From Microbacterium testaceum (lineage in GTDB: Bacteria > Actinomycetota > Actinomycetes > Actinomycetales > Microbacteriaceae): 64,000 bases of DNA. The notes under the pieces are model-generated. The model did no database searches, was not told where the DNA came from, and was given only the letters and a program-made list of their open reading frames with translations. The stretch covers positions 1-64,000 of the forward strand of contig NZ_BJML01000003.1 of NCBI RefSeq assembly GCF_006539145.1. The letters are read 5' to 3'. Both the position numbers and the translations under genes were made by a program. The first letter of the stretch is position 1. Each line of letters opens with the position of its first letter. Below are positions 1-64,000 of this stretch, piece after piece.

Positions 1-7
1 CCACCCG

Positions 8-37
8 GCGGCGGGGCGGGTTCGCCCGCCCCGCCGC
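8..37 (+). other. GC-only stem-loop with TTCG loop upstream of mmsA
   Basis: A perfect 13-bp stem (positions 8-20 with 25-37) closed by a TTCG tetraloop lies about 70 bases before the ATPase start. In MmsA/GguA-type operons a substrate-binding-protein gene normally precedes the ATPase, so this is probably the intercistronic hairpin that protects or terminates that upstream message; the upstream gene itself is outside the window. No T-run follows the stem, so complete termination is not implied. Confidence 0.6.
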
Positions 38-107
38 TCCCCGTGCCGCCCCCGGGCGGCGGAGCCGAAATGCCGCCCCACCGGCGGCGGAGGGACAAGC
101 ACACACC

Positions 108-1637
108 ATGACCGAACCGATCCTGCGTATGTCGGGGATCTCGAAGTCGTTCAACGGGGTTCCCGCCCTGGCCGATGTGTCGATCGACGTCTACCGCGGC
201 GAGGTCCACGCCATCTGCGGTGAGAACGGCGCCGGAAAGTCGACGCTGATGAAGGTGCTCAGCGGGGTCTATCCCGCCGGCAGCTTCGAGGGCGGCATCA
301 CCCTCGAGGGCGAGCAGATGGCCTTTCGCTCCATCAACGACAGCGAGGCCGCCGGCATCGTCATCATCCACCAGGAGTTGGCGCTCAGCCCGTACCTCTC
401 GATCGCCGAGAACATCTTCCTCGGCAACGAGAAGTCGCGTCGTGGCGTCATCGACTGGAACGCGACCAACTCCGCGGCGGCCGAGCTGCTCAAGCGGGTG
501 GGGCTGCGCGAGAACCCCGCGACGAAGATCTTCGAGCTCGGCGTCGGCAAGCAGCAGCTCGTCGAGATCGCCAAGGCCCTCGCGAAAGAGGTGAAGCTCC
601 TCATCCTCGACGAGCCCACCGCCGCCTTGAACGACGACGACTCCGCCCACCTGCTCGATCTGATCGACCAGCTGCGCACGCAGGGCATCACCTGCATCAT
701 CATCAGCCACAAGCTCAAAGAGGTGCTGCGCATCTCGGATCGCATCACCATCATCCGCGACGGCCGCACGATCGAGACGATGCACCGCTCCGACGCCGAC
801 ACCGACGAGGGCCGGATCATCCGCGCCATGGTCGGCCGCGATCTGAACAGCCTCTTCCCGCCGCGCGAGCCCGACATCGGCGAAGAGCTCTTCCGCGTCG
901 AGAACTGGACCGTCCACCACCCCGTCGACACCGAGCGCGTGGTCATCGACGACGCCTCCTTCATGGTGCGCGCCGGGGAGATCGTCGGTTTCGCGGGCCT
1001 CATGGGCGCCGGTCGCACCGAACTCGCGATGAGCATCTTCGGGCGCATGTACGGCACCGGCATCTCCGGCGAGGTGTACAAGAACGGGCAGCAGATCGAC
1101 GTCCGCACGGTGGATGCTGCGATCAAGCACGGCATCGCCTACGCCACCGAGGACCGCAAGAAATACGGTCTCAACCTCATCGGCGACATCCAGGTCAACG
1201 TCTCGGCCTCCGCTCTCGCCCGCCTCGCCCGCCTCGGTGTGGTCGACCGGTACCGCGAGTACAAGGTCGCCGATTCGTACCGCTACAAGATGAACATCAA
1301 GGCGCCCAGCGTCGCCGCGATCACGGGACGCCTCTCGGGCGGCAACCAGCAGAAGGTCGTGCTGTCGAAGTGGATGTTCACCGGACCCGACGTGCTGATC
1401 CTCGACGAGCCCACCCGCGGCATCGACGTCGGGGCCAAGTACGAGATCTACGGCATCATCAACGAACTCGCGGCCCAGGGGAAGGCCGTCATCGTCATCT
1501 CGTCGGAGCTGCCCGAGGTCATCGGCCTCTCCGACCGCATCTACACGATCTCCGAGGGGCGCATCACGGCCGAGGTCAGCCGCGACGACGCCACGCAGGA
1601 GAACCTCATGCGGCACATGACCGCCGGAAGGAACTGA
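108..1637 (+). CDS. mmsA: Multiple-monosaccharide ABC transporter ATP-binding protein
   Basis: Energy-coupling ATPase of a sugar importer, working at the inner face of the membrane with the permease encoded 5 bases downstream. It has the tandem two-ATPase architecture of the 500-aa sugar family (XylG/RbsA/GguA). The first Walker [10 protein letters not shown], is at about residues 38-46 and the first Walker B is [11 protein letters not shown] second half ends with signature LSGGNQQKV and [11 protein letters not shown]. As in this family, the second half lacks a canonical Walker A and is probably catalytically weak. The insertion after the first Walker A ([12 protein letters not shown]) resembles MmsA/GguA rather than RbsA, but the substrate (xylose, arabinose, galactose or other) cannot be read from the ATPase. 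The ATG follows a GGAGGGAC ribosome site. Confidence 0.93.
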
Positions 1638-1642
1638 CAGCA

Positions 1643-2863
1643 ATGGCCACCGCATCCACCCAGACGGTCGAGGCACCGACGCAGCCGGGACCGCGACGTC
1701 GCGGCATCCTGTCGCGCATCAACTTCCGACAGTTCGGCATCCTCGCCGCTCTCGTCATCATCATCGTGCTCTTCCAGGTGCTCACCGGCGGTCGCCTGCT
1801 GATGCCCGGAAACGTCAACAACCTCATCCAGCAGAACGCCTACGTGCTGATCCTCGCGATCGGCATGGTGATGGTCATCATCGCCGGCCATATCGACCTG
1901 TCGGTCGGATCGGTCGTGGCCATGGTGGGCGCGATCGCGGCGATCGCGATGAACCAATGGGGTCTGCCCTGGTTCGTCGCCGTCCTGCTCTCGCTCGTCG
2001 TCGGCGCTGTCGTCGGTGCGTGGCAGGGCTTCTGGGTCGCGTTCGTGGGCATCCCCGCGTTCATCGTCACCCTGGCGGGCATGCTGCTGTTCCGCGGTCT
2101 CACGCTCGTGCTGCTCACCGGCGGCACCATCAGCGGCCTCCCCGACGGCTTCACGGCGATCGGAGCCGGATGGCTGCCGCCGTTCCTCGGCTACCTCGGC
2201 AACTGGGACGCGCTGACCCTTGCGCTCGGCGCCATCGCCAGCGTGCTGCTCGTCGTGCAGCAGCTGCGCACCCGCGCCACGCTCCGCCGCCTCGAGCTGC
2301 CGCGCGAGGTCGCCTGGTCGTTCTGGGCGAAGAACGTCGTCGCAGTCGTCGCGATCATGGCCACCGCCTTCACGATCGCCGCCTACAACGGCACCCCCAT
2401 CGTGCTGATCATCCTGGCGGTCCTTGTGCTGGCGTACACGTTCGTGCTCAACCGCACCACGTTCGGTCGCCACATCTACGCCATGGGCGGCAACCTCTTC
2501 GCGGCCGTGATGAGCGGTGTCAAGACGAAGTGGGTCAACTTCTTCATCTTCGTCAACATGGGTGCCCTCGCGGGTCTCGCCGCCGTCGTCAGCACTGCGC
2601 GTGCCGGTGGTGCGGTGGCCTCGGCCGGTCAGAACTACGAGCTCGATGCGATCGCTGCGGTGTTCATCGGTGGTGCGGCCGTCCAGGGCGGTATCGGAAC
2701 GGTCGTCGGCGCGGTCGTCGGTGGTCTGGTCATGGGTGTGCTGAACATGGGTCTGTCGATCCTCAGCGTCGACGCCGCGTGGCAGATGGCCATCAAGGGC
2801 ATCGTGCTGCTCCTCGCCGTCGCGTTCGACATCTTCAACAAGCGGCGCAACGGCGGTGCGTGA
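1643..2863 (+). CDS. mmsB: Multiple-monosaccharide ABC transporter permease
   Basis: Membrane channel of the same importer (406 aa, BPD_transp_2 family). A short charged N-terminus is followed by about ten hydrophobic segments. The family signature region IIAGHIDLSVGS is near residue 75 and the coupling-region glycine/alanine-rich loop lies near residue 340. The longer middle segment around residues 200-240 (a charged cytoplasmic loop rich in R/E between hydrophobic stretches) is typical of MmsB/GguB/XylH-like permeases rather than RbsC. The ATG at 1643 is chosen because it is the first good start after the ATPase stop, with the ribosome site GGAAGGA overlapping the end of that gene; an in-frame opening farther upstream lies inside mmsA. 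Confidence 0.92.
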   Translation: MATASTQTVEAPTQPGPRRRGILSRINFRQFGILAALVIIIVLFQVLTGGRLLMPGNVNNLIQQNAYVLILAIGMVMVIIAGHIDLSVGSVVAMVGAIAAIAMNQWGLPWFVAVLLSLVVGAVVGAWQGFWVAFVGIPAFIVTLAGMLLFRGLTLVLLTGGTISGLPDGFTAIGAGWLPPFLGYLGNWDALTLALGAIASVLLVVQQLRTRATLRRLELPREVAWSFWAKNVVAVVAIMATAFTIAAYNGTPIVLIILAVLVLAYTFVLNRTTFGRHIYAMGGNLFAAVMSGVKTKWVNFFIFVNMGALAGLAAVVSTARAGGAVASAGQNYELDAIAAVFIGGAAVQGGIGTVVGAVVGGLVMGVLNMGLSILSVDAAWQMAIKGIVLLLAVAFDIFNKRRNGGA

Positions 2864-2865
2864 CC

Positions 2866-2902
2866 GGATGGGGAGCCCGGTCACCCGGCCGGCTCCCCAT
2901 CC
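2866..2902 (+). terminator. Hairpin terminator after mmsAB
   Basis: Twelve-base perfect arms (GGATGGGGAGCC and its complement) around a 13-base loop start three bases after the permease stop. No T-tract follows, which is usual for high-GC actinobacterial terminators. Confidence 0.7.
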
Positions 2903-2998
2903 CGGCCGCTCCGGCCGTCGGCCGCGTCGCGTCGCTGTGCGTCGGCCGCGTGAACACTCCGGTCCCCTCGATGGGATGATGGGGGAGGTGCGCCTCTC

Positions 2999-4210
2999 AT
3001 GACCCCTGCCGTGTTCGAGCCCGCAACCCCGCTCGCGCCGCCGGCTGGCCGTACGACGAACGACCTGATCCGTCAGCAGAACCTCTCGTCCGTCCTGTCG
3101 CTCCTCCACTCCCGGGGAGCGCTCTCACGCGCCCAATTGGGCGCCACGACCGGCCTCAACCGCTCCACGGTCACGGGTCTCGTCATGGAATTGACCGAGC
3201 TCGGCCTCGTCCGCGAGGCGCCCAGCGGGGAGCGCACCGGCAAGGTCGGTCGACCGACTCTCGACCTCGAACCCGAAGACCACGTCGCCGCCCTGAGCGT
3301 CCGCGCCGAACCGCACGCGGTGACCGTGGCCCTGGTCGGCCTCGGCGGGGTGGTGCACGCCCGTCTGCGTCACGACACCGCCACTGCGCCGGCGCCGAAA
3401 CGGTTCGTCCAGATCGTCGCCTCGTCGGTCGAGGCGATGCGCGCCGACATCGACCGCCACTACCGCGTGGTCGGGGCCGGGCTGGCGGTCCCCGGACTCG
3501 TCAACGCCAACGGTTCCGTCCTCGTCTCGCCCACCCTCGGGTGGAAGCGCGATCCCGTCGCGGCGCGTCTGAGCGACGAACTCGGGATGCCGGTGGCCGC
3601 CGGCAACGACGCCAGCATCGGCGCCCTCGCGGAGTCGCGGTTCGGCGTGGGCGTGGGTGTCGGCAACCTGCTCTACCTCGGCGGCGCGATGCACAGCATC
3701 GGCGGCGGTCTCATCATCGACGGCACCCTGCTGCGCGGGACGTCGGGTTACGCCGGAGAGCTCGGCCACACCGTCGTCGACCCGCGCGGACGCCCGTGCG
3801 TGTGCGGACGCCGCGGGTGCCTCGAGGCCGAGGTCAGCCTCGACCTGATCGAACCGCTGCTGGGGCGCCGCAAGCTCGACGAGGACGAACTCGATGTCGA
3901 GCTCGGCGTCGCCCGCAATCCCCGCGTGATGACCGAGGTGACGCGCCAGGTCGAGATGCTCTCGCTTGCCCTGACGAACTTCGTCAACGCCTTCGCCCCT
4001 GAGACGGTCGTGCTCTCGGGGTATCTCGGAGCGCTGCTGTCGGTCAGCCGCGAGCGTCTCGCCGACGCCGTGCGCGTGCATCCGCTGGGCGCCGAGGGCC
4101 GCACGATCCGTCTCGAACGCGCCCACCTGCGCTCGCGCCTGATGCTCGTGGGCCCCGCGGAACTGGCCTTCAGCGACCTGTTGGCCAACCCCGCCGGCTT
4201 CCGCGGCTGA
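2999..4210 (+). CDS. ROK-family transcriptional regulator
   Basis: Sugar-responsive DNA-binding repressor of the ROK (NagC/XylR/Mlc) family, 403 aa. Residues about 25-75 form a winged helix-turn-helix (SRAQLGATTGLNRSTVTGLV). The rest is a sugar-kinase-like fold ending in the ROK zinc motif CxCGxxGCxE near residue 266. The position right after a monosaccharide ABC importer, in the same direction, suggests it controls that importer, with the imported sugar as inducer; this is inference from context. A strong GGGGGAGG ribosome site supports the ATG. The hairpin after mmsB implies it has its own promoter. Confidence 0.9.
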   Translation: MTPAVFEPATPLAPPAGRTTNDLIRQQNLSSVLSLLHSRGALSRAQLGATTGLNRSTVTGLVMELTELGLVREAPSGERTGKVGRPTLDLEPEDHVAALSVRAEPHAVTVALVGLGGVVHARLRHDTATAPAPKRFVQIVASSVEAMRADIDRHYRVVGAGLAVPGLVNANGSVLVSPTLGWKRDPVAARLSDELGMPVAAGNDASIGALAESRFGVGVGVGNLLYLGGAMHSIGGGLIIDGTLLRGTSGYAGELGHTVVDPRGRPCVCGRRGCLEAEVSLDLIEPLLGRRKLDEDELDVELGVARNPRVMTEVTRQVEMLSLALTNFVNAFAPETVVLSGYLGALLSVSRERLADAVRVHPLGAEGRTIRLERAHLRSRLMLVGPAELAFSDLLANPAGFRG

Positions 4211-4274
4211 CCCCGCTCCCCCGCACGCAGCGCGCGTTGCGGGCCGCAGCGTCCGAATGCCCGCGTCCTCCCGT

Positions 4275-4329
4275 GAGTGTCCAAAACACCCGGACGAATT
4301 TCTGCGGCGTCCGGGTTTCTTGGACACTC
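4275..4329. repeat. Long imperfect inverted repeat between convergent genes
   Basis: Arms of 22 bases (GAGTGTCCAA-AACA-CCCGGACG against CGTCCGGG-TTTC-TTGGACACTC) are perfect except for a 4x4 internal loop and enclose an 11-base apical loop. It sits between the convergent ROK regulator and 2-hydroxyacid dehydrogenase genes, so it could act as a bidirectional terminator or be a REP/MITE-like mobile palindrome. Confidence 0.75.
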
Positions 4330-4343
4330 GACGCTGGTGGCGC

Positions 4344-4411
4344 GGGCGCACGCTGCGTGCGGTCGCACGCTGCGCGCGGTCGCACGCTGCGCGCGGTCGC
4401 ACGCTGCGCGC
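4344..4411. repeat. 17-bp tandem repeat
   Basis: Three perfect head-to-tail copies of the unit GGTCGCACGCTGCGCGC (4361-4411), preceded by one degenerate copy (about 4344-4360). It lies in the 242-bp gap between convergent genes, directly after the long inverted repeat. Confidence 0.85.
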
Positions 4412-4452
4412 GGCGACGGGACGTCGACGACGTTTCAGCGACGAGGAGGCGG

Positions 4453-5382
4453 TCAGCCCCCGATCACCACATTCAGCGGCTCCTCGCCGCGGTGCAGGCG
4501 TTCGATCTGCTGACGCACCAAGCGTGCGATGCGGGGGCGCATGGCATCCGTCGCCCCTCCGACGTGCGGCGCGATGAGCACGCCGTCGAGGCTCCACAGC
4601 GGGTGGCCCTGGGGGAGAGGTTCGGGGTCGGTGACGTCGAGGGCGGCGCGGATCCGGCCGCGGCGGACGTGATCGACGAGGGCATCGGTGTCGATGAGCG
4701 GGCCGCGGCCGACGTTCACGACGAGCGCTCCGTCGGGCAGGGCCGAGAGGGCGCGGTCGTCGATGACGTGGCGGGTCGCGTCACCGCCCGGGAGGGACGC
4801 GATGACGATGTCGGTCTCGGCGAGCACCTCGTACAGCTTGCCGAGGGGGAACACCTCGACCTCGTCTTGCAGACGACCGTGCGAGGCGACGGCGCGCAGC
4901 TCCACCTCGAAGGGCTTCAGGCGTGCGGCGATCGCACGACCGACCCCGCCGAAGCCGAGCAGGGTCACCCGAGCGTCGGCCAGGCCGGGAGCCCCGCCGC
5001 CGGTCCACTCGCCGCGGTCCTGCGCGCGCACGACCTCGGGCAGCCGTCGCTGGGCCGCCAACGCCAGGGCGACGGCGAGCTCGGAGGTGGCCGTCTCGTG
5101 CACGCTCGAAGCGTTCGCGAACACGATCCCCTCGGGCAAGCGCCCCTCGACGTTGTCGTACCCGATCGACTGGCCCTGGACGAGTCCGACCTCGATCTCG
5201 GAGAGGCGCTCGATGACGTTGTCCATCGACATGTACGGGGGCACGACCATGTCGAATCGGTCGTGCGGTGCCGGTCCCGTCATATCCCAGACCACCACCT
5301 CGACGCCGTCGGGCAGCTCGTTCAGGTCGGCGCGGAGTTCGTCGGTGGGCACGGACACGAGGAGGGGGGTCGAGGTCGTCAC
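4453..5382 (-). CDS. D-isomer-specific 2-hydroxyacid dehydrogenase
   Basis: Probable NAD(P)-dependent 2-hydroxyacid/2-ketoacid oxidoreductase, 309 aa. It has the family's Rossmann motif LGFGGVGRAIAARL near residue 141, the substrate-binding arginine in NVGRGPLID, and the C-terminal catalytic histidine in APHVGGATDAM. The catalytic acid (usually Glu) lies between them, in DVTDPEPLP. It is the last gene of a minus-strand operon: its GTG start overlaps the stop of the FAD oxidoreductase in a GTGA, implying translational coupling. The substrate is unknown; family members act on glyoxylate, hydroxypyruvate and phosphoglycerate. The neighbours suggest a small carboxylate, possibly glyoxylate. Confidence 0.88.
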   Translation of the reverse strand: MTTSTPLLVSVPTDELRADLNELPDGVEVVVWDMTGPAPHDRFDMVVPPYMSMDNVIERLSEIEVGLVQGQSIGYDNVEGRLPEGIVFANASSVHETATSELAVALALAAQRRLPEVVRAQDRGEWTGGGAPGLADARVTLLGFGGVGRAIAARLKPFEVELRAVASHGRLQDEVEVFPLGKLYEVLAETDIVIASLPGGDATRHVIDDRALSALPDGALVVNVGRGPLIDTDALVDHVRRGRIRAALDVTDPEPLPQGHPLWSLDGVLIAPHVGGATDAMRPRIARLVRQQIERLHRGEEPLNVVIGG

Positions 5383-6857
5383 CGCAGAGACGCTACCCCC
5401 GCCGTCTCGGTGGGCGTGGGAGGTTGCGCCCGGCGCCCGATGTGCACACCGACCGGTACGTCGTATGCCAGGTACTCGCGCAGCAGAGCGTCGGCGTCGC
5501 GCTCGAACAACCGCCGCGACAGGGCGGCGGCGAGCTTCGTGGCCCCGCCGACGAGGCCGGGGATCTGGTGGCTGAGCATGCCCTGGCTCAGGCGTGCGCC
5601 GTGGTTGAACATGTGGATCCGAGAGAGGGCCGAGGCCTCCGGCGTGCTCCGGCTGACGAGACCGAAGTCGTCATCGAGATACGGGAATGCCGCGAGACCG
5701 GGGTTCTGCGCCGTGGACGCGGGGTCGAGCCGGTCGCTCCACAGGACGGCATCCGCGGCGACGTTCGCCAGCTCGGGGCGCCGCGCGAGCTCCGAGACGA
5801 TCCCGGTCGCCGCCAGCACGACGTCGTAGTGATGGATGCCGTGCGGCGTCGTCACGGCGATCTCGCTGCCCGTCCACTCCACGCTCTGCCACGGCGACGA
5901 GGTGAGGAAGCGGAAGGAGTCGAAGGCGTGGGCGCGCCAGAGGGCGTTCTGCGTGGCCGGTTGGTCGACCTCCGACAGGTGCACGTTGAAGGCCCACTTC
6001 TGCTGGTCGGTGAACGAGCCGTAGTTCTCGATGAGGCCGGCGAACTCCATCCAGCGGTAGGGGCTCACCTGCGGCATCGCCGGTCGACGCATGTGCACGT
6101 CGACACTCGCCGCTCCGTGCTCGAGAGCGGTCGCGGCGTTGTCGAACGCTCCCGTGCCCGCGCCCAGGATGCCGATGCGCAGCCCCGCGAGCGCCTCGAA
6201 GTCGATGGCGTCGTGCGTGTGATGTACGCGCTCGGCGGGAAGCTCGCGCAGGAGGGCGGGGATGTGTCGACCACCGGCCCCCTCGATGCCCGTGGCGAGC
6301 ACGACGTGCTGTGCGGGCAGCATCCACTCGCCGTCGGGCCCGTCGAGGTGCATCTGGATCGGGCCGTCCGCCGTGGTCGGTGCGAGCGACCGCACGCGGG
6401 TGGAGGGCACTACCGTCAGGGCGGAGACCTCTCGATACCACCGCAGGAAGCCCTGCCACGCGATCGTGGGGAAGTACTCGATCGCGTCCCACGCGTCGAT
6501 GCCGTACACGGCCTCGAACCAGGCCCGCGGGCTCACGGCGGGAGTGCCCCAGGTGGGCCACGCGATGTCTTTCGGAGTGCGCAGCGTGTGCATGCGCGCG
6601 TAGGTGGTCCAGGGGCCGGCCGCATCGGCGGGGGCGGCGTCGATCACCACGACGTCGTCGATCCCGCGGCGTCGGAGGCCGCGGGCCAGAACGAGTCCGG
6701 CTTGCCCCGCGCCCACGATCACCACGGGACGGATGCCGTCCCGCGCACCGACCCACGAGCGTCCGTCGCCCGCGCTGAGGGCGCTCTGATGCGCGGCCTC
6801 GCGTTCGAGGGCCGCGAGGCGGGCGTCGGAATCGGGGAGCGGGGTGAGCACGCTCAC
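5379..6857 (-). CDS. FAD/NAD(P)-binding oxidoreductase
   Basis: Flavin-dependent oxidoreductase of the flavin-monooxygenase/FAD-NAD(P)-binding type, 492 aa. A first dinucleotide fold VVIVGAGQAG is near residue 47 and a second, IGILGAGTGA, near residue 225, as in enzymes that bind both FAD and NADPH. The aromatic-rich stretch between them (PWTTYARMHTLRTPKD) probably lines the active site. The GTG start is chosen because it overlaps the stop of the AllA-like gene as GTGA; a longer reading runs inside that gene. The operon position between an AllA-like protein and a 2-hydroxyacid dehydrogenase suggests it oxidises a compound feeding the same small pathway, but the reaction is unknown. Confidence 0.8.
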   Translation of the reverse strand: MSVLTPLPDSDARLAALEREAAHQSALSAGDGRSWVGARDGIRPVVIVGAGQAGLVLARGLRRRGIDDVVVIDAAPADAAGPWTTYARMHTLRTPKDIAWPTWGTPAVSPRAWFEAVYGIDAWDAIEYFPTIAWQGFLRWYREVSALTVVPSTRVRSLAPTTADGPIQMHLDGPDGEWMLPAQHVVLATGIEGAGGRHIPALLRELPAERVHHTHDAIDFEALAGLRIGILGAGTGAFDNAATALEHGAASVDVHMRRPAMPQVSPYRWMEFAGLIENYGSFTDQQKWAFNVHLSEVDQPATQNALWRAHAFDSFRFLTSSPWQSVEWTGSEIAVTTPHGIHHYDVVLAATGIVSELARRPELANVAADAVLWSDRLDPASTAQNPGLAAFPYLDDDFGLVSRSTPEASALSRIHMFNHGARLSQGMLSHQIPGLVGGATKLAAALSRRLFERDADALLREYLAYDVPVGVHIGRRAQPPTPTETAGVASLR

Positions 6858-7348
6858 TCCCCGTCGATCACGACGCGAACGCCGAGGGTGTCGTCGAAGC
6901 GGTGGTTGTGGTGGTCGGTGACGTTGGTGTCGTCGAGCTCGAGGTTGACGAAGTCCATGCTCGGCTCGGCGAAGAAGGGGCCCGCGTGCCAGGTGCCCTT
7001 GCGCATCGTGATGGCCGTTCGCGGCGGGATGCGGAAGGCGCGGAGATCGTCGAGCGCCGGGGCCTCGATACCGGGAGCGGCGACGGCGATCGTCCACTCG
7101 ACGTCGCCGACGGACATGAGCGTCTGGGTGGTCTCGAGGTGGCGGGTCACGCGCACGAACTCCGGCGTCTTGTCGTCGAGGTGCATCAGATAGAAGCGCG
7201 GGATGCCGTTCGACACGTCGAGCACGGCTTCCTCCGCGGTGAAAGGAGTGCCGTCTGCCATCGGCGTCAGGACGACACCGAAGGGGTCGAACGACGCGGG
7301 GGTCACGATCTCGGCGGTGAGGCGATGGATGGTGAGGGTGTCGGACAT
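6854..7348 (-). CDS. Ureidoglycolate lyase (AllA)-family protein
   Basis: Cupin-like 164-aa protein, the usual length of the AllA family, which releases urea from ureidoglycolate to give glyoxylate. The family core is visible: PFGVVLTPMADGTPF at the N-terminus and KGTWHAGPFF with FVNLELDDTN near the C-terminus. The ATG at 7348 (preceded by GAAAGCGAG) is preferred over one 51 bases upstream that lies in the operator region. It is the first gene of a coupled trio with an FAD oxidoreductase and a 2-hydroxyacid dehydrogenase. No allantoinase, allantoicase or urease genes are nearby, so use in purine-ring catabolism is not shown; it may act on a related ureido or carbamoyl acid. Confidence 0.75.
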   Translation of the reverse strand: MSDTLTIHRLTAEIVTPASFDPFGVVLTPMADGTPFTAEEAVLDVSNGIPRFYLMHLDDKTPEFVRVTRHLETTQTLMSVGDVEWTIAVAAPGIEAPALDDLRAFRIPPRTAITMRKGTWHAGPFFAEPSMDFVNLELDDTNVTDHHNHRFDDTLGVRVVIDGE

Positions 7349-7383
7349 GGCGGCTCGCTTTCGTCGGGTAATCCGACCGTACA

Positions 7384-7420
7384 CTTGTCCAACAAGCAAC
7401 GATTCAACTTGTCCGACATG
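7384..7420. promoter_or_regulatory. Two candidate GntR operators before the AllA-like operon
   Basis: A perfect palindrome CTTGTCCAACAAG (7384-7396, matching the GntR pattern with GT...AC half-sites) and an imperfect copy CTTGTCCGACATG (7408-7420) are spaced 24 bp centre to centre, between the GntR gene stop and the AllA-like start. On the minus strand, a TTGAAT (7402-7407) between them could be the -35 box, placing the perfect site in the spacer; the -10 box is weak. Confidence 0.65.
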
Positions 7421-7449
7421 TTCACCGCGCTGTTACGCCCGCGAAACGC

Positions 7450-8154
7450 TCACGACCGCACCCGGCGGATCAGGGCGTTGCGCAGTCCCTCCGGCGCGGG
7501 CAGCTGCACCTCTCGCGACCAGTACCCGATCGCGTCGTCGGCACCGTATCCGCAGTAGGTCATCTCGATGACCGGCGTGCCCGGCGAGCTCGACAGAAGC
7601 CGTGACCTCTCGGCATCCAGCCCGATCGCCTCCATCCACACGGTCTCCCACGCGACTCGTACGCCGTTGGCGGCTTCGGCGAGATCGAAGACGGGGCGGT
7701 GCGCGTCGAGCGTGGCGTCGCGCTGCAGGGGGACGAGGTCTTCCGCCAGGGCGTAGGGCGCTCCGTCGGCGCGCCACATCTTCACGGTGCGCAGGACCGA
7801 GGTGCCGTCGGGCAGGTCGTCGAAGCGGTGCGAGCCGGGGGTCAGCTCGAGGCGATCGGACGACACGAGCTCGAGCGACGGCTCATAACCGGCGGAGCGG
7901 ATCGAGAGGGAGTGGTCGAACTGCTGGTCGATCCGTCGGCCCACCCCCGCGAGGCGACGGTTCGGAGTGGTGCGCGCGCCCTGCGTGCGGTGCACGTATC
8001 CGCGCTCTTCGAGGCGCACCAGCGCTTCGCGCACCGAGTTGCGGCTCGCGCCGAGCATCTCGGCGAGGCGCGGTTCGGAGGGCAGCGCCGCTGCCTCGCT
8101 GCTCCACAGGGCAAGGATGCCCTCGATGATCGGATCGGGATCGGGTACGCGCAC
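7450..8154 (-). CDS. GntR-family (HutC/UTRA type) transcriptional regulator
   Basis: Regulator of 234 aa. Residues about 10-70 form the GntR winged helix (LPSEPRLAEMLGASRNSVREALVRLEERGYVHR). The C-terminal two thirds resemble a UTRA ligand-binding domain ending IGYWSREVQLP, which places it in the HutC subfamily. It lies immediately upstream of, and in the same direction as, the AllA-like operon, with two palindromic candidate operators in the 100-bp gap, so it most likely controls that operon. GTG start; the next gene upstream (purSQ) ends 88 bp away on the same strand, so the regulator may be partly read from purSQ. Confidence 0.88.
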   Translation of the reverse strand: MRVPDPDPIIEGILALWSSEAAALPSEPRLAEMLGASRNSVREALVRLEERGYVHRTQGARTTPNRRLAGVGRRIDQQFDHSLSIRSAGYEPSLELVSSDRLELTPGSHRFDDLPDGTSVLRTVKMWRADGAPYALAEDLVPLQRDATLDAHRPVFDLAEAANGVRVAWETVWMEAIGLDAERSRLLSSSPGTPVIEMTYCGYGADDAIGYWSREVQLPAPEGLRNALIRRVRS

Positions 8155-8241
8155 GGACTTATCTTCCCCGATGGATACCGGGACGATCGCCCCGGTGGGG
8201 CAGGGGAGTCGCGAACGCCCCGAACGAAACCGCGGGCGGGG

Positions 8242-8949
8242 TCAGGCGGCGGCGCCCACGACGGCGGCGATGGCCGACGTGAAGAAGCCCAGACCGTCGA
8301 CGCCCGAGCGCATCGCCGCCGCGGTGCCCGGGCCGAAGCCCGGCTCGACCGCGTGCTCGGGGTGCGGCATGAGGCCCACGACGTTGCCGCGCTCGTTGGT
8401 CAGGCCGGCGATGTCGTCGAGCGAGCCGTTGGGGTTCACTCCGACGTACCGGAAGGTCACGAGGCCCTCGCCGTTCACGCGCGCCAGGGTCTCGGCATCC
8501 GCGATGTATCCGCCGTCGGCGTTCTTCAGCGGGATGACGATCTCGTCGCCCTCGGCGAAGTCGCTGGTCCAGGCGGTCGAGGCGTTCTCGACGCGCAGGC
8601 GCTGGTCACGGCGGATGAACTGCTGGTGGGCGTTGCGGATCAGACCGCCGGGCAGCAGGTGCGCCTCGACCAGCATCTGGAAGCCGTTGCAGATGCCGAG
8701 CACGGGCATGCCCTTGCCGGCCGCGTCTTTGACCTCGGCCATGATCGGCGCGAACGCGGCGATCGCTCCGGCGCGCAGGTAGTCGCCGTAGCTGAAGCCA
8801 CCGGGCAGTACGAGGGCGTCGACGCCCTTCAGGTCGTGCTCGCCGTGCCACAGGGCGACGGGCTCGCCGCCCGCGAGGCGGATCGCGCGCTGCGCGTCGC
8901 GGTCGTCGAGGGAGCCGGGGAACGTGATGACCCCGATGCGAGCGGTCAC
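8242..8949 (-). CDS. purQ: Phosphoribosylformylglycinamidine synthase, glutaminase subunit
   Basis: Supplies ammonia from glutamine to PurL in the fourth step of purine synthesis (FGAR to FGAM). It is a class I amidotransferase of 235 aa with the nucleophile cysteine in LGICNGFQM (near residue 88) and the His/Glu pair in MPHPEHAVE (near residue 206). It overlaps purS by ATGA, so the two subunits are co-translated. The synthetase subunit purL is not in the window. The start matches the family's N-terminus ([14 protein letters not shown]). Confidence 0.97.
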
Positions 8950-9194
8950 TCGACGACCTCGATGTTCACGACGTCTTCGATGACGGCGTTCGAGAGCATC
9001 TCGTCGGCGAGCTCACGGGCTCGCGCGAGCGTGGCCTCGTCGACCTCGCCCTCGACGGTGAGTTCGAAACGCTTGCCGATGCGCACGTCCGAGAAGCGGT
9101 GCTCGCCCAGACGCGACAGGGCGCCGGCGACGGCCTTTCCCTGCGGGTCGAGGAGCTCGGCCTTGGGCATGACGTCGACGACGATGGTGGGCAC
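8946..9194 (-). CDS. purS: Phosphoribosylformylglycinamidine synthase subunit PurS
   Basis: Small structural subunit (82 aa) that bridges PurQ and the small-type PurL in the FGAM synthase complex. The sequence is full length for the family ([21 protein letters not shown]..., [14 protein letters not shown]). It is first in the purSQ unit; its promoter must lie in the 234-bp divergent gap shared with cebE. PurS implies that this organism's PurL is the short form, not the fused large PurL. Confidence 0.96.
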
Positions 9195-9312
9195 TGCAGC
9201 TCCAAGAGTCGGGTGGCGTTGTGAAGGCCAGTCTACGCGAGCCGTCGACGGCGCCCGCTACGGCCGACCGGGCCGAGCGAGCAGGACTTCATAACGATCT
9301 CACAGCGTCCTC

Positions 9313-9368
9313 TTGACCGCATGGGAGCGATCCCATAGCGTCGTCCCCGATCGGTGAGAGCGCTCCCA
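9313..9368 (+). promoter_or_regulatory. cebE promoter with two CebR-type operators
   Basis: TTGACC (9313-9318), a 17-bp spacer and TAGCGT (9336-9341) form a plausible promoter for cebE. The spacer contains TGGGAGCGATCCCA (9322-9335), and TGAGAGCGCTCCCA lies downstream at 9355-9368. Each differs by one base from the established CebR operator TGGGAGCGCTCCCA of Streptomyces; their centres are 33 bp apart, about three helical turns. Binding by the CebR encoded 5 kb downstream would block RNA polymerase. Confidence 0.8.
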
Positions 9369-9428
9369 CGCGATGTCGCAGGGAGCTCTCCAGAGCGCCG
9401 GTCAGCACCCACCACAAAGGAGTGATCT

Positions 9429-10703
9429 GTGAAAACTCGTGCCCTGCGCCGGGTGGCTCTCGTCGCCGCCGTCGCATCGACTTCCGCCCTCGTCCTCGCC
9501 GGCTGCTCCGGTGCCGGGGGCTCCGCCTCGGGCGGCGACGGCGAGGTGACCCTCACCGTCGCCACCTTCAACGACTTCGGGTACACCGACGCGCTCCTGC
9601 AGGAGTACATGGACGCCCACCCGAACGTGAAGATCGTGCACAACAAGGCCGCGACCAGCAACGAGGCCCGCGAGAACTACTTCCAGAAGCTGGGCAAGAC
9701 CGGCCTCGCCGACATCGAAGCCATCGAGGTCGACTGGCTGCCCGAGGTCATGGAGTACGCCGACCTGCTGGCCCCCGTGCCCGACGACCTGAAGAGCCGC
9801 TGGCTCGACTACAAGGTCGAGGCCGCCACCAGCCCGGAGGGCAAGCTCGTCGGCTACGGCACCGACATCGGGCCCGAGGGCGTCTGCTACCGCTCCGACC
9901 TCTTCGCCGCGGCGGGTCTTCCCACCGACCGGGCCGAGGTCGCCACGATGCTCCAGGGCGACTGGTCGACCTATTTCGCCGCGGGCGACACCTACGTCGC
10001 CGCGACCGGCAAGGCCTTCTTCGACTCGGCCGGCGGCACCTACCAGGGCGCGATCAACCAGGTCGAGGCCGCGTACGAGAACCCCGACAACGGCGAGATC
10101 ACCGCCACGAGCAACCCCGACGTCAAGAAGATCTACGACCAGGTGCTGAAGGCCAGCGCCACGCAGTCGGCGCACCTCGGCCAGTGGTCGGACGACTGGT
10201 TCGCGGGGCTCTCGAACGGCGCCTTCGCCACGATGCTCTGCCCGGGCTGGATGCTCGGCGTCATCGAGGGCAACGCCCCCGAGGTGAAGGGATGGGACAT
10301 CGCCAACGTCTTCCCCGGCGGCGCCGGTAACTGGGGCGGCTCCTACCTGACCGTGCCCGGCAACGGCAAGAACGTCGAGGCCGCTCAGGAGCTCGCCGAC
10401 TGGCTGACCGACCCCGAGACCCAGGTCACGGCGTTCGAGAACGCGGGCACCTTCCCGAGCCAGACCGATGCCCTCAAGGCGGACGCGCTGCTCAGCAACA
10501 CGAACGCGTACTTCAACAACGCCCCCGTGGGCGAGATGCTCTCCGAGCGCGCGCAGGCCGTGAAGGTCTCGCCGTACAAGGGGACGTTCTACTTCCAGAT
10601 CAACGACGCCATGCAGAAGGCGCTCACGCGAGTGGAAGACGGAACGCAGGACGCCGCGACCTCCTGGAAGCAGTGGGCGACCGAGGTCGACGCCCTGTCC
10701 TGA
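9429..10703 (+). CDS. cebE: Cello-oligosaccharide ABC transporter substrate-binding lipoprotein
   Basis: Extracellular sugar-binding lipoprotein (424 aa) delivering substrate to CebFG. It has a short basic N-terminus, a hydrophobic signal and lipobox LAGC with the lipidated Cys26, then a family-1 extracellular solute-binding fold with many surface aromatic residues. The identification as CebE rests on context: two MalF/MalG-type permeases, a GH1 beta-glucosidase, a LacI regulator and CebR-type operators follow or precede in the usual ceb order. No dedicated ATPase is encoded; as in Streptomyces, a shared MsiK-like ATPase elsewhere is expected. GTG start with the ribosome site AAAGGAG seven bases upstream. 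Confidence 0.85.
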   Translation: MKTRALRRVALVAAVASTSALVLAGCSGAGGSASGGDGEVTLTVATFNDFGYTDALLQEYMDAHPNVKIVHNKAATSNEARENYFQKLGKTGLADIEAIEVDWLPEVMEYADLLAPVPDDLKSRWLDYKVEAATSPEGKLVGYGTDIGPEGVCYRSDLFAAAGLPTDRAEVATMLQGDWSTYFAAGDTYVAATGKAFFDSAGGTYQGAINQVEAAYENPDNGEITATSNPDVKKIYDQVLKASATQSAHLGQWSDDWFAGLSNGAFATMLCPGWMLGVIEGNAPEVKGWDIANVFPGGAGNWGGSYLTVPGNGKNVEAAQELADWLTDPETQVTAFENAGTFPSQTDALKADALLSNTNAYFNNAPVGEMLSERAQAVKVSPYKGTFYFQINDAMQKALTRVEDGTQDAATSWKQWATEVDALS

Positions 10704-10714
10704 TCCGCAGCGAG

Positions 10715-10752
10715 CGGATGCCGGGGCACTGTTCCGCGGGCCCCGGCATCCG
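10715..10752 (+). other. Intercistronic stem-loop between cebE and cebF
   Basis: Perfect 12-bp arms (CGGATGCCGGGG and complement) with a 14-base loop, extended by an outer GAGC/GCTC pairing. It lies between the binding-protein and permease genes and probably stabilises the abundant cebE message while attenuating read-through, as in other sugar ABC operons. Confidence 0.7.
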
Positions 10753-10782
10753 TCCCGCTCGTCTCGAGGAGGAGACATCATC

Positions 10783-11904
10783 GTGACCAGCACACTCGAA
10801 CGGCCCACGCGGCCGGCGCAGCCCCCGGTCGGGGAGCGCCAGCCGCGGCGCCTCGGCTTCGGTCGGCGCCGCAGCGCGTGGGACCTGAAGCTCTCGCCGT
10901 ACCTCTACATCTCGCCGTTCTTCATCCTGTTCGCGATCACGGGTCTGTTCCCCATCGCCTACACGGCGGTGATCTCGTTCATGGACTGGGATCTCGTTCG
11001 CAACTCGGGCGAGTTCATCGGCTTCGACCAGTACGCGTGGGTGCTCTCGCAGCCCAAGTTCTGGATCGCCCTGCGCAACACCTTCAGCATCTTCCTGCTC
11101 TCGAGCGTCCCGCAGCTCATCCTCGCGATCTTCATCGCCGCCATGCTCGACCAGAACATCCGCGCCAAGACGTTCTGGCGCATGAGCGTGCTGGTGCCCT
11201 ACGTGATGGCCCCTGTCGCCGTCGCCCTCATCTTCAGCAACATGTTCGGCGACCAGTACGGCGTCGTGAACACCACCCTGCAGAACCTCGGCATCCCGGC
11301 CGTGCCGTGGCACTCCGACGCCTTCGCGAGCCACATCGCGATCGCGACGATGGTCAACTTCCGCTGGACCGGCTACAACACCCTCATCCTGCTCGCGGCG
11401 ATGCAGGCCATCCCGCGCGAGTACTACGAGGCCGCGACCGTCGACGGCGCCGGCAAGATCCGCCAGTTCTTCTCGATCACGCTGCCGAGCCTCAAACCGA
11501 CCCTCGTCTTCGTGATCATCACCGCCACGATCGGGGGTCTGCAGATCTTCGACGAGCCGCGCATGTACGACCAGTACGGCACGGGCGGCGCAGACAACCA
11601 GTGGCTCACCGTGACCCTCTGGTTGTACAACGTCGGCTGGGGCGAGTGGAACTTCGGCCGCGCCGCGGCACTCGCGTGGATCCTCTTCCTGCTCATCCTC
11701 GCCATCGGCGCGATCAACCTTTTCATCACGCGCTCGCTCGTGCGCGACGACGGTGGCCGCGGCAACGCGCGCTTTCGCCGAGATGCCCGCGCGCAGGCGC
11801 GAGCGGCGAAGGCTCGACTGAGGGCGGATGCCGAGACCCCGGCGACCGCGCGGGACACCGACGCGCCCCGAGGCGGCGCCGCACGACAGGAGACCAGCCG
11901 ATGA
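10783..11904 (+). CDS. cebF: Cello-oligosaccharide ABC transporter permease (MalF type)
   Basis: Inner-membrane permease of 373 aa with a ~40-residue basic cytoplasmic N-terminus and six hydrophobic segments. The EAA loop that docks the ATPase is visible (YYEAATVDGAGKIRQFF, about residues 214-230). A charged Arg/Ala-rich C-terminal tail of about 55 residues is longer than usual and probably disordered. GTG start preceded by GAGGAGGAG; the stop overlaps the next permease by ATGA. Partner of CebG in one heterodimeric channel. Confidence 0.88.
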   Translation: MTSTLERPTRPAQPPVGERQPRRLGFGRRRSAWDLKLSPYLYISPFFILFAITGLFPIAYTAVISFMDWDLVRNSGEFIGFDQYAWVLSQPKFWIALRNTFSIFLLSSVPQLILAIFIAAMLDQNIRAKTFWRMSVLVPYVMAPVAVALIFSNMFGDQYGVVNTTLQNLGIPAVPWHSDAFASHIAIATMVNFRWTGYNTLILLAAMQAIPREYYEAATVDGAGKIRQFFSITLPSLKPTLVFVIITATIGGLQIFDEPRMYDQYGTGGADNQWLTVTLWLYNVGWGEWNFGRAAALAWILFLLILAIGAINLFITRSLVRDDGGRGNARFRRDARAQARAAKARLRADAETPATARDTDAPRGGAARQETSR

Positions 11905-12806
11905 CCGCCGTAGGCGCCACCCCCCTCCCGGTCGTCGAGCCCGACGTACCCGGTCCCGTCCGCCGCCGCTCGCGCCCCGTACGCGGCTCCCGCCCCGGCT
12001 GGGTCGTCTACGCCGCCCTCGGCGCGGTGCTGCTGGCGAGCCTGTTCCCCTTCTACTGGTCGCTGCTGATCGGTTCGGGCGACTCCTCGACCATCCGCGA
12101 CGCCAACCGGTCATGGATCCCCGGCGGCAACTTCTTCGCCAATGCGGCGTCCGTCATCGGCGACCCCGCGGTCAACTTCTGGCCGGCGCTCGTGAACTCG
12201 ATCATCAGTTCCGGCTTGATCGCGGCATCCGTGGTCTTCTTCTCGACCCTCGCGGGCTGGGCGTTCGCGAAGCTGACGTTCCGCGGTGGGCCGTGGCTGC
12301 TCGTCTTCGTGGTGGCGACCATGGCCGTGCCGACGCAGCTCGGCGTCGTGCCGCTGTACATCCTCTTCAGCGAGCTCGGGTGGACGGGGCAGCTCGGTGC
12401 CATCATCATCCCGGCTCTGACGAGCGCCTTCGGTGTCTTCTGGATGACGCAGTACCTGCGGCAGTCCGTGCCGGACGAGCTGATCGAAGCCGCGCGCGTC
12501 GACGGTGCGAGCTCGTTCCGCACGTTCCTCACCGTGGGCGTTCCCGCCGCTCGCCCCGCCGCCGCGATGCTCGGTCTGTTCACCTTCGTGAGCGCGTGGA
12601 ACAACTTCTTCTGGCCGTTCATCGTGCTCGATCGCCAGAACCCTACGCTGCCGGTGGCCCTGTCGCTCCTGCAGTCCAACTACTTCGTCGACTACTCGAT
12701 CGTCCTCGCGGGCGTGCTGCTGTCGACGATCCCGCTGCTGCTGCTGTTCGTCTTCGCGGGCAAGCAGCTGGTCAGTGGCATCATGCAAGGGGCGGTCAAG
12801 GGATGA
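11901..12806 (+). CDS. cebG: Cello-oligosaccharide ABC transporter permease (MalG type)
   Basis: Second permease subunit, 301 aa, with six predicted membrane segments and the EAA loop ELIEAARVDGASSFRTF near residue 193. The start is fixed by the ATGA overlap with cebF; an in-frame opening extending farther upstream lies inside cebF in another frame. Its stop in turn overlaps a possible early start of the beta-glucosidase, so the transporter and hydrolase are one transcription unit. Confidence 0.88.
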   Translation: MTAVGATPLPVVEPDVPGPVRRRSRPVRGSRPGWVVYAALGAVLLASLFPFYWSLLIGSGDSSTIRDANRSWIPGGNFFANAASVIGDPAVNFWPALVNSIISSGLIAASVVFFSTLAGWAFAKLTFRGGPWLLVFVVATMAVPTQLGVVPLYILFSELGWTGQLGAIIIPALTSAFGVFWMTQYLRQSVPDELIEAARVDGASSFRTFLTVGVPAARPAAAMLGLFTFVSAWNNFFWPFIVLDRQNPTLPVALSLLQSNYFVDYSIVLAGVLLSTIPLLLLFVFAGKQLVSGIMQGAVKG

Positions 12807-12835
12807 CCCTCGCGCCCACGGAAGGAACCCGAACC

Positions 12836-14290
<1,455 letters not shown>

Positions 14291-14299
14291 GGTCGACAG

Positions 14300-14338
14300 C
14301 GAAGGCCCGATCGCATGCGATGTGCGGTCGGGCCTTCG
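14300..14338 (+). terminator. Terminator after bglC
   Basis: Eleven-base perfect arms (CGAAGGCCCGA and complement) with a 17-base loop, starting nine bases after the beta-glucosidase stop. It separates the transport operon from cebR. Confidence 0.75.
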
Positions 14339-14507
14339 TCGTCCGGTGAGGGTGGGGTGCGGAGGTCGTCGACGGGCGGACGTCGCGGGGATCTGATCCG
14401 GATGCCGATGCGGTCGGCGCCCTCCCCGCAGTACGCTCGCAACAGCGCACAACGCGCCTGGCCACCCGAAGCGCGGTGCGATGCCGCCGTCCCGAAGGAG
14501 GGGAGCG

Positions 14508-15521
14508 ATGGATCTCACATCCGTTCGGGGTGCCGCCACGATCGAAGAGGTCGCGGCGCGTGCCGGAGTCTCGCGATCGACGGTGTCCCGCGTCGTCAAC
14601 GGCTCCACCGCCGTCTCGCCCTCCGCCCTCGAGGCCGTGCGCCGCGCCATCGACGAGTTGCAGTACGTCCCCAACCGCGCGGCACGCTCTCTCGCCAGTC
14701 GTCAGACCCGAGCGATCGCCCTGGTGATCCCCGAACAGACCGATCGCTTCTTCGGTGACCCGTTCTTCGCCTCGATCGTCGCGGGCATCGGCGAGGTCAT
14801 CGGCGAGTCCGACTACATCATGAACATGCTCATTGCGAGCGACGACGCGAGCGCCAAGGCGCTCGGATACCTCCGAGGCGGGAGCGTCGACGGGGCGATC
14901 GTCGCCTCGCACCACACGAGCGACACCTTTCTCGATCGGGTCGCTGATGTCGTGCCCGTGGTCTACGGCGGACGACCCGCACGCGTCCGCGCGGACGACT
15001 ACTACGTCGACGTCGACAACGTCGAGGGCGGCCGCGTCGCCACCGCCTACCTGCTCGCCCGAGGTCACCGACGCGTCGCCACGGTGTCGGGGCCGTCCGA
15101 CATGCCCGCGGGCATCGACCGCCTTCACGGCTTCCGCAACGCCATGGCCGAGGCGGGGCTGGAGCCCGCGGCCGTCGAGAACGGGGACTTCACCGAGATG
15201 GGCGGCGCTCTCGCGATGAACCGCATCCTCTCGAGCGGGGTCACCCCCGAGGCCGTCTTCGTTGCGAGCGACCTCATGGCCCGCGGCGTCTATACGGTGC
15301 TCCGCGACAAGGGCCTCGAGCCGGGGCGCGACGTCGCCGTCATGGGCTTCGACGACTCGGCGGTGTCCACCGCCCTCACGCCGTCGCTGACGACGGTCCG
15401 GCAACCGTCGCTGACGCAGGGCCGGCACATGGCATCCGTTCTTCTCGACATCCTCGCCGGGCGTCCCGCCGCCCACGCGACGATCCTGCCGATCGAGGTC
15501 GTGGAGCGCGACTCGGCGTGA
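14508..15521 (+). CDS. cebR: LacI-family regulator of cellobiose use
   Basis: DNA-binding repressor of 337 aa. The N-terminal LacI helix-turn-helix (ATIEEVAARAGVSRSTVSRVVNGS) is followed by a periplasmic-binding-protein-like effector domain. Its place at the end of a cebEFG-bglC cluster, and two near-consensus CebR operators in front of cebE, identify it as CebR, which is known in Streptomyces to release DNA on binding cellobiose or cello-oligosaccharides. The ATG at 14508 is chosen for its strong GAAGGAGGGG ribosome site; an upstream ATG would add nine residues. The preceding terminator means a separate promoter; no CebR box was seen directly before it. Confidence 0.88.
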   Translation: MDLTSVRGAATIEEVAARAGVSRSTVSRVVNGSTAVSPSALEAVRRAIDELQYVPNRAARSLASRQTRAIALVIPEQTDRFFGDPFFASIVAGIGEVIGESDYIMNMLIASDDASAKALGYLRGGSVDGAIVASHHTSDTFLDRVADVVPVVYGGRPARVRADDYYVDVDNVEGGRVATAYLLARGHRRVATVSGPSDMPAGIDRLHGFRNAMAEAGLEPAAVENGDFTEMGGALAMNRILSSGVTPEAVFVASDLMARGVYTVLRDKGLEPGRDVAVMGFDDSAVSTALTPSLTTVRQPSLTQGRHMASVLLDILAGRPAAHATILPIEVVERDSA

Positions 15522-15527
15522 GGCTGG

Positions 15528-16613
15528 TCAGGGACCGGCCGGCAGCCGCAGGTCGATCTCGTAGCCGCCGTCGGCGAGAGGGCCGGCGCGGAACGTTCCG
15601 CCGAGCATGTGTGCGCGTTCCGAGAGTCCGAGGTGACCGAGGCGCGCCGTCGGTGCGGGATCGGGGCGCGGGGCCGGGGAGGCGGCGTTGCGCAGGATCA
15701 CCTGCACGCCGCCGGTATCGGTGCTCGTCGCGGTCACGGTGACGTGCGATCCGGGGGCGTGCTTGCGCACGTTCGTGAGCCCCTCCTGGATCGTGCGGTA
15801 GACCGCGCGCTGGGTCGCGGGCGGGAGCCCCTCGCGCAGGTCAATGCGGGCATCGACCTCGAGGTCTGCCGGGTGCAGGATCTCGTCGAGGTGTCGCAGG
15901 GTCGGCTGCGGGCCGAGGGGTGCGGCTTCCGGTCCGTCGGCGCGGAGGACGAGGAGCATCTGGCGCAGCTCGGCGAGAGTCGTGGAGGCGAGGGTGCGGA
16001 TCGTGTCGGCCGTCTCGACGACCTCGGGATCGTCGGCGCGGACCATCAGAGCTCCCGCCTGCACGGTGATGAGGCTCACCTGGTGGGAGACGACGTCGTG
16101 CATCTCCCGCGCGAGGTGGGCGCGCTCCGCCGCGACGGCCTCGCGCGCGACGCGGCGGTTCTCGTCGGCGCGGGCGAGGCGCAGTTCGTCGAGGCTCGCC
16201 GACAGCCTGCTCTGATTGCGCCGGAGGCGGCCGAGCGCCACCGCGCCTCCCGAGGTCATCGTCGCGTAGACGATGGCGAGCACGTGGTCGTTGACCGAGG
16301 TGAAGGTGTCCCACGACAGACCGAGGCCCAGGAAGGTGACGGCGGTCGCGACGACGAGCCAGACCATCCCTGTCGCCGCACTCGCGACGGTGTACAGGGC
16401 GATCACCGACGCGATCGGCCCGCCGGTGAGGAACAGAGCAGGAAGCGCCAGCGCGAGCGACAGCAGGGGGATCCTCCGGCGCAGCAGCAGTCCCGCGGCC
16501 CCGACGAGCGTCAGCACCAGTTCGAGCAGGTCGGTCGTGTACAACCCCAGCACGCCGTCGAGCGCGGCGACCGCGACGAGCCCCAGATCGATCAGCACAT
16601 CGCGGCGTTTCAT
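15528..16613 (-). CDS. Two-component sensor histidine kinase (NarL-partner type)
   Basis: Membrane kinase of 361 aa. Residues 1-135 hold about five hydrophobic segments with no large extracellular domain. A coiled linker and a HisKA_3 dimerisation helix follow, with the phosphorylated histidine in LAREMHDVVSHQVS near residue 195, then an HATPase domain (IQEGLTNVRKHAPGS; LGHLGLSERAHMLGG). The start overlaps the stop of the response regulator gene by ATGA, so the pair is co-translated. The small sensor region suggests it senses a membrane or cell-envelope signal. The antiporter and MprF-like genes transcribed away from it are possible targets, but this is conjecture. Confidence 0.9.
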   Translation of the reverse strand: MKRRDVLIDLGLVAVAALDGVLGLYTTDLLELVLTLVGAAGLLLRRRIPLLSLALALPALFLTGGPIASVIALYTVASAATGMVWLVVATAVTFLGLGLSWDTFTSVNDHVLAIVYATMTSGGAVALGRLRRNQSRLSASLDELRLARADENRRVAREAVAAERAHLAREMHDVVSHQVSLITVQAGALMVRADDPEVVETADTIRTLASTTLAELRQMLLVLRADGPEAAPLGPQPTLRHLDEILHPADLEVDARIDLREGLPPATQRAVYRTIQEGLTNVRKHAPGSHVTVTATSTDTGGVQVILRNAASPAPRPDPAPTARLGHLGLSERAHMLGGTFRAGPLADGGYEIDLRLPAGP

Positions 16614-17284
16614 CGCGCGTCCTGGTCGCGCAGCAGACCCGCGCGCTCCGCGACCAGGGCCGCCTGCACGCGCCCCTCGACGCCGAGCTTGCCGAGGATC
16701 GTACTGATGTGCGCTTTGACGGTGGCCGGGCTCAGGAACATCGCGGCACCGATCTGGATGTTCGAAAGTCCTCGCCCCAGCTGCACGAGGATCTCGCGCT
16801 CGCGCGAGCTGAGCGCGTCCACCAGGTCGGTGTCGGCCGCCGGCTCCGGGCGCAGGTACCCGGCCACCACCGCGCGGCTGACGGTGGGTGAGAACACCAC
16901 CCCGCCGCCGTGGAGGGTGCGCACGAGCTGGGGCAGCTGACGCGGGTCGGTGTCTTTCACGAGGAATCCCGCTGCGCCCGCATCGAGGGCCGACGCGATG
17001 TGATCGTCGGAGTCGAAGGTCGTCAGGATCGCCACCGTCGTGTCCCACCCCGCCCGGCGGATGTCGCGCAGCACCTCGAGGCCGTTGCGTCCCGGCATCC
17101 GGATATCGAGGAGCACCACGTCGGGGCGCGCCTCGGCGAGGACCTCCATCGCCTGGACCCCGTCGGCGGTCGCCACGACCTCGATGTCGTCGGCGGCGCT
17201 GAGGATGTGCGAGAAGCCGGAGCGGATGAGCGCTTCGTCGTCGATGACGGCGACACGGATGATCGGGGAGGCGAAGGATGCCAT
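16610..17284 (-). CDS. LuxR/NarL-type response regulator
   Basis: DNA-binding response regulator, 224 aa. The receiver domain carries acidic residues DDE at 14-16, the phospho-acceptor Asp in VVLLDIRMPG near residue 57, Thr in ILTTFDSDD and Lys in FLVKDTD. The C-terminal LuxR helix-turn-helix is LSSREREILVQLGRGLSNIQIGAAM... with VKAHIS as recognition helix. It is the cognate partner of the histidine kinase whose start it overlaps. Transcribed divergently from the antiporter gene. Confidence 0.93.
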   Translation of the reverse strand: MASFASPIIRVAVIDDEALIRSGFSHILSAADDIEVVATADGVQAMEVLAEARPDVVLLDIRMPGRNGLEVLRDIRRAGWDTTVAILTTFDSDDHIASALDAGAAGFLVKDTDPRQLPQLVRTLHGGGVVFSPTVSRAVVAGYLRPEPAADTDLVDALSSREREILVQLGRGLSNIQIGAAMFLSPATVKAHISTILGKLGVEGRVQAALVAERAGLLRDQDAR

Positions 17285-17438
17285 GCGACCAGGCTAGGGA
17301 CTCCGGGCGCCGTCGAGGCAGGGGGGCGACGCCGATCTACCCGACCGGACGCGATCGGTACCCGTTCAGCCCCGGGGTCGGGGTATGCCCGTCGAACAGA
17401 CTGGCTCCCGTCCCGTTCTCGACCCAGGAGCTCCCACC

Positions 17439-18647
17439 GTGTCCGTTCCCCTGCTCATCGTCGGCCTCTCCTTGCTCGTCTGGGCGCTGTGGAGCCGCGT
17501 GTTCCGCAAGGTCACGGTCAACGGGCCGATCGTGATGACCGCGCTCGGTCTGCTCGGCGGCGCACTGCTGCCCGTGCAGGGCGAGCTGTTCCTCGAGTCG
17601 AAGGCCATGCTCTTCTTCGCGGAGATCGTGCTGGCGTACCTGCTCTTCGTCGATGCGCTGGAGGTGCGGGGCTCGTTCGGCTCGCACTTCACCGGGGTGC
17701 CGGCGCGGCTGCTCGGGATCGGCCTGCCGCTGTCGCTGATCCTCGTGCTGGCGGTCGGTCTGATCCTGCCGTTGGGGTTGTCGGTCGCGGTGATCCTCGC
17801 GATCGCCTGCATCTCGGTGCCCGCCGACTTCTCGCCCGAGACCTCGATCGTGCGCGACGACCGCGTCCCCGCACGGGTGCGGCGGTGGCTCAACGTCGAG
17901 AGCGGGTACAACGACGGCCTGGTCTCGCCGCTCCTGCTCGGCGCGGTCGCCTTCGCCTCGGCGGGGACGACGAGCGACGCCGGACGGGCGTTCGCGGTGG
18001 CCGCCCCCGCGGGGCTCATCGCGATCCTGGTCGGCGCTGCCACCGGGGCCGCGATCGGGGGAGCGATGCGCTTCGCCGACGGGCGGGGATGGACCGAGGC
18101 GCAGAGCATGCGCATCGCCTTCGTCGCGACGCCGCTCATCGTGTTCGGTCTCGCGGTCGCCCTGCAGGGCAACGGGTTCGTCGCCGTGTTCGTCGCGGGC
18201 GTCGCCGTGCGTCTCGTGCGCGGCGCGAGCGGCATCCCCTCCGCCGAGATCTCCCTGCTCGACGATCTCTCGTGGCTGCTCAATCTGCTGCTGTGGCTGG
18301 CCTTCGGCTTCGCCTCGATCGTGCTGCTCAGCGAGACCTACGACTGGTGGCCTGCGATCGTCCTCGCTCTCGTGGCCCTGACGGTGGGGCGGTTCCTCCC
18401 CGTTCTTCTCGCCCTGATCGGCACCGAGACGACCCGCAAGGAACGGTTCTTCGTCGCCGCGATGGGACCCCGGGGCGCGGCATCCATCGTCTTCGGTCTC
18501 ATCGCCGCGAACGCCCTGCCGGGGGAGGAGGGGTTCCTCGTGCTGGCGGCGACCTGCATGGTCGTGCTCGGCAGCGTCGTGCTGCACGGCATCGCGGGGC
18601 CGCTGCTGGTGCGCCGGTTCTGGCCCGCGCGAGTGACCGCTGCCTGA
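17439..18647 (+). CDS. Cation:proton antiporter (CPA1/NhaP-like)
   Basis: Membrane antiporter of 402 aa with about twelve hydrophobic segments. The conserved CPA1 core PADFSPETSIVRDD and ESGYNDGLVSPLLLG (ion-binding Asp of the Asn-Asp motif) sits near residues 130-170. It probably exchanges Na+ or K+ for protons. The GTG start has AGGAG eight bases before it; an upstream in-frame ATG would add 18 unlikely residues. No regulatory cytoplasmic RCK/TrkA domain is present. Confidence 0.85.
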   Translation: MSVPLLIVGLSLLVWALWSRVFRKVTVNGPIVMTALGLLGGALLPVQGELFLESKAMLFFAEIVLAYLLFVDALEVRGSFGSHFTGVPARLLGIGLPLSLILVLAVGLILPLGLSVAVILAIACISVPADFSPETSIVRDDRVPARVRRWLNVESGYNDGLVSPLLLGAVAFASAGTTSDAGRAFAVAAPAGLIAILVGAATGAAIGGAMRFADGRGWTEAQSMRIAFVATPLIVFGLAVALQGNGFVAVFVAGVAVRLVRGASGIPSAEISLLDDLSWLLNLLLWLAFGFASIVLLSETYDWWPAIVLALVALTVGRFLPVLLALIGTETTRKERFFVAAMGPRGAASIVFGLIAANALPGEEGFLVLAATCMVVLGSVVLHGIAGPLLVRRFWPARVTAA

Positions 18648-18689
18648 CCGGTCGGACCACCCGATCGGCCCGTGGACGGGGCCGACCGG
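18648..18689 (+). terminator. Possible terminator after antiporter
   Basis: Arms CCGGTCGG and CCGACCGG flank a 26-base loop directly after the antiporter stop. Weak candidate because the loop is long. Confidence 0.4.
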
Positions 18690-18771
18690 CTGATGCGCCG
18701 TGCGGAGGTCTCTCGCGAACATGGACGGGATGCCGGTGGTCGGCATGAGCACGCACGCTCGGGGAGGACCG

Positions 18772-21309
18772 ATGGTCGCGGTGATGGACACGGTGCAGGC
18801 GGCGACCGAGGTGACGCCGGCGCCGCAGCCGAAGCGTCGCGCTGCGCGGTGGGACATCCCGGGGCTCGTGCGCCGTCGTACCGGCACGCTCGGGGTGACG
18901 CTGGCGATCCTCGTGGTCAGCTCCATCACGATCGCGACGCAGAGCACGTTCGAGGCCGGTCTGTTCGACCTGCGCGACATGCTGCTCGCCCTGGTACGGG
19001 TCGACGACCCGCTCGTGCTCGCGGTCACGGTGCTGCTGACGCTGGTGACGTGCGGTCTGGCGGAGGGGCTCTTGGGCACGCGACGTATGCTCGCGGCGTT
19101 CGTGGGCGGCGGTCTCGTCGTCTGCGCGATCGGCGAGGGCATCGGCCTGTTCGAGGACAACGTCATCCCCGAGGTCTCGCTGAACGTCACCCCCGACACG
19201 GGGGCGCCGCCCATCGCGGCTCTGCTGTGCGTCGCTATCGCCGCGAGCTGCTTCGCCTCGCCGCTGTGGCGCCGTCGCATCCGCATCGGCGGCGTCGTCC
19301 TCGCGGTGACGATGTTCCTCTACGCCGCCTCGGCGTCCGACCTCTACACGCTCATCGCCCTGCCCGTCGGCATGGCGGCCGGCCTCGTGCTCGGGGGGAC
19401 GCGGGCCGTCGGCATTCCCCGCAGCTCCCTGCGCGAGAAGCGCGTGCTGCTGGCCGCGCTCACCGCCATCACAGCCATCGGGCCGGTCGTGGCCACCCTC
19501 TGGGGCTCGGGGGCGGGAGTGCTGTCGGTCTACAGCTGGCTGTCGTACGACCCGCTGAACGTGGCCGACGGCGTCGTCTGCGCGATCGGTTCGACCAACG
19601 CTCCCTGCCCGCCCTCCGCCTCGGTCTACGCCGAGCTCCAGCCCGCCTCGGGGTGGATCGCCGCGCTCCCGCAGCTGGTGCTGCTGATCGCCGCCTGGGG
19701 CGTGCTGCGCGGGCGCCGCGGCGCCCTGCACCTGGCCGTGGGGGTGAACGTCCTCACCTTCGCGGCGATGAGCATCCTGCTGCTGCTGAGCGAGACCGAC
19801 ACGCTCGAGCAGCTCGCGACGGTGCGTGCCGCGTACGACGTCGCCGACGTCTGGCAGACGGTCGTGGGCATGGTCGTCGGTGCCGCCCTTCCCCTGATGG
19901 TCGCCGTGCTTCTCGTGCGTTTCCGCGCCGCCGCGCAGATCCGATCGATCCCCGGGGTGCGCCGGATCTTCGTGCGCACGGTCGTCGTCGCGGCCCTGGG
20001 CTCGCTGGCGCTGGCGCTGGTCGGCATCCTGATGACGTCCGCCGAGTTCCGACCGTGGCCGAACGTGACCACCGTGCTCGCCACTCTGCCCCTGCGTCTC
20101 GTCCCGCCGTCGCTTCTGCCGCCCGAGGCCCTCGTCTTCGTCCCGATGACCGGAGCCGCACAGGCGGCGTGGTACCTGCCGCCGCTGCTGTTCTGGTTGA
20201 GCGTCGTGGTCGCCGCCGTGCGCTTCGTGGTCCGCTCCGGCGCCGCCGAGACCGCACCCGATCGCGAGCGCGCGCGGGCTCTGCTCGCAGCGGGATCGGG
20301 GGACACCCTCGGGCACATGACCCTGTGGGAGGGGAACGTCTACTGGTTCGCCGCCGACGCGGAGGCGGCGATCGCCTACCGGGTGCGCGGCGGTTTCGCG
20401 GTGACGCTCGGCGGTGCCTTCGGCCCCGACCGGGACGACGCCTCCGTCGGCGCGGAGTTCGCCGCGTTCTGCGAGGAGCAGGGCTGGACGCCGGTGTTCT
20501 ACAGCGTCGATGACGCCGAGCGCGAGCGGCTCGCCCCGCTGGGCTGGTCGTCGCTGCAGGTCGCCGAGGAGGCCTTCCTCGACCCGCGCAGCTGGACTCC
20601 CGCCGGCAAGAAGCGACAGGACGTCCGGACGGCCACCAACCGCGCGGCGCGAGAGGGACTGACCTCGCGTTGGGCCCGGTGGAGCGAGCTGTCGTTCTTC
20701 GATCGCGGCCAGATCCGCGACATCTCGGAGGCCTGGGTCTCGGACAAGACGATCCCGGAGATGGGTTTCACCCTCGGCTCGACCGACCAGCTCGACGACC
20801 CGGAGGTGCGCCTTCTCGTGGCGCGCGACGGATCGGGACGCATCACGGCTTTCACGAGCTGGATACCGATCCATCGCGACGGCACGATCGCCGGGTACGC
20901 CCTCGACGTCATGCGTCGGCGCGACGACGCGATGCCCGGGGTCATGGAGTTCCTCATCGGTCAGGCCGTCGAGCGGCTCCGTGAGGACGGCATGACGGTG
21001 ATGAGCCTGTCGGGTTCGCCCCTGGCGCGGCACTCCACCGGGGACGACGCCGATCGCAGCGCCTTGGACCGCGGCCTCGACGTCATCAGCGCGCTCCTCG
21101 AGCCGGCGTACGGTTTCCGGTCGCTGGCGAACTTCAAGAAGAAGTTCCAGCCCGACTTCGCGCCCCTGTGGATGATCTACCCGGATGCCACGCAGATCCC
21201 GGCCATCGCGATCGCCCTCGTCCGCTGCTACATCCCCGGGCTCACACTGCGTTCGGCGGCGGAGATGGCCGCCTCGTTGCGCCGGCCGCGAGAGGCCGCG
21301 GGGCGCTGA
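18772..21309 (+). CDS. MprF-like membrane protein with phosphatidylglycerol lysyltransferase C-terminal domain
   Basis: Large membrane protein, 845 aa with this start. The first ~520 residues have about 12-14 hydrophobic segments. The last ~300 form a cytoplasmic DUF2156/GNAT-like domain (GDTLGHMTLWEGNVYWFAADAEAA..., KKKFQPDFAPLWMIYP) characteristic of enzymes that transfer an amino acid from aminoacyl-tRNA to phosphatidylglycerol. MprF homologues alter surface charge and protect against cationic peptides. The N-terminal half is poorly conserved and may not be a true flippase. Several in-frame starts exist from 18700 on; 18772 is chosen for the GGGGAGGA just upstream, but the spacing is short and the start is uncertain. 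Confidence 0.82.
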   Translation: MVAVMDTVQAATEVTPAPQPKRRAARWDIPGLVRRRTGTLGVTLAILVVSSITIATQSTFEAGLFDLRDMLLALVRVDDPLVLAVTVLLTLVTCGLAEGLLGTRRMLAAFVGGGLVVCAIGEGIGLFEDNVIPEVSLNVTPDTGAPPIAALLCVAIAASCFASPLWRRRIRIGGVVLAVTMFLYAASASDLYTLIALPVGMAAGLVLGGTRAVGIPRSSLREKRVLLAALTAITAIGPVVATLWGSGAGVLSVYSWLSYDPLNVADGVVCAIGSTNAPCPPSASVYAELQPASGWIAALPQLVLLIAAWGVLRGRRGALHLAVGVNVLTFAAMSILLLLSETDTLEQLATVRAAYDVADVWQTVVGMVVGAALPLMVAVLLVRFRAAAQIRSIPGVRRIFVRTVVVAALGSLALALVGILMTSAEFRPWPNVTTVLATLPLRLVPPSLLPPEALVFVPMTGAAQAAWYLPPLLFWLSVVVAAVRFVVRSGAAETAPDRERARALLAAGSGDTLGHMTLWEGNVYWFAADAEAAIAYRVRGGFAVTLGGAFGPDRDDASVGAEFAAFCEEQGWTPVFYSVDDAERERLAPLGWSSLQVAEEAFLDPRSWTPAGKKRQDVRTATNRAAREGLTSRWARWSELSFFDRGQIRDISEAWVSDKTIPEMGFTLGSTDQLDDPEVRLLVARDGSGRITAFTSWIPIHRDGTIAGYALDVMRRRDDAMPGVMEFLIGQAVERLREDGMTVMSLSGSPLARHSTGDDADRSALDRGLDVISALLEPAYGFRSLANFKKKFQPDFAPLWMIYPDATQIPAIAIALVRCYIPGLTLRSAAEMAASLRRPREAAGR

Positions 21310-21447
21310 CGCGTCGGGCGGGGCGGAGTTTTGCGGTGTCACCAGAACCGGGGATGCCACAAAGGGTGCCGCGGGATTCGACACCAGCCTGGACGGGTCG
21401 TGCCCTCTTTCCGGTGGAGCTCGGTGGCGTCGGGGCGGGGATACGAG

Positions 21448-21870
21448 TCAGCGGTTGAGGCGCCGAGTGACGGCGTCGATGCGGGCTCGAAGTTCTCGGG
21501 AGCGGAAGGGTTTGGTGACGTAGTCGTCCGCGCCGGCGTCGAAGGCCGAGACCTTGTCGGCGTCGTCGTGCAGGCCGGAGATGACGATGATGTGCGCGCT
21601 GGATCCGGCGGATCGTATGCGTCGAATGGCTTCGATGCCGTCCATGCCGGGAAGGGTCAGGTCCATCGTGACCAGGTCGGGGCGGATGGCCAGCGCCGCG
21701 CGAGCGCCTTCGGCGCCGTTGTCGAAGGCGTCGGTCGCGTATCCGGCGCTCTCGAGGATTCGCGTGAGCACGGACCGGACGTGCGGATCATCGTCGACGA
21801 CGACAGCGGTGGCGCAGGCAGAGAAATTCGAAGGGCTTGTGGGTTCTGAACGCTTGTCGAGAAGAGTCAT
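21448..21870 (-). CDS. Stand-alone response regulator receiver protein
   Basis: CheY-like single receiver domain of 140 aa with no output domain. Visible landmarks are acidic VVVDDDPHVRS, phospho-acceptor Asp in LVTMDLTLPGMDG, Ser/Thr in IIVISGLHDD and Lys in DDYVTKPFRS. No kinase is adjacent. It lies 91 bp downstream of the signal peptidase gene on the same strand, so it may be read with it, which would tie it to the surface-protein locus. The ATG at 21870 gives a normal receiver N-terminus with an extra ~20-residue leader; a longer reading covers the signal-peptidase 3' end. Confidence 0.85.
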   Translation of the reverse strand: MTLLDKRSEPTSPSNFSACATAVVVDDDPHVRSVLTRILESAGYATDAFDNGAEGARAALAIRPDLVTMDLTLPGMDGIEAIRRIRSAGSSAHIIVISGLHDDADKVSAFDAGADDYVTKPFRSRELRARIDAVTRRLNR

Positions 21871-21961
21871 GAGGTGACCGGTTGATCTTTCTGCGAGATG
21901 TGAAGATCCCGGTCCGTGAGGATCGGGGCGTGAGGAGTGGCCACGGGTCGATGTTCGTTCG

Positions 21962-22648
21962 TCACCACTGCGAGGACCGCCGCTGTCTGGGACCGTTCTG
22001 TTCTTGGGGGGCGAGGAGGGAGGGCTTTTCGGTGTGGGGATGCCGGTCTCCGGCGAGCCCGAAAACGTCCTCGAGCACCCGGTCCGTGTCCTCCGCCGAG
22101 GTGGCCGGGGGGTCCTTCTGGTCCGCGGGGTCGGTATCGCTGTCTTTCCGACCCCCGTCCTCGCCGTCCTCGCCGTCCTTGGCGTCGGCGGGCCGACGTT
22201 CGAGGGGAAGCAGGAGAAGGGCGAGAACGAGGACGGCAAGGCTGATACGCGCGGGGGTGGTTTGGACGTAGGCGAGAACGGCGGCGAGCGGGCCGCCGAT
22301 GTGGCCGCGGACGGCGCCTACGAGCTGGTCGTAGGAGATCGTGTCGGGGTCCGCCGCGGTGTTGCCGTCGCCCTTCAGGAGGGCCTTACCGTCGGTGATC
22401 TCTTGGATGCGGTGCGTATACATGCTTCCGTCGGGGCGTCCGACGGTGACGACGTGGCCGGGTTGAAAGTCGTCGGGGTGGGGGTCGCCGATGAGAACAA
22501 GGTCGCCGAACTCGTAGGTGGGCGCCATGGACTTCCCATCGACGACGACGAGCCGGGTCCCGGTGGCCAGAGTGATGGCGGCGGGGGCGATGAGGAGGGC
22601 GAGCAACGCGCCTACGATGCTCCAACGGAGGAAGGAGAGGATGCGCAT
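21962..22648 (-). CDS. Signal peptidase I, ER/SipW (S26B) type
   Basis: Membrane serine protease of 228 aa that removes signal peptides. The N-terminal anchor (about residues 8-30) is followed by the catalytic serine in DGKSMAPTYEFGDLV (near residue 42). The second catalytic position is histidine (SMYTHRIQEI) rather than lysine, which defines the ER/SipW-like subfamily, known in Bacillus to process TasA-type secreted proteins. A second hydrophobic segment near residue 140 and a highly charged ~70-residue tail (DGEDGEDGGRKDSD) follow; the tail is unusual. The ATG at 22648 has a GGAGG site; an ATG at 22699 overlapping the upstream stop (ATGA) is an alternative. A TasA-like likely client is encoded 3 kb away. 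Confidence 0.9.
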   Translation of the reverse strand: MRILSFLRWSIVGALLALLIAPAAITLATGTRLVVVDGKSMAPTYEFGDLVLIGDPHPDDFQPGHVVTVGRPDGSMYTHRIQEITDGKALLKGDGNTAADPDTISYDQLVGAVRGHIGGPLAAVLAYVQTTPARISLAVLVLALLLLPLERRPADAKDGEDGEDGGRKDSDTDPADQKDPPATSAEDTDRVLEDVFGLAGDRHPHTEKPSLLAPQEQNGPRQRRSSQW

Positions 22649-22695
22649 TGTGCCTCCAGGTGAGTATCGGGTGATGGCCGGTGGGGTGGAGCGCG

Positions 22696-23268
22696 TCACA
22701 CGCGCGATAGCAGGCGCGCGCGCGGTTGCGGACGTTCGGGGCGCGAGGAGGACTGAGCGGTCGATGCCTCGAGGCAGAGGTGCGTGATGTCGGCGGGGCG
22801 GGGGACTCGGACGCGGAAGTGCACTGTTTGGGTCGCTGAGGGCAGGAGGGGCGAGACGGCGCAGAACGCGGGGTTACCGGACGTGTCGATGGTCAGCGGT
22901 GTCGACCACGTGGCACCGTCGGTCGTGCTGGCGGCGAGTGTTACTTCGCGCGCATCCGATGCACTGCTGCGCAGTTCAATACCGAGTATCCAGTCGACCG
23001 CCTCGCCGCTCGTATTGTGCGCATTGATGGCGAATGCGTACACGTCCGCCTGCGCATCGAATGCCGGAGCGGTGAGCGAAGAGGTGGTGTGCGCGGCGAT
23101 GCGGCCGCCGTCCGTGTGTCCGAGACGGATCGTGTCGTGCGTGCACGAGTCAGGGGTGGGGGTCACGGCGGACGAGGACGGCGCAGCGTGGTCGACGCCG
23201 AGCGTGAGAAGAACGACAGCAGACGTGGCCGTGTGCGGTCCCTGAGGGTTCGGCCGGACGATGCTCAT
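22696..23268 (-). CDS. Unknown exported-looking protein upstream of the SipW-type peptidase
   Basis: Protein of 190 aa that I do not assign to a family. It begins with a weak hydrophobic stretch (ATSAVVLLTLGV) that may be a poor signal peptide. A beta-rich domain with phrases such as VDWILGIELRSS and GATWSTPLTIDTSG follows, echoing the TasA-like protein's VDWKVQMAS and GSTWSKTW; it is therefore probably a distant relative of the same surface-protein fold. Three cysteines are present. It is first in a minus-strand unit with the signal peptidase (stop overlaps an upstream peptidase start as ATGA). ATG preceded by GGAGCGGC. Confidence 0.7.
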   Translation of the reverse strand: MSIVRPNPQGPHTATSAVVLLTLGVDHAAPSSSAVTPTPDSCTHDTIRLGHTDGGRIAAHTTSSLTAPAFDAQADVYAFAINAHNTSGEAVDWILGIELRSSASDAREVTLAASTTDGATWSTPLTIDTSGNPAFCAVSPLLPSATQTVHFRVRVPRPADITHLCLEASTAQSSSRPERPQPRARLLSRV

Positions 23269-23686
23269 GCCGCCGCTCCTTCTTGGTGTGGGTGGGTGCC
23301 GCTCGGCAGCTCGAGTACTCGTCGGCTGACACGCGGACGACGGTTCCGGCACCTGACCGGGCCTCCTCCTGGCGCAGGCTCACTCTCGTAAGAACACATA
23401 ACGGATCAAAACGGTGCGTATCGGATCTAACGCACCATAGCAGGAATCGCCTCGATCGTCCCGTCTGTTTAGGGAGCGCCCCGCGAAGTGCGCGCGGCAC
23501 CCTCGTCCGTAGAGTGCGAGAGTCGAACCAGGTCCGTCCGCAACGCCCATGACGTTCACGTGTCTTCTGGTCGACGAGCGGTCGTCCCCTGCGTGCCGGG
23601 AGCGCTGATTGCCGCCGGATATTAGCGGCGGGGCCCGCACGGCGGGGGCGTTATGAGCAAGTTGTTCAGATCCTTAGAATCTTCGC
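23269..23686. other. 418-bp divergent intergenic region
   Basis: No credible gene. The left side holds the presumed promoter of the signal-peptidase unit. Visible there are inverted repeats GGTGCGT (23413-23419) and ACGCACC (23430-23436), and two minus-strand direct repeats of GATCCG followed by A/T-rich bases (about 23401-23430), possible regulator sites. The right side ends in the promoter of the acetoacetate-decarboxylase-like gene. The A+T content is higher than in most of the window. Confidence 0.5.
23675..23680 (+). promoter_or_regulatory. -10 box suggesting a leaderless transcript
   Basis: TAGAAT ends six bases before the GTG start of the next gene, and no ribosome site is present between them. 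This spacing places the transcription start at or next to the start codon, i.e. a leaderless mRNA, common in actinobacteria. The -35 region is weak. Confidence 0.5.
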
Positions 23687-24424
23687 GTGCTAGCTTCCGA
23701 GGTCCTGCAGCTGCTGACCACGCCTGCCAATGTGCCGTTCATCGCTCACTTAGGTGCGCCGAATATTCGCCGGAGCATTCTTCGCGTCGATTATGTGACC
23801 GATGAGCACGCCGCGCGCAAGCTCCTTCCGGAGCCCCTGCATCTGCCTCTGATTCCGCGCGCCAGCGTGTTCTTCACGCAGTTCTTCAACTCGCACGGGG
23901 ATGTTCCCCTCCTCGAAGTGACGCAGTCGATCGAAGCGGTCAGCTCGGCAGGCGTCGTGGGGGACTACATCCAGGCGGTCTACACGGACAACGTGACCTC
24001 GATCATCCACAACCGTGAGGCCTACCTGCAGCCCGTGCTGTACGGCGTGGGGTCGATCGTGCACCGAGACGGAGCGAGCAACTTCTCTTTGGCCGTGAAC
24101 GATACCGTCGTCGTTCACGGGAGTGCGGGCTACCGAAGCGAGCCGATGTTCGCCGACGACGCCGTCGAGTTCCTGCAGCGCCCCAAATTCTTCCTGAAGG
24201 TGCTCGGGCGGCCGGCATTGGGCGAGCCGGCGAAGCCCACTCTCTTCATGTTGCGCAGCGCAAAGCTCGAGGTCAGCGAAGCCTACCGGCTGCCGTCGCG
24301 GCTTACCCTCGACGGCCACATCATGGCCCCCTTCGATCAGCTGCCCGTACGTCACATCGACTCGTGCCACACATTCGAAACCACGTGGTCGATCGGCGAA
24401 ACGGAAGTCCTGCACCGTTACTGA
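23687..24424 (+). CDS. Acetoacetate decarboxylase-family protein lacking the usual catalytic lysine
   Basis: Protein of 245 aa aligning along its length with acetoacetate decarboxylase (ADC): VDYVTDEHAARKLLPEPL near residue 35, GDYIQAVYTDN near 90, and the C-terminal LDGHIMAPFDQLPVRHI. In Clostridium ADC the Schiff-base lysine lies in a YPKKLG segment; here the corresponding segment reads YLQPVLYG with no lysine, so classical decarboxylation is unlikely. ADC-superfamily relatives without this lysine catalyse other reactions (aldol, hydratase or cyclase chemistry), so the function is open. It is isolated, divergent from the signal-peptidase unit, and appears to have a leaderless transcript. 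Confidence 0.78.
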   Translation: MLASEVLQLLTTPANVPFIAHLGAPNIRRSILRVDYVTDEHAARKLLPEPLHLPLIPRASVFFTQFFNSHGDVPLLEVTQSIEAVSSAGVVGDYIQAVYTDNVTSIIHNREAYLQPVLYGVGSIVHRDGASNFSLAVNDTVVVHGSAGYRSEPMFADDAVEFLQRPKFFLKVLGRPALGEPAKPTLFMLRSAKLEVSEAYRLPSRLTLDGHIMAPFDQLPVRHIDSCHTFETTWSIGETEVLHRY

Positions 24425-24546
24425 CTTCCCGGGGAGCCTGCGCGGCAGGCTTCGCAACGCGCGGCGACGTTACAGCTGGCTCCCCTCGTTGCGCGGACGC
24501 TGCCGCCTCAGCGTCCCGTGCGAACGGAGTCGAGCGTCGATCCTGT

Positions 24547-24789
24547 TCAGCTCGAGGGCGTCGCCACCTCAGGGGTGCTCCGGTCAGCCACGTTCGAGGT
24601 GCTCGATATGTACTCGACCACCTCGTCTCGCACGATGACCCACTTCGAGCCGATGTGGTACGCGGGCAGCTCGCCGGACTGCAAGTACTCATAGACGGTC
24701 TTGCTGTTCAACCCGAGCACCTCGGCGACGTCTCTGGCGGAAAGGATCGGCGGATATCCAGCGAACAGGTGCTCGAGGTGCTTAGGCAT
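24547..24789 (-). CDS. Small excisionase/MerR-type helix-turn-helix protein
   Basis: DNA-binding protein of 80 aa with one HTH_17 domain (LSARDVAEVLGLNSKTVYEYLQSGELPAYHIGSKWVIVRDEV), the fold of phage excisionases and BldC-like regulators. No integrase or attachment site is visible nearby, so it is more likely a BldC-like regulator than a true excisionase, possibly of the adjacent surface-protein genes. The ATG at 24789 is preceded by GGGAGC; an ATG 30 bases earlier is also possible. Confidence 0.75.
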   Translation of the reverse strand: MPKHLEHLFAGYPPILSARDVAEVLGLNSKTVYEYLQSGELPAYHIGSKWVIVRDEVVEYISSTSNVADRSTPEVATPSS

Positions 24790-24986
24790 GGCGCTCCCGG
24801 GGGGTAACAGACTCGTCACAGTTTAGGGGCAGCATGCCCAATAACAGCCTGATCCGGCGCGATTTTGCGTGAAGCGCACTACATCGGGTGTAGAGCTCGA
24901 GGCGGAATAGAGTTGTTAGGGGCTGTTGACGTCGGCTATGGTCCACCTGAGTCCATTTCAACCCGTTTCATACCAAAGGATCTTCT

Positions 24987-25679
24987 GTGGATTGTTCTGT
25001 TCCGGTCGTGCCCTCCCCGGCAGCGCCCGCGATCACGGCCTCGGGAGGGTCCGGACTTGCGGCAACAGGCTCTCCCATGGACGTCATACTCGCCTGCGCC
25101 ATCGCGCTCGTCCTTCTCGCGGGTGGCGTCATGGCTTTGGCCCGGTCGCGTCGGCGTCGCCGTGAAGCGCTGCCCTCTTCCACGGCGGCCGCGCCTGGCG
25201 TGGGGCTCGCTCTGTCGAGTGTGCTGGGCGTGATCTTGCTCTTGGGGGCCTTCTCCCCGTCACAGGCCGCGCATGCCGCTCCGGAACAGTGCGATGTCAT
25301 CTCGGTATCTGATGTGCAGATCGACGCGACCGTGCTCGCCGGCGGAGTGATCCAGCTCGTACCCGGCGGTCAGCCTGCCGTCGTTCGCGCGTCCGTGACG
25401 AACTCCACCACCGTGGCCGTGACCCTCACCGCGATCGCTCGCACCGATAACGCCGTCCCCCTCGCGACACAGATCGTGTGGAAGAGCGAGAGCTCGAGTG
25501 GTTCGGCCGTCGAGTCCAGCTTGGGTGACTCCGACTCGCACTCCCTCGGGACCTTGGCTCCGGGTGAGAGCACCACGGTGACGTTCGCGGTGAACTTGCC
25601 CGCCTCGGTCGGGAATGAGTACCAGGGCCAAACAGTCCCCCTCAGCCTGCTCGTCCAGGCCGTCCAGCAGGGCTTCTAA
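24987..25679 (+). CDS. Two-segment membrane/exported protein with an N-terminal LAATG motif
   Basis: Protein of 230 aa with an odd order. Residues 24-28 read LAATG, followed by a hydrophobic segment (about 32-52) and RSRRRRRE, exactly the layout of a C-terminal sortase sorting signal but at the N-terminus. A second hydrophobic segment (about 70-90) ends AHAAPEQC like a signal peptide. The outer domain (about 97-230) ends in the LPASVGNEYQGQTVPLSLLVQAVQQ pattern seen at the C-terminus of SipW-dependent TasA/CalY-like proteins. The GTG has a proper AAAGGA site six bases upstream. It precedes the TasA-like gene by 145 bp in the same direction and may be its minor partner. Confidence 0.72.
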   Translation: MDCSVPVVPSPAAPAITASGGSGLAATGSPMDVILACAIALVLLAGGVMALARSRRRRREALPSSTAAAPGVGLALSSVLGVILLLGAFSPSQAAHAAPEQCDVISVSDVQIDATVLAGGVIQLVPGGQPAVVRASVTNSTTVAVTLTAIARTDNAVPLATQIVWKSESSSGSAVESSLGDSDSHSLGTLAPGESTTVTFAVNLPASVGNEYQGQTVPLSLLVQAVQQGF

Positions 25680-25695
25680 CACCCGCACCTCGCGC

Positions 25696-25711
25696 GCCCG
25701 CATCTGCGGGC
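25696..25711 (+). terminator. Small hairpin after the LAATG protein gene
   Basis: GCCCGCA and TGCGGGC separated by two bases, 16 bp after the stop. It could be a weak terminator or attenuator between this gene and the TasA-like gene. Confidence 0.35.
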
Positions 25712-25824
25712 TGCGCCCCCACCTTCTCGTCGAGCCGCTACGCCACCTTCGTTCGCACTCGTCGAGCCCCTCAGCCTCCCTTTCCGACCCGAAGCACGAC
25801 TCACCACTAAAGAAAGCAGATCCC

Positions 25825-26400
25825 ATGTCCACCACCAAGCGCTCCTTCTCGAAGAAGAAGGTCCTCGTCGCCTCCCTCGCCCTGCTCACTATGGGCCTGG
25901 GCGGCACGGTTGCCACCGGCGCGTACTTCACCGCCGACAAGACCGTTTCCAGCAACACCCTGGCGTCCGGCACCGTCGTGATCGGGAACATCGGCGACGA
26001 CGCGTCCTCCACAGCGGCGCTGTCGTTCACCAACGTGCTCCCGGTTGCGTCCTCGGACGTCGCGACCAAGGCCAAGATGTTCAACATCAACGTCCGCAAC
26101 AACGGAACGGCGGCCGTTGACTGGAAGGTCCAGATGGCTTCCACCTCGAGCGACTTCGCCAAGCAGGTCAACGTCGAGTACAGCACCGACAATGGCTCGA
26201 CCTGGTCGAAGACATGGACTGCTGACGACCTCCGAAACGTCTCCATCCCGGGCACCTCCTCGCTCGCTGCTGGCGGAACCGCGGTGATCAAGTTCCGTGC
26301 GTGGCTGCCCGCCGCCACCGACAACACAGCCCAGGGTAAAACTCTTACGTTCTCGACCGTTGTGAACGCCATCCAGGCTGGCGCTCCGTTCTCGTCCTGA
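25825..26400 (+). CDS. TasA/CalY-like SipW-type secreted protein
   Basis: Secreted protein of 191 aa. The basic N-terminus (TTKRSFSKKK) and long hydrophobic core are followed by the hallmark ATGAYFTADKTVSSNTLASGTV, the cleavage and post-cleavage pattern of SipW-dependent camelysin/TasA proteins (YFTD...NTFTAGT). The mature part is a beta-sandwich-like domain ending in a conserved TFSTVVNAIQ. TasA family members in Bacillus polymerise into extracellular fibres. The client role for the S26B-type signal peptidase 3 kb away is inferred. The ATG is preceded by AAAGAAAG rather than a strong ribosome site. A terminator follows immediately, suggesting a single or terminal abundant product. Confidence 0.82.
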   Translation: MSTTKRSFSKKKVLVASLALLTMGLGGTVATGAYFTADKTVSSNTLASGTVVIGNIGDDASSTAALSFTNVLPVASSDVATKAKMFNINVRNNGTAAVDWKVQMASTSSDFAKQVNVEYSTDNGSTWSKTWTADDLRNVSIPGTSSLAAGGTAVIKFRAWLPAATDNTAQGKTLTFSTVVNAIQAGAPFSS

Positions 26401-26408
26401 CCCTCGCG

Positions 26409-26439
26409 CGTGGGCGCCGGCAGCACGCTGGCGCCCACG
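26409..26439 (+). terminator. Terminator after TasA-like gene
   Basis: Ten-base perfect arms (CGTGGGCGCC and complement) with an 11-base loop, eight bases after the stop. Confidence 0.7.
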
Positions 26440-26534
26440 TTCCCTCGCACGGCGGCTCGCCGACCTCGAGATGCATTCGTACCTCCCCTTCATTGAATGC
26501 TGAGTAAAGACCACACAACAGGAGCGCCAACATT

Positions 26535-28460
26535 ATGCAGGCCAGATATCGCGCCTTCGCTGTCGCCCTCATCGTTTCCGTCTTCGGTGCGGTGTCCCTT
26601 TGGCCCGGCGCCGCAACGGCGGCTGAGAAGGATATCGCGGTGGGCGGCGAGCCCACGTCGATCGTCGTGAGCCCCGACGGCGGGACGCTGTACGTAGGGA
26701 ATTACGACACCGGTGCGGTGACAATCGTTTCCACCGCAACAAGATCTATCGAGGGCAGCATCGAGGCGGGCGCCGCTCTGACCGACCTGGCCGTGACACC
26801 TGACGGCGAATACTTGTTCACGGCGACTCGATCGGCGATCCAAAAGTTCTCCACAGTGGGGCGGAATCTTGTTCGTGAATGGCTGCTTGGCGAGTCCAGC
26901 GCTGGTATCGCGCTGAGTCCTGATGGGGAGGCTGCTTACGCAACTTCTGGCAACGTGTTGAGGGCCTACCTTTCCACCGGTGCAACGACGCTGGCTGCGG
27001 TCGGAGGCTCTCCGACGTCCCTTGCAACCACGCCCGACGGCAAACGGGTCCTCACGACGAGCGGAGACGACAACACTGTCTCGGTCGTATCGGTCGACGA
27101 GAGGCAGGTTCTGGCGACCGTCCCTGTGGGGATCTTTCCGACGGACGTGGCGGTAACGCCAGACGGGGATCTGGCGCTTGTCACGAATGGAGTAGGCACG
27201 GTGTCCGCTATTGATCTCAGCGACAACACCGTGCTGGACACCATCCGGGTAGGGCGGACGCCCATGGCCGTGACAACGAGCGCCGACAGCCAATGGGGCT
27301 ACATCGCGAACGCCAACGACGATTCCGTCTCCGTGATCTCGCGACAGACCCGGTCGGTTGTGCGGACCATTTCGACTGGCGACCGGCCGGTGGCCCTCGC
27401 TCTGAGCCCCGACGACAGCACGCTTTACGTGGTCAACAACACGAGCCAAAGCGTCTCTGTTCTCACCGTCGAGCGTGCGCCGACGTTCACCGCCTCCACT
27501 CCAAGCGAGACAGCAACGGTTGGAACTCCCTACTCATACGCCTTCGCCGCATCAGGCTTCCCGGCACCGACATTCGAAGTATCTGAAGGGTCGCTCCCGG
27601 ACGGGCTCATGTTGAGTTCGGATGGCGTCTTGTCGGGCACACCGACAAAATCTGGTTTGAGCTCGTTCCGCGTCACCGCGTCCAACGGTGTCGAACCCAA
27701 CGTCACCACCGACTCGATCACCATCGGCGTGAACGCCGGACTGGTGGCCCCGAGCTTCACTGCCTCGAACCCCGACGAGATCGCCACCGTCGGCACCAAG
27801 TACGCCTTTAAGTTCGCTGCGTCCGGACACCCCGCGCCGCTGTTCACGGTGTCACAAGGATCCCTTCCGGACGGACTCGAGCTCGACGAGTTCGACGGGA
27901 GCCTGAGGGGATACCCCACCACCGTCGGCACCAGCACGTTCACCGTGACCGCATACAACGGGGTGGATCCCAGGGCGACGACCGGCCCCATTACGATCAC
28001 TACTCAGCCGGCACCCGGTGCCCCCGTCTTCACCGCATCGACACCACCACCAGCGGCTACGGCAGGGACGCCCTATTCCTACCGGTTCGCCGCGAGCGGA
28101 TACCCGGAGCCGCACTTCTCTATCACGCAAGGAGCGCTTCCGGACGGCCTCATGTTGAGCAGTGACGGATGGGTATCAGGAACACCCACGACCGCGGGCA
28201 CGAGCACTTTCGCCATCACCGCGTCCAATGGCACTGAACCCGACGCCAACACCGACCCCATCACGGTCACCGTTTCCGCGGCGCCTCAGGTTGCGAATAC
28301 GCCCGAGCAGCAGATCCGCAGCGACGCGACTCCATCAGCCGCCGGCACGCTGGCGACAACCGGCAGCATCGCAAGCCTGGCCGCACCCTTGCTCGGAGCC
28401 GGACTGCTTGCCGCGGGCGTCGTCGCCACAATCCTCTACCGAAGGCGCCGTCCACAGTAG
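26535..28460 (+). CDS. YVTN beta-propeller / Ig-domain surface protein with LATTG sorting signal
   Basis: Cell-surface protein of 641 aa. A signal peptide (about 1-29, ending ATAA) precedes seven or so YVTN-type propeller repeats (residues about 32-315; phrases such as SPDGGTLYVGN, TPDGEYLFTA). Three putative-Ig He_PIG repeats follow (about 318-590), each with FAASG-P-P-F---GSLPDGL and SGTPT landmarks. The end is a sorting signal: LATTG near residue 606, a hydrophobic segment and YRRRRPQ, matching class E sortase LAxTG substrates. No sortase gene is in the window. The gene uses noticeably more A/T-ending codons than the housekeeping genes, suggesting transfer. It probably functions in adhesion or wall-surface binding; the ligand is unknown. 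Confidence 0.85.
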   Translation: MQARYRAFAVALIVSVFGAVSLWPGAATAAEKDIAVGGEPTSIVVSPDGGTLYVGNYDTGAVTIVSTATRSIEGSIEAGAALTDLAVTPDGEYLFTATRSAIQKFSTVGRNLVREWLLGESSAGIALSPDGEAAYATSGNVLRAYLSTGATTLAAVGGSPTSLATTPDGKRVLTTSGDDNTVSVVSVDERQVLATVPVGIFPTDVAVTPDGDLALVTNGVGTVSAIDLSDNTVLDTIRVGRTPMAVTTSADSQWGYIANANDDSVSVISRQTRSVVRTISTGDRPVALALSPDDSTLYVVNNTSQSVSVLTVERAPTFTASTPSETATVGTPYSYAFAASGFPAPTFEVSEGSLPDGLMLSSDGVLSGTPTKSGLSSFRVTASNGVEPNVTTDSITIGVNAGLVAPSFTASNPDEIATVGTKYAFKFAASGHPAPLFTVSQGSLPDGLELDEFDGSLRGYPTTVGTSTFTVTAYNGVDPRATTGPITITTQPAPGAPVFTASTPPPAATAGTPYSYRFAASGYPEPHFSITQGALPDGLMLSSDGWVSGTPTTAGTSTFAITASNGTEPDANTDPITVTVSAAPQVANTPEQQIRSDATPSAAGTLATTGSIASLAAPLLGAGLLAAGVVATILYRRRRPQ

Positions 28461-28508
28461 TGAAAGCGAGCCAGGCGATGCAGCACCTGCACGCCGGCTC
28501 CCCCGAGC

Positions 28509-28611
28509 CGGGAGCAGGGTTTCTCCCCCGAAACCCACCCCTGCTCCCCCCCGCCGCCGCACCCAGGCGGCCCGCTGAGGGGAGGTACCCCGACCGGAAC
28601 CTCCCCTCAGC
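28509..28611. terminator. Two hairpins between convergent surface-protein and nhaA genes
   Basis: First hairpin: GGGAGCAGGG with CCCTGCTCCC plus an inner TTTC/GAAA pairing (28509-28548). Second: GCTGAGGGGAGG with CCTCCCCTCAGC (28574-28585 and 28600-28611). Together they probably terminate both converging transcripts. Confidence 0.7.
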
Positions 28612-28677
28612 ACCTCAGCGCGAAAGCACTCCTATGCAGCCCGTTCCCACGACGCTCGCGGCTCAGCCGGCCTCGGG

Positions 28678-29994
28678 TCACGGCTGCTGGTACACGTCGG
28701 GTACGTCGTCGCCGTCGGCATCCACCTTCTCGGCGAGAGCCAACTGCTTGTAGCGCCGGTTGCGCAAGAGGAGCACGGACGAGGCGAGGATGGATGCCAG
28801 AAGCGAGGCGACCATGATCGCGATCTTCGCGTCGTCGGTGTGGGGCGAGCCGTCGGGGAAGCTCAGCTCGGCGATCAACAGCGAGACGGTGAAGCCGATC
28901 CCGGCGAGCAGGCCCACCCCGGCCAGGTCGATCCACTTCAGAGCGGGGTCGAGCCGGACCTTCGTCACGAGAGTGAGCAGGCGGACACCGAGCAGGATGC
29001 CGAGGGGCTTGCCGAGCACGAGACCGGCTACGACGCCGAGGGTGACGGGGTCCGTCACAGCGCGGAGCAGTCCCTCGCCGCCGCCGACCGAGACCCCCGC
29101 CGCGAAGAAGGCGAACAACGGCACGGCAATGCCCGCCGACAGGGGACGGAAGCGGTGCTCGAACTGCTCGGCGAGGTCCATGCCCCGCACCTCGGGCTGA
29201 CGGCGCGAGGCGGCGACCGGGATCGTGAAGGCGAGCGCGACTCCGGCGATCGTCGCGTGCACCCCCGAGGCGTGCAGGAACGCCCACGCGGCGAAGCCGA
29301 TCGGCAGCAGCACGACCCAGGCGCCCCAGGATGTGCGGGCGAACCACGCGCGGCCACGGTGGGCGATGACGCCGTAGACGACGACGAGCACGGCGAAGAC
29401 CGCCAGCGGCACCAGCGCGATGTCGCTGGTGTAGAAGACGGCGATGATCGCGATCGCGATCAGGTCGTCGACGACCGCGAGCGTCAACAGGAAGATGCGC
29501 AGGGGACCGGGCAGATGCGAGCCGACCAGCGCCAGCACCGCCACCGCGAAAGCGATGTCGGTCGCGGTGGGAATGGCCCAGCCCGCCAGCAGGCTCGGCT
29601 GCGCGTGCACGATCGCGGCGTAGAGGAGGGCGGGCACGGCGACCCCCGCGAAGGCGGCCGTCACCGGCACGATCGCGGTCCCCAGCCGGCGGAGGCTCCC
29701 GACGACGATCTCACGCTTGAGCTCGAGGCCGACCAGGAAGAAGAAGACCGCCAGCAGGCCGTCCGCCGCCCACGACCCGACGCTCAACTCGAGGTGCCAT
29801 GGCGCGTAGCCGAAACGGAGGTCGCGCAGCGCGAAGTACGCCTCGGACGCGGGGGAGTTGGCCCACACGACCGCGCCGATCGCGGCCACGACCAGCAGCA
29901 TGCCGCCGACGGATTCGCGGCGCAGAAGCGTCGTGACGCGGTGGACTTCGGCGTATCCGGGCCACTGGGGCGCGCGGGTGGTGTCGTGGCTCAT
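28678..29994 (-). CDS. nhaA: Na+/H+ antiporter NhaA
   Basis: Electrogenic sodium/proton antiporter, 438 aa, about twelve hydrophobic segments. The ion-binding aspartate pair is in LAVVDDLIAIAIIAVFY, with ATDIAFAVAVLALVG just before it, both NhaA hallmarks. It is some 50 residues longer than the E. coli protein, mostly a hydrophilic N-terminus and a charged C-terminal tail (EKVDADGDDVPDVYQQP). The ATG at 29994 is preceded by AGGA; a longer reading would add 17 residues. It contributes sodium and alkaline-pH tolerance. Confidence 0.95.
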   Translation of the reverse strand: MSHDTTRAPQWPGYAEVHRVTTLLRRESVGGMLLVVAAIGAVVWANSPASEAYFALRDLRFGYAPWHLELSVGSWAADGLLAVFFFLVGLELKREIVVGSLRRLGTAIVPVTAAFAGVAVPALLYAAIVHAQPSLLAGWAIPTATDIAFAVAVLALVGSHLPGPLRIFLLTLAVVDDLIAIAIIAVFYTSDIALVPLAVFAVLVVVYGVIAHRGRAWFARTSWGAWVVLLPIGFAAWAFLHASGVHATIAGVALAFTIPVAASRRQPEVRGMDLAEQFEHRFRPLSAGIAVPLFAFFAAGVSVGGGEGLLRAVTDPVTLGVVAGLVLGKPLGILLGVRLLTLVTKVRLDPALKWIDLAGVGLLAGIGFTVSLLIAELSFPDGSPHTDDAKIAIMVASLLASILASSVLLLRNRRYKQLALAEKVDADGDDVPDVYQQP

Positions 29995-30084
29995 GAGGCT
30001 TCCTGGAGGGTCGATCGACAGATCGTCGACCAGACTTCCCGACACGCCTCTCTCAGTTTAGTCGGCCCGACCCCGGGCCGGGTT

Positions 30085-30312
30085 TCAGGCGGACTCCTCG
30101 TCCTCTTCGGGGTTGAAGTGCGAGGCCGTGTCGGAGTGACCGGCGGCGACGCCCTTCGGGTCGTCGGGGATGGTGCCATCGGCCCCGAGCCCGCCGGGCT
30201 TGGCCTCTCCGTCGGAGCCCGAGCCGGCGGTGGGCGAGACCTCGACGTCAGCGCCTTCGAAGGAGTCCTCGTCGGCAGCGGCCTGCGACGGGTCGGAGAT
30301 TTCGGATGCCAT
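30085..30312 (-). CDS. Small acidic protein of unknown function
   Basis: Protein of 75 aa, very rich in Asp, Glu, Gly, Ser and Ala (SGSDGEAKPGGLGADGTIPDD, ending FNPEEDEESA), with no hydrophobic segment and likely disordered. The acidic, low-complexity composition with a good reading frame is typical of small conserved actinobacterial proteins. GAGGCACG-type purines precede the ATG. It lies alone between nhaA and the permease gene; no function can be assigned. Confidence 0.6.
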   Translation of the reverse strand: MASEISDPSQAAADEDSFEGADVEVSPTAGSGSDGEAKPGGLGADGTIPDDPKGVAAGHSDTASHFNPEEDEESA

Positions 30313-30573
30313 GAGCGTGCCTCTCTCGTCATCGGTGGCGAGGCGGTTTGCGGTGCACCGCCGGTCGTCCGACGCTACCGAGCTGCCCCGTCATGGCATC
30401 CCCTCTTGTCGGGTGCCGCCGTGTGTGCTGGGCTTCGTCCTCCCCCGGTCGCGCAGCGCGGGCCGTCGTGCGGATTCCGACCGCGGCGCGCCGCGGCGGA
30501 GCCCCCCCCCGAATCGGAGTGTCGACCTCGAACTCCGCACGACGGCGCGGTCCTATAGGGCAGCCCCGGCGAC

Positions 30574-31911
30574 TCAGCTCGGGTCGCCGCCCAGCGGACC
30601 CACGGCGGGGATCGGGCCGCCGTCGTCGGCGCCGGTCTTGCGCGCGCGGGCGATGGCGTTGCCGAGGTGGTAGATCACCAGCGCCGCGACGGAACCCAGC
30701 ACGATCGGACCGAGCTGGAAGTCGCCCCACTGCATGGTGAAGCCGGCGATGGCGAGCACCAGGGCCACGGCGCCGGTGTACTGGTTGACCGGACGCGAGA
30801 AGTCGACGCGGTTGTCGACCCAGATCTTGATGCCGATGATGCCGATCAGCCCGTAGAGCGCGGTCGTGACACCGCCGAGCACTCCCGCCGGAATGGTGTT
30901 GAACACCGCGCCGACCTTGGGCGACAGGCTCAGCACGATCGCGGTGAGACCGGCGACCCAGTAGACGGCGGTCGAGTAGACGCGGGTCGCGGCCATGACG
31001 CCGATGTTCTCGCCGTAGGTGGTGGTTCCCGAACCGCCGAAGGTGCCGGCGAGGGTGGTGGCGACACCGTCGGCGATGAGGGCGCGGCCGGTGGAGCGGT
31101 TTGCCGTGGCATCCGTCATCGCCGCCACGCCCCGCACGTGACCGACGTTCTCGGCCACGAGCACGAGCACCACGGGGAGGAACATCGCGATGACCGACCA
31201 GGTCGCGGGCGTCGTGAAGTCGGCGATCTCGAAGGTCGGCAGGCCCACCCAGGGAGCGGCCTCGACGGCGCCGAAGTCGATGAGCGTCTCGCCGGTGCCC
31301 GCCTGGATGAGCACCGTGGCGACGTAGCCGACGATCACGCCGAGGAAGATCGAGATGCGCCCGAGGAAGCCGCGGAAAAGCACGCTGAACAAGATGACGG
31401 CGACGAGCGTGATCGTGCCGGGTAGGGGCTGCACCTTGAAGTTCGACCACGCGACCGGGGCGAGGTTGAAACCGATCAGTGCCACGATCGCGCCGGCGAC
31501 GACCGGCGGCATGACCTTGTCGACCCAGCCGAGGCCGACGAACTGCACGATGAAGCCGATCACGGCGAGCAGCACGCCGACGGCCACGATGCCGGCGAGC
31601 GCTGAGCCGGTGCCCGCGGTGGTCGTCGCTGCCGTGATCGGCGCGATGAACGCGAAAGAGGAGCCCAGGTAGCTGGGGAGGCGGTTCTTCGTGATGAGCA
31701 GGAACAGCAACGTGCCGACACCCGAGAACAGCAGCGTCGTCGACACCGGGAACCCGGTGAGCACCGGCACCAGGAAGGTGGCGCCGAACATCGCGATCAC
31801 GTGCTGGAGCCCGATCGCGATCGTCGCCCCCCAGTTCAGGCGCTCGCCGGGGGCGACGACGGCCCCGGGTTCGACGGTGCGCCCGTTGCCGTGCAGCTTC
31901 CAGCGGAACAT
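30574..31911 (-). CDS. Uracil/xanthine permease (NCS2/NAT family)
   Basis: Nucleobase:proton symporter of 445 aa with about fourteen hydrophobic segments. The NAT signatures are visible: Gln-His motif GLQHVIAMFG in segment 1, VLVAENVGHVRG in segment 8, and the long GSGTTTYGENIGVMAAT motif. The fit is closest to UraA/RutG-type uracil permeases, though xanthine or uric acid cannot be excluded. The ATG is preceded by GAGGAG. It lies downstream of purC on the same strand, separated by a cluster of CACGTG palindromes that covers its promoter region. Confidence 0.9.
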   Translation of the reverse strand: MFRWKLHGNGRTVEPGAVVAPGERLNWGATIAIGLQHVIAMFGATFLVPVLTGFPVSTTLLFSGVGTLLFLLITKNRLPSYLGSSFAFIAPITAATTTAGTGSALAGIVAVGVLLAVIGFIVQFVGLGWVDKVMPPVVAGAIVALIGFNLAPVAWSNFKVQPLPGTITLVAVILFSVLFRGFLGRISIFLGVIVGYVATVLIQAGTGETLIDFGAVEAAPWVGLPTFEIADFTTPATWSVIAMFLPVVLVLVAENVGHVRGVAAMTDATANRSTGRALIADGVATTLAGTFGGSGTTTYGENIGVMAATRVYSTAVYWVAGLTAIVLSLSPKVGAVFNTIPAGVLGGVTTALYGLIGIIGIKIWVDNRVDFSRPVNQYTGAVALVLAIAGFTMQWGDFQLGPIVLGSVAALVIYHLGNAIARARKTGADDGGPIPAVGPLGGDPS

Positions 31912-31937
31912 GTGTCTCCTCAGGTGGGGGTGGATGC

Positions 31938-32068
31938 CGAGGTCACGTGTTCTCGCCGAGCTCACACCCCGTGGCGTGTGCTCTCGACGAGGTCGCGTGA
32001 TCTCGATGGTCGTTCTGGCGAGATCACGTGATCTCGCGGGGTGGTTCCGCCGACGCCACGTGATGTCG
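31938..32068. repeat. Cluster of four CACGTG-centred 18-bp palindromes
   Basis: Copies begin at 31938, 31988, 32019 and 32051. The third, CGAGATCACGTGATCTCG, is a perfect palindrome; the others differ at two to four positions. Spacing is 50, 31 and 32 bp. The same motif recurs in pairs at 42794-42861. It fills the gap between the permease start and the purC stop. Confidence 0.85.
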
Positions 32069-32089
32069 GTGGCATCGCGGCGGGTGAGG

Positions 32090-33019
32090 TCAGGACGTGA
32101 GCAGGCGCAGCAACTCCGCGTAGCGGTCGCGCGTGCGCTCGACGATCTCGGCGGGAAGCGCGGGCGGCTCGCCCTGCTTGTCCCAGTTGGCCGCCAGCCA
32201 GTTGCGCACGATCTGCTTGTCGAAGCTGGCCATGCGCTCGGCGGGAGTGGAGCCGGTGCGCCAGGCCTCGGCATCCCAGTAGCGGGACGAGTCCGAGGTG
32301 AGCACCTCGTCGGCCAGGGTCAGCACGCCGTCGGCGTCATAGCCGAACTCGAACTTCGTGTCGGCGAGGATCAGTCCGCGGGCCTCGGCTGTCTCGGATG
32401 CGCGTCGGTAGATCTCGAGCGAGAGATCGCGCAGGGCCGAAGCCGTCTCGGCCCCGACGAGCTCGACCGAGCGTTCGAAGGTGATGTTCTCGTCGTGCTC
32501 GCCCATCGGCGCCTTGAACGCGGGAGTGTAGAGCGGCTCCGGCAGACGGTCGCCGTCGTTCAGGCCCTCGGGGAGAGGGATGCCGCACACCGTGCCCTCG
32601 GCCCGGTACTCCGCCCAGCCCGAGCCGGTGAGGTAGCCGCGCACGACGCACTCGATCGGTTGCATGTCGAGGGACCGGACGAGCATCGAGCGCCCCTGCA
32701 CGGCATCCGGGATGAGGGCGACGGCCTCGTCGCCCACCAGAGCGTGGTCGGCGGCGAGGTGGTTCGGGATCGAGCGGCCCCCGTCGGCGCCCGCGAGCTG
32801 ATCGAACCACCACAGGCTCAGCGTCGTGAGCAGTTCCCCTTTGTCGGGGATGCCGGGAGACAGCACCTGGTCGAAGGCGCTCACGCGGTCGCTGGCGACG
32901 ACGAGGAGGTGCGCGGGGGCCTCGCCCTCGGCGGTGTCGGTCGGCACGTACAGGTCGCGGACCTTGCCGGAGTAGATGTGGCGGAAGCCGGGGAGCTCGA
33001 GCGGGGGAGCGGTGGTCAC
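32090..33019 (-). CDS. purC: Phosphoribosylaminoimidazole-succinocarboxamide synthase
   Basis: SAICAR synthase, 309 aa: joins aspartate to CAIR using ATP in purine synthesis. Family landmarks are YSGKVRDLY at the N-terminus, LLVVASDRVSAFD, and ECVVRGYLTGSGW, with LADTKFEFG and EVLTSDSSRYW later. The GTG start places the conserved core about 15 residues in, as in relatives; an ATG 36 bases earlier would lengthen it. It is one of five separate purine loci in the window and is adjacent to a nucleobase permease. Confidence 0.95.
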   Translation of the reverse strand: MTTAPPLELPGFRHIYSGKVRDLYVPTDTAEGEAPAHLLVVASDRVSAFDQVLSPGIPDKGELLTTLSLWWFDQLAGADGGRSIPNHLAADHALVGDEAVALIPDAVQGRSMLVRSLDMQPIECVVRGYLTGSGWAEYRAEGTVCGIPLPEGLNDGDRLPEPLYTPAFKAPMGEHDENITFERSVELVGAETASALRDLSLEIYRRASETAEARGLILADTKFEFGYDADGVLTLADEVLTSDSSRYWDAEAWRTGSTPAERMASFDKQIVRNWLAANWDKQGEPPALPAEIVERTRDRYAELLRLLTS

Positions 33020-33130
33020 CCGCTCATTATTGCGGGTGCGGGGCACGCGCATCGGCGCGGATTGTGTCACAACGCTCGCTCGCGCGCCTGCCCCCCGGAC
33101 GCGGCCACCCTCCTGACTACGCTCGGTGGA

Positions 33131-34897
33131 ATGACCGAGGCAGCCCCCGATACCGCGGTGAGAATCGACCCGCACGCCGGTAGCCGGCATACGACCATCC
33201 GCGGGTGGGTGTTCTGGCCCGCAGCCGGCATCGCCCTGGCCTTCATCGCTTTCGCGCTGATCTTCCCGTCCGCGGCCGAAGCGACCTTCACCGCGGTGCA
33301 GACGACCATCGTGTCCACGTTCAACTGGTATTACGTGCTGATCGCCGCGTTCTTCGTCGTCTTCGCCCTCACCATGGGCTTCAGTCGGTTCGGCACGATC
33401 AAGTTGGGCCAGGACGACGACGAACCCGAGTTCTCGACCATCTCGTGGTTCTCTCTCCTGTTCGCCGCCGGCATGGGTATCGGCCTCGTCTTCTACGGGG
33501 TGAGCGAGCCGCTCAGCCACTTCGTCTCTCCCCGCCCCGGCGTGGAGGGCACTCCCGCCGAACTCGCGCAGCAGGCGATGTCGCAGACCTTCCTGCACTG
33601 GGGCGTGCACGCGTGGTCGATCTACGTCGTGCTCGGTCTCGCGCTCGCGTATGCCTTCCACCGCCGTCGCCGCCCCCGCACGATCCGCTGGGCTCTCGAG
33701 CCGATCCTCGGTGCGCGCCTGGTTCAGGGCGGGTGGGGCAACGCGATCGACGTCGCCGCCCTCGTGGGCACGCTCTTCGGTGTCGCCACCTCGCTCGGGC
33801 TGGGCGTCATCCAGATCAGCGCGGGCCTCGACTTTCTCGGCGTCGTGCCGCCCACCATCATTAGCCAGGCCATCATCATCGGCATCATCACCGGGTTCGT
33901 GCTCTTCTCGCTGCTCTCGGGCGTGGGCAAGGGCATGAAGTGGCTGTCGAACATCAACCTCGTGCTCGCGGGCGTGCTCATGCTGTTCCTGCTGTTCGCC
34001 GGCCCGACGGAGTTCCTGCTGCGCGACGTGGTGCAATCGATCGGCAATTACATCCAGAGCTTCGTGGGCTTGTCCTTCACGGTCAGCGCGTATGCGGGTG
34101 ACGACGGCGTCGCCTGGCAGGGCGCGTGGACGGCGTTCTACTGGGGCTGGTGGATCTCGTGGGCGCCCTTCGTCGGGATCTTCATCGCGCGCATCTCGCG
34201 CGGTCGTACCGTGCGGGAGTTCGTGGTCGGCGTGATCCTCGTGCCGACGCTCGTCGGCATCCTGTGGTTCACCGTCCTCGGCGGCACCGCGATCTACGGC
34301 GAGCTGACGGGCACCGCGTCGTACACCGGGCCCGACGGGTCGGTGGACGTGTCGACCGCGTTGTTCCAGATGCTCGAGAACGTCCCGGCCTCCGGGGTCC
34401 TGATCGTCGGCTTCCTCATCCTGATCGCGGTGTTCTTCGTGACCTCCGCGGACTCGGGCGCGCTGGTGATGAGCATGATCGCCACCGGCGGCGAGGAGGA
34501 GCCCAAGAAGTGGGTGCGCGTGTTCTTCGCCCTGGCCACCGCGGTGATCGCATTCGCTCTCCTGATCGCGGGCGGGCTGCAGGCGCTGCAGACCGCGGCG
34601 ATCAGCATCGCTCTGCCCTTCAGCGTCGTGCTGCTGGCGATCTGTTGGGCCACGGTCGTCGCGTTCCGACGCGAGATGAAGGCCTACGACAAGGCCGAGC
34701 GCGCTCAGTTGCGTGATTCGATCGGTGAGCACTACGGCCTCGAGGTCGAAGAACCGAACCAGCGCGGAATCTTCGGCATCCCCGTGCGGTGGCGTCAGCG
34801 TCGTGCGGTGGCGGCACAGGCCGAGGCGCGCGAGGTGGCTCTCGCCGATGCGGAAAGCAGCCCCGAATCGGTCGGAAGCGACTCCACGAAGGCCTGA
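33131..34897 (+). CDS. BCCT-family transporter (betaine/choline/carnitine)
   Basis: Secondary transporter of 588 aa with twelve hydrophobic segments. The BCCT signature WWISWAPFVGIFIARISRGRTVREF is near residue 345 and the glycine-rich GMGIGLVFYGVSEP near residue 117. Its C-terminal cytoplasmic tail of about 70 residues is charged, compatible with osmosensing in BetP-like members. Likely substrate is glycine betaine or a related osmolyte. The ATG has only GGTGGA just upstream; an in-frame opening far upstream is an artefact over purC. Confidence 0.92.
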   Translation: MTEAAPDTAVRIDPHAGSRHTTIRGWVFWPAAGIALAFIAFALIFPSAAEATFTAVQTTIVSTFNWYYVLIAAFFVVFALTMGFSRFGTIKLGQDDDEPEFSTISWFSLLFAAGMGIGLVFYGVSEPLSHFVSPRPGVEGTPAELAQQAMSQTFLHWGVHAWSIYVVLGLALAYAFHRRRRPRTIRWALEPILGARLVQGGWGNAIDVAALVGTLFGVATSLGLGVIQISAGLDFLGVVPPTIISQAIIIGIITGFVLFSLLSGVGKGMKWLSNINLVLAGVLMLFLLFAGPTEFLLRDVVQSIGNYIQSFVGLSFTVSAYAGDDGVAWQGAWTAFYWGWWISWAPFVGIFIARISRGRTVREFVVGVILVPTLVGILWFTVLGGTAIYGELTGTASYTGPDGSVDVSTALFQMLENVPASGVLIVGFLILIAVFFVTSADSGALVMSMIATGGEEEPKKWVRVFFALATAVIAFALLIAGGLQALQTAAISIALPFSVVLLAICWATVVAFRREMKAYDKAERAQLRDSIGEHYGLEVEEPNQRGIFGIPVRWRQRRAVAAQAEAREVALADAESSPESVGSDSTKA

Positions 34898-34923
34898 CCC
34901 CCGGCATCCCTCACCGCTGCGAA

Positions 34924-34955
34924 GCACGCCGCGCCCCGAATCGGGCGCGGCGTGC
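34924..34955 (+). terminator. Strong terminator after BCCT gene
   Basis: Perfect 13-base arms GCACGCCGCGCCC and complement with a six-base loop, 27 bases after the stop. Confidence 0.8.
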
Positions 34956-35036
34956 TCGCGTCGAGTGTGCACGACGCGCCGCGACGATTCGCGTGCCAAC
35001 GGTGTGTGCTCGACACGCGACGTTCATCTTCGCGCG

Positions 35037-35078
35037 TTGGCGCGGGGCGAGGAATGAGCGTATAGTCCACGTGGACTA
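35037..35078 (+). promoter_or_regulatory. padR-efflux promoter with 16-bp palindromic operator
   Basis: TTGGCG (35037-35042), 18-bp spacer and TATAGT (35061-35066) form the promoter. The perfect palindrome TAGTCCACGTGGACTA (35063-35078) overlaps the -10 box, so its binding protein, most likely the PadR encoded 27 bp downstream, would autorepress the unit. Confidence 0.75.
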
Positions 35079-35104
35079 GTCGAAACGGACCATGAGGAGG
35101 ACGG

Positions 35105-35728
35105 ATGCCGGAGGCCAGCCATCTCACCCCCGTCGCCGTCATGATCCTGGCCACGCTCCGCGAGGCTGACATGCACACGTACGAGCTCGTGCGCCTGCTG
35201 AAGGAACGCCGGGACGACCGTCTCGTGCCCCTGCAGAAGGGCACGATCTATCACACGGTCGCGCGCCTCGAACGCGACGGTCTCCTCGCGGAGGTCGGCG
35301 TCGATCGCGACGGCAACCGTCCCGAGCGCACCACCTACACGATCCTGGATGCCGGCCATCGGGCCGTCGAAGAATGGGTGCGCGCCGAACTCCCGCGAAT
35401 CGACAGACCGGGCGAATTCCGGGTCGCCCTCTCCGAAGCCCACAACCTCGGGCGCGCCGAGGTCATCGGTCTGCTCGACGCGCGCCGCGCCCGGCTCGTC
35501 GCCTCCGTCGAGGAACATCACGACGGTCTCAGCGTCGCGGCCGAGCGCGAGACCCCCGAACAATTCCTCGTCGAGCTGCGGCGTCAATCCGCTCTGCTCG
35601 ACGCCGAACTCGCGTGGCAGGACTCCCTGCGTGCGCGCCTCGCCGATCGCTCCCTCCCCTGGGGCATCGCTGAGATCCCCGAACACATCAAGAAGAAGCA
35701 CCGCGTCTCAAAGGAGACCACAGCATGA
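35105..35728 (+). CDS. PadR-family regulator of an efflux pump
   Basis: Regulator of 207 aa. The N-terminal winged helix starts PVAVMILATLREADMHTYELVRLLKERRDDRLVPLQKGTIYHTVARLE in typical PadR form. A longer helical C-terminal dimerisation part (about residues 95-195, PadR-s2-like) is rich in Arg, Glu and Leu. Strong GAGGAGG ribosome site. Its stop overlaps the MFS transporter start (ATGA), so both are one unit under the palindromic operator; a lipophilic drug is the likely inducer by analogy with LmrR and VceR-type systems. Confidence 0.93.
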   Translation: MPEASHLTPVAVMILATLREADMHTYELVRLLKERRDDRLVPLQKGTIYHTVARLERDGLLAEVGVDRDGNRPERTTYTILDAGHRAVEEWVRAELPRIDRPGEFRVALSEAHNLGRAEVIGLLDARRARLVASVEEHHDGLSVAAERETPEQFLVELRRQSALLDAELAWQDSLRARLADRSLPWGIAEIPEHIKKKHRVSKETTA

Positions 35729-37275
35729 CCGACTCTCGCGCCGCCTCCGCGGCATCCACCCGTACCGGGTCCCACCAGACCCACGAACGCAGCCCCTGGC
35801 CCGCCCTCTGGGCGCTGGTCATCGGGTTCTTCATGATCCTCGTCGACACCACGATCGTCTCGGTCGCGAACCCCGCCATCAAGGCAGCCCTCGACCCGAA
35901 CACCAACAACCTCGACAACGTCGTGTGGGTCACCAGCGCCTACCTGCTGACGTACGCCGTGCCGCTTCTGATCACCGGTCGCCTCGGTGACCGCTTCGGC
36001 CCCAAGAACATCTACCTCATCGGTCTGGCGCTGTTCACCCTCGCCTCGCTGGCCTGCGGCCTCGCGCCCTCGCTCGAGGTGCTGATCGCCGCCCGGGCCG
36101 TGCAGGGCCTGGGGGCGGCGATGATGACGCCGCAGACCATGGCCGTCATCACCCGCACCTTCCCGCCGCAGAACCGCGGCGCGGCGATGGGTCTGTGGGG
36201 TGCCACCGCCGGTGTCGCCACGCTGGTCGGCCCCCTCGCCGGTGGCCTGCTGGTGGACGGCCTCGGCTGGGAGTGGATCTTCTTCATCAACATCCCCGTC
36301 GGCATCATCGGCTTCGTCGCCGCCGTCATCCTCGTGCCGCAGCTGCCGCGCACCGCGCACAAGTTCGACATCCTCGGCGTCGTGCTGAGCGCCGTCGGTC
36401 TGTTCCTCATCGTGTTCGGTCTGCAGGAGGGCGAGCACTACTCCTGGGCCGCGTGGATCTGGGCGATGGTCGCCGCGGGCGTCGTCGTCATGGCGGTGTT
36501 CGTCTGGACGCAGGCGCGCAGCACGGGGGAGCCGCTCGTTCCCCTCGACCTCTTCCGCGACCGCAACTTCTCGATCGCGAACCTGGCGATCGCGGCCGTC
36601 GGCTTCACCGTGACGAGCATGGCGCTGCCGCAGATGTTCTACCTGCAGCTCGCCCGCGGCCTGACGCCGACCGAGTCGGCGCTGCTGCTCGTGCCGCTGG
36701 CGATCCTGTCGGGCGTGCTCGCTCCCTTCGCGGGCAAGTTGCTCGACCGCACCGACCCGCGCTTCCTGCTCGTGCCCGGTCTGCTGCTGGTGGGCGGATC
36801 GCTCGGCCTCTACGTCGCGCTGATCCTGAACGACGCGCCGATCTGGATGTTCCTCATCCCCTCGGTGTTCATGGGCATCGGAAACGCCGGCATGTGGGGC
36901 CCGCTCGCGACGACTGCCACGCGCAACCTCCCGCCGCGCCAGGCGGGCGCCGGCGCCGGCATCTACAACACGACCCGCACCGTCGGATCGGTCATCGGCT
37001 CGGCATCCATCGCCGCCTTCATGCAGGCGCGCCTCGAGGCGAATCTGCCGGGTGCCGCGGACGCATCTGCGAGTTTCGGCGGCGGAGCGCTTCCTCCGCA
37101 GGTCGTCACCGGCTTCTCTCAGGCGATGGGGCAGTCGCTCGCGCTGCCCATCATCGTGATCGGGCTCGGCCTCGTGGCGGTGCTGTTCATGCGCCGTCCG
37201 TCGGTGATCCGCCCGCACGGTGCTCCGCGCGACGCGGCTCCGGCCCAGGCCGCTCCGGCTGCCGCGGGCGAGTAA
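35725..37275 (+). CDS. MFS multidrug efflux transporter, DHA2 (EmrB/QacA) family
   Basis: Proton-driven efflux pump of 516 aa with fourteen predicted membrane segments. It has the DHA2 marker FMILVDTTIVSVANPAI in segment 1 and GRLGDRFGPKNIYLIG (motif A) after segment 2. Motif C, GLWGATAGVATLVGPLAGG, is in segment 5. Translationally coupled to the PadR repressor, which points to inducible drug or toxic-metabolite export. Confidence 0.93.
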   Translation: MTDSRAASAASTRTGSHQTHERSPWPALWALVIGFFMILVDTTIVSVANPAIKAALDPNTNNLDNVVWVTSAYLLTYAVPLLITGRLGDRFGPKNIYLIGLALFTLASLACGLAPSLEVLIAARAVQGLGAAMMTPQTMAVITRTFPPQNRGAAMGLWGATAGVATLVGPLAGGLLVDGLGWEWIFFINIPVGIIGFVAAVILVPQLPRTAHKFDILGVVLSAVGLFLIVFGLQEGEHYSWAAWIWAMVAAGVVVMAVFVWTQARSTGEPLVPLDLFRDRNFSIANLAIAAVGFTVTSMALPQMFYLQLARGLTPTESALLLVPLAILSGVLAPFAGKLLDRTDPRFLLVPGLLLVGGSLGLYVALILNDAPIWMFLIPSVFMGIGNAGMWGPLATTATRNLPPRQAGAGAGIYNTTRTVGSVIGSASIAAFMQARLEANLPGAADASASFGGGALPPQVVTGFSQAMGQSLALPIIVIGLGLVAVLFMRRPSVIRPHGAPRDAAPAQAAPAAAGE

Positions 37276-37280
37276 CCCGC

Positions 37281-37318
37281 CGAATGCCGCCGTCCCTGCC
37301 GAGGGGCGGCGGCATTCG
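37281..37318 (+). terminator. Terminator after MFS efflux gene
   Basis: Perfect 12-base arms CGAATGCCGCCG and complement around a 14-base loop, six bases after the stop. Confidence 0.75.
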
Positions 37319-37336
37319 CCGTGTCCGGGTGCGCGC

Positions 37337-37408
37337 GGGAGGAGATTCGGCGAGCGGAGGAGGGATGCCGCGGACTCCATCCTCCGCAGCGCGAGTGTCC
37401 TCCGTTCC
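37337..37408. repeat. Dispersed GGGAGGAGA palindromic element, copy A
   Basis: Begins GGGAGGAGATTC, contains GGAGGAGGGATGCCGCGGAC in the middle and ends GAGTGTCCTCCGTTCC. It is an imperfect palindrome belonging to the same family as elements at 40867, 52108, 53154 and 53281. Confidence 0.75.
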
Positions 37409-37440
37409 ACGTGCGAGGCGGACGGCGGTGCAGAAGTGTC

Positions 37441-37752
37441 CTACGGACGCCCGGCCCGGATCGCCGCGACGACCCGTTGCGCGTCGGACGCCTCGGCGCC
37501 GAAGAACCGCGGCTGAGCCGACTCGATGCGAATGAGGCCGCGGGAGTACTCCTGCTCGAGGAAGACATTCGTCACCCGGCGCAGCTCCACCGTCCAAGTG
37601 TCGGTCGTCGAGGCGAAGACGACGCGGGTGGGAGTGACCGCGAGCAGCCCTCCGCGGGCCGGAGGCGACGACTCGGCTTCGACCGTGAGCAGGGGCACCT
37701 CTTCGGGCAACAGCGCCGCAGCGAGACGTTCGCGTGCGTTCTCGCGCCGCAT
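37441..37752 (-). CDS. Small PH-like domain protein
   Basis: Protein of 103 aa whose central part (GGLLAVTPTRVVFAST, TWTVELRRVTNVFLEQ, GLIRIESAQPRFF) has the alternating beta-strand pattern of bacterial PH-like (bPH) domains, with a C-terminal helix (DAQRVVAAIRAG). A function in lipid or protein binding is only a guess. It is isolated between the repeat element and the relic, with no operon partner. Confidence 0.65.
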   Translation of the reverse strand: MRRENARERLAAALLPEEVPLLTVEAESSPPARGGLLAVTPTRVVFASTTDTWTVELRRVTNVFLEQEYSRGLIRIESAQPRFFGAEASDAQRVVAAIRAGRP

Positions 37753-37907
37753 TCGATCACCTCACGAAGGTTCGCGGTGCGTGAGCATCGCCGTTCGAAG
37801 CCTATGTCGCGACACCCGGCCGACGCGGAAATGGGGGGCGCGCCGGCCGGGCGGCTCGGGGATCCGCGAGGCGGAACACTGTGGAGACGGGTCGACCGAC
37901 GGATTCG

Positions 37908-38264
37908 TTACGCGGGATCGTCAAGCGGGCGCAGGACCGCGGGGCTCGAGAACGTCGCCACCGTCGCGCCCACCGCTCCACTCCGACGCCCGATGGGCCT
38001 CTCGACTCGCGCCGCGCGGATGTGCGTCTCGACGTCGTCGAAGCGAGCGGCATCCGCCGCGCGTCTGAGCCCGGTACCGGGGACGAGGAGTGTCCCGCCC
38101 ACGGGCGGGAAGCCGTGACGCTCGGAGAACCGCTGTGCGCGCTCGTCGACCCCGAAGGCGAGGAAATGCGCCGCGTCGTCGCCGATCGTGGCGCGCAGGG
38201 GGCCCGACCCGTGCTCCTGTCCCTGATCCCGCGTGCGAGAGTCAAACTGGCAATCGGTCGCCAA
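37908..38264 (-). pseudogene. Relic fusing the ends of a GNAT acetyltransferase and a methyltransferase
   Basis: The 118-codon frame is a mosaic of two genes that are intact about 1.7 kb away. Its first ~55 codons (ATIGDDAAHFLAFGVDERAQ, HGFPPVGGTLLVPGTGL) match the C-terminus of the GNAT protein at 39733-40245 (AAIGDDAAHLLVFEVNRRAR, HGFAPVGGTLLDPGTGL). The next part (FDDVETHIRAARVERPIG) matches the end of the methyltransferase at 40242-40832 (FDVIETHTRETRGGRPVG). The order is GNAT then methyltransferase, the reverse of the intact pair on this strand, as expected if a tandem duplication was followed by deletion. Acetyl-CoA- and SAM-binding motifs are missing, so it is non-functional. Confidence 0.75.
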
Positions 38265-38379
38265 TGTCTGCGCATTCGCCTATGACGAACCTGAGAGGCG
38301 CATACTTCGAAGACCGGAGATCATGTGCATGTCGTCGACGTTCGCCCTGTGGCTCTTCGTCATCAGACAGGGGCCTCTC

Positions 38380-39600
38380 ATGGCCACGTCCCGTTTTCTC
38401 CGACCTCTTACCCTCGTCGTCACGGGTGTCGGTCTCGCCGCGGTCATGGGGGCCGCAGCGATGTCCCCCGCCTCGGCGGCGACCGTGATCGACGGCCCGG
38501 TCGATCTCGGCACCGCCAGCACCTACGGCGTGCTCGGGGCCAGCGCCGTCACCAATACCGGCCCCACGCTCGTCAACGGTGACCTGGGGCTCTCCCCGGG
38601 AACGTCCATCACCGGCTTCGGCGGTTTGCCGGACGGCGTCGTGAACGGCACCGTCCACCAGACCGATGCCGCGGCGGCGCAGGCGCAGCAGGACGCTCTC
38701 ACGGCATACGGCACCGCCGCCTCACTGACGCCGACTCGCACCGGCCTCGAGGAGCTCAACGGGCTGTCTCTGTCGCCCGGCGTGTACTCCGGCGGCGCTC
38801 TCGCCCTGGCCGATGCGGGCGCTCTGACCCTCGCCGGGGACGCGAACTCGGTGTGGGTCTTCCAAGCGGCATCCACTCTCACGATCGGCTCGGGCAGTCG
38901 CATCACGATCACCGGTGGTGCGAGCTCGTGCAACGTGTTCTGGCAGGTGGGCAGTTCGGCCTCCGTCGGCACCGCCGCGCAGTTCCAGGGCACCGTCGTC
39001 GCCCAGCTGTCCGTCACGGCGACCACCGGCGCGACCGTCCAGGGCCGCCTCATCGCTCAGAGCGGTGCGGTGACACTCGACGACAACACGATCACCGCCT
39101 CCACCGGCTGCCCTCCTCCGGGCACGGTGTCGGAGACGACCGCTCCGACCATCACGTCGCCGCCGCCGGGCAACGCCATCGTCGGTGAGGGCTACACCTC
39201 GACCATCACCGCCACGGGAAACCCCGCGCCGACCGTCACCGTGACCGGGTTGCCCGACGGCCTCGTCTTCGACAGCGGCACCGGAGTCATTTCGGGGAAG
39301 CCCACGACGCCCGGCGATTACGCGGTGGTCATCACCGCGTCGAACGGCACCGCACCCGACGCGACGCAGAACGTGAACCTCGTCGTCGGCCAGCCCGCTC
39401 CCGCGCCGAGCCCCTCGCCGTCGGCCTCCACCCCGCCGACCGGCAGCGCGACCCCGCCCCCGGGCATTCGCGCCGACACTCCCGGCGGGCTCGCCGTCAC
39501 CGGTACCGATCCGACGATGGCGCTGAACCTCGCCGGCGGATTACTCGTCGCCGGTCTCGTCGCCGTCGTCATCTCCCGACGCCGCGCACGTCGCTCCTGA
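38380..39600 (+). CDS. Ice-binding-like (DUF3494) surface protein with LAVTG sorting signal
   Basis: Exported protein of 406 aa. A signal peptide of about 37 residues ends SPASAA. The DUF3494 beta-solenoid follows (about 40-245), recognised by [44 protein letters not shown], and [14 protein letters not shown]. One He_PIG Ig-like domain (about 250-330) and a Pro/Ser-rich linker precede LAVTG (near residue 371), a membrane segment and RRRARRS. It is thus wall-anchored by an LAxTG-type sortase. DUF3494 proteins bind ice in psychrophiles but are also found in adhesins of mesophiles; ice binding is not established here. Confidence 0.88.
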
Positions 39601-39614
39601 CCCGCTGATCACGA

Positions 39615-39654
39615 ACGCGAGGCCGGTGCACCCCCAGGGGCGCCGGCCTCGCGT
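39615..39654 (+). terminator. Terminator after ice-binding-like gene
   Basis: Perfect 12-base arms ACGCGAGGCCGG and complement with a 16-base loop, 14 bases past the stop. Confidence 0.75.
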
Positions 39655-39732
39655 GTCTCGTGCCGAGAGAGGGCGACGGCTGAGCGTCGTGCATCGCCCC
39701 GCATGCCGAGCCGCGGGGTCGGCGCGTGGCCC

Positions 39733-40245
39733 TCATGCCTGCCCGGGCGCGGCAATCACTCGACCCGGCCGAACCCACCGCCGCTCCGTGAGCCCGGTGC
39801 CGGGGTCGAGGAGCGTCCCGCCCACGGGCGCGAAGCCGTGATGCGCGTAGAACCGTCGCGCACGTCGGTTGACCTCGAAGACCAGAAGATGGGCGGCATC
39901 GTCACCGATCGCGGCGTGCAGGAGGCGCGATCCCAGCCCCGCGCCCTGCGCGTCGCGGCGCAGGTAGAGCGTGTGCAGTTCGCGCGGCGGTAACCCAGCG
40001 CGCGGTGAATCCTCGACGGAGGTACTCGCCACTCCGACGATCGCGCTCGCCGCCCAGGCGATCGTCACGGTCCGAGACCCGGAACGGATTCGTTCTGTCC
40101 ACCGGTCGACGCGACTGCTGGCCGGGACGTCGAGCAGAGCGTCGTCGATCAGCCCGCGATAGGTCTGCTGCCACGCGAGGGTCTGGAACGCGGCGACGGC
40201 GGGCGCATCCTCGACGCGCGCCGTCGCGAGGCGGGCGATGATCAC
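39733..40245 (-). CDS. GNAT-family N-acetyltransferase
   Basis: Acetyltransferase of 170 aa: an N-terminal beta strand and alpha helices (ARLATARVEDAPAVAAFQTLAWQQTY) precede the acetyl-CoA-binding motif LYLRRDAQGAGLGSRLL near residue 97. FEVNRRARRFYAHHGF follows, the usual GNAT end. The substrate is unknown. The GTG start overlaps the methyltransferase stop (GTGA), making a coupled two-gene unit; a partial copy of both genes lies as a relic near 38 kb, so the pair has been duplicated. Confidence 0.85.
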   Translation of the reverse strand: MIIARLATARVEDAPAVAAFQTLAWQQTYRGLIDDALLDVPASSRVDRWTERIRSGSRTVTIAWAASAIVGVASTSVEDSPRAGLPPRELHTLYLRRDAQGAGLGSRLLHAAIGDDAAHLLVFEVNRRARRFYAHHGFAPVGGTLLDPGTGLTERRWVRPGRVIAAPGQA

Positions 40246-40832
40246 GCCCGCCGCTCGCAGAGCAGAGCCCCCACCGGCCGGCCTCCGCGCGTCTCGCGCG
40301 TGTGCGTCTCGATGACGTCGAAGCCCGCGGCATCCGCTCTGCGCCCCAGCTCCGCCGCGGGCCAGCGGTACGCCCGGACGACGGCGTGGTCGAATGCTTC
40401 GACCCCCGCGCCGACGAAGAAACCGAGCAGCAGTCGGCCGCCCGGAATCAGCGTTCGCGCGAACTCCCGCAGCGGCACGTCGACGCGCGCGGGTTCGTGG
40501 TGGATCGTCGAGAACCACGACAGGATCCCGCCGAACTCCCCGTCGGCGGCTTCCAGGCCGTCGATCGTGTCGACATCGAACCGGATACCGGCATGCACCG
40601 CCCGCGCGTGCGCGACGAACCGCGGGGAGAGGTCGACACCCCGCACGTCGAGGCCCTGCCCGGCGAGGTGCGCCGTCCAGTGCCCCGGTCCGCATCCGGC
40701 GTCGAGCAGCGGGCCCGTGACCGAGGCGGCCCAGGCGTCGACGATGCTGCGGTCGACCGGGTGCACGGCATCCATCGATCCGAGGGCCGCGATGTATTCG
40801 TCGGCGCGGGCGTCGTACGCGGTCGAACTCAT
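40242..40832 (-). CDS. Class I SAM-dependent methyltransferase
   Basis: Methyltransferase of 196 aa. The SAM-binding motif I is LLDAGCGPGHWTAHLAGQG near residue 43, with the acidic residue of motif II in VRGVDLSPRFV and motif IV in GGILSWFSTIHH. The small size and C-terminal DVIETHTRE suggest a Methyltransf_11/25-type enzyme acting on a small molecule. It is the first gene of the coupled pair with a GNAT acetyltransferase; together they may modify and detoxify one compound, which is inference. Confidence 0.85.
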   Translation of the reverse strand: MSSTAYDARADEYIAALGSMDAVHPVDRSIVDAWAASVTGPLLDAGCGPGHWTAHLAGQGLDVRGVDLSPRFVAHARAVHAGIRFDVDTIDGLEAADGEFGGILSWFSTIHHEPARVDVPLREFARTLIPGGRLLLGFFVGAGVEAFDHAVVRAYRWPAAELGRRADAAGFDVIETHTRETRGGRPVGALLCERRA

Positions 40833-40866
40833 CGCTCGAGGCTACGGGGTGATCTTCACCGCTGGC

Positions 40867-40940
40867 GGGAGGAGATCCGGGGAACGGAGGATGGATGCCG
40901 CGGACTCGTCCCTCCGCTCCCGTGATCTCCTCCGCTCCCG
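40867..40940. repeat. Dispersed GGGAGGAGA palindromic element, copy B
   Basis: Begins GGGAGGAGATCC, shares the inner GGATGCCGCGGACTC with copy A and ends GATCTCCTCCGCTCCCG. It lies between the divergently placed methyltransferase start and the purD stop. Confidence 0.75.
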
Positions 40941-40956
40941 CAGCGCGGGGCGAAGC

Positions 40957-42228
40957 TCAGGCCTGCGCCACCCGCGCGGCGATGTCGGTGCGGTACTGCC
41001 CGCCCTCGAGGCCGATGCGCTCGAGTCCGGCGTAGGCCGCCTCGCGCGCCTCGCCGAACGTGGAGCCGGTGGCGACGACGCTGAGCACACGCCCACCCGT
41101 CGCGACGAGGTCGCCGTCACGTCGTGCCGTGGCGGCGTGGGCGACGTGGACGCCGTCGACCTCTTCGGCCTCGTCGATCCCGGTCAGCACACGACCGGTG
41201 AGGGGGGCCTCGGGATAGCCCTCGCTCGCGAGCACGACGGTGACCGCGGTCGCCTCGGCGAAGGCGGGACGCGGCTGATCCTCGAGCGTGCCCGAAGCCG
41301 CCGCCAGCAGAAGGCGGGACAGGGGATCGATGAGGCGGGGGAGCACCACCTGGGTCTCGGGGTCGCCGAAGCGGGCGTTGAACTCGATGACCTTCACGCC
41401 CTGCTCGGTGAGGATGAGCCCGGCGTAGAGCAGCCCGATGAACGGGGTGCCCTCGGCATCCATCTGCCGGATGACGGGCTCGGCGATGTCGCGGGTGACC
41501 TGCGCGACGAACTCGTCCTCTCCGCCGAAGCGCTCCGTCAGCCACGGAAGCGGGGAGTACGCGCCCATGCCGCCGGTGTTGGGGCCCTCGTCGCCGTCGC
41601 GCAGACGCTTGAAGTCCTGGGCCGGGCTGAGCGGGGCGACGTGGTCGCCGTCGCTGAGGAAGAACAGCGAGACCTCGGGGCCCGAGAGGAACTCCTCGAT
41701 CAGCACCGCGCCGCTGGGCAGGTAGCTCTCGGCGTGGGCGAGAGCCGCAGCGCGGTCGGAGGTCACGATGACGCCCTTGCCCGCTGCCAGGCCGTCGGCC
41801 TTGACGACATGGGGGGCGCCGAACCGGTCGAGGGCGGCCTCGACGGTGGCGACGTCGTGCGCGCGCACCGATCCGCCGGTGGGGACGCCCGCGGCATCCA
41901 TGATCCGCTTGGCGTACGTCTTCGAGCCCTCGAGCTGGGCTGCGGCCTTGCCCGGGCCGAACACCGGGATGCCGTGGGCGCGCAGCGGGTCGGCGACTCC
42001 GGCGACCAGGGGTGCCTCGGGGCCGACGACGACGAGGTCGATGGCCTCGCTCTTCGCGAAGGTCAGGACCGCGGTGGGATCCATCGGGTCGAGGTCGACC
42101 AGGTGCGCTTCGCGAGCGATGCCCGCGTTGCCGGGGGCGGCGAAGATCGCGTGCGACTCTTCTTCGGAGCGCAGGGCGAGGATGATGGCGTGCTCGCGCG
42201 CGCCCGAACCGAGGACCAGGATTCTCAC
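40957..42228 (-). CDS. purD: Phosphoribosylamine-glycine ligase
   Basis: GAR synthetase, 423 aa, second step of purine synthesis. It has the family N-terminus [15 protein letters not shown], the ATP-grasp landmarks [12 protein letters not shown] and [15 protein letters not shown], and [15 protein letters not shown] near the C-terminus. Full length, ATG start. It stands alone, not in an operon with other pur genes. Confidence 0.97.
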
Positions 42229-42412
42229 GCGGCCAGCCTACCGAGCGCGGGGGTCGCGCCTTTCGCGCCGCCGCGCGCAAGCGCGCATCCTCAGCCGACT
42301 GCACGACCCCCGTTCACTGCGGCGGGATGCCGAGGAGGGTGCGCGATCGCTGAGGTCCTTCGCGAGCAGCGAGACGCCGACCCCGCGTCGACCCGCGGGT
42401 AGCGTGGATGCC

Positions 42413-42769
42413 ATGCCTCCCCGCCGTATCGAGACCGGAGACGGCCGCGCCGCCCTCGCCGCCGTCGCCGCCGGAGACGCCCCGCGCCCCGCGACCGCCA
42501 CAGCCGTGCGGTATCTGCTGCAACTGCTGGTCGAGAAGGCCCCCGGCAACTCGGTCGAGATGCGCGTGCCGCCGTTCGGCGCGGTCCAGGTGATCGAGGG
42601 CCCGAGGCACACGCGCGGGACGCCTCCGAACGTGGTCGAGACCGACGCCGCGACCTGGATCGCCGTCGCCACGGGCGAGGAGCACTGGGCGGATGCCGTG
42701 ACCGCCGGCCGCATCGTCGCCTCGGGCGTCCGCGCCGACCTCAGCGCGCTGCTGCCGCTGCGGCCGTAG
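42413..42769 (+). CDS. Sterol-carrier-like (SCP_3) small protein
   Basis: Protein of 118 aa. The stretch [30 protein letters not shown] followed by [29 protein letters not shown] is typical of the bacterial sterol-carrier-family protein found next to purine genes in actinobacteria. The ligand is unknown; members are thought to bind small hydrophobic molecules. It is divergent from purD, whose promoter region (184 bp) it shares. Confidence 0.8.
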
Positions 42770-42793
42770 GCGGGGGTGCCGCCGGGCGCTCAG

Positions 42794-42861
42794 CCAGATC
42801 ACGTGATCTCGGCCACAGCACACGCCATGTGCCGCGATCTCGACGAGATCACGTGACCTCG
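42794..42861. repeat. Pair of CACGTG-centred 18-bp palindromes
   Basis: CCAGATCACGTGATCTCG (42794-42811) and CGAGATCACGTGACCTCG (42844-42861), 50 bp apart, are nearly identical to the cluster at 31938-32068. They lie between the convergent SCP-like and kinase genes, so a promoter role is unlikely here. Confidence 0.85.
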
Positions 42862-42899
42862 CCGGCCGCGCCCCCGCCGCCCCGCCCCCGCGCCCCGCG

Positions 42900-43832
42900 T
42901 CAGCGCCGGACGGGATCCCCGCCGCCGGCCAGGAACCGCTCCAGGTCGCGTCGGGTGGGGGCAGCCTCCCAGTCGCCCGGCACGAGACAGGCCATGGCCC
43001 CGCACGCGTTGGCGCGGACGAGCGCCGCGGCGATGTCCAGACCGTCGAGGTGGGCACTGAGGTACCCCGAGACGAAGGCGTCGCCCGCACCGACGGTGTC
43101 CAACGGGTCGATGGCGAAACCCGGGGCTTCGGTGGAGCCGTCGGCGGTGACGACGGCCGCACCGTCGGGACCGCGCTTGACCACCACGTGCGCCACTCCC
43201 GCATCGAGGAGCGACTCCGCGGCATCCGGGGTCATCAGCGCGAACTCCTCGAGCCCGCCGAACACGATGGTCGCGCGCTCGGCGATCTCGCGCAGGATGG
43301 GGCCCGCGACGGCGGGGCTCGCGAGGGCCGAGCGGTAGTTCACGTCGAAGCTCACCGTGATGCCGGCGCCGTTGGCGCGCTCGACGGCCGTGAGCACCAT
43401 AGCGCGTGCGGTGTCGGAGAGCAGTGGTGTGATGCCGGTCACGTGCAGCAGGTCCGCTTCTTCGATCCACTCCGGGGGGACATCGCTCGGCGAGAGGCGT
43501 GAGCCGGCCGAACCGCGGCGGTAGTAGTGCACGGCGGTGGATGCCGCCGACGGACGCTCCTTGAGCATGAGGCCCGTCGGCGCTCCGCCGTCGACGATCG
43601 CGCGCACGTCGAGGCCCTCGGCGCGCAGCTCCCGCGCGATGCGCTCGCCCAGGGGATCGTCGCCGACGCGGCCCAGCCACGAGACGTCGACCCCCAGCCG
43701 GCGCAGGCCGACGGCGACGTTGCTCTCCGCCCCGCCGATGCCCAGGGCGAGCCCCGCGGCGTGGCGAAGCGAGCCGATCTCGGTGGTGCGGGCGAGCGCC
43801 ATCGTCTCGCCGAGCGTGACGACGCGGGTCAC
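42900..43832 (-). CDS. kdgK: 2-keto-3-deoxygluconate kinase (PfkB family)
   Basis: Sugar kinase of 310 aa, phosphorylating KDG to KDPG. The PfkB N-terminal glycine pattern GIGGAESNVAVGLRRLG and C-terminal DTVGAGDAFVSGYL (catalytic Asp) are present, with a Tyr-Tyr-Arg segment (AVHYYRRGSAGS) typical of KDG kinases. The GTG start overlaps the KDPG aldolase stop in GTGA. The assignment to KDG rests on that coupling and on ManD upstream, which produces KDG. Confidence 0.88.
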   Translation of the reverse strand: MTRVVTLGETMALARTTEIGSLRHAAGLALGIGGAESNVAVGLRRLGVDVSWLGRVGDDPLGERIARELRAEGLDVRAIVDGGAPTGLMLKERPSAASTAVHYYRRGSAGSRLSPSDVPPEWIEEADLLHVTGITPLLSDTARAMVLTAVERANGAGITVSFDVNYRSALASPAVAGPILREIAERATIVFGGLEEFALMTPDAAESLLDAGVAHVVVKRGPDGAAVVTADGSTEAPGFAIDPLDTVGAGDAFVSGYLSAHLDGLDIAAALVRANACGAMACLVPGDWEAAPTRRDLERFLAGGGDPVRR

Positions 43833-44485
43833 GCGGACTGTCCCTCGGGGCGTTCGGAACCCGCGCACACCGCGACGAACCGCTCGGCCCGGTCGCGCAG
43901 CGCGCCCAGGTCGCCGCCACGGAAGGCGTCACCGAGCAGGGGCCCGCCCACGCTGACCGCCACGGCCCCCGCCGCGAGCCAGGCGGCCGCGGAGTCGGCA
44001 TCCACTCCTCCCGAGGGGACGACGGCGATGTCGGGGAACGGCCCGCGCAGGTCTTTCAGGTAGCCGGGGCCGACCTGACCGGCCGGGAACACCTTCACGG
44101 CCGAGGCGCCCGCCGACCAGGACGCGAACAGCTCGGTCGGGGTGAGACCGCCGGGGATGATCGGTATGCCGGCATCCACCGCCCGCTCCACGAGCGCGGA
44201 GGAGGTGATCGGCGTCACGACGTAGTCGGCGCCCACCTCGATCGCGCGCTCGAGCTGGCCGAGGGTCGTGACGGTGCCGATGCCGAGGTCGAGCGTGTCG
44301 CCGAACGCGGCGCGAAGCGAGGCGAAGGCGTCGAAGGTACCCGGGGTCGTCAGCGTCACCTCGACGCTGCGAATGCCGCCCTCGGCGAGGGCGTCGAGCA
44401 CCGCCCCGTAGTCCGCGGCGGCCGACGCCCGCGCGACCACGACGAGCTTCGACGAGAGGGTGCGCAAGGGCAGCTCACCAGTCAT
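43829..44485 (-). CDS. eda: KDPG/KHG aldolase
   Basis: Class I aldolase of 218 aa splitting 2-keto-3-deoxy-6-phosphogluconate into pyruvate and glyceraldehyde 3-phosphate. The Schiff-base lysine is in [19 protein letters not shown], with [10 protein letters not shown] and [11 protein letters not shown] forming the phosphate and substrate site. The chosen ATG overlaps the ManD stop by 11 bases; an in-frame ATG 12 bases upstream is possible. It is downstream of ManD and upstream of kdgK, completing mannonate to central metabolism. Confidence 0.93.
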
Positions 44486-45701
44486 GGACGGTCCCATCGA
44501 GCAGGCGGTTCACGGGCAGGTACGCCTTCGTGTACTCGAAGGCGCTCGCGGCCTCTTCGTCGAGCTCGACGCCGAGGCCGGGCTGATCGCCCGGGTGCAG
44601 GAAGCCCCGGTCGAAGGTGAACGACGTCTGGAACACCTCGAGCGTCTGCTCGTTGTGCGGCATGTACTCCTGGATGCCGAAGTTGTGGATCGCCAGGTCG
44701 AGGTGGAGCGCCGCGGCCATGCCGACGGGCGAGATGTCGGTCGGACCGTGGATGCCGGAGCGGATGCCGTAGATGGCGGCGAAGTCGAGGATCTTCTTCA
44801 TCGCCGTGATACCGCCGGTGTGGGTCACGGCGGAGCGCACGTAGTCGATCAGGCGTTCGGTGATGAGCGTCTGATAGTCGTACACGGTATTGAAGACCTC
44901 GCCGATCGCGAGCGGGGTGGTGGAGTGCTGTCGGATGAGTCGTAGCGCCGCCTGGTCCTCGCCCGGGGTGGCGTCTTCGAGCCAGAACAGGTCGTAGGGC
45001 TCGATGTCCTTCGCGAAGCGCGCGGCCTCGATGGGGGTCATGCGGTGGTGGCCGTCGTGCAAGAGGCGCAGGTCGGTGCCGAACTCCTCCCGGATCTGCG
45101 CGAAAACGCCGGGCATGTGGGTGAGGTACTGGCGGGTGTCCCACTGCTCCTCGGCCGGGCGGTCGCCCGAGCGCTTGGCCGGTTCGTAGTCGTAGCGCAC
45201 ACCCGGACCGGCGGCCGAGACACCGTAGATCTGCCCCAGGCCGGGGACGCCGGTCTGCACGCGGACGGCGGTGAAGCCGAGTTCGCGATACCCGGTGATC
45301 GCGTTGGAGAGGGCCGCGAAGTCGGTGCCCGAGGCGTGCGCGTAGACCCGCACGCCGTCGCGACTGGCTCCGCCGAGCAGCTGGTACAGCGGCATCCCGG
45401 CCTTCTTCGCCTTGATGTCCCACAGGGCCATGTCGACGGCGGCGATCGCGGCCATCGTCACGGGCCCACGGCGCCAGTACGCGCCCCGGTAGAGGTACTG
45501 CCAGGTGTCTTCGATGCGGTCCTCGTCGCGCCCGATGAGCATCGAGGCGAGGTGGTCGGAGAGGTACGACGCCACGGACAGCTCGCGGCCGTTGAGCGTG
45601 GCGTCGCCCCAGCCGACGATGCCGTCGCTGGTGGTGACCTTGAGGGTGACGAAGTTGCGGCCGGGGCTGGTGACGATGACGTCGACGGAGGCGATGCTCA
45701 T
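44475..45701 (-). CDS. manD: D-mannonate dehydratase, ManD (enolase superfamily)
   Basis: Metal-dependent dehydratase of 408 aa converting D-mannonate to 2-keto-3-deoxygluconate. Three acidic metal ligands are visible in [16 protein letters not shown] and AIGEVF, and the ManD catalytic region [10 protein letters not shown] ... [12 protein letters not shown] is intact. The C-terminus ends in the conserved tryptophan that reaches the neighbouring active site. Some ManD-group members (RspA) have low activity and others are gluconate-specific; operon context favours a genuine mannonate route. The ATG aligns with the family N-terminus. Confidence 0.92.
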
Positions 45702-45770
45702 ACGGGGTCTTTCTTGTCGAAGCGGGAGGCGGGGCGGGGGTGCGTCGCGTGGCCGGGTGGGGCGATCGAA

Positions 45771-45806
45771 GTGGCCCCGGGGCGTCTCGGGTGACCCCGG
45801 GGCCAC
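45771..45806 (-). terminator. Hairpin between the permease and manD genes
   Basis: Perfect 12-base arms GTGGCCCCGGGG and complement with a 12-base loop. A second small hairpin, GCGGGGCG-AAG-CGCCCCGC, lies at 45880-45898 just after the permease stop. In the minus-strand operon they may partly attenuate transcription into manD-eda-kdgK. Confidence 0.6.
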
Positions 45807-45902
45807 GCACGATGGCGGATCGCACTCACCGACGAAGCGGGATGCCGGGCGGACTCGCCGTCACGAGCCCGCCCGGGGTGCGGGGCGAAGCGCCCCGCGG
45901 GT

Positions 45903-47303
45903 TCACATCGCGGGACGGGGATCGCGCAGATCGCGCCCGGTCCACTCGGGGGCGACGATCGCGGCGACCAGTGCCGAGGCGGTGAAGACGCCCATGAGCA
46001 CCATGACCGGCACGATGCTGCCGGTGGCCGCGGCCACCCACGCGGCGGCGACGACCGGACCGATACCCGTGGCGACGATGGCCGCGATCTCGCGGACGAC
46101 GGCGGTGAGCGTGTAGCGGTTGCGTGCGCCGAAGATCTCGGGGATCGAGATGTTCTCCATCGAGGCCAGCCCCAGCACCGAGATGTTGTGGATGAGTGCG
46201 TATCCGACGAAGATCGCTCCCACTTCGCGCGAGTTGATCAGCAGCAGGGTCGGAACGATGAGCAGCAGCGACAGCGCCGACATCACGATGTACATCCGGC
46301 GACGGCCGAACCTGTCGCCGAGGAAACCGACGAGGGGGATCGTGATGAACCCGATCAGCGACGAGACGATGACGATCTCGGGACCGACCTCTTTCGAGAT
46401 CGCGAGGGTGATCGTGATGAACGAGATGAGGTAGGTCTGCACGATGCCGGAGTTTCCGGCCTGACCGAAGCGCAGCAGGAACGACACGAGGACGGCCTTC
46501 AGCGGCTTCTTCTGCAACGACTCGAGGGTGCGGATGTCGTTCGTCTCGGTGGCGACCTTGTGCAGCTCGGCGCGCGAGAGCGCCTTTCCGTCGACGACGT
46601 CGGTGCGCTCCTCGAAGACGGGGCTCTCCTTGAGGTTGAAACGCACCCACAGGGCGAAGAGCATGATGACGGCGCTGCCGATGAAGGGGATGCGCCAGCC
46701 CCACGCGATGACGTCGCTCTCCATCATCACGGCGAGCAGGATCGCCCAGATGCCCGAGGCGAAGAGCGTTCCGCAGTTGGTGCCGAGCGCGACGAGCGAG
46801 GCGACGATTCCGCGACGGTTGTCGGGCGCGTATTCGGCGAGCATGACGCCCGCGCCCGAGATCTCCGCTCCCGCGCCGAAGCCCTGCGCGAGGCGGAGGA
46901 CCACCAGCAGGATCGGGGCGAGGATGCCGACCTGCTCGTACGTGGGCAGCACGCCGATGAGCGTGGTCGCCGCGCCCATCAGCAGGATCGTGTAGAACAG
47001 CACCTGCTTGCGGCCGATCTTGTCGCCGATACGGGCGAAGAAGAACGCACCGACCGGGCGGGCCACGTATCCCACGCCGTAGGTCGCCATCGCCAGCACG
47101 ACCGCCATGGCCGCGTCGCCGCCGGCGAAGAAGATCTGGCTGAAGACGAGGGCGGCGGCCAGCGAGTAGAGCTGGAAGTCCATGAACTCCAGCGCGGTGC
47201 CGAGCCAGCCCGACACCGCGGCGCGGGCGAGGTCGCCGACGGATCGTTTGGCGACGGGCGGCGGCGTCGAGGCGTCGACGCCGGGGGCGGAAGAGCTGCT
47301 CAT
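45903..47303 (-). CDS. MHS-family MFS transporter (sugar-acid/metabolite:H+ symporter)
   Basis: Permease of 466 aa with twelve predicted segments. MHS features are visible: GTALEFMDFQLYSLAAALVF in segment 1, FFARIGDKIGRKQVLF (motif A) and LRLAQGFGAGAEISGAGVM in segment 4. A central charged loop of about 55 residues separates the halves. MHS members carry organic acids such as citrate, alpha-ketoglutarate, shikimate or sugar acids. In this operon the likely substrate is a hexonate or uronate feeding the adjoining dehydrogenases. The ATG is preceded by AAGGAGTAAT. Confidence 0.9.
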   Translation of the reverse strand: MSSSSAPGVDASTPPPVAKRSVGDLARAAVSGWLGTALEFMDFQLYSLAAALVFSQIFFAGGDAAMAVVLAMATYGVGYVARPVGAFFFARIGDKIGRKQVLFYTILLMGAATTLIGVLPTYEQVGILAPILLVVLRLAQGFGAGAEISGAGVMLAEYAPDNRRGIVASLVALGTNCGTLFASGIWAILLAVMMESDVIAWGWRIPFIGSAVIMLFALWVRFNLKESPVFEERTDVVDGKALSRAELHKVATETNDIRTLESLQKKPLKAVLVSFLLRFGQAGNSGIVQTYLISFITITLAISKEVGPEIVIVSSLIGFITIPLVGFLGDRFGRRRMYIVMSALSLLLIVPTLLLINSREVGAIFVGYALIHNISVLGLASMENISIPEIFGARNRYTLTAVVREIAAIVATGIGPVVAAAWVAAATGSIVPVMVLMGVFTASALVAAIVAPEWTGRDLRDPRPAM

Positions 47304-47338
47304 CGGATTACTCCTTCGTAGTGATGATGTGTCGGGTG

Positions 47339-48343
47339 TCAGAGGGAGAGAAGGACCTTGGCGGATGCCGAGGAGTCCCGCGCCGTGGCGAGCGCGCTCA
47401 CGGCGTCGGAGGCGGGGACGACGTGCGAGACGACCGCGTCGAGGGCGGTGCTGGAGGCCAGCAGGGCGATCGCGTCGTCGATCTCGGTCGAGAAGCGGAA
47501 CGCGCCGCGCAGGGTCAGCTCTTTGCCGAGCATCGGCGCGAGGTTCACGCCGATCTCGGCGTCGGGGAGCATGCCGACCTGGACGACGGTGCCCGCTCGG
47601 CGGGCGGCACGGACGGCCTGGGTCAGGGCCACGCCGACACCGGAGCACTCGAAGACCACGTCGAAGGACTCGGGATCGATCGCGTCGGTGCCCACGAGGA
47701 AGGTCTCGGTCGCGCCGAGCTCGCGCGCACGCTCCAGGGGCTCGGGCCGCACGTCGCTCGCACCGACGACCGAGGCTCCCGCGTGGACGGCGGCCGCGAT
47801 CGTGAGTAGCCCGATGGGACCGGCGCCGATGACGAGGGCGCGTTTTCCGGTGAGGTCTCCCGCGAGGCCCACCGCGTGGAGGGCGACCGCGAGGGGCTCG
47901 GCGAGCGCGGCGCGCTGGAGCGGCAGTCCCTCGGGGAGCACCCGGATCATGTGCTCTTCGACGACGAGGAGCTCGGCGGCCCCGCCCTGGCGGTGGGGGA
48001 ACCCTGCGGCACTGCCCAGGTAGTCGCCGCCCGCGCGCAGGTGCGGACGCTTTTCGAGGCCGGGCGTCGACGGGCCGAAACGCGCGGGGTGGACCGTCAC
48101 GGGCGTCCCGGGGGCGAGTCGTCCCGAGGGGTCGAGATCGACGACCGCCGAGAGCTCGTGTCCGGGGGTCAAGGGTTCCCGGACGGCGTACTCGCCGTTC
48201 TTGCCGTGGAAGTAATAGTGCAGGTCGGATCCGCAGATTCCGACATAGCGCACGCGGAGGCGCACTTGACCCTCGCCGGGTTCGGGGTCCGGTCGGTCTT
48301 CCCAGCGGATGTCCTCCGCGGCGTGGATCGCGAGAAGCTTCAT
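47339..48343 (-). CDS. L-idonate/L-gulonate 5-dehydrogenase (zinc alcohol dehydrogenase family)
   Basis: MDR-type dehydrogenase of 334 aa. Catalytic zinc ligands are in GICGSDLHYYFHG and TPGHELSAVV; the NAD(P) site is LVIGAGPIGLLTIAAAVHAG. The structural-zinc loop is odd: where family members carry four cysteines, this one reads HPARFGPSTPGLEKRPHLR with none. The fit is to L-idonate 5-dehydrogenase. With a fructuronate-reductase-type enzyme and ManD alongside, oxidation of L-gulonate to D-fructuronate is at least as likely as idonate to 5-ketogluconate. ATG preceded by GAGACGCG. Confidence 0.85.
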   Translation of the reverse strand: MKLLAIHAAEDIRWEDRPDPEPGEGQVRLRVRYVGICGSDLHYYFHGKNGEYAVREPLTPGHELSAVVDLDPSGRLAPGTPVTVHPARFGPSTPGLEKRPHLRAGGDYLGSAAGFPHRQGGAAELLVVEEHMIRVLPEGLPLQRAALAEPLAVALHAVGLAGDLTGKRALVIGAGPIGLLTIAAAVHAGASVVGASDVRPEPLERARELGATETFLVGTDAIDPESFDVVFECSGVGVALTQAVRAARRAGTVVQVGMLPDAEIGVNLAPMLGKELTLRGAFRFSTEIDDAIALLASSTALDAVVSHVVPASDAVSALATARDSSASAKVLLSL

Positions 48344-48385
48344 CGCGTCTCCTTCGTGTCGAAGCGCCCGAGGGGCGCCGGGTGG

Positions 48386-49873
48386 TCAGTGGGTGGTCGG
48401 TGCCAGAGCGTCGGATGCCGACAGGCTGTCGGCGATGGCGCGGTCGACGCCGCGCGTGACGATCGTGTCGAGGAGGTCGCCGACACGCTCGACGAAGGCG
48501 GTGCGGTGGGAGAGCTCTTCGCCGAAGAGCTGCAGGTCGACGATCGCCCGAGCGGCGAGGCCGCGTCCATCGCGGGTGGCGACGGCGGTCAGCCGTTCGC
48601 GCGCCGGGTCGGTCATCGCGGCCGCGTGCGGGCCCGGGTCGAATCCCGCGGGAGGGGCGACGCAGGCGAGGTAGGCCGCCACGGTGAGGGCGATGAGGTG
48701 GGGGAAGACGCCGTTCTCGAGCGCGTGGAGCACAGGTCCGGGGATGCGCTGTCCGAGCTTGACCGAACCATCCGAACCCACCTGGCTGGTGCGGTGTCCG
48801 AGGGCGCTGTTGCCCCAGCGCGAGAACAGGTCGCGTTTGTACTGTGCGATGTCGACGCCCGCCGGTGCCGTCACCGAGGGCTCGTACTCCTGGCGCAGGA
48901 TGGCCGCTGCGGCGGACTCCACGTCGGGCAAAGAGATGGCATCCGGGATGGTCGCTGCCCCGCGCAACGCACCCAGGTACGCGATGAGGGAGTGCGTGCC
49001 GTTGAGCAGCCGCACCTTCAGCTGCTCGAAGGCGCCCACCTCGTCGGTGAAGACGGCGCCGCCGGCCTCCCAGGCGGGACGTCCCCCGGCGAAGCGGTCT
49101 TCGATCGCCCACATCGTGAACGGCTCGGCGGGCACGGGGATGTCGTCGCGCGCGCCCAGCAGGGCGGTGACGCGCTCGGTGAGCTCCGGCGTCGTCGAGG
49201 GGACGATGCGGTCGACCATGCTCGAGGGGAAGGTCACGGCCCGGTCGAGGTAGGCGAGGACGTCGGCGCCCTCGGCATCCGGAAGCTCCCGCACGAAGTC
49301 GCGCACGAGCTTCTCGGTGTGCGATCCGTTCGAGAGCAGGTTGTCGCAGCTGAGGATCGAGATCGGCGCACCGCCCGCGGCGGCGCGGCGCTGGAGCCCG
49401 CGAGCGAGCTGCCCGATGGTCGAGCGCGGGTCGCCCCCGCGCAGATCGCTCGCCACGATCGGGTCGGTGACGTCGAGGTGCTGGGTGGCGTTGGAGTAGC
49501 TGTAGCCGTTCTCGGTGACGGTCAGCGTCGCGATGCGGATCCGCGGATCGGCGAGGTCGTCCACGACCCGGGCCGGCTCGTCGGCGGCGACGTACGAGTC
49601 GGTGTGCACGCCGGGGACGACCAGCGACGTGCCCTCGGGTGAGATCGTGGCGACGGCGTACAGGTGGTCTTGGGCGTGCAGAGCGTCGACGACACGGTGC
49701 GAGCGCGAGGCGACCCCGACGATGCCCCAGTCCCCGCCTTCGGCACGCAGGGCGGCCGCGGTGTAGACCGCTTGGTGGGCGCGGTGGAAGCTTCCGAGGC
49801 CCAGGTGCAGGATGCCGGCTCCGCCCGGGGTGACGGTCGCGTTCGCGGTGCCGCGCTGCAGCCGTGCGCTCAT
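48386..49873 (-). CDS. uxuB: Mannitol dehydrogenase-family oxidoreductase, probable fructuronate reductase
   Basis: Polyol-dehydrogenase-family enzyme of 495 aa. N-terminal Rossmann region ILHLGLGSFHRAHQAVYT and catalytic-lysine motif KVRLLNGTHSLIAYLG are both present. The family includes mannitol 2-dehydrogenase, fructuronate reductase (UxuB) and tagaturonate reductase. ManD downstream in the operon, which uses D-mannonate, makes D-fructuronate to D-mannonate the best guess, but mannitol or arabinitol oxidation is not excluded. It is the first gene of the operon, directly downstream of the LacI-controlled divergent promoter. Confidence 0.85.
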   Translation of the reverse strand: MSARLQRGTANATVTPGGAGILHLGLGSFHRAHQAVYTAAALRAEGGDWGIVGVASRSHRVVDALHAQDHLYAVATISPEGTSLVVPGVHTDSYVAADEPARVVDDLADPRIRIATLTVTENGYSYSNATQHLDVTDPIVASDLRGGDPRSTIGQLARGLQRRAAAGGAPISILSCDNLLSNGSHTEKLVRDFVRELPDAEGADVLAYLDRAVTFPSSMVDRIVPSTTPELTERVTALLGARDDIPVPAEPFTMWAIEDRFAGGRPAWEAGGAVFTDEVGAFEQLKVRLLNGTHSLIAYLGALRGAATIPDAISLPDVESAAAAILRQEYEPSVTAPAGVDIAQYKRDLFSRWGNSALGHRTSQVGSDGSVKLGQRIPGPVLHALENGVFPHLIALTVAAYLACVAPPAGFDPGPHAAAMTDPARERLTAVATRDGRGLAARAIVDLQLFGEELSHRTAFVERVGDLLDTIVTRGVDRAIADSLSASDALAPTTH

Positions 49874-49930
49874 GAGCGGGTTCCCGACGGCGCGGCGGTG
49901 GTCGACCGGGGGAGATCGTCGATGATCAGC

Positions 49931-49977
49931 ATGTAAGCAGTTTTCAAGCGTTGTACAAACTTGTCAAGTGTTTACAT
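49931..49977. promoter_or_regulatory. Divergent promoter/operator of the mannonate operon and its LacI regulator
   Basis: On the minus strand TTGACA (forward 49962-49967), a 17-bp spacer and AAAACT (forward 49939-49944) form a strong promoter. The spacer contains the palindrome TTGTACAA (49951-49958), and ACTTGTCAAGT (49959-49969) overlaps the -35 box. Outer inverted repeats ATGTAA (49931-49936) and TTACAT (49972-49977) bracket the region. These are candidate sites for the LacI protein encoded 43 bp to the right. Confidence 0.65.
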
Positions 49978-50019
49978 CTACGGATGCGCGATGATGGAAC
50001 GTCACGGACAGGGGTGAAC

Positions 50020-50982
50020 ATGGCGGCGAATCTCACCGAGGTGGCCAAGCACGCGGGCGTCTCGATCGCGACCGCGTCGCGCGCGTTCGGCGAGCCCGAC
50101 CGCCTGGCCCCCGCCACCCTCGACCGCGTTCGCCGCGCCGCCGTCGAGCTGGGGTACACGGCGCCGCAGGCGACCGTCGCCACCCGCACGATCGCGGTGA
50201 TCGTCCCGGATGCCGCCAACCCCGTATACGCGACGCTGCTCAAGGCCATCCAGGCGCAGGCGTGGCACGGTCGTCACCGCATCGTGCTGTTCGACGCCGA
50301 CGAGGATCTCCACCGCGAGCGCGAGAGCATCGAACTCGCCGCGCGCACCGACGGAGTCCTCCTCTGCTCACCGCGCCTTCCCGAGCGCGACGTTCTCGCA
50401 CTCGTCGGCGACACTCCGCACGTCGTCGTCAACCGCGTGCTCGACGGAGCGGTCTGCGTCGTCATGGACGCGGAGCGCGGACCCGTCCAGGCTGTCGAGC
50501 ATCTCTCCGCGCTCGGTCACTCCCACATCGCCTACGCCTCGGGCCCGCACGGCTCGTGGGCGGACGAGCAGCGCGCCGGTGCCGTCGAGCGGGCCTGCCG
50601 GCGCTTCGGCATCCGGCTCTCGCGCCTCAGCCACAACGCCGCGTCGATCCAGGGTGGTCGAGCGGCCTCGGCGGCTGCCGTCGCGACCGGGGCCACCGCC
50701 GTGATCGCGTACAACGACCTCGTGGCTCTGGGCCTCGAGGCCGGGATGGCCGAGCTCGGGCGCGCGTGCCCCGACGACGTCAGCATCGTCGGGATCGACG
50801 ACATCGACCTCGCCGGTGCGGTCACGCCCAGCCTGACGACGGTGCGCATGCCCATCGCCCGCTCCGGAGCGCTCGCCGTCGACCTGCTGCTGCAGTCCAT
50901 GGCCGGGTCGGCGCCGATCGCCGACACCGTGCTCCCCTCCGAGCTCATCGTCCGCCGGTCCACCGCTCCGCCCGCCGGCTGA
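50020..50982 (+). CDS. LacI-family regulator of the hexonate operon
   Basis: Repressor of 320 aa with the LacI helix-turn-helix NLTEVAKHAGVSIATASRAF at its N-terminus and a sugar-binding-like effector domain (TIAVIVPDAANPVYATLL..., SLTTVRMPIARSG). Divergent from the fructuronate-reductase gene with palindromes in the 146-bp gap, so it is the likely local repressor; the inducer is probably a sugar acid or pathway intermediate. The ATG at 50020 is preceded by AGGGG; a longer reading would begin inside the operator. Confidence 0.9.
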   Translation: MAANLTEVAKHAGVSIATASRAFGEPDRLAPATLDRVRRAAVELGYTAPQATVATRTIAVIVPDAANPVYATLLKAIQAQAWHGRHRIVLFDADEDLHRERESIELAARTDGVLLCSPRLPERDVLALVGDTPHVVVNRVLDGAVCVVMDAERGPVQAVEHLSALGHSHIAYASGPHGSWADEQRAGAVERACRRFGIRLSRLSHNAASIQGGRAASAAAVATGATAVIAYNDLVALGLEAGMAELGRACPDDVSIVGIDDIDLAGAVTPSLTTVRMPIARSGALAVDLLLQSMAGSAPIADTVLPSELIVRRSTAPPAG

Positions 50983-51046
50983 TCCGGTATCTCGACGCCC
51001 GCGCATTCCCGCCCCGCCGATCCGCCAGCGGTGGGACAATGGTCGT

Positions 51047-51382
51047 ATGGCCGAGCAGCCCGCCCCCGAACGACCGTCTTCCTCAAGCGACGAGCGACAG
51101 ACGCTGACGGTTCGTCGCGCCCCGAAGTACGGCGTGTTCCTGGGAGCCGGGGCGTTCGCCGGCATCCTGATCGCCCTTCTGCTCACCGTCTTCATCGACG
51201 GTTCCGACATCAGCCCGTACACGCAGGTCGTCTACTCGCAGATGCAGGTCTTCGGGTTCACGGCCCTGATCTTCGTGGTGCTGGGCGTCGCGGTGGGGGC
51301 GATCGTCGCCCTGATCTTCGAGCGCACCGTCGGCGGTCGTACTCGCCAGGTCACCGTCGAGCACGAGCAGCACGGCATCTGA
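51047..51382 (+). CDS. Small two-segment membrane protein of unknown function
   Basis: Protein of 111 aa: hydrophilic N-terminus of about 27 residues, membrane segments about 28-50 and 67-90 separated by a short polar loop (DGSDISPYTQVVYSQ), and a basic/acidic C-terminus (ERTVGGRTRQVTVEHEQHG). It looks like a conserved actinobacterial inner-membrane protein, but I do not recognise a function. It lies convergent to the next gene with a 15-bp gap. Confidence 0.75.
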   Translation: MAEQPAPERPSSSSDERQTLTVRRAPKYGVFLGAGAFAGILIALLLTVFIDGSDISPYTQVVYSQMQVFGFTALIFVVLGVAVGAIVALIFERTVGGRTRQVTVEHEQHGI

Positions 51383-51397
51383 CGCGCAGCTCGTCGA

Positions 51398-52009
51398 TCA
51401 GGCCAGTTCGGCGATGATCGGGTGGATCGCGGTGTCGAAGGCCGCGACGTCGCCGCGCAGGCCGTCGGTCACCGCCACGGTGAGCGAGCCGATCCACCAC
51501 ACGCCTCGCTGAGCCAGCGGAAGCACCTGCACGTTCAGCTCGAACGAGTGAGCGCGTCGCCCCACGGCCCGCTCGTGCGCGGCGATCGCGCTCGCATACG
51601 CGCGGTACGAGACCCCGGGCCGGGCGGTGGTCTCGCGCGTATAGCGATCGTTCGCGAGCCGCGCGAAATCGACGGCGTCGTCGGCGTGCGCGCCGATGGC
51701 TGCGCGCAGGGTCTCCGAGCCGTCGACCGGCAGGGTGACGAGCGTCTCGAAACCGTCGATCAGTTCGAGGGGCACGGGCGAGGGGTGCGCCTGGGGCTCC
51801 ACCGTCATCGCCCAGTACTCGCGCCACTCGCGTTCGAGCTGCGCGTGCGCGGCATCCGTCCGCTCATCCACCCACGGGGGCGGCACGCGCCGCAGGGCGG
51901 GGAGCTCGTCGGGAGACCGGATGCCGAGGACCTGGCGCAGGTAGAGCGCGACGAGCACCGATTGCGCCGCGTCCTCGCGGATCACCCACTCCGGCTGACC
52001 GCCCGTCAT
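51398..52009 (-). CDS. Hypothetical protein
   Basis: Soluble protein of 203 aa with no signal peptide or membrane segment and no motif I recognise. The composition (many Arg, Asp, Glu and a Trp-containing N-terminus, EWVIREDAAQSVLVALYLRQVLG) and even codon use support a real, probably lineage-specific gene. Phrases VWWIGSLTVAVTDGLRGDVAAFD indicate a globular beta-alpha C-terminus. The ATG at 52009 gives a compact start; longer readings run into low-complexity sequence. Confidence 0.65.
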   Translation of the reverse strand: MTGGQPEWVIREDAAQSVLVALYLRQVLGIRSPDELPALRRVPPPWVDERTDAAHAQLEREWREYWAMTVEPQAHPSPVPLELIDGFETLVTLPVDGSETLRAAIGAHADDAVDFARLANDRYTRETTARPGVSYRAYASAIAAHERAVGRRAHSFELNVQVLPLAQRGVWWIGSLTVAVTDGLRGDVAAFDTAIHPIIAELA

Positions 52010-52107
52010 GGCGCCATTGTAGGGAGCGGGAGTGACGTAGGGGTGGGTCTTGCGTCGGGCCGGGGGTGCGTCGCGGGTGGCCGGGTGCGCGCGCCGCGGG
52101 AGGTCGC

Positions 52108-52179
52108 GGGAGGAGAACTCCGGACGGGAGGATGCCAGGCGCCCGGTCCGTCCTCCCGTCGCTGAATCTCCTCCCGTCG
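52108..52179. repeat. Dispersed GGGAGGAGA palindromic element, copy C
   Basis: Begins GGGAGGAGAACTCCGGACGG, centre GGATGCC, ends GAATCTCCTCCCGTCG; imperfect palindrome of the same family as the other four copies. It lies in the divergent gap before the DUF559-like gene. Confidence 0.75.
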
Positions 52180-52281
52180 TCAGCCCCGGTGCGCGTGCTC
52201 GTACTTCCTCCACATCCCCGTTGTCCACAGCGCGTCGCGCGATCCGCCGATCGCACGCCGTCAACCGGGCACGATGGCGCG

Positions 52282-53133
52282 ATGGTCGATTCCGCGCTCC
52301 GCCTCGATGGGCTCGTCACTCGCCTTCGTGCTCTCGGCGGGGTGGCGGCCTCCGCCCGTGTGCAACGGGAGGGTTTCTCCGCCGGTACCGTCGGGGCGGC
52401 CGTTCGCGCGGGCGCCGTTCTCCGTATCCGTCGCAGGTGGCTCGCGCTGCCCGAAGCCGACGCGTTCCTCGTCGCGGCGGCACGCAGCGGTGTGGTGCTG
52501 ACGTGCAGCACGGCCGCCCACCGGCTGGGGCTGTGGGTGCTGGAACACGAGGAGGTGCATGTCGCCGCCCCTCCCCACGCGGGTCGCATCACGGTGGCAG
52601 AGGGCACTCGCGTGCACCGGTGCACGCCGCTGATGCCGCGGCATCCCGAGGATCTCGTCGATGGTGTCGTCAACATCCTGGGCGTCGTCAGCAAATGCCT
52701 GCCGACGGAGCAGGCCCTCGCCGTCTGGGACTCGGCGCTGAACAAGAAGCTCGTGACGCTGGACGAGATGCGGCGGTACCGGCTGACAGGCCGAGGCAGG
52801 GCGCTCCCGGACCTCGCCACTCCTCTCGCCGACTCGGGTCTGGAGACCTTCCTCATCGTCCGGCTGCGATGGCTGGGGGAGCGCCTCACGCCGCAAGCGT
52901 GGATCCTCGGTCATCGCGTCGATCTGCTGATCGGAGAACGACTTGTGGTTCAGGTCGACGGTGCTCACCACGTGGGCGCACAGAGAGAGGCCGACATCCG
53001 GCACGACGCTCGGCTGATGCTCAACGGCTATCACGTCATCCGCGTCGGCTACCGGCAGGTGGTCGAGGACTGGCCCTCCGTGCAGCAGCTCGTCGTCCAC
53101 GCCATCGCGCAGGGGCTGCATCGAGCTCGCTGA
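52282..53133 (+). CDS. AbiEi-like winged-helix / DUF559 endonuclease-fold protein
   Basis: Protein of 283 aa. The N-terminal half resembles the winged-helix antitoxin-like domain common in actinobacterial DUF559 proteins (VTRLRALGGVAASARVQREG, CSTAAHRLGLWV). The C-terminal ~100 residues have the VSR-like DUF559 core: HRVDLLIGERLVVQVDGAHHV ... DIRHDARLMLNGYHVIRVGYRQV, with Asp and Gln-Val-Asp acidic residues in place of the nuclease motif. The function is not established: it could be a DNA-repair-like nuclease or an inactive DNA-binding protein. No toxin gene is adjacent, so a toxin-antitoxin role is not supported. Confidence 0.78.
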   Translation: MVDSALRLDGLVTRLRALGGVAASARVQREGFSAGTVGAAVRAGAVLRIRRRWLALPEADAFLVAAARSGVVLTCSTAAHRLGLWVLEHEEVHVAAPPHAGRITVAEGTRVHRCTPLMPRHPEDLVDGVVNILGVVSKCLPTEQALAVWDSALNKKLVTLDEMRRYRLTGRGRALPDLATPLADSGLETFLIVRLRWLGERLTPQAWILGHRVDLLIGERLVVQVDGAHHVGAQREADIRHDARLMLNGYHVIRVGYRQVVEDWPSVQQLVVHAIAQGLHRAR

Positions 53134-53153
53134 CGTGCCGCGGGCGGGGCGTC

Positions 53154-53225
53154 GGGAGGAGAACCCGCGAAGGGAGGGCGGGTGCGCGTCTCGAGTTCCT
53201 CCCGTCACGGAATCTCCTTCCGTAA
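53154..53225. repeat. Dispersed GGGAGGAGA palindromic element, copy D
   Basis: Begins GGGAGGAGAACCCGCGAAGG and ends GGAATCTCCTTCCG. With copy E it fills most of the 304-bp gap before purM; nothing else is seen there apart from the purM promoter region. Confidence 0.7.
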
Positions 53226-53280
53226 CCGAAGCCCTCGGGGTCGGCCGGCAACCGCCACGCCCGCGCGAGGCGTGCGCGAG

Positions 53281-53356
53281 GGGAGGAGATTCCGCGCAGG
53301 GAGGAAAGATTCGGCCTCGAAAGCCCTCCCGCGGGGCGATCTCCTCCGTTCCCCCG
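53281..53356. repeat. Dispersed GGGAGGAGA palindromic element, copy E
   Basis: Begins GGGAGGAGATTCCGCGCAGG and ends GATCTCCTCCGTTCCCCC. Same orientation as copy D, 127 bp further on, just before purM. Confidence 0.75.
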
Positions 53357-53437
53357 CCCAGGGACGCTTCCCTGTGTTCTGAAAGGGTCACGCGGGGTGC
53401 GGTGCCCGCGCCTGTCCGCCCCGGGTAGTCTGTTGCG

Positions 53438-54580
53438 GTGGCTTCCGCTCCCCACGAAAACCCATACTCCGCCGCAGGCGTCGATACCGCCGCCGGAGAT
53501 CTCGCCGTCGAACTGATGAAGTCGGCCGTGCGTCGTACGCACGGGCCCGAGGTGCTCGGTGGGGTGGGCGGTTTCGCCGGTCTCTTCGACGCCTCCGCGC
53601 TCCGCGACTACGCGCGCCCCCTGCTCGCGACCAGCACCGACGGTGTCGGTACGAAGGTCGCGATCGCGCAGGCCATCGACAAGCACGACACCATCGGTGA
53701 AGACCTCGTCGGCATGGTCGTCGACGACATCGTCGTGGTCGGTGCACGTCCCCTCTTCATGACCGACTACATCGCGTGCGGCAAGGTCGTGCCCCCGCGC
53801 ATCGCCGACATCGTCGCGGGCATCGCGCGCGGTTGCGCCATGACCGGCACCGCGCTCGTCGGCGGCGAGACCGCCGAGCACCCGGGTCTGCTCGGCATCG
53901 ACGACTACGACGTCGCGGGAGCGGCGACCGGTGTCGTCGAGGCCGATCGCGTGCTCGGTGCCGACCGCGTCCGCGCGGGAGACGTGGTGCTGGCCCTCGC
54001 CTCGAGCGGCCTGCACTCCAACGGCTATTCGCTCGTGCGCCACATCATCACCGGCGCGGGGATCGCCTACGGCGCGGCCTCCGCGGAGCTCGGTAGCACG
54101 TGGGGCGAAGCGCTGCTCGAGCCCACGCGCCTGTACACCTCGCCGCTGCTGCGTCTGCTCGACGACGCGGCGGTGGGCAGTGGCATCCACTCGCTCAGCC
54201 ACGTGACGGGCGGCGGTATCGCCGCGAACCTCGCGCGCGTGCTCCCGCAGCAGAGCTGGGTCGATGTGGACCGTTCGACGTGGAGCCCCGCGCCGGTGTT
54301 CCGCGTCCTCGCCGACATGGGTGGACTCGAGCTCACGGCGACCGAGGGCACGTGGAACCTCGGCATCGGCTTCCTCGCCGTCGTCTCGCCCGAGATCGCG
54401 GATGCCGCGACCGCCGCGCTGCAGGCCGATGGCATCGCCACCTGGCAGGTCGGCGTCGTCCGCGAGGGCGCTCGCCCCGAGGGCGAGTACGAACAGGGAG
54501 CGAAGGGCGTCGACGGAGGGGCCGTGCGCCTGGTCGGAACCTACGCGGATGCCGGGCACCCGGCGAACGGAGCGGTCTGA
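53438..54580 (+). CDS. purM: Phosphoribosylformylglycinamidine cyclo-ligase
   Basis: AIR synthetase, 380 aa, converting FGAM to AIR with ATP. Conserved stretches are LLATSTDGVGTKVAIAQ, GMVVDDIVVVGARPLFMTDY, and GTALVGGETAEHPG; family length is normal. GTG start with no obvious strong ribosome site. It is seven bases ahead of purF in the same direction, so purM-purF are cotranscribed. Confidence 0.96.
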   Translation: MASAPHENPYSAAGVDTAAGDLAVELMKSAVRRTHGPEVLGGVGGFAGLFDASALRDYARPLLATSTDGVGTKVAIAQAIDKHDTIGEDLVGMVVDDIVVVGARPLFMTDYIACGKVVPPRIADIVAGIARGCAMTGTALVGGETAEHPGLLGIDDYDVAGAATGVVEADRVLGADRVRAGDVVLALASSGLHSNGYSLVRHIITGAGIAYGAASAELGSTWGEALLEPTRLYTSPLLRLLDDAAVGSGIHSLSHVTGGGIAANLARVLPQQSWVDVDRSTWSPAPVFRVLADMGGLELTATEGTWNLGIGFLAVVSPEIADAATAALQADGIATWQVGVVREGARPEGEYEQGAKGVDGGAVRLVGTYADAGHPANGAV

Positions 54581-54586
54581 CACCCC

Positions 54587-56062
54587 ATGTGCGGCATCGT
54601 CGGCATGGCCGGGCAGGGCCCGGTCAATCAGGAGATCTACGACGCGCTCCTGCTCCTCCAGCACCGAGGGCAGGACTCCACGGGCATGGCCACGGCCGAG
54701 TCCAGCGGCGTCTTCCACATCCACAAGGCCCGCGGACAGGTGCGCGAGGCCTTCCGCACGCGCGACATGCGCGCCCTGCTCGGCGACATCGGTCTGGGCC
54801 ACGTGCGCTACGCCACCAAGGGCACCGCGTCGAACGAAGAAGAGGCGCAGCCCTTCTACGTCAACGCGCCCTACGGCATCGTGCTCGTGCACAACGGCAA
54901 CCTCACGAACACGCGCGAGCTGACGACCGAGCTGTTCCACAAGGACCGCCGCCACCTCAACACCAGCAGCGACACCGAGCTGCTCGTGAACATCCTCGGC
55001 TCCGAGCTGCAGTCCGAGATCACCGGCCCCGACCTCGACCCCGCGCAGGTCTTCCGCGCGGTCGGCCGCGTGCACGAGCGGGTCGAGGGCTCGTACGCGT
55101 CGATCGCCCTCATCGCGGGCTATGGCCTGCTCGCGTTCCGCGACCCGTTCGGCATCCGCCCGCTCATCCTCGGCAAGCGTCCCGCGCCCGAGGTGCCGGG
55201 GGGAGAGCCCCGCGACGAGTACATCGTGGCGTCCGAGTCGCTCGTGCTCGAGAACGCCGGCTTCGAGATCGTGCGCGACGTCGAGCCGGGCGAGGCCGTG
55301 TTCATCACCCTCGACGGCACGCTTCACGCGCAGCAGTGCGCGAAGAGCACCGTGCTTGCGCCCTGCTCGTTCGAGTACGTCTACCTCGCCCGTCCCGACT
55401 CGGTCATGAACGGCGTCTCGGTGTACGAGACGCGCCTGCGCATGGGCGAGCGTCTGGCCGACACCGTCGCGAAGTACACGCCCGCGGGGGCCATCGACGT
55501 GGTCATGCCGATCCCCGACTCCGCCCGTCCCGCCGCGATGCAGGTGGCCCGCAAGCTGGGCATCGAGTACCGCGAGGGCTTCTACAAGAACCGCTACGTC
55601 GGCCGGACGTTCATCATGCCGGGACAGGCGGTGCGCAAGAAGAGCGTGCGTCAGAAGCTCAACGCCATGTCGACCGAGTTCCAGGGCAAGAACGTGCTGC
55701 TGGTCGACGATTCGATCGTGCGCGGCACGACGAGCCGCGAGATCATCCAGATGGCTCGGGATGCCGGAGCCAAGAGCGTCACGTTCGCCTCGGCCGCCCC
55801 GCCGGTGCGCTATCCCCACGTGTACGGCATCAACATGCCCTCGCGTCACGAGCTCGTCGCGCACGGCCGTACGATCCCCGAGATCGCGGAAGAGCTCGGC
55901 TGCGACTACCTCGTGTACCAGGAGGTCGACGACCTCAAGGCGGCCATCATGGAGGGCACCGACCTGGTCGACCTCGACATGAGCTGCTTCGACGGGCGTT
56001 ACGTCACGGGCACCGTGTCGGACGAGTACCTCGCCTGGGTCGAGGGCAGCCAGGAGTCTTGA
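54587..56062 (+). CDS. purF: Amidophosphoribosyltransferase
   Basis: First committed enzyme of purine synthesis, 491 aa. The mature N-terminal nucleophile Cys follows the initiator Met directly (MCGIVGMAG), so no propeptide is present, unlike the Bacillus-type enzyme. The PRTase motif VLLVDDSIVRGTTSREI is near residue 370. The gene's stop overlaps the TTG start of the MFS transporter as TTGA. Confidence 0.97.
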   Translation: MCGIVGMAGQGPVNQEIYDALLLLQHRGQDSTGMATAESSGVFHIHKARGQVREAFRTRDMRALLGDIGLGHVRYATKGTASNEEEAQPFYVNAPYGIVLVHNGNLTNTRELTTELFHKDRRHLNTSSDTELLVNILGSELQSEITGPDLDPAQVFRAVGRVHERVEGSYASIALIAGYGLLAFRDPFGIRPLILGKRPAPEVPGGEPRDEYIVASESLVLENAGFEIVRDVEPGEAVFITLDGTLHAQQCAKSTVLAPCSFEYVYLARPDSVMNGVSVYETRLRMGERLADTVAKYTPAGAIDVVMPIPDSARPAAMQVARKLGIEYREGFYKNRYVGRTFIMPGQAVRKKSVRQKLNAMSTEFQGKNVLLVDDSIVRGTTSREIIQMARDAGAKSVTFASAAPPVRYPHVYGINMPSRHELVAHGRTIPEIAEELGCDYLVYQEVDDLKAAIMEGTDLVDLDMSCFDGRYVTGTVSDEYLAWVEGSQES

Positions 56063-57276
56063 CCCGCCGTCGGGCGGGAACCATCGCGCTCGCCGCGGCG
56101 GCGATCGTGCTGCTCGCGCTCACGCTGCGGATCGCGGTCGCGTCGCTCTCTCCGCTGCTGACGCGCATCGGCGAGGACTTCCCCCTCCCCGCGGCCGTCG
56201 TGGGACTGATCGGCATGGCACCGCCGGTGGCGTTCGCGCTCGCCGGCATGGTCACCCCGGCGATCGAGCGTCGTCTCGGCCTCGAGCGTTCCGTGCTGAT
56301 CGCTGCGGTCACCGCCGCGGCGATGCTCGGCCTCCGCGCGGCCGCGGTCGACGCGTGGTCGCTGCTGGGCGCGACGGCGGGGGTGTTCGCCGCGGTGGGC
56401 GTGGCGAACGTCCTGATCCCGACCGTGGTGAAGAAGTACTTCCCCGAGCGCATCGGTCTCATGACGACCGTCTACAGCACGGCGATGGCGGTCGCCACCT
56501 TCACGCCCCCGCTCGTGGCCGTGCCCCTGGCCGACGCGGTGGGGTGGCGCGGTTCGTTCGTGACCTGGGCCGTCGTGGCCCTCGCCGCTGTCGCGCCGTG
56601 GGTCGCATTGAGCCTGCGGGCGCGAGTGTCGCGGCGCGATGCGGTCGACGAGCCGCGCGCCGACGTGCTGGCGCGGATCGTGCGCGTGCCGCAGACGTGG
56701 GCGCTCGTCGTCACGTTCGGCGTCAACTCCTCGGTCGCCTACGCCATGTTCGCGTGGATGCCGCCCCTGCTCATCGACGTCGCCGGTGTGGATGCCGCGG
56801 AAGCCGGTGGACTGCTCGCCCTCTTCTCGTTCATGGGGCTGCCGGTGTCGCTCCTCGTCCCCCTGCTCGTGTCTCGACGGGGCCGCACGACCCCGTTCTA
56901 CGTGGTTGCCGTCGGGGGCGGGCTGGTGGGGGTCATCGGGTTGCTGGTGGCCCCGTCGGCGGCGACGGTGCTGTGGGTGGTGCTGGTCGGCACCCCGCCG
57001 CTGATGTTCCCGCTGGCGCTGGTGCTGTTCGGGCTGCGTACCCGCTCGCACGAGACCACAGTCGCGCTCAGCGGCTTCGTGCAGAGCGTGGGGTACGGGT
57101 TCGCCGCGCTCATGCCCCTGGCGATCGGGGTGACCCACGAGCTCACCGGTGGATGGACCGCGGGGCTCGTGCTGATCGGCGTCGCGCTGGTGCTCGTCGT
57201 GCCGGCTGCGATCGTCATGAGGCGCCGCGAGAGCGTCGAAGAGGCGTGGGAACGCCGCACGGGGCTCCGCTGGTAG
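56059..57276 (+). CDS. MFS transporter, CynX/NimT-like, with TTG start
   Basis: Transporter of 405 aa with twelve hydrophobic segments and the CynX/NimT-like pattern (IALAAAAIVLLALTLRIAVASLSPLL at the N-terminus). The reading frame allows the start only at TTG (TTGACCCGC) overlapping the purF stop; CAGGAG lies four bases upstream, so it is a translationally coupled rare start. Substrates in the family include cyanate and nitroimidazoles; here, after purM-purF, a purine-related metabolite might be exported, but there is no direct evidence. Confidence 0.85.
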   Translation: MTRRRAGTIALAAAAIVLLALTLRIAVASLSPLLTRIGEDFPLPAAVVGLIGMAPPVAFALAGMVTPAIERRLGLERSVLIAAVTAAAMLGLRAAAVDAWSLLGATAGVFAAVGVANVLIPTVVKKYFPERIGLMTTVYSTAMAVATFTPPLVAVPLADAVGWRGSFVTWAVVALAAVAPWVALSLRARVSRRDAVDEPRADVLARIVRVPQTWALVVTFGVNSSVAYAMFAWMPPLLIDVAGVDAAEAGGLLALFSFMGLPVSLLVPLLVSRRGRTTPFYVVAVGGGLVGVIGLLVAPSAATVLWVVLVGTPPLMFPLALVLFGLRTRSHETTVALSGFVQSVGYGFAALMPLAIGVTHELTGGWTAGLVLIGVALVLVVPAAIVMRRRESVEEAWERRTGLRW

Positions 57277-57309
57277 AAGAATGTTCGCCCCGGTCAGCGG
57301 GATCCGTCG

Positions 57310-58062
57310 TCATCGGATGGTGATGGGGGTGCCCAGCGGCAGGAGGCTCGCGAGTTCGGTGATGTCGGTGTTGGAGAGCCGGATGCAGCCGTGGCTGGCT
57401 GATCGGCCGATGCTGTCGGCATCGTCGGTGCCGTGCAGACCGATCTGGCCGGGACCGCCGCCGAAGTTCGAGAGCACGTCGGAGAACGCCGACAGGCCGA
57501 AGGCGTAGGGGCCGTATCCCTCGTTGGTGGGCTGGAGCAGCTCGGTGAGAAAGAACGCGCCGTGCGGGGTCGGGGTCCCGCCGGTACCGGTGGCGGCGCG
57601 GAAAGTCTTCACCGGGTGGCCATTCTTCAGCAGCGTCAGGGTGTTGTCCTCGGTGGAGGCGTCGAGGCTGTACTCAAGGCTGTGCTGAACAACGGCATCG
57701 GCCTTGACCCATCCCGTGCTGCCGTTGGGGCGTTGAGCGAGGTGCACCTGCAGCCAGTCTCCCCGTGTGGCGGCCACGAGAAGCGTCAGGGGCGCGCCGG
57801 ACTCCTGCGGGTTCCGCAGGGTGGCTGTCACGCTGCCGCCGGGCTCATCGTAGACGTCGAGTATCGCGCCCGTCGCCGTGGCCGAGGTGGCGGTCGCCGC
57901 CGGGGTGCTCGCCGCCGGCGTCGAATCGGCTGTCGGCTGCGTCTCGGCGATTGCGGAGGGGGCCGCGTCCGGCGTCGCGGCGGGAGAGCATCCGGCGAGC
58001 AGGAGGCTGGACAGGAGCGCCACGGCTCCGACGCTGACGGATGCGGTCGTGCGGCTGAGCAC
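57310..58062 (-). CDS. L,D-transpeptidase lipoprotein
   Basis: Exported cell-wall enzyme of 250 aa. A signal peptide ends at lipobox LAGC (Cys near residue 25), followed by a Thr/Ala/Pro-rich linker and an SH3-like region (ILDVYDEPGGSVTATLR, DWLQVHLAQRPNGSTGWVK). A YkuD domain follows, with catalytic HGTDDADSIGRSASHGCIRLS: His and Cys in SHGCIR. It forms 3-3 peptidoglycan crosslinks or attaches lipoproteins. The GTG start at 58062 has a GGAG seven bases upstream and gives a compact signal peptide; a longer frame upstream lacks one. Confidence 0.93.
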   Translation of the reverse strand: MLSRTTASVSVGAVALLSSLLLAGCSPAATPDAAPSAIAETQPTADSTPAASTPAATATSATATGAILDVYDEPGGSVTATLRNPQESGAPLTLLVAATRGDWLQVHLAQRPNGSTGWVKADAVVQHSLEYSLDASTEDNTLTLLKNGHPVKTFRAATGTGGTPTPHGAFFLTELLQPTNEGYGPYAFGLSAFSDVLSNFGGGPGQIGLHGTDDADSIGRSASHGCIRLSNTDITELASLLPLGTPITIR

Positions 58063-58093
58063 CGGGAACTCCTCAGGGTGGGTGGAAACGGGA

Positions 58094-58127
58094 ACGCCGG
58101 GCCGGAACGAACGTCCCGGCCCGGCGT
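58094..58127 (-). terminator. Terminator after the secreted protein gene
   Basis: Perfect 12-base arms ACGCCGGGCCGG and complement with a ten-base loop, 18 bases past the stop of the minus-strand gene. Confidence 0.75.
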
Positions 58128-58144
58128 CGGACACGCCTTATCGA

Positions 58145-58921
58145 TCAGCCGGTGAAGGTCGCGGCACGCTTGACCGGGGTCGCCGGGCCCGCAACGGGCA
58201 CGGGAGCCGGGGTCGTGGCATCCGCGGTCACTGTGAAGCTGACCGGCGCGGCCTGGATGGCGCCCGCTTCGGTGGATGCGCTGAGGTTGTAGGTGCCCGC
58301 GTTGGCGTAGTTGGTGCCGACTTCGGGAACGTAGTGAAGAGTGACGGTGCCGGTCGCGTCGGCGACGGCATCGGGACCGGCCTGGTCGCCCGTACCGGGT
58401 GTCGAGATGCCGAAAGCGACCGTGGCGCCCGGTGTGAAACCGGCGAAGGTCGCGGTGACACCATTCTTCAGATAATCCGACAGCGGCTGGGTGGTCGGCG
58501 TTACCGACGACGCGGGCGGGGCGACGACGGTGATCTCAGTGAAGGCCCCCGAGTTGTCTGCTGGGTGCGTGACGGCAATTCTGTGCGCGCCGGTTGAAAG
58601 GCCGGCGGGGATACGTGCCGTGCCTTTGTATTGGCCGCTGCCGTCCGCTTCCACGGCGCTGCCCGTGACGGGATACGTCGTCAGCGGGGTGATGTCGTCG
58701 ATGGTGAACTCCAGGCTGCCGCCCTCCGGGAATCCCGAGGCGGTGAGCGTGATCGTGCCGCCGGGGGTCACCGTTGCGGAGCTGGAAGCGAGCCCCGGGT
58801 CGGGGCGGGCCTGGGCGGAAACCGCTCCTCCGAGCGTCAGGAGCGCCGTCAGGAAACCGGCGATGAGGATCGAGGCGGAGCGCTCACGTCGCGAACGCGT
58901 GCGAGGTGTAGTCGTCGACAT
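58145..58921 (-). CDS. Secreted Ig-like protein of unknown function
   Basis: Protein of 258 aa. The signal peptide runs about residues 1-38 (twin-basic RTRSRRERS, then a 20-residue hydrophobic core ending AVSAQA). Two beta-rich repeats follow: TVTPGGTITLTASGFPEGG and VTATFAGFTPGATVAFGI echo each other, suggesting an Ig/bacterial-surface repeat. It ends VKRAATFTG with no LPxTG, membrane or lipid anchor, so it is secreted or wall-associated non-covalently. No function recognised. It lies downstream of DUF3073 on the same strand and upstream of the L,D-transpeptidase. Confidence 0.75.
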   Translation of the reverse strand: MSTTTPRTRSRRERSASILIAGFLTALLTLGGAVSAQARPDPGLASSSATVTPGGTITLTASGFPEGGSLEFTIDDITPLTTYPVTGSAVEADGSGQYKGTARIPAGLSTGAHRIAVTHPADNSGAFTEITVVAPPASSVTPTTQPLSDYLKNGVTATFAGFTPGATVAFGISTPGTGDQAGPDAVADATGTVTLHYVPEVGTNYANAGTYNLSASTEAGAIQAAPVSFTVTADATTPAPVPVAGPATPVKRAATFTG

Positions 58922-59184
58922 GGGAGTGTCCCTGTTCTGTGCAGTGGCGGCACCCGATGGAAGGGTGGATGCCATCGACGGGAAGAGCACCCCGATTGCA
59001 GAGCAGTCGGAGCACCCTCCGCATCATAGCGACAGGAGGGTGTCAAACCCACGAAATGGAATGAAGCGGTACAAAACGGTTTGCAGATCGATCTGCACCA
59101 CGAACAGGCCGCCCCCTCGTGGGAGTGGCGACCACAGGGCCGTGATGCGCGGTTTCGCGCGGTACGGAAACGAGCGGGAAGGCG

Positions 59185-59367
59185 TCAGGCCTTCTCGTTG
59201 TCGTATTCGTCGCTGTACTGGTCGGCCCACTTGTCGACGTACGCGTCTTCACCCGGAGCGGGTGCACCCAGTTCGCGCTCGAGAGCGGAGTAGTTCACCG
59301 AATAGGTGTCGTACTTCAGCTCACGGGCGATCTTGGTGTTCTTCGCCTTCTGACGGCCACGCCCCAT
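59185..59367 (-). CDS. DUF3073 family protein
   Basis: Protein of 60 aa beginning MGRGRQKAKNTKIARELKY, the diagnostic start of the actinobacterial DUF3073 family, followed by an acidic tail (DKWADQYSDEYDNE). Function unknown; the family is nearly universal in Actinobacteria and often near purine genes. The start codon gives the exact family N-terminus; a longer reading is spurious. Confidence 0.93.
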   Translation of the reverse strand: MGRGRQKAKNTKIARELKYDTYSVNYSALERELGAPAPGEDAYVDKWADQYSDEYDNEKA

Positions 59368-59527
59368 GCGAGACCCCCTCACGATCGACGTCGAGGGCCG
59401 ACTGCGGGCCCTGCGTATTGCGGTTCCGGACCGAGCCGGTAAGAGTAACAGCCAGGATATCACGGCACCTTCCGGCCGAGCCGTCGAGCGGCGGCCGCCG
59501 GGAGTGCCGTCGTCGAGAGGAGCCGTC

Positions 59528-60043
59528 ATGTCCGATCAGCCCCGCCCGCGTACCGGTCGCGGAAAGGTGATCGCGGGCGTCGTGCCCGGTCAGTCCGCCA
59601 GGATCGTGCGCGAGGCGGCCCACTATGCAGCCCTCGCGCGCGCGGAGCTCGTCGTCGCTCACGTCGACACCACCCGTTTCGTGGCCTTCGAGGATCCCGA
59701 CGGCTATGTGCACTCGTCCACCGTCGACGTGGCGGGGGACGCCGCGAAGGCCGCTCTCGACGAGGTGCGCCGCATGACGGCCGAGGCTCTGGCCGGAAGC
59801 ACCGTCACGTGGACGGCACGCCAGATCATCGGAGATCCGGCGCTGGCCCTGATTCAGCTCGCCGACGAGATCGACGCGTCGCTCATCGTCGTCGGGACGC
59901 GCAAGCGCGGCCTGGGTGAATCCCTGCGCGAGTTCCTCACCGGCTCCGTAGCCGCGCGCCTGAGCCACCGGCAGCGCCGACCGGTTCTCGTCGTCCCGCA
60001 GGGAGAACCGGTCGGCGCCGAGGAGGAGCTGCCGTGGGAGTGA
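59528..60043 (+). CDS. Universal stress protein
   Basis: UspA-family protein, 171 aa, one domain. It has the expected alternating beta/alpha pattern: KVIAGVVPGQSARIVREAAHYAALARAELVVAHV, and the C-terminal nucleotide-binding patch VVGTRKRGLGESLREFLTGSVAARLSHRQRRPVLVV, which contains the GxGxxx(S/R)xxxGSV-type ATP motif. ATP binding is therefore likely. The ATG is preceded by AGAGGAG. It stands alone, convergent to the PadR gene with a four-base gap. Confidence 0.9.
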   Translation: MSDQPRPRTGRGKVIAGVVPGQSARIVREAAHYAALARAELVVAHVDTTRFVAFEDPDGYVHSSTVDVAGDAAKAALDEVRRMTAEALAGSTVTWTARQIIGDPALALIQLADEIDASLIVVGTRKRGLGESLREFLTGSVAARLSHRQRRPVLVVPQGEPVGAEEELPWE

Positions 60044-60047
60044 CGCT

Positions 60048-60653
60048 CTAGGTGCGCATCGCCCGCGCGACCGCTTCGGTGGCGTGGCGCAGCGCGGCCT
60101 CGATGTCGTCGACTCCGGATGCCGCGAGCTCCCCGCCGCGCGCCACGTGCGAGCGCAGTTCGGAGCGCACGCGCCCGCGGAACTCGTTGATCGCGGCATC
60201 GGCGCGAGAGAGCTGTTCGCGGCTGCGGGACCGCGCGTCGTCCGCCGGAGTCGCCTGGGCGTGCTCGCGCTCCTCCCGAGAGGCAGCGGCGAGGTCGGCG
60301 CGGAGGCTGCGCATGGCGTCGCGCACACTGCCACGCACCTCATCGGCGATCAGTCGCACGCTGTCGGCGAGCCCGGCCTGAATGCCCTCGAGGTCGCTCG
60401 TGCGTGCCGCGACTTCGGCGCGGCCGGCATCCGTGATCTCGTAGACGGTCTTGCGGCCGTCGACGGTCTTGGTGACCAACCCCTCGTCCTCGAGCTTCGA
60501 GAGCCGCGGGTAGATGGTGCCGGCTGATGGGGAGTAGGTGCCGCCCGTTCGCTCCGAGAGGGCCTGCATGAGGTCGTACCCGTGGCGCGGGGCCTCCTCG
60601 AGCAGGCTGAGGATGTACAGGCGCAGATCGCCGTGCGAGAAGGCGGGGCTCAT
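60048..60653 (-). CDS. PadR-family transcriptional regulator
   Basis: Regulator of 201 aa with the PadR winged helix (SHGDLRLYILSLLEEAPRHGYDLMQALSERTGGTYSPSAGTIYPRLSKLEDEGLVTKT). A helical C-terminal region (about 95-200) is rich in Glu, Arg and Ala, likely a dimerisation coiled coil. The start overlaps the DUF4097 stop (TGATG), so they form one unit; two identical palindromes upstream of the unit are candidate autoregulatory operators. Confidence 0.92.
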   Translation of the reverse strand: MSPAFSHGDLRLYILSLLEEAPRHGYDLMQALSERTGGTYSPSAGTIYPRLSKLEDEGLVTKTVDGRKTVYEITDAGRAEVAARTSDLEGIQAGLADSVRLIADEVRGSVRDAMRSLRADLAAASREEREHAQATPADDARSRSREQLSRADAAINEFRGRVRSELRSHVARGGELAASGVDDIEAALRHATEAVARAMRT

Positions 60654-61498
60654 CACCACTCCTCCTCTCCGGCGAGTTCCTCGGGACGCAGGCCCGAGAT
60701 GCCGCGGCGCAGCACGGTGATCTCGCCCGAGACGGTATTGGCGCGCACGTCGACGAACGAGCCCGCGAGGGCGCCCGTCGACCCGGTGTAATTGGTGGGT
60801 CCCTTGCCGGAGCGCACCTGGCCGTCGATCTGAACGCGGCCGCTCACCGATCGCGAGACGTAGTTGGCGGGGAGCGACCGGTCGAGGCGGATCGTCGCCG
60901 TGCCGCTGACGGAGTTGAGCGAGATCGCCTGGGTCGCGCCCGTCGAGTCGACGAGCATGGCACCCGACACGGTGTCGATCGATGCCTTCGTGATGCGGCC
61001 GGTGGCCGCGACGTCACCCGAGACGCTGTTCGCGCTGAGGGCGCCTTCGAGTTCGCGCACCTGCACATCCCCCGATACGGCGTTGAGGTCGATGTCGCCG
61101 CGGAGGCCGTCGACGATGATGTCGCCCGACACGGTGTTGAGCCGCACATCGGTGCGCAGACCCGAGACGAGAGCGCTCGCGCTGACGACGCCGAGGGTGA
61201 GGGCGACCGTGCGCGGTACGGCGACACTGACCTCGGCCTTAGGGCCGCCCGAGCCGAAGTTGCGGAACACCTCGAGAAAGTTGTCCCACCGCAGCTGTGG
61301 GTGGTCGATCTCGAGACGGCCGTCGACCATCTCGATCCGCAGGTCTTTGACGGTGACGCCGTGCACCTCGATGCGGGCATCGGGCTCGTCGTGCGCGATG
61401 ACGTCGACCTGTCCGCCGACGAGGCCGACCTTCAGCTCACGCAGCGAATCGATGTCGATGACGCGCGTCTCGCCGGGGTGGACGATCCATTTCTCCAT
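60653..61498 (-). CDS. DUF4097 beta-repeat protein
   Basis: Protein of 281 aa dominated by repeated units of the form G-x-V-x-x-x-x-V-S-G-D (VRLNTVSGDIIVDGLRGDIDL, NAVSGDVQVREL), about nine repeats, the DUF4097/Adhesin_2 right-handed beta-helix pattern. No signal peptide or membrane segment. In related actinobacteria it forms an operon with a PadR regulator; its role is unknown, possibly anti-sigma or envelope-stress-like scaffold. The operon begins with a strong ribosome site GAGGAG. Confidence 0.9.
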   Translation of the reverse strand: MEKWIVHPGETRVIDIDSLRELKVGLVGGQVDVIAHDEPDARIEVHGVTVKDLRIEMVDGRLEIDHPQLRWDNFLEVFRNFGSGGPKAEVSVAVPRTVALTLGVVSASALVSGLRTDVRLNTVSGDIIVDGLRGDIDLNAVSGDVQVRELEGALSANSVSGDVAATGRITKASIDTVSGAMLVDSTGATQAISLNSVSGTATIRLDRSLPANYVSRSVSGRVQIDGQVRSGKGPTNYTGSTGALAGSFVDVRANTVSGEITVLRRGISGLRPEELAGEEEW

Positions 61499-61515
61499 GG
61501 CGGGTTCTCCTCAAT

Positions 61516-61566
61516 CGCGATATATCGCGTTAGAGGGAGTATCGCGATATATCGCGAGTTCGTCAA
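61516..61566 (-). promoter_or_regulatory. Twin 14-bp palindromes in the DUF4097-PadR promoter
   Basis: Two perfect copies of CGCGATATATCGCG (61516-61529 and 61543-61556; the second extends to a 16-bp perfect palindrome TCGCGATATATCGCGA). A minus-strand promoter TTGACG (forward 61561-61566), 17-bp spacer, GATACT (forward 61538-61543) runs through them, so one site lies in the spacer and the other just downstream of the -10 box. This is a classic repressor arrangement, probably PadR autorepression. Confidence 0.85.
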
Positions 61567-61744
61567 CCCCGGGAGGTGGGGTTCGTACGGCCGAACCGCA
61601 CGCGTGGCTCGGTGTCGCCGTGTCGTCGATGGCTCACGCGACGGCGGGGGCGACGAGCGCCGGTCGCCACCGAGCGTTGTCAATCCCTCCCTCGACGCGA
61701 TGCGCGGTCGTAGCGTCGGGATTCCCCGACGGAAGGAGAAGGTC

Positions 61745-62014
61745 GTGCCGCAAGGGCAAGGTTCCCGCAGTCTGAAAGACCCCGACCTGTACGAGGAACT
61801 GCGTAAGCAGGGCGACTCGAAAGAGAAGGCCGCGCGCATCTCGAACGCCGCCGCCGCTCAGGGGCGCGAGAAGGTCGGAGAGAAGGGCGGTCACGCCGAG
61901 AACTACGAAGACCGCACTGTCGCCGAGCTGAGGAGTCGCGCGAAGGAGCTCGGTCTGACCGGATACTCCGGCAAGAAGAAGGCGGAGCTCATCGACATGC
62001 TCCGCACCCACTGA
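61745..62014 (+). CDS. Small Rho-N/SAP-like protein (DUF7218 type)
   Basis: Protein of 89 aa with a charged N-terminal segment (SLKDPDLYEELRKQGDSKEKAARISNAA) and a C-terminal helix-extension-helix (TVAELRSRAKELGLTGYSGKKKAELIDMLR), the Rho-N/SAP-type nucleic-acid-binding fold. GTG start with GGAAGGAGAAG ribosome site. It lies four bases ahead of the topoisomerase gene and is probably cotranscribed; a DNA-binding role is likely. Confidence 0.85.
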   Translation: MPQGQGSRSLKDPDLYEELRKQGDSKEKAARISNAAAAQGREKVGEKGGHAENYEDRTVAELRSRAKELGLTGYSGKKKAELIDMLRTH

Positions 62015-62018
62015 CGCG

Positions 62019-62984
62019 ATGGCCCGACTCGTCCGCGTCCGCCCCTACGAAGACCCCGGTTACCGCCGGGTGCGCTCCGGTTCGGGGTTTCGTTTCGTCG
62101 ATCACACGGGTGCGTCCGTCCCCGAGCGCGACGCCGAGCGTGCCCGGGGTCTGGTCATCCCTCCCGCGTGGCGCGAGGTGTGGATCGCACGCGAGCCGAA
62201 CGCGCACATCCAGGCCGTCGGAACGGACGAAGCCGGACGCCGCCAGTACACCTACCACGCGGACTGGTCGAAGCGTCGGGACAGGGGCAAGTTCGCCCGG
62301 GCGCTCCAGCTCGCCGAGTCGCTGCCCCGAGCGCGATCGCGAGTGACGCAGTCGCTCCGCCGGGCCGAAGCGGATCGCGAACGAGTGCTGGCGGTGTCGT
62401 TCCGCTTCCTCGACCTCGTCGCTCCGCGCGTCGGCAATGCCCGTTACTTCGTCACCAACGGCAGTCGGGGCCTCACGACCCTGCAGAGACGGGATGCCAC
62501 GGTCGAGGGTGACCTGATCCGCCTGTCGTTCCCCGCGAAGAGCGGCAAGCGCGCCGAGCTCTCGCTGCGCGATGCGGAGCTGGCATCCATCGTCGACGAG
62601 CTCGCCCGGGGGCGCTCGCGTGCCGCGCTACTGAGCTACACGCGCGGGCGCCGGCGCGTTCCGCTCACTCCCGGCGACGTGAACGGCTATGTGCGCTCGC
62701 TCACGGGCGGGCCCTTCAGTGCCAAGGACTTCCGGACGCTGCGCGGCACGATCCTCGCGGCCGAGTCGCTCGCCATGGTGGGTGCCACGGGCGGGAAGAA
62801 CGAGCGCAAGAGGGCGGAGGTCGCGGCGGTCCGCGCCACGGCCGAAGCGCTGGGTAACACTCCGGCCGTCGCGAAGGCGAGCTACATCGACCCTCGGGTC
62901 TTCGCGCTGTACCGCAAGGGGCGCACGATGGAACTGGGCGGGTCGAAGGATGCCGCGATCCGGCGGCTCATCCTGGGGGAGTGA
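62019..62984 (+). CDS. DNA topoisomerase IB
   Basis: Eukaryotic/poxvirus-type topoisomerase IB of 321 aa, common in bacteria. It relaxes supercoils through a 3'-phosphotyrosyl link. The catalytic core shows RVGNARYFVTNGSRGLTTL, a catalytic lysine region KSGKRAEL, the RxxR-type KDFRTLRGT and the active-site tyrosine in KASYIDPRV near residue 290. Transcribed with the preceding SAP-like protein. Confidence 0.92.
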   Translation: MARLVRVRPYEDPGYRRVRSGSGFRFVDHTGASVPERDAERARGLVIPPAWREVWIAREPNAHIQAVGTDEAGRRQYTYHADWSKRRDRGKFARALQLAESLPRARSRVTQSLRRAEADRERVLAVSFRFLDLVAPRVGNARYFVTNGSRGLTTLQRRDATVEGDLIRLSFPAKSGKRAELSLRDAELASIVDELARGRSRAALLSYTRGRRRVPLTPGDVNGYVRSLTGGPFSAKDFRTLRGTILAAESLAMVGATGGKNERKRAEVAAVRATAEALGNTPAVAKASYIDPRVFALYRKGRTMELGGSKDAAIRRLILGE

Positions 62985-63034
62985 CCCGCTTCTCGGCGAG
63001 GTCGAACGGCCCGGCCGACCGATAGCGTGAAGAC

Positions 63035-64000
63035 GTGCGAGACGAGACCCCCGACGACGGTCGCCCACCGGCCCGTGCGGCCACGCCCCGCCAGGCCGGA
63101 GCCGCCCCCACCATCCACGATGTGGCCGCGGCCGCGGGGGTGTCGAAGTCGGTGGTCTCGCGGGCGCTCTCCGGGGCGTCCGGGGTCGCCGCGCACACCG
63201 TCGACCGCGTCCGGCGGGCGGCGACGGAGCTCGGTTACGTCGCCAACGCGCACGCGCGGGGGATGTCGGCTCACCGGAGCCACACCCTCGGCGTCTTCGT
63301 CCGTGACGCCGCGACGCCGTTCTACGGTCACCTGCTGACCGCGTTCCAGGAGCAGGCGGCTGCTCGCGGGTACCGGGTCGTCACCGCGACCGGGGCGGGA
63401 TCCTTTTCCGTGGACGACGAGCGCCGCGCCCTCGAGACACTCGTCGCGCTGCGGGTGGAGGGACTGATCGTCTGCAGCGGCGCGCTCCCCGTCGAGGACA
63501 TCACGCCCTTCGCGCGGCGTATCCCCGCGGTCGTCGCGGGGCGCCCGGAGGAGGACCCGACGATCAGCAGCGTGTACTGCGACGAGGTGGGCGGTGGCCG
63601 CGCCCTCGCCGATCACGTGGCCGACCTCGGGCATCGCAGGGTCGCGGTGATGACCTTCACCCCGGTCTCGTCGATCACCCAGTCGCGGCGCACGCACGCG
63701 ATGGCCGAGCGCCTGCGGGAGCGCGGCGTCCACGTCGTCACTCTGAGCGGTGACGATGCCGGACCGGGCTTCGACGGGGCCGACGCGATCGTCGCGGGCG
63801 TCCTCGGGGCCGGCGGGGTCACCGCCTTCATGGCGCCGAGCGACGCGTGGGCGGTGGCGGCCCTCGAGGCGCTGCGCGTGCGCGGGGTCGCCGTGCCCTC
63901 GGAGATGTCGGTGACGGGTTACGACGGCGTCACGCCGTTCATGACGTCACTGCTGGGTCTGACGTCGTGGCGCCAGCCGCTGCGGACGATCGGCCGACTG
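63035..64000 (+). CDS. LacI-family transcriptional regulator (3' end beyond window)
   Basis: An open frame running off the window end, 322 codons seen. A ~25-residue disordered N-terminal extension precedes the LacI helix-turn-helix (TIHDVAAAAGVSKSVVSRAL). The effector domain is typical (LGVFVRDAATPFYGHLL, GLIVCSGALPVEDI, LGHRRVAVMTF, MAPSDAWAVAALEAL). GTG start, about 50 bases after the topoisomerase stop. Target genes are unknown because downstream sequence is absent; probably sugar-responsive. Confidence 0.85.
   Translation, partial: MRDETPDDGRPPARAATPRQAGAAPTIHDVAAAAGVSKSVVSRALSGASGVAAHTVDRVRRAATELGYVANAHARGMSAHRSHTLGVFVRDAATPFYGHLLTAFQEQAAARGYRVVTATGAGSFSVDDERRALETLVALRVEGLIVCSGALPVEDITPFARRIPAVVAGRPEEDPTISSVYCDEVGGGRALADHVADLGHRRVAVMTFTPVSSITQSRRTHAMAERLRERGVHVVTLSGDDAGPGFDGADAIVAGVLGAGGVTAFMAPSDAWAVAALEALRVRGVAVPSEMSVTGYDGVTPFMTSLLGLTSWRQPLRTIGRL

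Follow-up and report, generated by a model that had tools for sequence, protein, structure and literature searches.

A SipW-type signal peptidase locus with TasA-like proteins in Microbacterium testaceum, and a candidate wall anchor with a sorting-type module at its N-terminus

For the scaffolds of Gram-positive biofilms, TasA fibres serve as a model, although their fixing to the wall is only partly understood. A 64,000-nucleotide stretch of the Microbacterium testaceum genome (contig NZ_BJML01000003.1, positions 1 to 64,000; the window) contains a SipW-type signal peptidase gene beside genes for TasA-like proteins, which raises the question of whether this actinobacterium makes a polymer of the same kind and, if so, how the polymer is held to the cell.

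Gene content and conservation of the locus

The genes at positions 21448-28460 specify a signal peptidase of the S26B (SipW) type and three TasA-like proteins, along with a receiver, an HTH protein, a homolog of acetoacetate decarboxylase (ADC) and a YVTN/Ig surface protein (Table 1). Every gene named in an earlier reading of the letters without database searches (the sequence-only reading) was found again, at the place given there or near it.

Table 1. Features of the locus, in window coordinates.
Feature	Position	Strand	Basis or remark
Stand-alone receiver-domain protein (orphan response regulator)	21448..21870	-	PF00072
P0002, S26B (SipW-type) signal peptidase	21962..22648	-	TIGR02228; Ser40/His79
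P0003, TasA-like, without clear SipW-type signal; predicted minor subunit	22696..23268	-	homology to P0006
ADC homolog	23687..24424	+	PF06314; kept in locus
P0004, BldC/excisionase-like HTH_17 protein, divergent from P0005	24547..24819	-	PF12728, TIGR01764
P0005, TasA-like with N-terminal sorting-type module; proposed wall-anchor subunit	24987..25679	+	
P0005 Cys3, N-terminal peptide	24993..24995	+	
P0005 LAATG, first hydrophobic helix and Arg-rich loop	25056..25199	+	
P0005 second hydrophobic segment and AHA cleavage site (predicted)	25200..25277	+	
P0005 TasA-like secreted domain (predicted)	25278..25676	+	Cys102 at 25290-25292
P0006, TasA-like SipW-type client; proposed main fibre subunit	25825..26400	+	
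P0006 mature N-terminus AYFTADKTVSSNTL; proposed donor strand	25921..25962	+	resembles passenger N-termini; TasA register from L46
P0007, YVTN beta-propeller and He_PIG surface protein	26535..28460	+	ordinary signal, C-terminal LATTG; passenger slot

Signal peptidases of the S26B type (SipW group) have Ser/His in place of Ser/Lys. P0002, whose best start (the ATG at 22648) sets the gene limits in Table 1, scores 65.7 bits with TIGR02228 (cut-off 51.85), one of three matches to that model in this genome, and on the translation Ser40 is found within GKSMAP and His79 within MYTHRI, which bears out the Ser-plus-His peptidase of the sequence-only reading. With the Bacillus SipW model NF046067 it scores 31.7 bits, below the required 190. 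The suggested kinship of the three beta-rich proteins also holds: searched across the whole genome, a P0006-family profile finds P0003 at 6.9e-9 and P0005 at 2.3e-6, and P0003 and P0006 are homologous by direct comparison as well (E 1.2e-9).

One outcome that the sequence-only reading had named as refuting its proposal, a lack of co-occurrence of the TasA-like and peptidase genes in relatives, did not occur. Of 22 further genomes of the family in which P0006 has a match, 20 have a peptidase in the fetched region—both misses are on contigs under 5 kb—and in the reverse direction a TasA-like neighbour was found in all ten genomes with the P0002 peptidase subfamily (398 genomes searched). We infer from this co-occurrence that P0002 processes TasA-like clients. 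Gene order recurs too: locus L005 repeats the series P0006-like, P0003-like, peptidase and receiver, with the receiver gene again adjoining the peptidase, and L004 repeats P0003-like, ADC, HTH, P0005-like and P0006-like. The ADC homolog is retained in L004 and L013. The client, peptidase and propellers are present in genome G073 (L017), with no front-anchored protein found within the 20 kb fetched, and no peptidase is seen in the displayed parts of the G207, G431 and G664 loci. Profile scans of viral contigs yielded no sufficiently conserved stretch. The proposal of an analogous SipW-type export locus with TasA-like clients is supported in part: the locus is conserved as a unit, but P0005 is not a SipW-type client.

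The accessory genes were assigned by family models. PF00072 is the sole Pfam match of the receiver (E 4.5e-30; likely start 21870), and P0004 matches PF12728 (E 5.1e-13) and TIGR01764, the latter over its cut-off; the evidence for a regulatory role is neighbourhood alone, and we do not accept either as a proven regulator. The decarboxylase-like gene is an ADC homolog by PF06314 (E 1.2e-24), but has Pro-Val-Leu where the Pro-Lys-Lys of two solved ADCs (3bh2, 3bgt) aligns, and an active enzyme was rejected for want of that PKK. P0007 has, by reading, an ordinary signal peptide and a C-terminal LATTG of its own, and was therefore rejected as a SipW-type client. Most of it is replaced in L004, and it fills a passenger slot that is held in a sister genome by an RCC1-repeat SipW-type client.

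TasA likeness of the client P0006

P0006 contains the ATGAYFTADKTVSSNTLASGTV stretch, reported earlier as a hallmark of SipW-dependent proteins; the stretch is there, but with the SipW-dependent signal model TIGR04088 the protein scores 13.7 bits, short of the 19 bits required. TIGR04088 matches five of 14 P0006-family members at E up to 0.1 (best 7.3e-6), and the camelysin model PF12389 likewise matches five of 14 P0006 homologs at that limit (best 8.2e-5), P0006 itself not being matched by PF12389 at E up to 1. When the P0006-family profile is compared with 177,635 PDB sequences, TasA ranks first and second (5of1, E 0.0081; 8aur, E 0.0093), followed by an archaeal bundling protein at E 0.13, a likeness that is both faint and archaeal. 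By profile similarity, with weak E values and top rank, P0006 is probably a member of the TasA superfamily in the broad sense. A chance TasA motif was rejected, as the kinship found by whole-genome profile, the PDB profile ranking and the PF12389 family matches all oppose it.

Superposing the P0006 model (residues 46-190) on TasA 5of2 (residues 39-238) gives Z 7.8 and rmsd 3.7 across 130 residues, but ten chains not known to be kin score Z 8.0-8.7, above TasA and within 1 of it, so that the TasA jelly roll ties with other sandwiches, and TasA is absent among the best 50 of 1276 Foldseek matches, in which lysozyme inhibitors and other beta-sandwiches rank first. Comparison of the predicted structure favours TasA, not decisively.

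These data bear on a rather unlikely alternative to a polymer, that single non-polymeric surface proteins are exported, with N-termini that are alike for the sake of one peptidase and TasA-like domains that serve as spacers or ligand binders. The fibre-specific feature examined here is homology; A33, F35 and T36 are the only invariant residues of the client N-terminus in alignment A3, recognition could conserve such cut-site residues, and the N-terminal stretch may be kept for peptidase recognition alone. A TasA-like domain is also fused to RCC1 repeats in genomes G376 and G278. Against this, the two top profile matches are both TasA, a filament former (available part of PMC9674648), and the third is named as a bundling protein.

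The front module and cysteines of P0005

P0005, previously grouped with the SipW-dependent family, is better read as a TasA-like protein anchored at its front. Its N-terminus carries a sortase-type signal (LAATG, helix and RRRRR); behind this come another helix, a predicted cleavage site and then the TasA-like domain. The sorting-type module occupies residues 24-71 of 230, and not the C-terminus as in standard sortase substrates; all three elements of such a signal (an LPXTG/LAXTG motif, a helix and a basic tail) are present as LAATG, helix and RSRRRRR. Neither this module nor the Cys pair of P0005 figured in the sequence-only reading. The module matches NCBIfam NF058583, a LAXTG small protein, at E 3.8e-5 (23.3 bits, where the cut-off is 65), with the difference that P0005 continues into a secreted domain. 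Among 11 members examined at E up to 0.1, the front module is recognised by NF058583 in seven, NF058582 in five, and NF041528 and TIGR01167 in two each. The P0005 model is too poor to rely on (pLDDT 42.9), with TasA at only Z 5.2 and rank 49, and a PDB search with the P0005 domain profile matched designed Ig proteins and antibodies and no TasA.

A misplaced start that would make the LAATG part an artefact was rejected, since this part is kept in 18 intact members and the gene starts in G207, G431 and G664 overlap the stop of the preceding gene. A lipobox for the N-terminal Cys was also rejected, there being, by reading, no signal-type hydrophobic stretch ahead of it.

Exactly one Cys in the N-terminal peptide, together with an odd number in the domain, was found in all 18 intact members (P0005 included, the frameshifted G528 gene left out), which are related sequences and not 18 independent events; seven of them were found after the Cys idea had been framed. 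One or two further Cys residues lie in the helix or loop part in 11 of the 18. The whole genome has one VKOR match and three sortase matches.

Proteins with a comparable module at the C-terminus were collected within four genes of a peptidase; five of 22 rows (C-terminal helix, no TasA-like profile match) were dropped, leaving 17. Their domains are homologous to that of P0005 (hhalign E 3.7e-9, probability 96%), and these actinobacterial SipW loci (L056 to L148) share with P0005 the domain, the peptidase neighbour and an xTG-helix-Arg module, the xTG motif being present in 16 of 17 (L065 has only helix and Arg). They differ in that the module is C-terminal and all 17 have two Cys after the signal, none within the first 30 mature residues, whereas P0005 has an N-terminal module and an extra Cys pair. 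Both SipW-type clients with a G664-type domain are without the first domain Cys and have two Cys.

We consider it doubtful that the front module is a plain double-pass membrane tether, free of sortase action, with the Cys pair closing the hairpin ends at the membrane surface. Topology alone could explain helix-Arg-helix, and the motif is degenerate in three of the 18 members; however, sorting-signal models recognise the module in members (below cut-off for P0005), homologs elsewhere end in a C-terminal sorting-type module, mostly with xTG as above, and in 14 of 14 tabulated members helix 2 is followed by an [AVS]xA site ahead of the first domain Cys. Bonds between molecules, giving dimers or chains, are permitted by one peptide Cys and an odd domain number, but are improbable, as the extra Cys pair accompanies a module in the front position among the compared proteins, which an in-chain bridge explains directly. 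The best reading of the P0005 sequence is a putative wall-anchor subunit, its sorting signal moved to the front and joined by a disulfide.

A proposed surface polymer and its anchor

We infer fibre formation, sorting and the disulfide, and the explanation that best covers the whole, to which we give an even chance, is that the locus makes a TasA/camelysin-type surface polymer with P0005 as its Cys-linked wall-anchor subunit. P0002, a peptidase by its family model, would cut the SipW-type client P0006. P0006 would polymerise in the manner of TasA, each subunit handing the strand at its mature N-terminus on to its neighbour. The short N-terminal peptide of P0005 would lie outside, the LAATG-helix-Arg module acting as a front-placed sortase substrate, and an ordinary signal peptidase would free the TasA-like domain at AHA. 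Co-occurrence and parity of the cysteines suggest that a Cys3-Cys102 disulfide would then be the one covalent bond holding the domain to the sortase-attached peptide. As P0005 has no N-terminus of the SipW type, it could receive a strand but would have none to give, in keeping with a place at the fibre base.

The beta-propeller passengers of sister loci carry a client-type mature N-terminus. One of 23 rows was removed, L117 6319-7515, which has an ordinary signal and a sorting signal of its own. This left 22 large passengers, and a sorting signal is absent in all 18 with the real end in view; out of view are the ends of L013 3-1169 and L048 2-2755, which run off the fetched region, and of two frame-broken gene pieces (L052). 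The scan is incomplete: of the four C4 passengers it lists one, the rest having been read to their ends separately. With a client-type N-terminus and no sorting signal where the end is in view, passengers could act only as strand donors, as would suit the end of a filament, and the beta-propellers may be such ends, as proposed for TapA in Bacillus. The fuller version is more tentative than the polymer itself: a two-piece anchor whose front signal is fixed to peptidoglycan by sortase and whose domain, cut behind the second helix and joined by the disulfide, is the acceptor-only base of a donor-strand fibre, with interchangeable beta-propellers from the same peptidase as donor-only ends.

In the available parts of PMC9674648 and PMC10151520, the tapA-sipW-tasA system of Bacillus subtilis shares with this locus an S26B peptidase beside a TasA-like secreted protein, a mature N-terminal stretch ahead of the jelly roll, and accessory proteins with that same N-terminus. 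Here, by comparison, the sister-locus accessory proteins are beta-propellers, a P0005-type anchor is present, and the peptidase and main client are on opposite strands. TapA is 'thought to be involved' in wall fixing of TasA fibres (PMC9674648, available part). A precedent for an N-terminal LPXTG exists in pneumococcal metalloproteases: IgA1 protease, ZmpB, ZmpC and ZmpD have LPXTG near the N-terminus, and IgA1 proteases are cut 56 residues beyond it; the available parts of these sources make no mention of a Cys pair (PMC9637739, PMC7939560). Unlike P0005, that group consists of large metalloproteases of streptococci and relatives without a TasA-like domain, and neither the M26 protease nor the G5 domain is among the P0005 Pfam matches at E up to 1. 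In the open-licence literature, no TasA-type fibre in Actinobacteria appears in the titles or abstract starts among the matches listed, and searches returned nothing on 'alternate signal-mediated exported protein' and nothing linking RCC1, signal peptidase, Actinobacteria and cell surface.

Some Actinobacteria seem to possess a polymer of the TasA kind whose anchor occurs in two forms, the sorting signal lying behind or in front. The Cys pair of the front form predicts one specific bond, and to hold a surface fibre on the cell by an N-terminal tag and a sulfur bridge would be unusual.

Gene content and setting of the locus

The genes of the locus are listed in the accompanying table; in family scans none of the three TasA-like proteins (P0003, P0005 and P0006) reaches the cut-off of any family model. 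The G+C content over 22-28 kb is 0.63-0.66, compared with 0.69-0.72 in two or three windows on each side, and P0006 is present in only three of 148 near genomes, its own counted; together these suggest a patchily inherited island. The start of P0003 clearly matches neither a SipW-type signal nor an ordinary one, and the protein ends in an Arg-rich stretch. The acetoacetate-decarboxylase (ADC) homolog is retained in three locus copies (the window, L004 at 1156-1893, and L013 at 8985-9738), with Pro-Val-Leu or Pro-Ile-Leu where two solved enzymes have Pro-Lys-Lys, so its role may be that of a binding protein and not of an enzyme. Elsewhere in the window (39478-39597, L110), a secreted protein of 423 residues has an ordinary C-terminal LAVTG sorting signal.

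Genes of the locus, with position, strand and family match
Feature	Position	Strand	Family match
Receiver protein	leftmost gene	minus	PF00072
S26B (SipW-type) signal peptidase P0002	21962-22648, between receiver and P0003	minus	TIGR02228, 65.7 bits (cut-off 51.85)
P0003, TasA-like protein	22696-23268	minus	none over cut-off
Acetoacetate-decarboxylase homolog	23687-24424	plus	PF06314
Small HTH protein, BldC/excisionase-like	between ADC homolog and P0005	minus	PF12728
P0005, TasA-like, N-terminal sorting module	24987-25679, between HTH protein and P0006	plus	none over cut-off
P0006, TasA-like SipW-type client	25825-26400, between P0005 and P0007	plus	none over cut-off
P0007, surface protein	26535-28460, right end of locus	plus	YVTN/He_PIG

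L004 corresponds to the same site as the window, with three blocks at 82-97% identity, and an RCC1-repeat SipW-type client stands where most of P0007 would be. This is a swap of the passenger protein: there is no blastn match between window 26454-28391 and L004 3824-5834, and the flanks are 91-97% identical. In a second copy in the M. testaceum genome (C4), four genes for RCC1-type proteins, each with a SipW-type signal, come after P0003-like, ADC, HTH, P0005-like and P0006-like genes; none of that genome's three peptidase (TIGR02228) matches is in this copy. The metagenome-assembled genome M105 (L005) has P0006-like, P0003-like, peptidase and receiver genes, in that order, on a single small contig. 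Two more S26B-type peptidase matches in the M. testaceum genome, one under the family cut-off, are adjoined by short SipW-type-looking clients (C8, L015; C10, L016); these are apparently separate systems. Clusters L047, L048 (G376) and L049 (G278) directly adjoin ribosomal protein genes; with five and three P0002-like matches, they contain multiple S26B peptidases, alongside many proteins of the TasA-like and RCC1 types. VapBC-like toxin-antitoxin genes and a serine recombinase, recognized by reading translations, adjoin locus copies (L013 12003-12649 and 15431-16030; L018 8875-9171), a possible sign of mobility.

The TasA-like family and the SipW-type peptidase

Judged by profile matches, P0003, P0005 and P0006 belong to a single family. 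In the M. testaceum genome, the A1 profile, built from five P0006-like proteins, matches P0006, P0003 (6.9e-9), P0005 (2.3e-6) and paralogs; of 398 Microbacteriaceae genomes searched, 23 have matches to it. When an alignment of fourteen P0006-like proteins (A3) was compared with the PDB (177,635 sequences), TasA ranked first and second (E 0.0081 and 0.0093) and an archaeal bundling protein third (E 0.13); at E up to 0.1, camelysin PF12389 is matched by five of the fourteen, and the SipW-type signal model likewise by five. An AlphaFold2 model of P0006 (8 alignment rows, mean pLDDT 70.6, residues 1-42 below 50) gives Z 7.8 against TasA 5of2 across 130 aligned residues, with residues 46-190 of the model on 39-238 of TasA. 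Ten other chains score higher (Z 8.0-8.7), and TasA is absent from the best 50 rows of a Foldseek search with the model, so the predicted fold by itself is not decisive for kinship with TasA.

The peptidase and the TasA-like clients occur together. A SipW profile built from four peptidases of these loci has matches near P0006-like genes, in regions around A1 matches, in 20 of 22 other genomes, and in the two genomes with no match the contigs measure only 4.7 kb and 4.1 kb. The profile likewise has no match at L070, a second place in G376. For scale, TIGR02228 has three matches in the M. testaceum genome, which is 3.59 Mb long. At E up to 1e-12, members of the P0002 subfamily are found in 10 of 398 genomes: in seven, among them M. 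testaceum, the neighbours include both P0006-like and P0005-like genes (the latter gene frameshifted in G528), and in the other three (G198, G309 and G372) the TasA-like neighbours are of the type with C-terminal sorting.

The front module and cysteines of P0005

P0005 opens with MDCSVPVVPSPAAPAITASGGSG and LAATG. Next come two helices, the first of them hydrophobic, with RSRRRRR between them; SQAAHA follows the second helix, and APEQC leads into the TasA-like domain. Among 11 members, the front module matches the sorting-signal models NF058583 (7), NF058582 (5), NF041528 (2) and TIGR01167 (2) at E up to 0.1. At E 0.01, a whole-protein profile of the family hits 338 of 398 genomes. Most of the rows listed are confined to its first ~60 positions and many end at a long frame's stop, as would be expected of ordinary C-terminal sorting signals, and the three places inspected in the M. 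testaceum genome with NF058583 are all C-terminal signals. Charge distribution indicates membrane topology (the positive-inside rule), and the basic residues, 0-3 in the N-terminal peptide versus 3-7 in the loop (14 members tabulated), put the predicted N-terminus outside. Few proteins share this layout: among 964 gene calls from 126 loci, a scan that missed members whose start the gene caller set too late listed eight family members and one permease, present in two loci and with no Cys. When 297 genomes of the order were searched with the profile, only M. testaceum and G664 were matched at 1e-8.

Pairing of two invariant Cys was proposed from the first alignment (n=11), before further members were sought; those found later (G207, G431, G664, G858, G852, G832 and G791) all have Cys at position 3, and the last five belong to another family of the order. 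In all 18 intact front-anchored proteins the Cys count is exactly one for the N-terminal peptide and one or three for the domain, and 15 have the strict [LM]xxTG motif; in a nineteenth (G528), split by the frameshift, the Cys and LAETG are at the same place. At background frequency, the first 14 N-terminal peptides would all contain a Cys with a probability of roughly 2e-15, a figure of scale only as the proteins are related. The homologous TasA-like proteins of other SipW loci (profile comparison E 3.7e-9, probability 96%) serve as natural controls. They have the helix-Arg end at the C-terminus (17 of 17, with the xTG motif in 16), and in each of the 17 two Cys lie beyond the signal, with zero in the first 30 mature residues; among the genes covered, within four of a peptidase, no such homolog is listed at loci with a front-anchored protein. 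In G925 and G791, SipW-type clients that share the domain of the front-anchored G664 type lack its first Cys and contain two, and P0006-like proteins have none (13 of 14) or a single one inside the signal peptide. Among the proteins compared, the extra Cys pair thus accompanies a module at the front, as would be predicted if the pair restores the link broken by the module's move. In G073, neither was found: the 20 kb covered contain client, peptidase and propellers and show no front-anchored protein.

Propeller passengers and a proposed fibre

The large proteins with a SipW-type start (passengers) are mostly beta-propellers: eight scanned comprise six with RCC1 repeats, one YVTN-type propeller and one ice-binding domain. 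A scan of 16 loci (22 proteins kept, one false row left out) found no C-terminal sorting signal in any of the 18 passengers with a real end in view. The ice-binding client (L125 10256-12349, PF11999) is directly followed by a front-anchored gene, whose start overlaps the client's stop. The mature start of the passengers is similar to that of the subunit: the L004 passenger has AWFTADKTVSSNSL and P0006 has AYFTADKTVSSNTL. In excerpts of two papers (PMC9674648, PMC10151520), the TasA donor strand is mature residues 28-38, and TapA, with its own fold complete and its first residues common with TasA, is placed at the filament end. The same argument, applied to the passengers' subunit-like start, makes the propellers candidate fibre ends; some RCC1 proteins of G376 and G278 also have a TasA-like domain, and so might lie within or along the fibre.

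The mechanism we propose starts from what is observed: the genes and their homologies, the way they occur together, the layout of the proteins and the pattern of their Cys. The peptidase would act on P0006, which would polymerise; a sortase would act on the front module of P0005, which would be cleaved at AHA, with a disulfide joining its paired Cys. Three sortase matches and a VKOR make both needed activities plausible in the M. testaceum genome. Having no client-type start, P0005 could accept a strand and not donate one, the propellers could donate and not accept, and P0006 could do both; with these roles, the polarity of the fibre would run from end to base.

N-terminal LPXTG occurs in pneumococcal IgA1 protease and relatives (excerpts of PMC9637739, PMC7939560, PMC2705793), with IgA1 proteases cut 56 residues beyond it (excerpts of PMC9637739, PMC7939560); P0005 is like this group in having the sorting signal near its N-terminus. 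Among the matches listed from the open-licence literature, we found neither a TasA-type fibre system in Actinobacteria nor a TasA-like protein with an N-terminal sorting signal. The N-terminal LPXTG is already known; within that literature, its counterpart on a TasA-like protein is apparently new.
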